A stretch of DNA of 27,477 nucleotides from a virus, in the IMG/VR virus record IMGVR_UViG_3300038954_000288, positions 1-27,477 of that record; one strand, 5' to 3'. This document shows, one piece after another, positions 1 through 27,477 of the stretch. Below the pieces are notes generated by a model. The model did not search any database. It had not been told where the DNA came from and saw only the letters and a list, made by a program, of their open reading frames with translations. Each line of letters begins with the position of its first letter. Position 1 is the first letter of the stretch. The position numbers were made by a program, and so were the translations under genes.

Positions 1-47
1 CCCATGCTCTTGTGCTCTGGCGCTGCCTCGAAGTATCCGACCTTCAT
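1..47 (-). CDS. Start of a further gene, cut by the window edge
   Basis: An ATG at 47 overlaps the peptidase stop (ATGA) and has GAGGAGG just upstream. It reads MKVGYFEAAPEHKSM before the edge. Too little is visible to assign a family. Its coupling to the peptidase suggests that it belongs to the same lysis or late module. Confidence 0.6.
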   Translation of the reverse strand, partial: MKVGYFEAAPEHKSM

Positions 48-631
48 CGTGCCTCCTCGTAGTGTGCATCCGGGCGCGGGCGATGCTCCCACCGCTGCCA
101 CGCGCGGCCCCGATGTATTTCGTAGTGAGTGTGCGCGCCGGTCGAGTATCCGGCATTGCCGACGTAGGCGATCTCGTCGCCGCGCTGGACGTGGCGGCCG
201 TGCCCGTTCGTGGTGAAAAACGCGCAAAGTGGAAACTGCTCGACCTTCGGCGATTCCTTGTATCGCCAACGCACGCGCACCGGGGGCTCGTTGAACAGCT
301 GGTTGATCCAGCAGTGCGCGAAAATGTGCGTTGCACCGCTGTCGCCGAGTACGATCGCAAGCGCCCCGAATACGTCGTAGAAGTACGCCCTGCTACCGAA
401 GTCAAACGGCCCGTGGTCCAACCGAAGCTCGTACATGTCGCGGTCGCGGTTCGGCCGGATCGCAGCGAAATAGTACAGCATGCCACGTTCAGGCGCGAGG
501 ATCGAAGTCCCGACCGGCGCTGCTATATCGACCGCACCGTGCTTGTGCCACCGCTCGTCCGGAGACACCGAAAGCGGGCGCATCTGATCGAAGCCCGCCG
601 TGATCTGACCGCCCGGTACCGGCCACGTCAT
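44..631 (-). CDS. M23-family peptidoglycan peptidase, probable endolysin
   Basis: This 195-residue protein matches LytM/M23 zinc endopeptidases, which cut peptide cross-links in peptidoglycan. HGAVDIAAPVGTSILAPERG (residues 31-50) supplies His31 and Asp35 of the zinc site. GAHTHYEIH (165-173) supplies the HxH motif, and HIFAH (102-106) gives a possible catalytic His. GDEIAYVGNAGYSTG precedes the HxH, as in the family. There is no signal peptide, so release would need a holin-type partner, which the upstream membrane coiled-coil gene could supply. It overlaps that gene and the next by four bases (ATGA). A tail-associated role is a second possibility. Confidence in the family is high. Confidence 0.85.
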   Translation of the reverse strand: MTWPVPGGQITAGFDQMRPLSVSPDERWHKHGAVDIAAPVGTSILAPERGMLYYFAAIRPNRDRDMYELRLDHGPFDFGSRAYFYDVFGALAIVLGDSGATHIFAHCWINQLFNEPPVRVRWRYKESPKVEQFPLCAFFTTNGHGRHVQRGDEIAYVGNAGYSTGAHTHYEIHRGRAWQRWEHRPRPDAHYEEAR

Positions 632-974
632 CGGCCGTCGTCCTGTTGCATGTGCATCGCAACGAGCTTTTCGACGAGCGTGTGCGTGCTTTTCGTTGTC
701 GCCTTGATCTCGGAGACTTCGCGCGCGAGCTCATCGTGCTCGGTCTTGTTGGTGTTGATCTGCTGCTGTAGGTCCTGTCTCACTTTCTCTACCTTCCGGC
801 CGAGGCCGTCTACGTCTTTCGCCGTCTCTTCATTCCGTTGCATGTTGCGCCCCGCTGTCAGGAGCCACGCTCCTATCGCCCCGAGAGCGAGGACGATTCC
901 TGCGATGCTGTATATCGTGTTGATGCTTTCGATCTCGCCCTCCCTTCACCTGGCTCATTCTGCCACGTTTCCAT
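628..974 (-). pseudogene. Membrane-anchored coiled-coil lysis-associated protein, frame broken near the start
   Basis: The coiled-coil frame (628-843 as an ATG-started ORF) continues upstream without a stop, reading a transmembrane segment (IYSIAGIVLALGAIGAWLLTAG) but no in-frame ATG, GTG or TTG before a stop; its only CTG is inside the membrane segment. A strong site (AAGGAG, five bases from ATG) precedes ATG 974, which gives METWQNEPGEGR in another frame. A single extra base, or a -1 shift, in the GGGAGGG run near 939-944 would join the two into a 115-residue protein: short N-terminus, one membrane helix, then the coiled coil (VEKVRQDLQQQINTNKTEH). It sits just before the M23 peptidase (ATGA overlap), as holin- or spanin-like partners do. 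Alternatives are a rare ATC start near 933 or an assembly error. Confidence 0.6.
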
Positions 975-989
975 CGTTGCTCCTTCACG

Positions 990-3323
990 TTACGCTCGCC
1001 AGCGGCCTTCTGCCGTAACGTCGGCTTCTCCGTTTAGCACCGCCAAATCGGTACGGGGATTGTACGTCCGAACTGTGACTTTTGTATTTGTGGGAGACCC
1101 CATTGTAACAACCACGTCGCCCGACGGTGCTGAACTCTGTCTATTTTCAATTCCGCTACAAACGGGTGCTTCTCCGGACGGATATGCTTTTGGAAAAGTC
1201 CAGTCGGTGATCCCGTCTGTTCCGTCCGTAACAAACGCGTGCCGCTGTTTCATTGTCCCATCAGCGTACCGCGTCCAGCTTCCTGTGGCATTATTTCCGT
1301 GATCCTTGTACTCCACGAGCCGCCACCGGCTCCCCGTCCACCGCACTCGGGCGTAGTCGTCTTGGGAGTCGATGTCGACGGACGCCACACCGTCTATCGT
1401 GTCCGCGCCCGCTGCGGCGAGGATGACCTTTCCGGTGCCGGAGTCGTCCTTGTCGACTTCGATCTCGTCCCCCGGTATCATCCCTGTGCCCGCCGGAAGG
1501 GTGATGGTGCGGTCGGTCGCTCCGGTGGTGACTTGGATCATCAGGGAGTCGGTGCGCCCGGTGATAGTGTAGTCGGTCGAGACGCTCTTGACCGCTGCCG
1601 GGGTGACGTTCTCGAGGAGGTTCGGGGCGTAGACGACGACGCGGTAGTACCATGACGATGTAATGATGCTCTGGACAGCACCGGAATCGTTCATGTAGAC
1701 GAGGCCCTGTGCCCCGGTCTGGATCTTGAAGGACGCGTCAGAAATTGCAAAAGTAGTTAATCCATAACTCGTTGTTGATCCCGGAAGAGAAGTGGGTACA
1801 TAACTTTCTGCGTTTATCTCAAACGCATTCGCATCGGTCCCGTCCGTGGAGATGAAGAACCTCGTGATAAGCTCCGGCAGCGGCACACCCAAATTGTGCG
1901 TAATGTTGAACTCCGCATTCGCCCAGTCACTGTTCGCAACCCACCCCGTATCGTACTTCGTGACGCTGAGTTCAGTGGCCAGCACTTCGGGGCGGTAGAC
2001 TTTGACTTTGTAGTACCACGACTCGGTGTCGATGAATGTTCTGGTACCAGAACTTTGTATATACCCAATACCATCTACACCCGTTTGCAACTTGATTGCC
2101 GATGTGTTGATCTGTAATGTGGTAATTCCGGCAGAGGTATTGCTGGACGTGGCGTTGTCGTATGCGAACTGCGGAGTGACTTTGAACGCATTCGCCTCTG
2201 TTCCGTCAGAAGACACAAGGAACTCCACGATTAGATCGGAAAGATTCGCGTTCAACCCATGCGTGACCGTGAACTCCGCATTGGTCCAATCCGAGTTGGC
2301 GACCCACCCCGTCGAGTAGCTGTAGGTCGGAAGCGGAGTGCCGGAGTTCGTGGCGGGAGTGGCCTTGATGCAGTACGTCACCCCAGCGGCAAACGGTCGC
2401 GTCTCATCGCCGGTGCGGGGTGTGCCGTTGGTGGTATCGGAAGACGGATCTCCGGCTCCAACATCCAAACTTGTGGCAACAGGACTGTCCCCAATTGCTA
2501 TTGAGTATAGATTTCCAGCGGTTTCGCCGCGATTTTGCAATTGTGCGTGCCGGTGTCCCTGCATCTGATCATCTTCAAACGACCCTACGCTCGGACCGGC
2601 GAACGCGGAGCCATCGGCCATCGTCTCCGACCCATGGCTCCCCGTGCCGCGCACGAACGCACCACGGAGGTCGGGTACGTTGAACGTGGTTGACCCGTCG
2701 CCCGAGCCCCACGTCTCGCCAATCGCGGCGAAGAGGTCGGCGTACTCTGTGCGGCTGATCGCAGACCCGTCACATAGCAACGAACCAATCGGAGCGGCGG
2801 TTCCGGCGTAGGGATAGATGGTGCCGATTTCCATGCCGCCGCCCTCGCCGGAGCCACCGCCGGTCGCCACCTGCTCCCAATACGACGCGTGGGCGATGAG
2901 AATCGTGGTCGTAACGTCCGCGGTGACGGTGATAGACGACTCAAGCGCAGCGCCGATACCATCCCCACCGGATGCGGTAATTTCTATCGAGTTGGCCGCG
3001 TTGACGTTGATGATGTAAAGCTTGCGCCCCTGATTGCTCGCCAGATCGGGAAGGGTAACACTGACCTCGCCGTCTGCCGTGTCGCATGCGATGATTGACG
3101 GCGAGACGTTGTCGATTACCAACGGCCCGTCTGTATCGTTCACGGTATCGATTCGCCGGTCCTCCATTGGCCGGAGGTCTTTGAGTTCCGTCACCCCGTC
3201 GCCGAGCACATGATAGGCTTCGTCGAGCACGACCGCCGTCTGGCCGACCGGGAGCACGCGGGTCGACGCTGCCTTGTCGCTTTCGTTTCCGCGTAGTCGC
3301 TGAATTTCTATGACGTCGCTCAT
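990..3323 (-). CDS. Tail fiber with Phage Collar domain and duplicated modules
   Basis: This 777-residue protein probably binds the host surface. Residues 1-70 are an attachment region. Residues 70-152 and 578-672 are two copies of a similar fiber domain (both with VTLP/TITLP, a Gly-Asp turn and a terminal YWEQV/RWRLV). Residues 165-228 carry a Collar domain (GTIYPYAGTAAPIGSLLCDG, NVPDLRGAFVRG), closed by GHRHA at 256-260 and RPFAAGVTYCIKA (309-321). Two tandem copies of a 112-residue module follow (about 337-448 and 458-570, both with TGWVANSDW, DGTxANAF and SWYY). The end (680-757, GSWTRYADGTMKQRHAF) is a common fiber tip. It starts at ATG 3323 within the hub gene (ATGA). Confidence 0.88.
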   Translation of the reverse strand: MSDVIEIQRLRGNESDKAASTRVLPVGQTAVVLDEAYHVLGDGVTELKDLRPMEDRRIDTVNDTDGPLVIDNVSPSIIACDTADGEVSVTLPDLASNQGRKLYIINVNAANSIEITASGGDGIGAALESSITVTADVTTTILIAHASYWEQVATGGGSGEGGGMEIGTIYPYAGTAAPIGSLLCDGSAISRTEYADLFAAIGETWGSGDGSTTFNVPDLRGAFVRGTGSHGSETMADGSAFAGPSVGSFEDDQMQGHRHAQLQNRGETAGNLYSIAIGDSPVATSLDVGAGDPSSDTTNGTPRTGDETRPFAAGVTYCIKATPATNSGTPLPTYSYSTGWVANSDWTNAEFTVTHGLNANLSDLIVEFLVSSDGTEANAFKVTPQFAYDNATSSNTSAGITTLQINTSAIKLQTGVDGIGYIQSSGTRTFIDTESWYYKVKVYRPEVLATELSVTKYDTGWVANSDWANAEFNITHNLGVPLPELITRFFISTDGTDANAFEINAESYVPTSLPGSTTSYGLTTFAISDASFKIQTGAQGLVYMNDSGAVQSIITSSWYYRVVVYAPNLLENVTPAAVKSVSTDYTITGRTDSLMIQVTTGATDRTITLPAGTGMIPGDEIEVDKDDSGTGKVILAAAGADTIDGVASVDIDSQDDYARVRWTGSRWRLVEYKDHGNNATGSWTRYADGTMKQRHAFVTDGTDGITDWTFPKAYPSGEAPVCSGIENRQSSAPSGDVVVTMGSPTNTKVTVRTYNPRTDLAVLNGEADVTAEGRWRA
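1614..2315 (-). repeat. Two tandem copies of a 112-residue fiber module
   Basis: Within the fiber, module A lies at about 1977-2315 and module B at 1614-1952. Both begin TGWVANSDWxNAEF, share an H-x-L turn and DGTxANAF, have ITTLQI/LTTFAI and IKLQTG/FKIQTG blocks, and end with SWYYxVxVYxPxLL. Less than half of residues match by eye, so the duplication is old rather than recent. Confidence 0.85.
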
Positions 3324-5200
3324 GAATACACCCCTTCGGTTTCGTAGCCGGAAGCGAGATCGGCGTACTCGCCCTCGTTGATCGTAAGCTCCGGTGTCTC
3401 GCTGTACGCCCCTTCGTCGAAGGTAACGCTCTCCGGGTCAATCGGCGTTCGATCAGGTAGCTCGCGCAGTACGAGGTCAACCACGAGTTCGCCGCCGCGA
3501 AGCGTCAGCCCGCGTTCGAGCACCTCAGTAACCCGCCAGTCGACTTCATCGTAACGGCCGACGTTGATCTGCACAATGTCGAAAAGCTGCGACGGATTCT
3601 TGTCGAGGAGAATCGACGCGCTGATGATCGTCTGCGGTTCGCTTGACGTGGACGCAACCTCTTCGCCTACCGCCTCGGCATCGGTTTTCTCAGCGAGTAC
3701 GGTCCTCACGGGAGAAACCGGCTGCGACGAGTCGATTCCGTACGTAGCGGCAACCTCGGCCTGCTCTGCGGTGTAGCGCGCGAACAGGCCCGAATCGGCG
3801 ACGAAGTTCCGTGCGTACTCAACGGTAACGGTGCTCACTACCTCGTCGGTCACGATCTCGATGTCCGGCTCTTCGAGTAGTTCGTCCTGCCGGATGAACC
3901 GCGCGACGTCGCCGCTCGGATCGCGCGGAATGAACGTCAGCCGCCCATCGCCAAGCACCTCGACGATGCCCTGTAGCGAGACGGTGATCGGTTCGACCGC
4001 CGCCTCGATCAGACCCTCTTCGCTCTGAACCGAGAGGCCGATCGACTGTGTGTTCGCTGCCGTCTGCGCGCCCCACTGCGTCGTATCGAACGTGCTCGCG
4101 AGGTAGGAAAGCTCGGCCTGATCGCCGAAGATCGCCTTCATGATGTCGAGCCCGTTGTCGAACGTTCCGGCGATATCGAATCCCTCGCCTTTCCAGCGAA
4201 ACTCCTTAAGGTCGAGGTCGGCGTCGGCGGGAATACTGACGATGACCTCGTTGTCGGCGTTCACGCTCGGCGCGGCGTCGATTACGTTGTCGTCGCTGTC
4301 GTAGATCGTGTCGACCGCGCGGATCGAGTAGAGATTTGGGTCAGCAAGCACGAAGGTGACGTTGCCGCCGACTGCTTTGTCAAATGCCGCAGTGTCGACC
4401 GGCACCATGATCCCGCGTCGAATCTCACCGTAGGCGACCGGGATATTCTTTCCCACGAAATCATCAGCGAGCAATGCGTAGTCGTCTGTCGTGAAGCGGT
4501 TCGGGCAAATCGCCCGATTGTAGAACGTTCGAGCTTCCGATAGCTGCACACCGATCCGCTCGTCGTCGCGTCGCGCCCCGCCAGTATATCCGGTAAATAG
4601 CCGCACGCCGTCGTCGATGTCGGTTTGCCCCTCGGCCATGAGCACGAACCGAACCTGCGAGTTGAGCGCAGATGCGAGCGAGAAATCGTCGAAGCCGCCG
4701 TCGGCATTCGCAAGATCGTACGTGCTCGACTCGAATGAGAGGAGGCCGAACTTCAACGGATCGACGCGCTTCGTGAGCGTGCCGATCGAAAGCAGTACAG
4801 GATCGAAGTAGAGTTCAGGGTAGTAGGAAAGCTGCCCGGGAAAACGACCGGTTGCGAATCCGGCGGTCGCTTCAACTACACGATACGTCGCACGTCCTAT
4901 CGCGTAGTCATTTTCGTTGTCTGCGTGGTGTACGTAGATCCGTTTATTCTCGTCGTCCCAATAGAAGGATTCCGGTGTGCTCTGACAATCGGCGACGCTG
5001 AGTACTTCGGTATAGTTCACAGTTCCGCGAACGACGCCTCGGATGTCAAAGACCTGCTTCCGACCGCCCCAATAGAACTCAACGCCAAGATCGTCTTGGT
5101 AGGTTTCGTCGCCGCCGAACGAGTAGCGCCACACGCCTTCGCCGTCGCTGATGAAATTTGGTGAGCTAGTGCGGGTTGCGAGCTCAGTTAAAATGACCAT
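3320..5200 (-). CDS. Tail hub or baseplate-like protein
   Basis: This 626-residue protein begins at ATG 5200, directly after the preceding stop. It has an N-terminal region with VWRYSFGGDETYQDDLGVEFYWGG, a middle with LLSIGTLTKRVDPLKFGLLSFESSTYDLANADGGF, and a distinctly acidic C-terminal third. The VDPLKFGLLSFE-type core and the later ISASILLDKNPSQLFDIVQINVGRYDEVDWRVTEV stretch look like the hub region of siphovirus tips, where a first trimeric ring is followed by a long domain. No peptidase or lysozyme domain is visible. Its position between distal-tail-like and fiber genes supports a hub role. It overlaps the fiber gene by ATGA. Confidence 0.55.
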   Translation of the reverse strand: MVILTELATRTSSPNFISDGEGVWRYSFGGDETYQDDLGVEFYWGGRKQVFDIRGVVRGTVNYTEVLSVADCQSTPESFYWDDENKRIYVHHADNENDYAIGRATYRVVEATAGFATGRFPGQLSYYPELYFDPVLLSIGTLTKRVDPLKFGLLSFESSTYDLANADGGFDDFSLASALNSQVRFVLMAEGQTDIDDGVRLFTGYTGGARRDDERIGVQLSEARTFYNRAICPNRFTTDDYALLADDFVGKNIPVAYGEIRRGIMVPVDTAAFDKAVGGNVTFVLADPNLYSIRAVDTIYDSDDNVIDAAPSVNADNEVIVSIPADADLDLKEFRWKGEGFDIAGTFDNGLDIMKAIFGDQAELSYLASTFDTTQWGAQTAANTQSIGLSVQSEEGLIEAAVEPITVSLQGIVEVLGDGRLTFIPRDPSGDVARFIRQDELLEEPDIEIVTDEVVSTVTVEYARNFVADSGLFARYTAEQAEVAATYGIDSSQPVSPVRTVLAEKTDAEAVGEEVASTSSEPQTIISASILLDKNPSQLFDIVQINVGRYDEVDWRVTEVLERGLTLRGGELVVDLVLRELPDRTPIDPESVTFDEGAYSETPELTINEGEYADLASGYETEGVYS

Positions 5201-5953
5201 TCAAAACTTCAGATAGTATACTTCGGCGTTAGTGCCGGCTGAATTGAAAAAGCGTACACTTGAACCATCAGCAAAAACGGTACCCCCAGCAAATAGTTGA
5301 TCGCTTCTTCTCCATGATCCGCTTTCATATATTTCTAGATAGATAGAACCAGTAGTGTCTGTCACAACATAGACGCCTCTGATAGGCGTCCATGTATCTC
5401 CAGCAGAGATTCTTATAAGGTCTGCGACCGGAGATGAATCAGGCGTCAAACTTCCATTTAGATCTAAGGAGCCGCTGATGGCTGCGTCACTAGCGACTGA
5501 TAATTGATCTGTAACAATAATGCCGTTGTCTACACTGAACAACGCGCCATCGAATCTCGCTCGGTCATAAAAGGGTACGATCAATACATCCCACGCAAAC
5601 GAAGTGAGAAGCCGGAATCGGCATTGCCGCCGATTACTGCCATCATAGATACCGCTACGCACCGGATCATACGTTCCCGCCGTAGTGGACCAGACGAACT
5701 CAGGTACCGAGTCATCAAAAAACAGATAAGCTCCTTCCTGAGCTGTCCCGCTTGGCGTCTCGGCCGCACCGCTTACCGCGTAGATTGAGCCTTGCGATTC
5801 GATGAGCGAACCCACGGAGACTTTCAGTGTACCGCCGTCGTTTTCGAGATACGTGAGGTCGCCGCCGATGCGATTCAGGTCGATGTTGAGTAGCGCGTTC
5901 GTGAGGTCGTTGTTCGAGCCGACGACGTAGCTGTTTTTCTGATCGATAGCCAT
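5201..5953 (-). CDS. Low-GC tail tip or receptor-binding-like protein
   Basis: This 250-residue protein starts at ATG 5953, sharing one base with the previous stop. The N-terminal part (SNNDLTNALLNIDLNRIGGDL) looks like an attachment segment. The remainder is Gly/Ser/Thr-rich beta sequence, ending with TWTPIRGVYVVTDTTGSIYLEIYESG and VRFFNSAGTNAEVYYLKF, a beta-sandwich ending common in virion binding proteins. Its 3' part is clearly lower in GC than the neighbours: bases 5221-5520 contain 135 G+C of 300 (45%), counted by eye. That suggests recent exchange of the binding domain. The function is inferred from context and composition. Confidence 0.55.
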   Translation of the reverse strand: MAIDQKNSYVVGSNNDLTNALLNIDLNRIGGDLTYLENDGGTLKVSVGSLIESQGSIYAVSGAAETPSGTAQEGAYLFFDDSVPEFVWSTTAGTYDPVRSGIYDGSNRRQCRFRLLTSFAWDVLIVPFYDRARFDGALFSVDNGIIVTDQLSVASDAAISGSLDLNGSLTPDSSPVADLIRISAGDTWTPIRGVYVVTDTTGSIYLEIYESGSWRRSDQLFAGGTVFADGSSVRFFNSAGTNAEVYYLKF

Positions 5954-6729
5954 TAGAACGTCTCCCGTATACCGAGTGTCGTTACCGCCTTCGCCTCCGA
6001 GTTCTTGCGGAAGTAGCGCGGATCGAGCTGCAGCGAATCCGAGTCGAGAATCCCGTAGACAGCCTCGCCGGTCATGATGCAGTCCTCGTCGAAGTACCAG
6101 AATCGCGGCGTTGCGAAGCCCGCCTCCGCGATTCCGACGATGCGCGAGCGCAGCGTGCTAAACGTCTCTTCGACGATCGTCATGTCGATCGCGGCGTACA
6201 GATAGCTAGCCGAACGTAACGGCGTCCCGGCGCGCGTGATATTTCGTGGGTCGGTCGACTCGACGGTATAGTTGAGCGCGCCATCTGCGATCGTGAGTTC
6301 GTCGGAAAGCTCTCCGATGTAGAGATATCCGATCGAGAACTGCGTCGTATCGCCGACGTCGAACTCGATAACGACCTCATCCGCGCCGGCCGAATCGAAC
6401 GCGGCGACTGCGTAGTTCAGTTGTACCGGCGCGCTCACGGTAACTGTCCGCGATGCGACGTCCGAGGATAGATAGCGAAGCGTAACCGTCACCTGCGTGA
6501 TGGCCGTCATCCCTGCAAGCACGACGAGCGAGACGTCACGCTCTGCTTGAACGCCGCCGACTCGTAGCTCTGCGGTAATCGTCACGCCGCTCGCTCCATC
6601 CTGATTCGCGAAGTACGCTCGCGTGGTGCGCTGGTCTATGAGAACGCCTGCGCCAGTTATCGGAGTGCCGGAAACGCCCGCGATTCCGATACTGGCCGTG
6701 TCCGCGTAGTTCGTGGTCGTATATCTCAT
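5953..6729 (-). CDS. Tail protein, distal-tail-like, function unknown
   Basis: This 258-residue protein is translated from ATG 6729, which overlaps the tape measure stop (ATGA). It is rich in Thr/Val/Gly and mostly beta-like (VTITAELRVGG, VTVTLRYLSSDVASRTVTVSA), with a Phe/Tyr-rich end (ATPRFWYFDEDCIMTGEA). It sits where lambda-like phages encode the distal tail protein joining tube and tip. I do not see a decisive motif, so this is a placement-based call. The next gene starts at the last base of its stop (TAATG). Confidence 0.5.
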   Translation of the reverse strand: MRYTTTNYADTASIGIAGVSGTPITGAGVLIDQRTTRAYFANQDGASGVTITAELRVGGVQAERDVSLVVLAGMTAITQVTVTLRYLSSDVASRTVTVSAPVQLNYAVAAFDSAGADEVVIEFDVGDTTQFSIGYLYIGELSDELTIADGALNYTVESTDPRNITRAGTPLRSASYLYAAIDMTIVEETFSTLRSRIVGIAEAGFATPRFWYFDEDCIMTGEAVYGILDSDSLQLDPRYFRKNSEAKAVTTLGIRETF

Positions 6730-9305
6730 CGGTTCACCTGTACCGCTCCGCGCCGACGAATCTGAGCCGAGCCCTTGTTAAATGCCTGAGCGACGCGAGC
6801 GTCGAACTCTGCGCCGCCGATCGAGACGACGATCCGCTCCGGGAAACTACTTTCGCCGCCGCGCGTCGGAGTGACGTTTACCTCTTCGCCGGAGTTCACG
6901 CGTAGGAGTCCGCTGTCGTCGTTGTTACCCGGAGGTACGACGAATGATCCGCCGAACTGCGCAGCGGGGATTGGCTCAGCAAGGATAGTCGCGATTTGAA
7001 TTGCTCCGGTAGCCGCAGCAAGCCCGGCCAGAATGCCAGTAGGATCGACTGAAAGCGCCTTTGTCACGGCGAGAGCCGTGTTGATAATCGCCTCTGTCAC
7101 GGCAAGCGCTTTCTGCGCGACCGCTCTATCGCGTTCGTCTTCTATTGATCGATCTATGAGAGTGGAAGCGAAATCAAACGCGGCCTGACCAAGCTCGTTC
7201 TGAGCGTCTTTGACCTGCCTTGCAAGCTCGATCTTATCTTCTGCCGCCTCTTCATTGATACGCACCTCTTCAGCCCGCGCATCTCGCTCCGCGTCAACCT
7301 GCTCTTGCAGGATGCGCCGTCGCTCTTCGGCCTCGCGTTCTCGTCGCTCTCCGATCATCTCGGCTGTACGCTCAGCGTCCGCTCTGCGTAGCGCCTGGCG
7401 TTCTGCGATCTCATCTCGTACTGCTTCAAGGCGTTCTGCCGCTTGTTCTTTCTGTTGTTCGGTTCGCTGTATTTCTATCTCCGCCACAAACTCTTCGAGT
7501 CGTTCTCGCGCAGCTCGGCGTGCGGCAAAGCTCGCTCCTTCCGTCTCTTCAATCTGGCGCACTCGATCTTCGGCTAGTCTGATTCTGCCTTCATTGGTCA
7601 GCGTCTCGTCTTCGAGTATTTGGTTCAAAAACTCTTCGGCTGCGCGAGCCTGGCGCTCGTTTGCCTGTCTCCTGACCAATGCCGCGTTCAGACCTGCTTG
7701 TTCTATGACATCAACCTCGCGTTCAAGCTGGGCTTCGGTCTGCTCCACAATAGCTTCAAAGCTCCCGGCCTCTGCAAGTATCCCGATAGCTTCCTGGCGT
7801 ATTTCGTTGATTGTCTGCGTAGAGTCGGTAGTCACCTGTTCGAGCGAATCCGCCGTAGCCTGTGCGGTATTGACCGCTTCATCGCTCGCTGCGCGTAGCG
7901 TCTCATTGACGGTCGCTGCGGTCTCTTCGCTGGTCTGGCGAAACTTTTCGCGCAGTGATTCGCTTCGGTCTTCGGCGTTGTCGGTGAGCCCTTGGATACC
8001 TTCTACGGCGTTGCGTACCGTGGTCGCTAGCCCCTCGCCCGCTTCAGTTGCGAAGGTGCGAAATGCGTCGCCGGCCTCGCGGAACTGTTCTTTTACGTCT
8101 TCAAACGTCGCCTGCCCGGTGAGCACCTGGCCGAGCGAGCCGATAGCTTGGGCGCTCTCTCGCGCGGCTCTCACGAGGTTGAAAAACGCTGTCACATTGG
8201 TAATTACCAGATCGCGTAGGACGCCGAATCCGATTAAAGCCCCTTCGATGACTCCGCTGAGTATATCGAGCGCGATTCCGCTGTTCTGCGTGTTTGTCTG
8301 GAAATCACCGAGATTCGTGACCACGGTATCGATGATTCCTGCCCACGCTTGACCGAGCGCGTTGAAAAGCGTCTGCCCGATATCGAACACGACGCCGAAT
8401 GCGCCCGCTATCCCGCCAAATATATCAGAGATAATTTGCGCGCCTTGAACGGAGGTGACCCACTCGCGGATTCTATCGGCAACCTCAGCGACGCGTGATG
8501 CAATGTCGTTAAATGCGCGGATCGCAAGTGTAGCAAGGGGCAAGAGGGCTCCACCTAAAGATTCTGCTATATCCTGTACTCTTGCGTTCGCGATACGTGA
8601 TTGGTTCGCAAACGATGCCTGTGAGCGCTCGAAATCCCCGATTGCGTTTCCGCTCTGCTCTACGGCCAGTTGGAGCGTAAGCGCAGCCTGTTGCTGACGC
8701 GTGAGCTCACCGACAATACCTTTGTCCTCTGCGAGCCGGTCAATGTCGGCCTGAGTAATCGCGATTCCAAGCGTTTTCAACGACTCTCGTTCGCCAAGCA
8801 GCGCCTTGGTGAGCGCCTGGCTCGCTCCTTCCGCTCCGCCTGAGAAGTTGGTAAACGATGCAAGATCGACGGCAAGCTCCTGAACCTGCGTAGAAAGATC
8901 AAGGGCGCTCTCTCGCGTAAATCCGAATCCGGTAAGCAAGTCGCCGGTGTTTGCAAGCAATGACTCGGCCTCAGTCTGAGCAAGGCCGAAGTTTTCAGCA
9001 AGATTTCGCGCTGTATCCTGTGCCGCGCCTTGGACACCTTGGAACGTGACGCCAAACTTATTCGCTGTCTCTTCCGCGTCTGACGCGGCCTGTATGAGGT
9101 TTGATCCGAGTCGGCCTATCGCTTTCGCTGCACCTACTGCGAGAGCGGCGATGCCGATGCTCTTGAGCGCTTGAAATGCCTTGGTAGCGCCGCCTGCGGA
9201 CGCTCCGGCCTGTCTGGTCTGTTGCCCGAGCTGCCCCATGGAGCGAGAGGCTTTGTCGGCATTGGTCTCGATCTTGATTACTATCCGACTTGCTTCAACC
9301 GCCAT
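6726..9305 (-). CDS. Tape measure protein
   Basis: This 859-residue protein sets tail length and is threaded inside the tube. Its start ATG 9305 has GAGGAG eight bases ahead, 12 bases after the chaperone stop. It has an N-terminal Ala/Gly-rich part with hydrophobic segments (KSIGIAALAVGAAKAIGRLGS), long alpha-helical/coiled-coil tracts of Glu/Arg/Ala (RERLEEFVAEIEIQRTEQQKE, ERREREAEERRRILQEQVDA), and a C-terminal hydrophobic patch (GILAGLAAATGAIQIATILA). It is close in size to lambda gpH (about 850 residues). ATGA overlap with the next gene. No lysozyme or peptidase motif is visible. Confidence 0.93.
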   Translation of the reverse strand: MAVEASRIVIKIETNADKASRSMGQLGQQTRQAGASAGGATKAFQALKSIGIAALAVGAAKAIGRLGSNLIQAASDAEETANKFGVTFQGVQGAAQDTARNLAENFGLAQTEAESLLANTGDLLTGFGFTRESALDLSTQVQELAVDLASFTNFSGGAEGASQALTKALLGERESLKTLGIAITQADIDRLAEDKGIVGELTRQQQAALTLQLAVEQSGNAIGDFERSQASFANQSRIANARVQDIAESLGGALLPLATLAIRAFNDIASRVAEVADRIREWVTSVQGAQIISDIFGGIAGAFGVVFDIGQTLFNALGQAWAGIIDTVVTNLGDFQTNTQNSGIALDILSGVIEGALIGFGVLRDLVITNVTAFFNLVRAARESAQAIGSLGQVLTGQATFEDVKEQFREAGDAFRTFATEAGEGLATTVRNAVEGIQGLTDNAEDRSESLREKFRQTSEETAATVNETLRAASDEAVNTAQATADSLEQVTTDSTQTINEIRQEAIGILAEAGSFEAIVEQTEAQLEREVDVIEQAGLNAALVRRQANERQARAAEEFLNQILEDETLTNEGRIRLAEDRVRQIEETEGASFAARRAARERLEEFVAEIEIQRTEQQKEQAAERLEAVRDEIAERQALRRADAERTAEMIGERREREAEERRRILQEQVDAERDARAEEVRINEEAAEDKIELARQVKDAQNELGQAAFDFASTLIDRSIEDERDRAVAQKALAVTEAIINTALAVTKALSVDPTGILAGLAAATGAIQIATILAEPIPAAQFGGSFVVPPGNNDDSGLLRVNSGEEVNVTPTRGGESSFPERIVVSIGGAEFDARVAQAFNKGSAQIRRRGAVQVNR

Positions 9306-9317
9306 GCTCTGCGCTCC

Positions 9318-9665
9318 TCACTTCGGTCGCCCTTTCCGTCGCCCTCCAAGTAGCTGAATAATCATGTCTAGCCGTTCCAGTATACGACGATTCTCGCTGA
9401 AATGCGCCCGGTATTGGCCCTCCATTACCGCAACCGCATCCGCTATCCATGTATTCGGTTCCGGCGCTCCAAGACCAAGGTTCAGCACTTGCCACGCCCG
9501 GTAGGCTTCCCAAAACGATTGGGTGAGCAGCTTGGGTACGTCTCCTTTGCGACCGACCCAAACCGGAGCGTTTGTCGGGCCTATAAAATGCATTTTATGC
9601 TCATAGCCCGGCGTTGGTTCATAATCGGCTTTCCCTCCCATCACGAGATGGAAAGCCGCTATGAG
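9318..9665 (-). CDS. Tail assembly chaperone, frameshift (T) portion of the GT fusion
   Basis: After the -1 shift, the frame continues from 9665 through the stop of the short form, reading LIAAFHL and then a frame that stays open to 9318. The fusion would be 237 residues (122 shared plus 115). The T portion begins near MGGKADYEPTPGYEH, contains FWEAYRAWQVLNLGLGAPEPN and a helical end (ENRRILERLDMIIQLLGG). In-frame GTG and ATG codons near 9644-9641 have no ribosome site upstream, so expression through frameshifting is favoured. The tape measure gene begins 12 bases after the stop. In this position and pairing, the fused form is the usual partner of the tape measure. Confidence 0.85.
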   Translation of the reverse strand, partial: LIAAFHLVMGGKADYEPTPGYEHKMHFIGPTNAPVWVGRKGDVPKLLTQSFWEAYRAWQVLNLGLGAPEPNTWIADAVAVMEGQYRAHFSENRRILERLDMIIQLLGGRRKGRPK

Positions 9666-9671
9666 TTTTTT
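9626..9671 (-). promoter_or_regulatory. Programmed -1 frameshift signal
   Basis: On the coding strand the heptamer A AAA AAC (9665-9671) is in the correct zero-frame phase (aca aaa aac). It is followed by the six-base spacer TCATAG, which contains the zero-frame stop. A hairpin then follows: 9 base pairs, CGGCTTTCC pairing with GGAAAGCCG (9650-9658 with 9626-9634), or a longer alternative that also pairs CCATC with GATGG. This is a complete -1 frameshift module. Confidence 0.9.
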
Positions 9672-10030
9672 GTGCCCTCTCCCTCCTCGGCCATCTCTTG
9701 AATCGCTTCATTGATTTCTCGGAGGACCGGAGCGAGTTCGGTGTATCGGAAAATATCTGCCACGCGCATCTTTCGGCTGCGCCCGTCGATCTCGATCTCC
9801 GGCGGATTGACGAGTCCTTTGACCCAAGCCCGCGCCATACCGAGCGTATCGTAGACGGTACGCACGCTTCCCGTATCGTCGTACTCGGTTCGCACGCTCG
9901 CCTCACTCAACGTCTGATCGCTCGGACGCTGTAGCTCTACTCCAAACCGCTCGCCTTCGGGTAGCTCTGAGTTGTTTTCGATGTCGGGGTAAATCGTTCT
10001 CTTCGTCGGTGTGGTAATTCTGACCTTCAT
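9659..10030 (-). CDS. Tail assembly chaperone, short form (G-type)
   Basis: The start is the ATG at 10030 (MKVRITTPTKRT), preceded by GGAGGT; the 15 extra residues of the longer frame lie in the terminator region. The 123-residue product is a soluble protein ending AEEGEGTKNS. It sits between the tube and tape measure genes, where lambda-like phages encode G and GT chaperones that coat the tape measure during tail assembly. The last codons contain the slippery sequence A AAA AAC at 9665-9671, so a fraction of ribosomes should continue into the next frame. Its size agrees with the usual G-type protein (about 100-150 residues). Confidence 0.85.
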   Translation of the reverse strand: MKVRITTPTKRTIYPDIENNSELPEGERFGVELQRPSDQTLSEASVRTEYDDTGSVRTVYDTLGMARAWVKGLVNPPEIEIDGRSRKMRVADIFRYTELAPVLREINEAIQEMAEEGEGTKNS

Positions 10031-10046
10031 GCTACCTCCATTGAGT

Positions 10047-10093
10047 AAAAAAGCGGCCCGAAGCGGAGAAACCACACGCCGCTACCGGGCCGC
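10047..10093 (-). terminator. Intrinsic terminator after the tail tube gene
   Basis: On the transcribed strand an outer 8-base-pair stem (GCGGCCCG with CGGGCCGC) encloses a second 4-base-pair stem (CCGC/GCGG-type) and a loop. TTTTTT follows directly. The hairpin begins 14 bases after the tube stop and ends about 14 bases ahead of the next gene's GGAGGT site. Confidence 0.9.
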
Positions 10094-10107
10094 AGAACGG
10101 GGAGTGA

Positions 10108-10848
10108 TTACGTGTTCTCTTCGCTACGCGCTCTGCGGTAGAGGCCCGGAAGAACGGCCACGCTTGCCGCGCCTGCCTGCAGGATCGAGAACCGCATCGA
10201 GCTGTCAAACGTCTGCGCGTTTGCGCCCTGCTCCGCTCCAAGATTGAAGCCGAACAGCTCGATGGGAGCCCATAGCTCAACGTAATCACCGACGTCGAAT
10301 TTTTTGTTGAGTACGAGTCGGGCCAGTTTCGCGCCCTTCGCTTTCTCGTAAAGATCAACGGTATCACCGCCGTCCTGGCGGATGATATCGATGAAGTTTC
10401 GCGCGATCGCGATACCGTCGGTCTTGTCGGTCGTGCCGATGGTGAAGATACCGTTTAGCGTGCCGGACGCGTCGTCCTTGCCTGCGCGGTACTTTTTGAT
10501 GTCATCACAGAACGAAGTGATCTCTACCTCATCTGAGGTGAACTGCACACTCCACGCGGTGATGTCGCACAGCTCGGTGAGCGTCAGCGGTATGTAACTG
10601 TCGTTCGCCTCCGGGACGATATCCGTATCGGTGCCGCGTACCTCGATCACGCGACCTACGGTTACCTGCTGCGCACCGGCGGCTCCAGAGGTTCCCGGCC
10701 AGCCGGAGGGCGTTCCGATTGCGGTGATTATGTAGCGGCCCTCAGGCAATGGCGTCGCGCCGTCGCCCGATGCTTCGTCACCGAATACGCTGTCGAAGAT
10801 CGTCCCGTCGTCTCCGATCAGCTTCTGTCCGTCTCCCTTGAAAGCCAT
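10108..10848 (-). CDS. Major tail (tube) protein
   Basis: This 246-residue protein starts at ATG 10848 behind AGGAGG. The central stretch VQFTSDEVEITSFCDDIKKYRAGKDDASGTLNGIF is typical of tail tube proteins, in which a T-x-(D/E)-x(V/I)-x-x-T/S-x(F)-x-D segment precedes a strand. The remainder is Gly/Thr-rich and beta-like. The tube protein polymerises into the hollow tail. It lies after the tail completion and zinc-ribbon genes and is followed by a strong terminator, consistent with the high expression that the tube protein requires. The next genes are tail chaperones and the tape measure, the canonical order. Confidence 0.85.
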   Translation of the reverse strand: MAFKGDGQKLIGDDGTIFDSVFGDEASGDGATPLPEGRYIITAIGTPSGWPGTSGAAGAQQVTVGRVIEVRGTDTDIVPEANDSYIPLTLTELCDITAWSVQFTSDEVEITSFCDDIKKYRAGKDDASGTLNGIFTIGTTDKTDGIAIARNFIDIIRQDGGDTVDLYEKAKGAKLARLVLNKKFDVGDYVELWAPIELFGFNLGAEQGANAQTFDSSMRFSILQAGAASVAVLPGLYRRARSEENT

Positions 10849-10851
10849 ACG

Positions 10852-11046
10852 CTATTCCTCCTCGCTCTGCTCGGTCGGCTCTTCGACCGGCTTCTCTTCC
10901 GTTGCCGTTTCCGTTACCGTGCGGCGCTTCCGACGCTTCGGTGCTGGTTTCGGCACCACGTATACATGATAGCACATCGAGCACTCCCGTTGTCCATCGG
11001 ACAACCGTAGGCTTCGTGGGCTTCCACACACTGGGCACAGTATCAC
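10852..11046 (-). CDS. Tiny zinc-ribbon protein in the tail module
   Basis: The start is the GTG at 11046, with a perfect AGGAGGT seven bases upstream; a longer frame from 11079 lacks a site. The 64-residue product has four Cys (C4, C7, C22, C25) in a CPVCG...CSMC zinc ribbon. A basic patch (KRRKRR, 38-42 area) and a strongly acidic C-terminal tail (TEQSEEE) follow. It lies between tail completion and tail tube genes. No named family is recognised. The charge pattern resembles a nucleic-acid or partner-binding adapter, but position alone does not show what it does. Confidence 0.65.
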   Translation of the reverse strand: MILCPVCGSPRSLRLSDGQRECSMCYHVYVVPKPAPKRRKRRTVTETATEEKPVEEPTEQSEEE

Positions 11047-11057
11047 GATTCTACCTC

Positions 11058-11462
11058 CTATGTGACAATGGCCGACCACATGAGCGGCGATTCAAATACC
11101 GCTGCCCACGTGCCAAGTTGGCTATCGAAGCTCAGTACACCGCCAGTGCGGTTTGCATCGACGCGGTACTGATTCGGTACTGTGCCGATGGTTCCGCGAA
11201 TCGATTGCACGACCTCTTTCAACTCTTCGAGCGCGTTGTACGCCGCAGGAAAGCTTTCGTCTGCGAGCGACCACTGTAGCGTGACCTCCCCGCCCTCGCC
11301 CTGCTCAAGACATAGCCGATCCGGCGTCTCGTCGTTGGGTGGCACGATCAGTACGGCGATGAATGGACGTGGCGGTGCGTTCGCCGTACCGAAGTACAGC
11401 GGCACCGATCCGGTGTACTGCGACTCGACCTCTCGGATGAACTCTTTGACAAACGTGTTCAT
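11058..11462 (-). CDS. Tail completion (tail terminator) protein
   Basis: The likely start is the ATG at 11462 (MNTFVKEFIREVESQY), which overlaps the gp10-like stop by ATGA; a longer frame upstream is a shadow. The 134-residue product has a mixed alpha/beta pattern: RPFIAVLIVPPND, EGGEVTLQWSLADESF, AYNALEELKEVVQSIRG and WAAVFESPLMWSAIV. This resembles gpU/tail-terminator type proteins, which cap the tail tube. The family is recognised only loosely. The call follows from its position after the neck protein and upstream of the tube gene. Confidence 0.55.
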   Translation of the reverse strand: MNTFVKEFIREVESQYTGSVPLYFGTANAPPRPFIAVLIVPPNDETPDRLCLEQGEGGEVTLQWSLADESFPAAYNALEELKEVVQSIRGTIGTVPNQYRVDANRTGGVLSFDSQLGTWAAVFESPLMWSAIVT

Positions 11463-11788
11463 CGCGCTTTCCTCGCTGCGTCGTCGGCCGCCTTGCGTGC
11501 GCTCTCCGGTAGCTTCGAAACCGCCTCTTTTGCAGCCGGACGCATGTACGGGGTAAATCCGTAGTTCGGCAAATCGGGTCGACCCCATTCCTGCGCTGCG
11601 GCATAGTCGGTGTTCGCACTCACCTCGTGCCGGTCTGACGACATCTTGTCGAGTTGGATCGAGTTGCGAAGCTGCCCTGTATCGACGCGGACGTTTGCTC
11701 GCGCTGCTTTCCGGGCTTCGATTCCAGTATACCAGCCGACGCGATCTTCGAGTTCTCGCGTGAAGCGCACGAAATCAAACGTACTCAA
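11459..11788 (-). CDS. HK97 gp10-like neck protein
   Basis: This 109-residue protein shows the signature of HK97 gp10-type proteins: a N-terminal helix, then RANVRVDTGQLRNSI (about 29-43), a Tyr-Ala stretch TDYAAAQEWG, and the terminal FTPYMRPAAKEAVSKL. The VDTGxLRxSI ... YAxxxExG ... PYMRPA pattern is diagnostic. These proteins act at the head-tail junction or in tail completion. The C-terminus is a basic/Ala-rich helix. It overlaps its neighbours at both ends (14 bases upstream and ATGA downstream). Confidence 0.85.
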   Translation of the reverse strand: MSTFDFVRFTRELEDRVGWYTGIEARKAARANVRVDTGQLRNSIQLDKMSSDRHEVSANTDYAAAQEWGRPDLPNYGFTPYMRPAAKEAVSKLPESARKAADDAARKAR

Positions 11789-12092
11789 GGTCGACCTCCT
11801 TGTGGTGGTTGACCGCAGAAACGCCGTTCGGCTGCGTAGCGTTGACCGCGCGGAAGCGAACGCTATCCTGCACGATCTCGTCTCCGAATTGGATCGGCGT
11901 CGAGACGTAGGTATAGAGCCGGTGCGTCCGGCGCTCCTCGAATCCCTCGGCGTTTGTCGTTACGGCCGCGCTCACCGGCTGAATGAATCCGCGATAGGTT
12001 CCGACCGCTTCGAACGTCGGTTCGTCGACGGCGCTCGCTCCGGGCGTTTGCCGGTTCAGCGTGAACGGTCTGTAGTATCGCTCGATGTTCAT
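11775..12092 (-). CDS. Head-tail stopper (head closure) protein
   Basis: This 105-residue protein follows the adaptor with an ATGA overlap. It has the beta-barrel type composition of gp16/stopper proteins: GTYRGFIQPVSAA, RRTHRLYTYVSTPIQFGDEIVQDSVRFRAVN and a terminal KEVDLEYV. In this family the protein closes the portal channel after DNA packaging and joins head to tail. The size fits the family (about 100-115 residues). The start is ATG 12092, inside the previous gene, and the end overlaps the next gene by 14 bases. Assignment rests on composition, size and place in the conserved gene order. Confidence 0.6.
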   Translation of the reverse strand: MNIERYYRPFTLNRQTPGASAVDEPTFEAVGTYRGFIQPVSAAVTTNAEGFEERRTHRLYTYVSTPIQFGDEIVQDSVRFRAVNATQPNGVSAVNHHKEVDLEYV

Positions 12093-12868
12093 GGCGTGTA
12101 CTCCGCGTCTGCGATCGGGCCACCATTCAGATAGCTTTCGATCCCAGCGGCGACGTCTGTCGGGTACTCCACCCCTCCGATCCGTTCGGTGCGAGTGTAG
12201 GAGTACGTACCGATGCGCTCGGTCTGAAGTCCGAGCCGATCATTTCGCAGAACGACGTCGTAGTAGATCATCCGGCCGACGATACGATCGAACTCTCCCG
12301 GAACGTCGAGAAGCAGCACGAGAAAGCGATCCGAGGCAGCCCCATCGATCGACTGGTCGAACGTCAGCCCCGCCGCGTCGACCGCCGCAATCGTCTTTCG
12401 CCCGTCGTTCCGCTTGGAGCCGAGTAGATACACTTCGTCCTCATACTCCATGTCTTCAAGCGAGCCTATGATGTCGTCCTCGTCTCCCGCGTCAATCGCG
12501 TTCGCCGAGAGCGTCCAGTCGGCGTAGATCGAAACGTAGATATTGAGCAGCGACAAATCGGTGCGGATGATCGTGTCAGGAGACTCGTCGAGCGCGACCG
12601 ATCGCTGGCGAAGCATCGATCGGTAGCACTCGCGGAGGATTCGTGCGTAGGTATCGTCGAGTACGCGGTCGATCTTCGCGTCGAGTCCGCTTTCGATCGC
12701 CGACCATGTTCCGGCCGCTGCATCGGAGAGAACGAACGAATCGCCGCTGGTGGTATTCAGCCACCGCTCGCCCGCTGCGTAGTCGGGCGCTTTCTCGCTC
12801 GACGTCGGATCGACGGCTTCGATCCACTCGTAGGTGCCGTTGATCTTCACGTCTGCACGTGTCGTCAT
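12089..12868 (-). CDS. Head-tail connector (adaptor, gp6-like) protein
   Basis: This 259-residue protein begins at ATG 12868. A helical segment near residues 61-85 (LDAKIDRVLDDTYARILRECY) and a late segment LQTERIGTYSYTRTERIG resemble the helical adaptor proteins that dock onto the portal; adaptors commonly end with a R..IGxYS-type strand. It is longer than simple gp6-like adaptors (about 100-180 residues), and the extra length lies in the acidic middle. It overlaps the following stopper gene by ATGA, and the following genes keep the usual adaptor-stopper-neck-tail-completion order. That order makes the call likelier than the sequence alone does. Confidence 0.6.
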   Translation of the reverse strand: MTTRADVKINGTYEWIEAVDPTSSEKAPDYAAGERWLNTTSGDSFVLSDAAAGTWSAIESGLDAKIDRVLDDTYARILRECYRSMLRQRSVALDESPDTIIRTDLSLLNIYVSIYADWTLSANAIDAGDEDDIIGSLEDMEYEDEVYLLGSKRNDGRKTIAAVDAAGLTFDQSIDGAASDRFLVLLLDVPGEFDRIVGRMIYYDVVLRNDRLGLQTERIGTYSYTRTERIGGVEYPTDVAAGIESYLNGGPIADAEYTP

Positions 12869-12872
12869 GTCG

Positions 12873-14300
12873 CTATACCTCCGCGTCCCACGTATGGGAG
12901 CCGCCGACCGTTGCCGGTTTGTTAGGTAGACACGAGAGCGTGATTAGCTCTCCAGCCACAAGTCGCGCGTCTAAATCGCCGAGTTCTATCGAACCGGAAC
13001 CGGGACCGATGACCGTTTCCGATAGGATCAGTTCGCCTCCGGTGAGCGCAGTTGCCGAGATATCATATTCGGCTGGCGAGCCGCCCGGCACAGCCTGTAC
13101 CCACGACGCGCCGGTTAGTGTCGCCCCGACACGAACTCGAAAGGTGCCGATCAGGTTCCCGGAACCGTAGGCAGCAAACGAGAAACGGTAGCCGAAAATC
13201 GCAAGCCGGTTCGGACTGCCCTCATACGTCTCGGGGGCGCGTACGCTTAGAATTGGCGTTTCCGTTCCTCCGGGAATGTCGATCGTGTTATCGATCGCGC
13301 CCAGCGCACGCAGCGCACGAGAGCTGTCGTCGCCCTCCATACCGACGGACGCGCTCGGACTGGCGAGCGTAAGATTGCTGGTATTCCCAGCGTTCTTGAC
13401 GTGCGCGTGAATGCGCAAGCTCGGATTCTGCAGCGATGTTTCGGTGAACGTGTTGGCGTACTGGATCCGATCGACGATGACGAACGAACCGAACGCCTTG
13501 TCTTCGATGTAGAATCGAATCTCGCCCGCGCCAAGCCACTGGAATGTGATCTGGTAGACGTTGAGCTTCGTCGGGTCGAAGTTGCTCGCGACGCCGAGCG
13601 GATCGGTCCAGTCAGTGCGAGGGGTGAAGTAGTCGACTCCGGCCGCTCGGCGCAAAACACCGAACTCGGCCCCGTTGTAGCCAAAGAACAGCCCGTCCTG
13701 CTCGTCGCCGTATCCGATGTACTGTTCGCTATCGGCGACGCCCTCGGTAAATCGTGCGGTGAACCGTACCATCCCGCCGATGCCGGGGAAGTATCGCATT
13801 GGTAGCCGGGTATCGAGTTCGGCCTCTCCGGCCGGGTCCGTTCCGGTCTGTAGAACGGCGAGCGATCCGTCGTGCGTAACCGTACCGCCATTCGTTTCGG
13901 TCGGGATGTAGTTGATTACGGAGATGTTGTACGGAAAGGCCCATCCGCTGCGCGGGCGGTACTCTGCTGTCTTCGTCTCCCCGAACGCGGTGACACCAGA
14001 AAATCGCGTTTCTCGATTCAGCCGACCCCCGGAACGATCGTCTACGATAACGACCGCACCGTTGTCTTTCGGGTACGCCCATAGCGTCGCGCCGTCGTTC
14101 GGATCGAACCAGTAGACTCGGCCGCCGCGCTGCGTCTTCACTGCAACCGATCCGGCTTTGTTGCCGTTCGGCGCTTCGGTCGGTTTCTCGATAGATTCGG
14201 CAAAGTAGCACTCGACCTCTTCGCCTTCGATTTGGTAATCGCTGGCGTATGTGGCGACGAGCTTCCATTCCTTTTTCAGTACGCGAATCGCTGTCGACAT
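12873..14300 (-). CDS. Large beta-rich putative virion protein, lectin-like
   Basis: The start is the ATG at 14300 (MSTAIRVLK), preceded by GGAGGT; a five-codon upstream extension is less likely. The 475-residue product is rich in Gly, Thr, Phe and Tyr and looks all-beta. A first region (about residues 1-90) contains IEGEEVECYFAESIEKP and WFDPNDGATLWAYP. The middle (about 125-320) has repeated beta-sandwich features such as MVRFTARFTEG, EQYIGYGDEQDGLFFGYNG, VYQITFQWLGAGEIRFYIED and SLRIHAHVKN, which resemble concanavalin-like folds. There is no recognised catalytic motif. It lies between capsid and head-tail connector genes, so it may be a head fiber or decoration protein that binds surfaces. 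The fold call is inference. Confidence 0.6.
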   Translation of the reverse strand: MSTAIRVLKKEWKLVATYASDYQIEGEEVECYFAESIEKPTEAPNGNKAGSVAVKTQRGGRVYWFDPNDGATLWAYPKDNGAVVIVDDRSGGRLNRETRFSGVTAFGETKTAEYRPRSGWAFPYNISVINYIPTETNGGTVTHDGSLAVLQTGTDPAGEAELDTRLPMRYFPGIGGMVRFTARFTEGVADSEQYIGYGDEQDGLFFGYNGAEFGVLRRAAGVDYFTPRTDWTDPLGVASNFDPTKLNVYQITFQWLGAGEIRFYIEDKAFGSFVIVDRIQYANTFTETSLQNPSLRIHAHVKNAGNTSNLTLASPSASVGMEGDDSSRALRALGAIDNTIDIPGGTETPILSVRAPETYEGSPNRLAIFGYRFSFAAYGSGNLIGTFRVRVGATLTGASWVQAVPGGSPAEYDISATALTGGELILSETVIGPGSGSIELGDLDARLVAGELITLSCLPNKPATVGGSHTWDAEV

Positions 14301-14312
14301 TCGACCTCCGAA

Positions 14313-14352
14313 CAAAAAGGGCCCGCGAGGCTATTGCCCCACGAGCCCCTTC
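14313..14352 (-). terminator. Intrinsic terminator after the capsid module
   Basis: On the transcribed strand a GC-rich arm (AAGGGGCTCGTGGGG) is followed by the loop CAATAG and the arm CCTCGCGGGCCCTT, pairing over about 14 base pairs with one bulged G and three G-T pairs, then running into TTTTTG. This is a classic rho-independent terminator. It lies in the 73-base gap after the head-associated gene, and the next ribosome site (GGAGGT) follows within a few bases. Confidence 0.85.
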
Positions 14353-14373
14353 GTGTTTGCTCGGCGCTACGGT

Positions 14374-14862
14374 TTACGGCTCACCGTCAACGTCGGTGAC
14401 GTTCGGATTCCACTCGCTAAGCGTCGACTTCGAGTCGTATTCGAGGATCGCCTTGACCACGACGTCGATCGATGCCTGCGAGGTGTCGGTGTGGAAGCGC
14501 GGCTTGATGTAGCGCTCCGTGCCGAAGCATCCGACGAGCTGGAGGTAGTCGCCCTCGTAGTTGCTCGCCCCTTCGACGAGAAGGTGCCCGAAGCCGTCCG
14601 TCTCGAACTCCACCGTCTGCTGCTCCGGCAGGTACTTCTCTTCGGCGATCTCGCTGAACGCGTCGGCGTCGCCGTCGTCGCTCGATTCGAGAATCTGCAC
14701 GTAGGTGACCTGCGTGGTCAGCGCCGGCGGGTCGATGGCGAGCGTGACACTCCGCGCGCCCTTCGTGTCGAGAGCGATCGAGCCGTCGTCGTCGCCGGTA
14801 GAGTCCAGCGTGACGGTCCCGAGGTTCACGACAAGGATTCTGTTCGCAATATCCCTCTGCAT
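14374..14862 (-). CDS. Putative head decoration or completion protein
   Basis: This 162-residue protein starts 12 bases after the capsid stop, behind a strong AGGAGGG site. It is rich in beta-strand-like, Thr/Val/Asp-containing sequence (ILVVNLGTVTLDST, ARSVTLAIDP, HLLVEGASNYEGDYLQLVG) and is acidic. No membrane segment, Cys motif or known family is recognised. Its place just after the major capsid gene and just before a transcription terminator suggests that it is made at high level with the capsid, as decoration (cement) proteins are. Placement, not sequence, carries this call; a fold comparison could decide it. Confidence 0.55.
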   Translation of the reverse strand: MQRDIANRILVVNLGTVTLDSTGDDDGSIALDTKGARSVTLAIDPPALTTQVTYVQILESSDDGDADAFSEIAEEKYLPEQQTVEFETDGFGHLLVEGASNYEGDYLQLVGCFGTERYIKPRFHTDTSQASIDVVVKAILEYDSKSTLSEWNPNVTDVDGEP

Positions 14863-14874
14863 GTCAGCCCTCCT

Positions 14875-16170
14875 TTAGCTGGCCTGAACGTCAAGCACCT
14901 TGAGCGCCTGATAGTTCGTGACCGCGCCGCCGACGCGCTTCGTGGTGTAGAACTTCACGTAGCGCTTGTCGGTGTACGGATCGCGGAGAACGCGGATGCC
15001 GATGCGATCGACGACCGTGTATCCCTCTTGGAAGTTGCCGTAAATGGCGATGTTGTTGCCCTCGGCGATGGTCGCGTCCATGTCGCCCGCGAAGCGAACT
15101 GGACGGCCGAGAAGCTGCATGTCGACGCCGCTGAACAGCAGCATCGGGTTGAGCAGGTACTGGTTGTCCGAATCCTTGAGCTGCATGATCTCGGCCCACA
15201 CCTTGCGGTGCATCATCCACAGCGCGTTCGACTGGTACTCTTCGAGCAGATCGCTCTGCACGTCGATGAAGTCGTCCGCTGCGATGGTGCCGACGCTCGC
15301 CGTGTCGCGGTGTTCGAGTTTCCAGCGCTCGTACTCTCCCTGCGTGGTCCACGACTCGTAGTCGAGGATGCCGCGCGGTTTCTTGATCCCGTTGCCGGTC
15401 ACGAACGCCTCGTTCTCGGCACGGGCGAACTTCATCGCGACCTTTTCCTGCAGCCACGATTCGAGATTGATCGACACATCATCGAGCGCCTTCGTGGAAA
15501 TCCTCGGCTCGGCGTACTGCTCGTGCGTCGGGATTTCGAGTTCGGCGACCTTCGGGGTCTCGGTTTTCGGTCGGCTGTCGACCTCGGCGACCCAGCCGCT
15601 CGTCGGCTCGGTGTCGTCGATGATGATGCTCACCGCTTCGCGCGCGGTACTGATCACGTTCGCGACCTGCCGGACCGGCGACGTCTCGAAGATGCGGCCG
15701 CTGATGAAGCGTACCGGATCGATCGGGGCGAGGAAGCCGCCGTCGGGATTCGAGCCGACGAGGCCAGCCTTGATGATGAGCTTGTCGACCGCCTTCTCGT
15801 CGGTATTCAGCCCATGGAACTCCAAGAGCTGTTCGGCGTTCTTGCGCTCGGTCTCCTCGTCGATGCCCTCGCGGCTACGCATGTACTTCACGAACGCGCT
15901 ACGGTACTCCGGGTCGGAGTGCAGTTCGTCGCTCTTGCCGTTGTCCGGCATGCGAGCCATGAGGTTTTCGAGCGCCTTACGCTCTTCCTCTTCGGCACGA
16001 ATGGCGTCTGCCTGTGCCTGAATCTTCTCGGAAAGTTCGACGAACTCGCCTTTCATCGCCTCAACGCCTTCGTCGGTCGATTTGCCCTTCTCTTCGAGGG
16101 AGTCGAGCCGCTTCTGCGTCTTCGTGACAAGTTCGGTGACCTTCTCTTTGAGTTCTACGATTTCGCTCAT
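14875..16170 (-). CDS. Major capsid protein (HK97 fold)
   Basis: This 431-residue protein builds the icosahedral shell. Residues 1-75 are a Lys/Glu-rich coiled coil (VELKEKVTELVTKTQKRLDS) that corresponds to the HK97 delta domain, normally removed by the prohead protease. The mature domain appears to begin near GLVGSNPDGGFLAPID. SPVRQVANVISTAREAVSI, EIPTHEQYAEPRIST and AENEAFVTGNGIKKPRGIL are typical of the family's A and P domains and E-loop flanks. The exact cleavage point cannot be read directly. It follows the protease by an ATGA overlap and has AGGAGGG ahead of the next gene. No separate scaffold gene is visible between protease and capsid. Confidence 0.95.
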   Translation of the reverse strand: MSEIVELKEKVTELVTKTQKRLDSLEEKGKSTDEGVEAMKGEFVELSEKIQAQADAIRAEEEERKALENLMARMPDNGKSDELHSDPEYRSAFVKYMRSREGIDEETERKNAEQLLEFHGLNTDEKAVDKLIIKAGLVGSNPDGGFLAPIDPVRFISGRIFETSPVRQVANVISTAREAVSIIIDDTEPTSGWVAEVDSRPKTETPKVAELEIPTHEQYAEPRISTKALDDVSINLESWLQEKVAMKFARAENEAFVTGNGIKKPRGILDYESWTTQGEYERWKLEHRDTASVGTIAADDFIDVQSDLLEEYQSNALWMMHRKVWAEIMQLKDSDNQYLLNPMLLFSGVDMQLLGRPVRFAGDMDATIAEGNNIAIYGNFQEGYTVVDRIGIRVLRDPYTDKRYVKFYTTKRVGGAVTNYQALKVLDVQAS

Positions 16171-17429
16171 CGCAATGCTCCTTCGATGGTTTCGATGATC
16201 GAGCCGATGGACTTTGCGACGTCTTCCTCGTCTTCGTCCATGGCGCGCTCGGCTCCGAGCAGATCAGCTATCGTGCCGTTCCGCGCGGTGTCGGCTTCAA
16301 GCAGTCCCATGAACTCGCTCATCGCATCCTCGTTGAATGCGTCCTCGCGACCGATGACGTCTCGCATCGTGTCGACCGCTTCGCTCTTCGCGTCTAGCAG
16401 TCCGCGCACTTCCGCAGCAACGTCCTCGTTAGTCTGCTTCTCGCCAGCCAGCATACGCACCAGCCTCTTGATTTCGTCTCCGGTGGACGGCTTGCCCGTG
16501 TTGGGCGAGGCAAGGTCAACTATCGTGTCGACCGCATCCCGGCTCAACTTCTCATGCCCGATGATATACCCGCGCAGCGATTTCGGCAATGCTACGAGTT
16601 CTGACCATGACCAGACGCCGCGCGCGATGGGAGACGGACGTCCGATTCGGTCACGGTAGAGCAAGTTCAGCTTCACTTCGATTTCGGCCTGTTCCAATTC
16701 GCCGATCTGCGATCGGTCGCGCACGTACTCCGCGACCGCCTTGATAATCGCCTCCTGCGTCTCGTCTTGCTCTTCGAGCGACCGTACCATCGTTACGCGG
16801 GCGCGCGCGTTCATCGGCTCGTCGACGAGCGAAGTTTCCCATAGCTTCGCCCTCTTGAAAACGCGCACCCCTTCGACCATCTCAACGTCCTCCATCTCCG
16901 CAGAGAAGCCGACCGAGAAGTCGGAGAGAACGCCCTGTCGAGCGAGCGCGTAGGCTTCGCGCCCCTCAGCAACGAGCAGGTTGATCTCGGCGACGCCGTA
17001 GAGTCCTTTGTCGTCCTCTTCGAGCTTCTGCGGATCGAAGCCGCCTATGAGACTGTAGTGCTGACGCTTGAGCCGAAGCGGCCGCTTGTTCTGCACGAGT
17101 TCCGCGACCGAGTCGGCGAACGCGCCGCGTACGAAACGGTCGTTCGCTCGGTCGGTGTCCCACGTCGCAAGGTAGCCCTCTACGATTCCGACCGGAACCT
17201 CCTGTCCGTCTTCGCGGATCTGCTTCTCTTCGTACGCCTTCTCGACGTGCCCTATGGCGATCTTCTCTCGGATCATGTCTCCGCTCCTTTGACGGTTCTC
17301 CCATTGCGTCCGGCAGACAGCGAACCGCTGTCCGCTATCCGGGTACTCTTCGTTCATCGTATCGTCGCCCATGCAACGATCGAGAAAGTCGTCTCGTGAT
17401 TCTCCGCTCGTCGGTTTCGGTATCGGCAT
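16167..17429 (-). CDS. Prohead protease with N-terminal motif and long C-terminal extension
   Basis: This 420-residue protein holds an HK97-type prohead protease (peptidase family U35) at about residues 50-215: GYLATWDTDRANDRFVRGAF, the catalytic His in RLKRQHY (H124), the catalytic Ser in DFSVGF (S172) and LWETSLVDEPMN (197-207). The first 50 residues form a Cys-containing motif (PKPTSGESRDDFLDRCM ... RFAVCRTQWEN) that I know from head genes of other phages. The final 200 residues are acidic and helical and may act as a scaffold, since single-domain proteases are about 200 residues. A strong ribosome site (AAAGGAG) precedes an internal ATG at 17276 (MIREKIAIGHVEK), so a shorter form may also be made. 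It overlaps the capsid gene by ATGA. Confidence 0.9.
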   Translation of the reverse strand: MPIPKPTSGESRDDFLDRCMGDDTMNEEYPDSGQRFAVCRTQWENRQRSGDMIREKIAIGHVEKAYEEKQIREDGQEVPVGIVEGYLATWDTDRANDRFVRGAFADSVAELVQNKRPLRLKRQHYSLIGGFDPQKLEEDDKGLYGVAEINLLVAEGREAYALARQGVLSDFSVGFSAEMEDVEMVEGVRVFKRAKLWETSLVDEPMNARARVTMVRSLEEQDETQEAIIKAVAEYVRDRSQIGELEQAEIEVKLNLLYRDRIGRPSPIARGVWSWSELVALPKSLRGYIIGHEKLSRDAVDTIVDLASPNTGKPSTGDEIKRLVRMLAGEKQTNEDVAAEVRGLLDAKSEAVDTMRDVIGREDAFNEDAMSEFMGLLEADTARNGTIADLLGAERAMDEDEEDVAKSIGSIIETIEGALR

Positions 17430-17432
17430 TGT

Positions 17433-18383
17433 CTACTCCCACACCGCTCGACACTGGCAGTTGATGATCTGCCCCAGCGGCGCGCCGAGCGATCCGTCCA
17501 TCGGTTCTTGCATCAGGTAACCGCCGACTTCGAATGGCTCGTCGGCCGGTTTCGTCTGACCGTGTGCCGCTGCGTGCGCCGGTCGCGTATTGCGAAAGAT
17601 CGCCTCCCAGCGCTTCGTTTGCTGACCGAGGTTTCTTGCCTGTGACCGCATCGTTGCGACCATCCGAGCCTGCGCCTCCGGTGTGACCAATCTATCACGA
17701 AAATCGCTTACGGTGTTCAGTAGCTCACCCTGCCGCACCGAGCTTGGCAGTCGAGCAAGCTTCAGTGCCCGGCGAGCAAGGCGACGCGCTCCAGCAGAAT
17801 CGCCCTCCTCGAACAGTTGGGCAATCCGTTCTACCGAGTTGCCGAGCGGATCGCGTACCGCGAGGATCGCCGTCTTATGCGTCTTGTTAACGGTCCAGTT
17901 GCTTTCGGTCACCGCGATGATCAACCGGTGCTCGCGCATCCGGCCCCGGAGATCGCGGCGTGCGACGCGGTTGCGCTCCTCCGGCGTAAGGTCCGGTTCT
18001 TCGTTCGCTGCTTCGGTCGCGCGCGTCATCATGGTGCGTAGCGTGTTGAGAATCGATGCGGAAGCGGCTCCAATCCGTTCTCCGAATAGCGCGGCGAGCG
18101 CCCCGGCTATCACCGCCATCGTCTCGTCGAACGGGTCGCGCTCCTCTTCGTCTTGCTTGTAAACGCGGTAGTCCACACGCAGAAAGCGCCGGGCGATCTT
18201 TTGATACGTCCGGCGCAGGATCACGTCAAGCTCGGCTTCGGTTTCCGGCGGGATACGAGACGTGCCAGCGGCCCATTCCCCGACGGTCGTATCGGTCCAA
18301 GATCCAAGTTCGCGCTCGAAGACCGTCTGCCCGTAGTCGCGTGCGTCGTCTATGCGCTTGCGCTGTTCACTCGGACTCGCCAT
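17433..18383 (-). CDS. MuF/SPP1 gp7-like minor head protein
   Basis: This 316-residue protein has a mostly helical N-terminal region. Its C-terminal segment is typical of the phage Mu F / SPP1 gp7 domain: NTRPAHAAAHGQ at about residues 265-276, then a Gly/Pro-rich middle, then the terminal INCQCRAVWE with the paired Cys. Members sit next to the portal, are packaged in few copies, and are thought to help head assembly or to travel with the DNA. The gene overlaps the portal gene by 17 bases and ends three bases before the prohead protease, the canonical order. The C-terminal domain carries no toxin-like extension. Confidence 0.85.
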   Translation of the reverse strand: MASPSEQRKRIDDARDYGQTVFERELGSWTDTTVGEWAAGTSRIPPETEAELDVILRRTYQKIARRFLRVDYRVYKQDEEERDPFDETMAVIAGALAALFGERIGAASASILNTLRTMMTRATEAANEEPDLTPEERNRVARRDLRGRMREHRLIIAVTESNWTVNKTHKTAILAVRDPLGNSVERIAQLFEEGDSAGARRLARRALKLARLPSSVRQGELLNTVSDFRDRLVTPEAQARMVATMRSQARNLGQQTKRWEAIFRNTRPAHAAAHGQTKPADEPFEVGGYLMQEPMDGSLGAPLGQIINCQCRAVWE

Positions 18384-19773
18384 CCTCGGCGTCCTCCGCT
18401 ATGCCTTCGGTAGCTCCCGCTTCTTCGTCTTCGAACGGTTCGTCCGGCGGCGCAGTCTCCGGGAACTCCATACCGCTCATACCGCCGACCGGAACGAGTG
18501 TGGACGGTGCCAGCACGTCCTCGCCGTCATCGACCGGATCGTAGCCAGCCATTTCGCGTATCTCGTTCGTCGTCAGCGCGTTCGTCTCGCGCGCGCGTTT
18601 CATGCGTTCGAGATTCCGGCCGCGCAGCGCCTTGATGGTGTTTTCGTTGTAGCTGATCGACTGGCCTTCAAGTTCCGGGAAACGCACAATCAGCGCCGAA
18701 CCGAGTGCGTCTGCGATGTCCTCGAACACGGGGAAAACCGCGCCGTCGTAGAATGCCGTCTGCGCGGTGGTGAAGTTGTTGAACGTCGACGCGTCGTTTG
18801 AAACGAGCGGAAGTGGGATGTTGTAGAACGCGTAGACGGTATCGCGCGCCTCGCGGAGCAGTTCTACGTAGTCCATTTCGCGGTTGCTGATTGCGAGGTC
18901 CAGCTTCTCGACGCGCTCCGGCATGACGAGCGTACCACCGGCCGTGCCGCTGCCGCGCATCGCTTGGAACGCCGTCTGTATGTCGCGCACCGCCTGAGTG
19001 CTGAACCGCTTCGCGTCCTCGGTCGGCATGACGCCGCCCGTGAGTCGTAGCCCGTTCTTGAGTAGCGACGTGTTGTGCCGCTTTCCCTCGACGTTCTGCT
19101 GTACGCTGTAGAGCAGGTGCGCCACCGGCGACTGCCCCCGGAACGGACGGTCGATCGCTTCGTTTCCGAGGATCGGTACGAGTTCGTTCATGCCTCGATC
19201 GTCGATGTAGCGTATACGACCGCCGCGTTCGATGCGCCGATAGACCCTGCGATCCCGGTCGGAGTTCGTATAAAACGCAGACGGAAGGCCGTCGCTGTCG
19301 GTTCGCTGGTCTACGATGTCGAACGGATAAAGCCACGTCCTCGATACCGGTTCTCGCTCGACACGGCCCCGGAGTACGACCCATGCCTCGTTCGTAAGTA
19401 GGTACGATGTCGCAACCTCGTAGAGAAAGCGGCGCTTGGAATAGCCTTCGCTCGATTCGTTCAGGAAACGCACGACCGGCGCGTCCGGGTCGAAGTCTTG
19501 CCCGTCGCTCGTCAGACCGAGTGTGAAACCGGCGATCTGATGCGCGATCCGATGAATGGCTGCGCCGAGCACGTCGCTCTTCAAGTAGAGTCGGTAGGCG
19601 AGAATCGGATGAACGTCAGTGAAGATGCCCGCGCCCCAAATGAGCGCGTACAGGTCGTCGGACGAGCGGACCGTCTCGTTGACCGGCTTGGCTATCGGGT
19701 GAGACTTCTCTACCCATCCGGCTTGCTCGGCGATCGGCCGCAGCCACGAGCCTATTCGTTCGATTGGTCCCAT
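18367..19773 (-). CDS. Portal protein (HK97 family)
   Basis: This 468-residue protein forms the dodecameric channel through which DNA enters and leaves the head. DVLGAAIHRIAHQIAG (about 67-82) is the N-terminal wing helix seen in HK97-type portals. RGQSPVAHLLYSVQQNVEG (212-230) is the conserved GxSP block, followed by NTSLLKNGLRLTGGVM (234-249). FYNIPLPLVSN matches the later conserved region. The last 60 residues are acidic and low in complexity, as is common in this family. Position directly after the large terminase and before a MuF-like gene supports the call. It starts at ATG 19773 after a G-rich ribosome site and ends overlapping the next gene by 17 bases. Confidence 0.93.
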   Translation of the reverse strand: MGPIERIGSWLRPIAEQAGWVEKSHPIAKPVNETVRSSDDLYALIWGAGIFTDVHPILAYRLYLKSDVLGAAIHRIAHQIAGFTLGLTSDGQDFDPDAPVVRFLNESSEGYSKRRFLYEVATSYLLTNEAWVVLRGRVEREPVSRTWLYPFDIVDQRTDSDGLPSAFYTNSDRDRRVYRRIERGGRIRYIDDRGMNELVPILGNEAIDRPFRGQSPVAHLLYSVQQNVEGKRHNTSLLKNGLRLTGGVMPTEDAKRFSTQAVRDIQTAFQAMRGSGTAGGTLVMPERVEKLDLAISNREMDYVELLREARDTVYAFYNIPLPLVSNDASTFNNFTTAQTAFYDGAVFPVFEDIADALGSALIVRFPELEGQSISYNENTIKALRGRNLERMKRARETNALTTNEIREMAGYDPVDDGEDVLAPSTLVPVGGMSGMEFPETAPPDEPFEDEEAGATEGIAEDAEDGESE

Positions 19774-19783
19774 ACGCCCCCCT

Positions 19784-21175
19784 TCAGGCGATCACCCATG
19801 GCACGGATTGTACCACGGCGCTCGGCGAGTAGAAGCATAGCAATAGAGCATCGGCTTTGTCAGGCGAGCGGCCGACGCGCTGAATGAAGTCGTCTTTCTT
19901 CTCAACGGTGCGCCGCCCCTTCGAATCGCGTCGGCCCTCTTTGCGCTCGGTCAGCTCTTCGATGAGTTCGATATCGTCGGGAATGGATACGGTGTCTACG
20001 ATGTTCGCGAAGTCGAACCACATCTCGGCGACGACGTTCGAGTAGTAGTCGCGATTCTGCGCGTTCTGCGCAAAGTTGACTCCGACGACGTTGAAACCCG
20101 CATCTTCGAGAACGTCCGTCACGCCGCCGCCGAGCCCGGTATCGTCGACCTTGATCATCACGTCGCGATCGTCTCCGGCGAACGACATCAGCCGTTCTGC
20201 CGTCTCGGTCGTTCGGCGTTTCTGCCCGTCGGCGTTTTGCTTGTACTCCCGGTAGTCGATGACGGCAAGCCCCTTCCGTTTGTAGAACACGACGCGGTCC
20301 TTGCCGCCGCGCGCGATGTCCGCACCGATCTCGATTGCGCCTTCGTCGTCTACCGTGCGGCGGCTCGCCTCCATCGCCTGACGGATGGTGATGATCGACG
20401 ACTCGCCAAGCCCCTGCGGCATGCCGCGCCAGACGTGGTTGTAGTGAGACCAGTCGCCCGTCTCGTGCGCGTGGCGCTGATCCCGTAGCCGATCGGCTTC
20501 AAGCGTCTCCGGGAAGTAGGGATTCCCGTCGTGGTTGATCTCGATACCGATAGCGCCGTCGCCACGGTGCAGGTGCCACGTCACGACCGTGCCGTCCTCC
20601 ATCGTAGCGGCGAGCTTTTGCTTTCGCGTCTTGAACGAGAGAAAGTAGTCGTAGATCGGGTCACGCTGGTCGATGCGGTTGAACGTGTAGTAGAGCTTCG
20701 ACTTCCGCTTGCGGACCGTCGGCACGAGCACTTCGAGTGATTTCTGCGATACCTGCTGCGCCTCTTCAGTCCACGCTCGGCCGATGTTCGTGGTCGACTT
20801 CACGTGCTGCCCGTTGCGGTAGCCGATCCCGGCAAAGACCATGTGCGCGCCCATTACGTGATCGACGCTGCTCTCGGTCATGTAGTAGCCGGGTATCTGT
20901 AGGGCCTCGATAGATCGGACGATGGAACCGTAGACCGACTCGGCCATCGAGTTCTGCGTCTCTCGTGTGCAGAGGTACGTAGCCTTCTCGTTGCGACCGG
21001 TCATTGCGAAGAAATCCGACATCGCTGTCGTCTTCGCGCCGCCGCGACCACCCCACAGAAAGAAATGGCGCACGTCTTTCGAGTGCGCCTCCTCGTAGAG
21101 CGGCATGAACGCCGGGATTAGTAGACCGTGCAGCCCGCCGTCAGTCGGAGGACTCGTCGCCTTCGTTATCGTCAT
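19784..21175 (-). CDS. terL: Terminase large subunit (packaging ATPase-nuclease)
   Basis: This 463-residue protein is the DNA packaging motor and nuclease that loads the genome into proheads. The ATPase half has the Walker A loop GGRGGAKT (residues 42-49) and a Walker B region GRAWTEEAQQ (132-141) with the catalytic Glu pair. The nuclease half has three acidic clusters of the RNase H-like fold: GADIARGGKD (D286), KVDDTGLGGG (D344/D345) and RSPDKADALL (D439/D442). This layout matches Terminase_3/PBSX-like large subunits in length and order. The ATG at 21175 has GAGG eight bases upstream and lies inside the small-subunit gene. The portal gene follows after ten bases. Confidence 0.95.
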   Translation of the reverse strand: MTITKATSPPTDGGLHGLLIPAFMPLYEEAHSKDVRHFFLWGGRGGAKTTAMSDFFAMTGRNEKATYLCTRETQNSMAESVYGSIVRSIEALQIPGYYMTESSVDHVMGAHMVFAGIGYRNGQHVKSTTNIGRAWTEEAQQVSQKSLEVLVPTVRKRKSKLYYTFNRIDQRDPIYDYFLSFKTRKQKLAATMEDGTVVTWHLHRGDGAIGIEINHDGNPYFPETLEADRLRDQRHAHETGDWSHYNHVWRGMPQGLGESSIITIRQAMEASRRTVDDEGAIEIGADIARGGKDRVVFYKRKGLAVIDYREYKQNADGQKRRTTETAERLMSFAGDDRDVMIKVDDTGLGGGVTDVLEDAGFNVVGVNFAQNAQNRDYYSNVVAEMWFDFANIVDTVSIPDDIELIEELTERKEGRRDSKGRRTVEKKDDFIQRVGRSPDKADALLLCFYSPSAVVQSVPWVIA

Positions 21176-21518
21176 CGGACTCGTCCTCGACTACGCGGAT
21201 CGTCGCCCCAACGTGCAATACGATCGGCGCGTCCATTGCAACATCGCTCTGTACCTTGATTTCCTGCGTGGGCTTCCCGTCGAGCCGATCGTACATGTAC
21301 TTCATGATTGCGACGTCGCCCTTGAGCGCAGCCATCCACATGCGATTCCCGAGCGCGACCTTACGTTCGACCATTTCGCCGTTGAACTTGGCGTCTTTGA
21401 TCTTCGCCTGTTCGCGGAGGATATCTGTTAGACTCTGGCCTTTCTTCGGCCGTCCGTTCGGGTTGCCGCTCTCTCCTGACTTCCATCGTGTTTTCGGTGA
21501 TGGGTTGCTATTCGCCAT
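21141..21518 (-). CDS. DUF5681-type protein, putative terminase small subunit
   Basis: This 125-residue protein begins MANSNPSPKT, followed by WKSGESGNPNGRPKKGQSL (about residues 12-30), the hallmark of DUF5681-type phage proteins that usually precede the large terminase. A helical middle region (MVERKVALGNRMWMAALKGD) and a very acidic C-terminus (DESDDDNEGDE) follow. Its start is separated from the TAGT-like stop by 11 bases; AGAGG is only one base from the ATG, with another purine-rich stretch (GTGGAG) further upstream, so initiation may depend on coupling. It overlaps the large terminase gene by 35 bases. In small terminases the N-terminal region binds DNA at the packaging site; that role is inferred here from position and motif. 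Confidence 0.7.
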   Translation of the reverse strand: MANSNPSPKTRWKSGESGNPNGRPKKGQSLTDILREQAKIKDAKFNGEMVERKVALGNRMWMAALKGDVAIMKYMYDRLDGKPTQEIKVQSDVAMDAPIVLHVGATIRVVEDESDDDNEGDESSD

Positions 21519-21529
21519 ACCTCTACAGT

Positions 21530-22393
21530 TTACTCCACACGCTGCTTTCGGCAACTCTCACGCAGAATCTTCGGAACAGCGTTATTCCAGCGGAGCTGAT
21601 GGTGCAGTCTCGGATGAACAGTTCCCATTGCCCTCACCCTGACAAAGCTCGGACAGTACATGACGCTATAGAACGACTTCACATAGGTCCCGATATCGAG
21701 ATAGATGTCGGTGAGACCTCCGGGGTTGTGCTGCGTCTCCATTTGATTCAGCCGAACGTGATTGATCTGGAAAAACAACTGCCCGCGTGATCCACCAATC
21801 GCATTGGCTGTTACATCTTCATTGATCCTGCCATAGCACTTCCACGGCCGCTCGACGTCACAGAAAAAGCTATTCATTGCCTTACGCTTCACCCACACTT
21901 TCTCGGCCATGTTCGAGGCCGCGCCTCCGAGAAAGTCGCCTGACTGAGCGAACGCTACAGTCGCTATCGACGTCGACTCGAGATATTCTACGACGGCGGT
22001 AAACACATGATCGAGGTTGCGAACAGGGCGATACGTGAATCTGTGCTGTTCGTCGAAACAGTATGCAAAAAACGTGTAGTCGTCGTCGAGCACGAGAAAA
22101 TACCGATACCCAAGATCACGCACGATGCCGAACGCTGCGTTGCGCGCGAAAACGACTCCCCGGTGACTCTGCTCGTTGTCTCCGGAATCGGTAATTTCGG
22201 CTGCTTCTGCTTTATCAAACACGATCACCTGATCGCCATAGGTTTGCCGGTAGAGCTCAACGGCGTCGTCTTCGTTGTCCACAACGAGATATACCGGCCC
22301 CGTATAACCACCTCTTTGCAGAACGCCAAGCGTAGGGATTCGGTTCGGCCGTGCGTGTGTGAGTATCAGAACGCAAAAGTCATTCCTCATCAT
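21530..22393 (-). CDS. TAGT-like glycosyltransferase (possible DNA-base glucosylation)
   Basis: This 287-residue protein opens with NDFCVLILTHARPNRIPTL, a GT-A type start. It has an acidic nucleotide-sugar loop (LVVDNEDDAVELY), the metal-binding LDDDY (residues 102-106), and characteristic later blocks: FAQSGDFLGG, RINEDVTANAIGGSRGQLF, GGLTDIYLDIGTYVKSFYSV and HHQLRWNNAVPKIL. From memory this pattern is that of the TAGT (TET-associated glycosyltransferase) family, described in phage loci that oxidise 5-methylcytosine and then attach sugars to the hydroxymethyl group. No TET/JBP dioxygenase gene is in the window. Two adjacent ATG codons (22393 and 22390) can start it. The gene is coupled to the ParB-like gene and lies just before the terminase genes. 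Family assignment is fairly sure, the DNA substrate is inference. Confidence 0.75.
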   Translation of the reverse strand: MMRNDFCVLILTHARPNRIPTLGVLQRGGYTGPVYLVVDNEDDAVELYRQTYGDQVIVFDKAEAAEITDSGDNEQSHRGVVFARNAAFGIVRDLGYRYFLVLDDDYTFFAYCFDEQHRFTYRPVRNLDHVFTAVVEYLESTSIATVAFAQSGDFLGGAASNMAEKVWVKRKAMNSFFCDVERPWKCYGRINEDVTANAIGGSRGQLFFQINHVRLNQMETQHNPGGLTDIYLDIGTYVKSFYSVMYCPSFVRVRAMGTVHPRLHHQLRWNNAVPKILRESCRKQRVE

Positions 22394-23195
22394 CTGGTGC
22401 GCTCTCTTCGTATAGCGTAGCCATGCGATCGGTCAGCTTCACGAATCCCTGCTCGATCGCTTTCTCGAAATCGATAATCACTAGCGCCGAATCTTCCATC
22501 AGTCGCTGCATCTGCGGCTCTGCGTGAGCGTAGTATTCTGCGATCTGGCTGTAATCGAACACCGTATGCCGCTCTGCAGCACGTCGGAGAAACCGCTTCT
22601 CGTCCTCAGACACCTCGGCGCGCTCAATGGCGTCGAGTAGCGCGTCTCGCTTCTCAGTATCGACCATCTGTTCGAACGACGGTGGCGTTTCCTGCGTCGG
22701 TTCGTAGATCGGCGTTTCGACCTTCCGCGTATACTCTTCGTCGTCCTCGGCGGTACCGTCCAGCGCCGAAACGTCCATCGCGCCCCCGGGTAGCGCAACC
22801 TCCTCCCAATCGACTTCGAGATTCGCCGTGAACTCGGTTAGCCCTTCGATAGTGATTGCGCCGTACTGGCTATTCAGCCGTAGGAGCTTTTGCTTCGCCT
22901 CGGCCTTCGTCTTCGCCTCGACCCACGAGACTGGTACCGGGGGTATCTCTACGCCCTCGCTTTCGAGACGACGCAGCGCTTCGATTCGCCCGTGCCCGTC
23001 GAGACACCATAGACGCTTTCGATTGCGCCAGACGAAAAACGGAAAGCTGAATCCGTAGCGCCGGATGCTGGTAATCATGCGCTGAATGTCATCTTCGTCG
23101 CGATTCTTAAGCGCACCCTGCAGTTCGTCCAGCTCGTGATAGTCGACTGTTGTGGCTCCCTCGCAAGCTATCGTGATTCGTTCCTGCTTACTCAT
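22380..23195 (-). CDS. ParB/sulfiredoxin N-terminal domain protein
   Basis: The start is the ATG at 23195 (MSKQERITI) with GAGGG five bases upstream, giving 271 residues; a 22-residue upstream extension overlaps the lipase gene and is rejected. Residues about 15-120 match a ParB-type domain: a proposed partner helix (DIQRMITSIRRYGFSFPFFV), then WCLDGHGRIEALRRL (64-78) with the GHxR signature. RLNSQYGAITIEGL follows, as in phage ParB-like proteins. The C-terminal half is acidic and helical and not recognised. Phage proteins of this class are usually not partition proteins; some are nucleases or accompany DNA modification genes. This one ends 14 bases inside the TAGT-like glycosyltransferase gene, and that coupling supports a link to DNA modification. 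Function is inference. Confidence 0.82.
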   Translation of the reverse strand: MSKQERITIACEGATTVDYHELDELQGALKNRDEDDIQRMITSIRRYGFSFPFFVWRNRKRLWCLDGHGRIEALRRLESEGVEIPPVPVSWVEAKTKAEAKQKLLRLNSQYGAITIEGLTEFTANLEVDWEEVALPGGAMDVSALDGTAEDDEEYTRKVETPIYEPTQETPPSFEQMVDTEKRDALLDAIERAEVSEDEKRFLRRAAERHTVFDYSQIAEYYAHAEPQMQRLMEDSALVIIDFEKAIEQGFVKLTDRMATLYEESAPDDEE

Positions 23196-23203
23196 CTTTT
23201 CCC

Positions 23204-23683
23204 TCAGTATGGCATGAAATATGCATGGTAGTCGACGTGCGCGATCCATATCGGACGCCACGGCTTATATGTCAGCCCGTGCTTGATTCCTGCGTACCAC
23301 GGCGGGAGTAGCGGTATCCAGTCTCCCCGGTGCCTGAGAGCGAGTACGTGACTTGCTCGGTGGACGGCATCGACGAACCGGCGATTTCCTGCGCGTTTGC
23401 TTGCGTACAGCGATAGCCAGCGTTTCAGCCCGTCTCGCTTGAATAGCTCTCGCGCGATGATCTGCGCAATTGCCCCTCCGCGCGAATGACCTTCGACGAT
23501 GGACGGCTTCAACCCCCGAATCGCCCGGAGGACGACAAGCGCCTCGTAGCGGTCCCACCGGTTCACCCGCTCGTTATCTCCGATGGTGCGTCCGGTCATG
23601 AAGTTGAACAGCCAATCTTGCGCATCGTTCGATCCGATGATCTGGAGCACCTGCCCGCCCTGTTTCAGCAGCCACTTAACCAC
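23204..23683 (-). CDS. Class 3 lipase-like alpha/beta hydrolase
   Basis: I place the start at the GTG at 23683, just before the end of the preceding gene, with AGGCAGG upstream; this gives 159 residues. QIIGSNDAQDWLFNF resembles the oxyanion-hole region of class 3 lipases (GTxxxxDW). EGHSRGGAIA carries the nucleophile elbow with Ser67. RHRGDWIPLLPPW supplies the Asp (about 121) in the GDxxPxLPP-type motif. HVDYHAYF near the C-terminus supplies the His (about 153). All three triad positions are therefore present in the right order. The protein is short for the family (usually 200-300 residues) and has no signal peptide, so it would act in the cytoplasm, on the virion, or on release at lysis. 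Ester substrate unknown. Confidence 0.75.
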   Translation of the reverse strand: MVKWLLKQGGQVLQIIGSNDAQDWLFNFMTGRTIGDNERVNRWDRYEALVVLRAIRGLKPSIVEGHSRGGAIAQIIARELFKRDGLKRWLSLYASKRAGNRRFVDAVHRASHVLALRHRGDWIPLLPPWYAGIKHGLTYKPWRPIWIAHVDYHAYFMPY

Positions 23684-23936
23684 GATTGCCTGCCTTCTGC
23701 CGCCGTCGTTCCTTCTCGATCTGCGCGTTGTGTACAGCAACGGTTCGATCGAGCCTGTCTTGGAGTTCGCTTACTCGACGCTTCAGCCGTTCGTTTTCCA
23801 TCAGTACGGTCTGCATCGCCTCGCGTGTCTTGTCGAGTTCGTCCGCCGTCACCCCCGTTTCAGGCTCCGCTTGTGCCTCGGCCTGCGGCCTCGCCGACCG
23901 CGTCTCCCGCAGTGTCGGGAATCTTTCATGCGCCAT
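23676..23936 (-). CDS. Small coiled-coil protein, function unknown
   Basis: The start is the ATG at 23936 (MAHERFPTL), with GGAGGG five bases upstream; a longer frame exists but lacks such a site. The 86-residue product has an Ala/Glu-rich low-complexity stretch and then a heptad-like helix from about residue 30 to the end (ELDKTREAMQ, ENERLKRRVSELQDRLDRTV). It is strongly charged, with no membrane segment. It overlaps the preceding zinc-ribbon gene by 11 bases, and the lipase gene starts inside its last codons. It is probably an oligomerising accessory protein. No family recognised. Confidence 0.6.
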   Translation of the reverse strand: MAHERFPTLRETRSARPQAEAQAEPETGVTADELDKTREAMQTVLMENERLKRRVSELQDRLDRTVAVHNAQIEKERRRQKAGNRG

Positions 23937-24162
23937 CGTATCCCTCCGGTCGTTTGCCTTCGCGCCAATCATAGACACTGATACTGCGCTCGATCTGCTG
24001 TACGGCCTTCATGACCTGCTTGTACGTATACGGTCCGTACGCGCCGTATTGTCGCTCAGCATGCTGGAACGCCCACGTGCGACGATCTTTCCACGCGACA
24101 CGGCACGGTGCGCACGATCCGAGGTGGTCATCGGCCTTCCCGTCGCACCACCGACATGTCAT
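23926..24162 (-). CDS. Small zinc-ribbon-like protein, function unknown
   Basis: This 78-residue protein has an N-terminal Cys pair C3-x2-C6 followed by C17-x2-C20, which fits a compact CxxC...CxxC zinc site. The rest is basic and Tyr-rich (QYGAYGPYTYKQ) with a predicted helix. It begins at an ATGA overlap with the dehydrogenase gene, so it is probably translated by coupling. I do not recognise a named family. Small zinc-binding proteins of this kind in phages often bind nucleic acid or partner proteins, but nothing here shows which. Confidence 0.6.
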   Translation of the reverse strand: MTCRWCDGKADDHLGSCAPCRVAWKDRRTWAFQHAERQYGAYGPYTYKQVMKAVQQIERSISVYDWREGKRPEGYDGA

Positions 24163-24971
24163 TGCTCAGCTTTCCAGTCGTCGTTCAGCGCATCGACCAC
24201 CTCGAGAAGTGACGCCATATAGCCGTTTTCTCTGGCGGCGTGGATCATCGCTGGAACGTCTTTGTTCAGGCAGTGCGAATCGTAGTAGCGCTGCCCCACG
24301 AAACTTTGCGTATGACTCCGTCCGATGCGCGGGTCGTTCAGTAGAAGTTCGCGCCACTCGTCGTACTCGACGCCGAATGTCTCGCAGATGCGCGCCCACT
24401 CGTTGAAGAACGTCACCTTCGTTGCGAGGAACGCGTTTTCGGCGTATTTCACGAGTTCGGCTGTAATCGCGTCGGTGAAGTGAATCCGAAACGTGCTCGG
24501 CTTCGCACGCTTGTAGACTTCCGCGACCAGCCGCCGATGAGCGGTCTGGCCGCCGATGATCACGAATCCGTCGTCGATCTGCTGCGAATCGAGCGTCGCT
24601 CCGGTAAACTCCGGCGACATGCATACCCGATAGCCCTCGTCGATCATCGAATGGGTGAAGCCGGGCGGTACCGTACTCTTGATCACGAGCACGTCGCATC
24701 GCTCGCCCCATTGCTTTATCGCGCTCTCTACAATCGCGGTATCGGCTGCGCCTCCAGGGAGTCTTGGGGTCGGAACGCAGACAAAGCCGACTGTCCACCG
24801 GCGATCGCTTTCGATGGTCCGGTACTCCCTCGCGCCACCACCGAATGTCGTCGTTTCGACTACCTCTCCGGTATGATAGCCCTGCTCCGGGTCATAGATA
24901 CTCGCTTCCGGGAAGATACGGCCCATATCCTTGCCGACTACGCCGTAGCCGATAATCAGAACGTCGCTCAT
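24159..24971 (-). CDS. UDP-glucose / nucleotide-sugar 6-dehydrogenase, short form
   Basis: This 270-residue protein follows the UDP-glucose/GDP-mannose dehydrogenase pattern almost end to end. It has an NAD-binding GYGVVG (residues 8-13), VCVPTP (64-69), IKSTVPPG (97-104), SPEFTG (119-124), ELVKYAENAFLATKVTFFNE (172-191, with the Lys and Asn of the active site) and SHCLNKD (232-238) carrying the catalytic Cys234. Known members oxidise UDP-glucose to UDP-glucuronate with two NAD+. The usual C-terminal UDP-binding domain (family length about 390-450 residues) is absent: the protein stops soon after the catalytic Cys region and a helix. Start and stop form ATGA overlaps with both neighbours. It could feed a uronic acid to the glycosyltransferases in this block. 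Confidence 0.88.
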   Translation of the reverse strand: MSDVLIIGYGVVGKDMGRIFPEASIYDPEQGYHTGEVVETTTFGGGAREYRTIESDRRWTVGFVCVPTPRLPGGAADTAIVESAIKQWGERCDVLVIKSTVPPGFTHSMIDEGYRVCMSPEFTGATLDSQQIDDGFVIIGGQTAHRRLVAEVYKRAKPSTFRIHFTDAITAELVKYAENAFLATKVTFFNEWARICETFGVEYDEWRELLLNDPRIGRSHTQSFVGQRYYDSHCLNKDVPAMIHAARENGYMASLLEVVDALNDDWKAEQ

Positions 24972-25645
24972 AGATTGCCTCCTCGAAATCGGAAGATCGC
25001 AGCCGTATTGCGCGGCCCCGGCACGCGTTCCGGGCCGTCAAACCACGCGTGTTGCTCCTCGAACCATGCGACCGTTTCGTGTAGCTCCGGTCGGCTCGGC
25101 TGTGTCTCGTAGAAGTAGTAGTCCATCATCACGATCGGAGCGCCGTGGACGAGCGACGTCCAGAAGCGACCGAAGAGTAGGTCGAGCGCTTCGGTGCCGC
25201 TGGTCATATCGTCGACGAGCATACCGATCGGCCGGTCAGGCACCGAGTCTCCGGCGTAGACGTCGCCGACCTCGGAGCGAATGTCGCAGGGAAGATCGAT
25301 CACATTCTCTGCCCACATACGCCAGAACGATTCGCGGCACGGGAGGGCGAGTTTCAGCTTCGCCCATGCCTTGTCTCGATACGCGTCGCTCGCGAACCAG
25401 CGATCGTAGCAGTGAATCGGCGCGCCGGCCGTGCCCCCGAGCATGCGACCCATCACGAGGTAGGCTGTTGTCGAACCGAGAAACGGCCCAATGTCGGCAA
25501 TGGTATATCGCGGGTCGATCTCGCGTGCGAGTTTCACCAGCGTCGGGGCGATCGTAGCGCCGCCGCCTCCCAGTTCGGGGATACTCGCCGCTCGATTCCA
25601 GATCGGAAAGATCGCTTCGTCGTCAATCAGAGGTAGTGAAACCAT
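24968..25645 (-). CDS. Second class I methyltransferase-like protein
   Basis: This 225-residue protein starts at the ATG at 25645; a TTG two codons earlier is also possible. YTIADIGPFLGSTTAYLV resembles a Rossmann motif I with a Gly-rich loop, and IHCYDRWF supplies the acidic residue after the second strand. IGMLVDDMTSG and IVMMDYYFYE look like the later strands of the fold. It resembles the methyltransferases found in polysaccharide clusters, but the motifs are less canonical than in the preceding gene. It overlaps the upstream methyltransferase gene and its stop overlaps the start of the dehydrogenase gene (ATGA). Two different methyltransferases side by side suggest two distinct decoration steps, which is inference. 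Confidence 0.6.
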   Translation of the reverse strand: MVSLPLIDDEAIFPIWNRAASIPELGGGGATIAPTLVKLAREIDPRYTIADIGPFLGSTTAYLVMGRMLGGTAGAPIHCYDRWFASDAYRDKAWAKLKLALPCRESFWRMWAENVIDLPCDIRSEVGDVYAGDSVPDRPIGMLVDDMTSGTEALDLLFGRFWTSLVHGAPIVMMDYYFYETQPSRPELHETVAWFEEQHAWFDGPERVPGPRNTAAIFRFRGGNL

Positions 25646-26190
25646 GTGCAATCCCCGTCCGTTTCGATGTCGTCGAATGCCTCGTCGACCGCGCGCTGTA
25701 CGCCCGGGAAACGGGGCAAATTCAGGTAGTCATGTCCGCCGATCCAGCCCCCGGGCCGAACCTTCGGGAGCCAGATTGCGATGTCGCGATTGACGCCTTC
25801 GTACGTGTGCTCCGCGTCGATGAATACGCAGTCGAGCGACGCATCATCGATCTGCATTGCCGCCTCTGTGCTCCAGTCACGAATGATCGCAATTCGATCA
25901 CAGTAGCGACTCGTTGCCCGCACAGTCTTCACGTAGCAGTCGTCGAAATATCGCTGATCGTTTTTCGCGATCCTATCGGCCGACTTCGCGTAAGTCGATT
26001 CCGGGTCGGGCGCGGTCCACGCGTCGACCATGATCCATTGAAGCATCGGCCGTGCGGAAAGCACCTCCTGCGCGGTTCTGCCCATCCAGACTCCGATTTC
26101 GGCCCCGACCCATCGTTCGTTCGACGGTATGCGCCGGAGGATTGCTTGCCACCGGCGCGGTCGGTTCGGATCAGGTTGTTTTTTTGGCAT
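25627..26190 (-). CDS. Class I SAM-dependent methyltransferase (Methyltransf_24 / TylF-like)
   Basis: I place the start at the ATG at 26190 (MPKKQPDPN), preceded by AGGAG eight bases upstream. The longer frame upstream adds only 46 Arg/Ser-rich residues that overlap the sulfotransferase gene. The 187-residue product has the SAM-binding loop GAEIGVWMGRTA, an acidic residue in VDAW after the second strand, and the block FIDAEHTYEGVNRDI followed by RPGGWIGGHDY. These are typical of the Methyltransf_24 group, whose members often O-methylate sugars or secondary metabolites. It lies between the sulfotransferase and a second methyltransferase-like gene, and its stop overlaps the next start. O-methylation of a sugar is inferred from context; the substrate is not visible. 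Confidence 0.8.
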   Translation of the reverse strand: MPKKQPDPNRPRRWQAILRRIPSNERWVGAEIGVWMGRTAQEVLSARPMLQWIMVDAWTAPDPESTYAKSADRIAKNDQRYFDDCYVKTVRATSRYCDRIAIIRDWSTEAAMQIDDASLDCVFIDAEHTYEGVNRDIAIWLPKVRPGGWIGGHDYLNLPRFPGVQRAVDEAFDDIETDGDCTWFHYL

Positions 26191-26794
26191 AGCCGAATCT
26201 CCTGTAGGCTGTCTGTTCTGCTTGCTCGAACGCTCGGATCGTCTCGATTTCCGCATCGTCCGGGTGCGGGAAAGTGTTGCGAGCCTTCGCTGCCGACGCC
26301 ATCGCAATGCGGGCGGCGACCGGATCAACGCCGAGTCGATAGAGCAGTTGGGGAAGATCGTCCACCATCCAGCCGGTATCGTAAACGTCAGAGTTGGGCC
26401 AGTCGGCGAACTTCATATAAAGGCTCGTGACCCATCCGGTGCGAGCGGTCGCGATCCACCAGACGAACTCCGAGAAATCATCGCGGGCCCCATCCGGCGG
26501 GTCATTGATCTGCGCGAATGGATGCCACCACCGGCCGTCTTTCGTGTGCTTCGGCCAGCGTGGCCAATCCCATGCATGCTGTAGCGCCCATACGCTTCGG
26601 ATGAATCGATACGGATGCCGGATGAAAACGCGGTGCCGTACGGTCATGTCCATCGGTACGACGCCGGGACAGTCGTGCTTCCGGCCAATCGCGTTTCCAA
26701 GTACGCCGGTACCCCGCAGAACTTCCGTCACGTACGTCCCGCCGCATCGTGGCATGTGCAGAAAAATGCTCCCGTCGATCAGGTAGAAAGCCAT
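26171..26794 (-). CDS. PAPS-dependent sulfotransferase-like protein
   Basis: This 207-residue protein opens with FLHMPRCGGTYV (residues 11-22), which matches the 5'-phosphosulfate loop (PKxGGT-type) of PAPS-dependent sulfotransferases. HRVFIRHPYRFIRS (about residues 54-67) matches the 3'-phosphate binding motif (RxPxxRxxS). In the known family, a sulfuryl group is moved from PAPS to a hydroxyl or amine, most often on a glycan. The protein is shorter than typical 250-350-residue family members and has no signal peptide or membrane segment. It overlaps the upstream glycosyltransferase by 16 bases and the downstream methyltransferase by 20 bases, so it is probably co-translated with glycan-modifying partners. 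Sulfotransferases are unusual cargo for a phage. Substrate unknown. Confidence 0.8.
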   Translation of the reverse strand: MAFYLIDGSIFLHMPRCGGTYVTEVLRGTGVLGNAIGRKHDCPGVVPMDMTVRHRVFIRHPYRFIRSVWALQHAWDWPRWPKHTKDGRWWHPFAQINDPPDGARDDFSEFVWWIATARTGWVTSLYMKFADWPNSDVYDTGWMVDDLPQLLYRLGVDPVAARIAMASAAKARNTFPHPDDAEIETIRAFEQAEQTAYRRFGYAKKTT

Positions 26795-27477
26795 CGGACC
26801 TCCTCGAACGTGTCGAGATCGACGGTATGTCGCTTACCGACCTGATACGAAAGACGATCATTGGAATCGTCATGCCCGCCGCGCTCTTTTCGTGATCCCT
26901 TGCCGATGATGTCTTCCGGCGTCAGTCGGCCGCCGTGGCCCCGGATGACTTCGCTTTGAGTCCGGGGGAGCCACCGAAGATGTACGCACCGCAGCTCCGC
27001 GTTGTGCCACGGCGTCAGCGCGTGGATCACCGTCGTGCCCTTCCGCACGCGCCGGGTCTTCGCATGGAATAGGGTACGCTGCCAGTCGCACGACCACGAC
27101 TCGATGTTCGCGAAGTTGTAGAGCTTCGTCGGATTGTGCGACGGCGGTCCGAGCCATCCTTGCGCGAGTTCTCGACCGTCTTCGGCGATCCATGTGCGAT
27201 CGACGTGCAGGTACATTCCTTTCAGTTGGTAGGCGTACCCGGCGTGCCCGGTCTTGAGCCGCTTCCGCATCGCGGCAAGGTCTGATGGGTGGTAGAGTTC
27301 GTCGCCGTCGACGCCGAAGACCCATGTGTCCGTTCCGACGTACGGCTCGACGTACTGGTGCGTATGCGTCAGGTATTCCTCGTAGAAAACGTCGTACGGA
27401 ACGTTTGCATGATCGAGCGCGGCGCGAGCGCACTCCTCGGTGTCGTCGGTGCTACCAGTGTCGATGAACCGGATGTA
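26779..27477 (-). CDS. Family 2 glycosyltransferase, 5' end cut by the window edge
   Basis: The reading frame enters from the right window edge and stays open for 232 residues to its stop. The first visible residues contain DTGSTDDTEE, the nucleotide-sugar binding signature of GT-A (family 2) glycosyltransferases. About 45 residues later comes FGVDGDELYH, which fits the metal-binding DxD motif. The remainder is rich in Trp and His and not recognised. An ATG at 27270 could be mistaken for the start, but it lies downstream of both GT-A motifs, so the true start is outside the window. The gene overlaps the following sulfotransferase gene by 16 bases, which suggests translational coupling. The acceptor cannot be deduced: glycan, virion protein and modified DNA base are all possible. 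The family call is solid; the role is inference. Confidence 0.85.
   Translation of the reverse strand, partial: YIRFIDTGSTDDTEECARAALDHANVPYDVFYEEYLTHTHQYVEPYVGTDTWVFGVDGDELYHPSDLAAMRKRLKTGHAGYAYQLKGMYLHVDRTWIAEDGRELAQGWLGPPSHNPTKLYNFANIESWSCDWQRTLFHAKTRRVRKGTTVIHALTPWHNAELRCVHLRWLPRTQSEVIRGHGGRLTPEDIIGKGSRKERGGHDDSNDRLSYQVGKRHTVDLDTFEEVRWLST

Follow-up and report, generated by a model that had tools for sequence, protein, structure and literature searches.

A conserved phage gene set for putative sugar transfer, sulfation, methylation and oxidation that includes a two-domain UDP-glucose dehydrogenase-like enzyme

Results

Five consecutive genes at one end of an uncultured phage contig encode a glycosyltransferase (GT), a sulfotransferase-like protein (ST), two methyltransferases (MT1 and MT2) and a short relative of UDP-glucose dehydrogenase (UGDH), and they form a conserved module that reaches wider than the first-pass annotation of this DNA could see. 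The contig, which we call the window, is a linear virus record from IMG/VR, 27,477 bases long, with its genes on the minus strand; the module spans positions 24159-27477 of that strand, with overlaps of 4-20 bp between consecutive genes. The first-pass annotation had described five consecutive overlapping genes of these classes as a sugar-decoration set, and all five were present on the minus strand and the set itself was supported. We give about even chances to the reading that the module yields a short O-linked glycan carried by a head protein of the virion.

The GT (26779..27477) has lost its 5' end at the contig end and 232 residues are present. This truncation explains its weak Pfam score, and the assignment to family GT2 comes from the full-length copy (262 aa) in a sister contig, which matches PF00535 (E 6.3e-7). 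Directly upstream of that copy the sister carries a sixth gene, a GT8-like glycosyltransferase, which was also found in the more distant locus L045 and is missing from the window because the contig ends there; the operon thus begins at least one gene further upstream, past the contig end. The ST (26171..26794, 207 aa) is followed by MT1 (25627..26190, 187 aa), a class-I SAM methyltransferase matching Methyltransf_24 (PF13578, E 6.7e-18), and by MT2 (24968..25645, 225 aa), a class-I SAM methyltransferase-like protein that gave no Pfam match itself and whose relatives match Methyltransf_24 weakly (E 2e-4 and 0.017). A PHROG label (2675) would make MT1 a DNA methyltransferase, an assignment disfavoured by its Methyltransf_24 features and by the absence, by eye, of a PPY-type motif. 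The last of the five genes (24159..24971, 270 aa) encodes the UGDH-like dehydrogenase. Its stop is overlapped by a 78-aa ORF (23926..24162) with CxxC pairs, zinc-ribbon-like by eye, to which neither Pfam nor PHROGs assigned a family. A coiled-coil-like protein of 86 aa (23676..23936) and a Lipase_3-like serine hydrolase with the motif GHSRGG (23204..23683) come next; the hydrolase, which accompanies the module in the sister and in L045, is possibly a module accessory.

The sister contig (G001, 29,294 bp) keeps the GT, ST, MT1, MT2, dehydrogenase, coiled-coil and lipase genes, and the module is likewise retained in a second relative (G002), 98% identical to the window where the two overlap. An M23-like lysin gene lies at positions 44-631 of the window and at the far end of the sister, which suggests a genome of about 41 kb. 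Between MT1 and MT2 the sister contains an extra ORF that resembles, by eye, an HNH-type homing endonuclease. The dN/dS ratios between window and sister, calculated for four module genes with MT1 left out, were 0.068 for the GT, 0.153 for the ST, 0.086 for MT2 and 0.056 for the dehydrogenase; the lipase gave 0.287, and the head genes 0.043 (TerL), 0.048 (portal) and 0.070 (MCP). This indicated that the four module genes are under purifying selection.

The same gene order was searched for elsewhere and found in L045, a locus reached through the dehydrogenase, which is 51% identical to that of the window. The genes there run RusA-like, GT8, GT2, ST, MT1, MT2, dehydrogenase, two small genes and lipase, followed by a PAPS_reduct-domain protein, a ParB-like gene, TerL, portal and MuF. 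A random import restricted to few genomes and carrying broken genes is ruled out: the genes are intact and conserved with low dN/dS, their order recurs in a distant phage, and related sets occur in many phage lineages.

The ST gave neither a Pfam nor a PDB sequence match, and sequence searches against solved structures were equally unproductive of a convincing match for MT2 and the GT8. It carries the PAPS-site motifs FLHMPRCGGT and VFIRHPYRFIRS, the 5'-phosphosulfate loop and the 3'-phosphate motif being judged by eye against known motifs. Both are retained in a relative with 34% identity, and H13, P15, R16, G18-T20, R59 and S67 are invariant across three aligned sequences. AlphaFold predicted its structure with moderate confidence (pLDDT 68.6); each of the 50 structural matches listed for the model is a PAPS sulfotransferase, aligned over nearly the whole chain, the best of those listed having Z 8.1 over 165 residues (rmsd 4.0 Å). 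A Z near 8 is weak by itself, and it is the unanimity of the matches together with the motifs that makes this model-based assignment of the ST as a PAPS-dependent sulfotransferase likely. A single-sequence query of viral_contigs recovered no relatives, and the three-row alignment matched only the sister and the L004 record in the same collection. A second, different sulfotransferase-like gene occupies the same place, with GT8, MT1, dehydrogenase and portal genes, in L034, L048, L052 and L055; it has a below-cut-off Pfam match to Sulfotransfer_3 in L034, L048 and L055, and was assigned in L052 by similarity to L034 only. The occurrence of two ST types beside related gene sets indicated that sulfation recurs by two routes.

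The dehydrogenase matched both the NAD-binding and the central domain of UGDH (PF00984, E 1.1e-21), and its match to TIGR03026 (E 9e-40) was limited to residues 56-267. The catalytic residues Glu121, Lys175, Asn179, Cys234, Lys237 and Asp238 are present in the window enzyme and, together with Arg215, are invariant in 67 of 67 distinct phage sequences, a short family with a median length of 258 aa from which two 564-aa proteins had been excluded. The chain stops where the UDP-binding domain should begin: it aligns with UGDH structures over only their first ~300 residues (Z 22), and the UDP-binding domain PF03720 was found in 0 of 31 phage records whereas the control genomes were positive in 14 of 14. 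Its absence is therefore a conserved trait of the phage family and not a single truncation. UGDH structures (3gg2, 1dli and 2q3e) share with the phage enzyme the NAD-binding and central domains and the catalytic Cys, Lys, Asn and Glu; the phage enzyme differs from them in having no C-terminal UDP-binding domain and in the loop before the catalytic Cys, which does not read GxGYGGSC as it does in the aligned UGDH. The 3-hydroxyisobutyrate and beta-hydroxyacid dehydrogenases (3pdu and 5je8) resemble it over the whole length of their two-domain architecture (Z 17-19), but they rank below the UGDHs in the same structural list, and the sequence-family match is to UGDH and not to them.

From its sequence, the short dehydrogenase is probably an active oxidoreductase, of unproven substrate. 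The earlier name of UDP-sugar dehydrogenase thus holds for the NAD-binding and central domains and the catalytic residues and fails for the C-terminal domain that binds UDP, and without that domain the making of a UDP-uronate donor, as had been proposed for the module, is unproven and doubtful. That the protein is nevertheless an ordinary UDP-glucose dehydrogenase, still making UDP-glucuronate so that the module supplies its own uronate donor, is possible, and the invariance of every core catalytic residue and the position of the gene after a nucleotide-sugar-type dehydratase in L008-L011 are in its favour; the alignment that ends at about residue 300 of the UGDH structures, the changed pre-Cys loop and the lack of PF03720 throughout the phage records leave it rather doubtful. 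Oxidation of the sugar after its transfer is plausible, and would fit either a virion protein or DNA as acceptor.

Just downstream of the module, both in the window and in L003, lies a cassette of a ParB-like gene (22380..23195 in the window) and a TAGT glycosyltransferase gene (PF20691; 21530..22393), which we judge to be outside the module. The TAGT had earlier been joined to the sugar genes as a possible source of a base-linked sugar to be extended, a link that did not survive comparison with relatives. G001 and G002 both have another ParB protein in place of the ParB-TAGT pair, accompanied in G001 by a DNA-methyltransferase sequence, whereas the module is retained; TAGT is present in 2 of 12 and 0 of 9 related records, and ParB-TAGT pairs occur without the module in phages of E. 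coli, Lactobacillus, Nocardia and Haloarcula. L045 has no TAGT. The cassette is a separate, exchangeable unit, and membership of TAGT in the operon is ruled out, as the two closest relatives have exchanged it and most module phages lack it.

These results bear on DNA hypermodification, the strongest rival to a virion glycan, according to which the module would extend or decorate a base-linked sugar set by TAGT or another enzyme. Besides the neighbouring cassette, the cultured Microbacterium phage Honeyfin has the order ParB, distant TAGT-like GT (phrog_842, E 2.8e-4) and short UGDH, a dehydrogenase whose sugar is already linked to DNA would have no need of a UDP site, and computational work has predicted phage base-modification systems that use GTs and sulfotransferases (Iyer et al., 2013, as cited in PMC10829341). 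We nevertheless consider this explanation unlikely, given the exchange of TAGT while the module stays, its absence from 10 of 12 and 9 of 9 records, and the existence of ParB-TAGT pairs elsewhere without the module; a thymidylate-synthase-type hydroxymethylase was found in 0 of 14 records, all of them fragments. A TET/JBP dioxygenase had no match in the records searched, a weak negative since the control matched nowhere.

Phage-encoded GTs cluster with structural genes in the related loci. Nine of the 12 distinct loci with a GT8, which are not phylogenetically independent, place their GT8, MT1 and dehydrogenase genes in the stretch bounded by TerL and the major capsid gene (L003, L004, L005, L034, L048, L052, L054, L055 and L058; terminase or portal to capsid); head genes were labelled with PHROGs for some loci and by local similarity searches for others. 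Of the remaining three, L045 carries the set upstream of the terminase genes as in the window, L047 directly behind the capsid gene and L057 next to head-tail connector-like genes. That such sets accompany head genes in several lineages favours, and does not prove, a virion-protein acceptor, and lends support to the earlier suggestion that the module decorates the virion, with a structural protein as the putative carrier of the glycan. The dN/dS of the module genes (0.056-0.153, vs. 0.043-0.070 in head genes) also speaks for a virion glycan. Against it, the modules of the window and L045 are upstream of the terminase genes, outside the head cluster, and some dehydrogenase loci (L053) have no GT8. 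Cargo genes often adjoin terminase and portal genes, so gene position is circumstantial.

Enzymes of the glycosyltransferase, methyltransferase and sulfotransferase classes are known from the decoration of bacterial surface glycans as well, and the module could modify a host-surface glycan for receptor masking or superinfection exclusion. The loci L008-L011, where a Polysacc_synt_2 (CapD-like) gene precedes the dehydrogenase, and L008-L010, where a GT2 gene follows it, are consistent with this role. On the other hand, we saw among the module genes no partner for polysaccharide export, no membrane partner of Gtr type and nothing resembling a membrane GT, a flippase or a polyprenyl-linked step, and placement among late head genes suggests, as far as gene position can, late expression, which together make a host-surface target quite improbable. 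A search of a bacterial genome collection (genome_contigs) recovered no relatives of the GT8, queried with one pattern, or of TerL.

Discussion

For the virion head glycan that we favour, the enzyme families, their conserved gene order, the missing UDP-binding domain and the recurrent placement by head genes were seen directly; what the acceptor is, in which order the steps follow, which substrates are used and what the phage gains are inferred. The GT8-like and GT2-type enzymes would transfer the sugars, the Methyltransf_24-type enzymes would O-methylate them and the ST would add sulfate drawn from host PAPS. The two-domain UGDH-like enzyme would turn a primary alcohol into a carboxylate; as it is unable to bind a UDP-sugar in the normal manner, it may do so once the sugar has been transferred. 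The finished glycan may mask or charge the capsid surface. The full proposal, in which undescribed and widespread phage modules make sulfated, methylated, uronic-acid head glycans and a two-domain UGDH oxidises the acceptor-attached sugar and not a UDP-sugar, is tentative and, taken as a whole, more probably wrong than right by a good distance.

If the proposal is true, virion glycosylation, so far a feature of a few cultured actinophages, is found in many uncultured lineages as well, and sulfation, by means of two unrelated-looking sulfotransferase types, joins the chemistry of phage particles. It would also single out a family of phage enzymes, annotated as UDP-glucose dehydrogenase, that lacks the part that holds UDP in the known enzymes.

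Known systems share parts of the module. Glycosylation of mycobacteriophage virion proteins (capsids and tail tubes) by phage-encoded GTs is described as established (PMC12363180), and in Che8, Corndog and Myrna the GTs, which sometimes share the genome with a methyltransferase gene, are thought to decorate virion proteins (Freeman et al., 2023, via PMC12363180 and PMC13313380), a combination that resembles the module. The module adds to it sulfation and a minimal UGDH, no sulfotransferase being mentioned for mycobacteriophages in the passages of these sources that we draw upon; it differs further in its GT8 and in both ST types, none of which had relatives in 50,697 deposited phage records. 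Our literature search found no paper joining phage, sulfotransferase, GT and methyltransferase with UGDH or capsid. With the TAGT/ParB DNA-glycosylation cassettes and T-even DNA glucosylation (PMC13390438) the window has in common a TAGT beside ParB just downstream of the module; this TAGT is swapped out in close relatives and unlinked to the module. The dehydrogenase also has a counterpart in the trio of ParB, GT and short UGDH of Microbacterium phages (Quhwahvirus), which, unlike the module, has no ST or methyltransferase annotated alongside. There the short UGDH adjoins the glycosyltransferase and ParB and is annotated as "UDP-glucose dehydrogenase". Dozens of the Microbacterium phages deposited have a gene with this annotation, which makes the question of what the enzyme oxidises testable in culture.

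The exchange junction directly past the lipase gene, whose position is common to the window, its sister contig (G001) and the other closest relative (G002), is a swap site for DNA-modification genes. The cassette of ParB and the TAGT glycosyltransferase in the window (21530-23195) was replaced in the sister by a ParB with DNA-methyltransferase sequence (G001, 9705-10952), and another ParB protein was found in its place in G002 (counterpart at L007, 1249-1815). An additional ORF, inserted in the sister only, lay between the two methyltransferase genes MT1 and MT2 (L020; G001, about 13400-14058); judged from its sequence, it reads like an HNH-type homing endonuclease. Elsewhere in the window (990-3323), the translation of the tail-collar/fibre-like protein shows a similar domain (TGWVANSDW...) twice.

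In the distant phage of locus L045, a PAPS_reduct-domain protein (PF01507, E 7.8e-11; 7337-7963) adjoined ParB; this phage also carries the sulfotransferase module.

The short UGDH-like dehydrogenase also appeared in other contexts. It was incorporated in 564-aa proteins (L076 and L077, ORF at 6044), being perhaps joined there to another domain. In another phage group (L008-L011) it was preceded by a Polysacc_synt_2 (CapD-like) gene; in L008-L010 this pair followed a terminase gene, and a GT2 gene came after the dehydrogenase. Among cultured phages, ParB, a distant TAGT-like glycosyltransferase and the short UGDH, there annotated as 'UDP-glucose dehydrogenase', formed a trio in Microbacterium phage Honeyfin (gp83-85; L021, 6602-8777), and cultured Microbacterium phages with this trio, such as Honeyfin, constitute a tractable test case.
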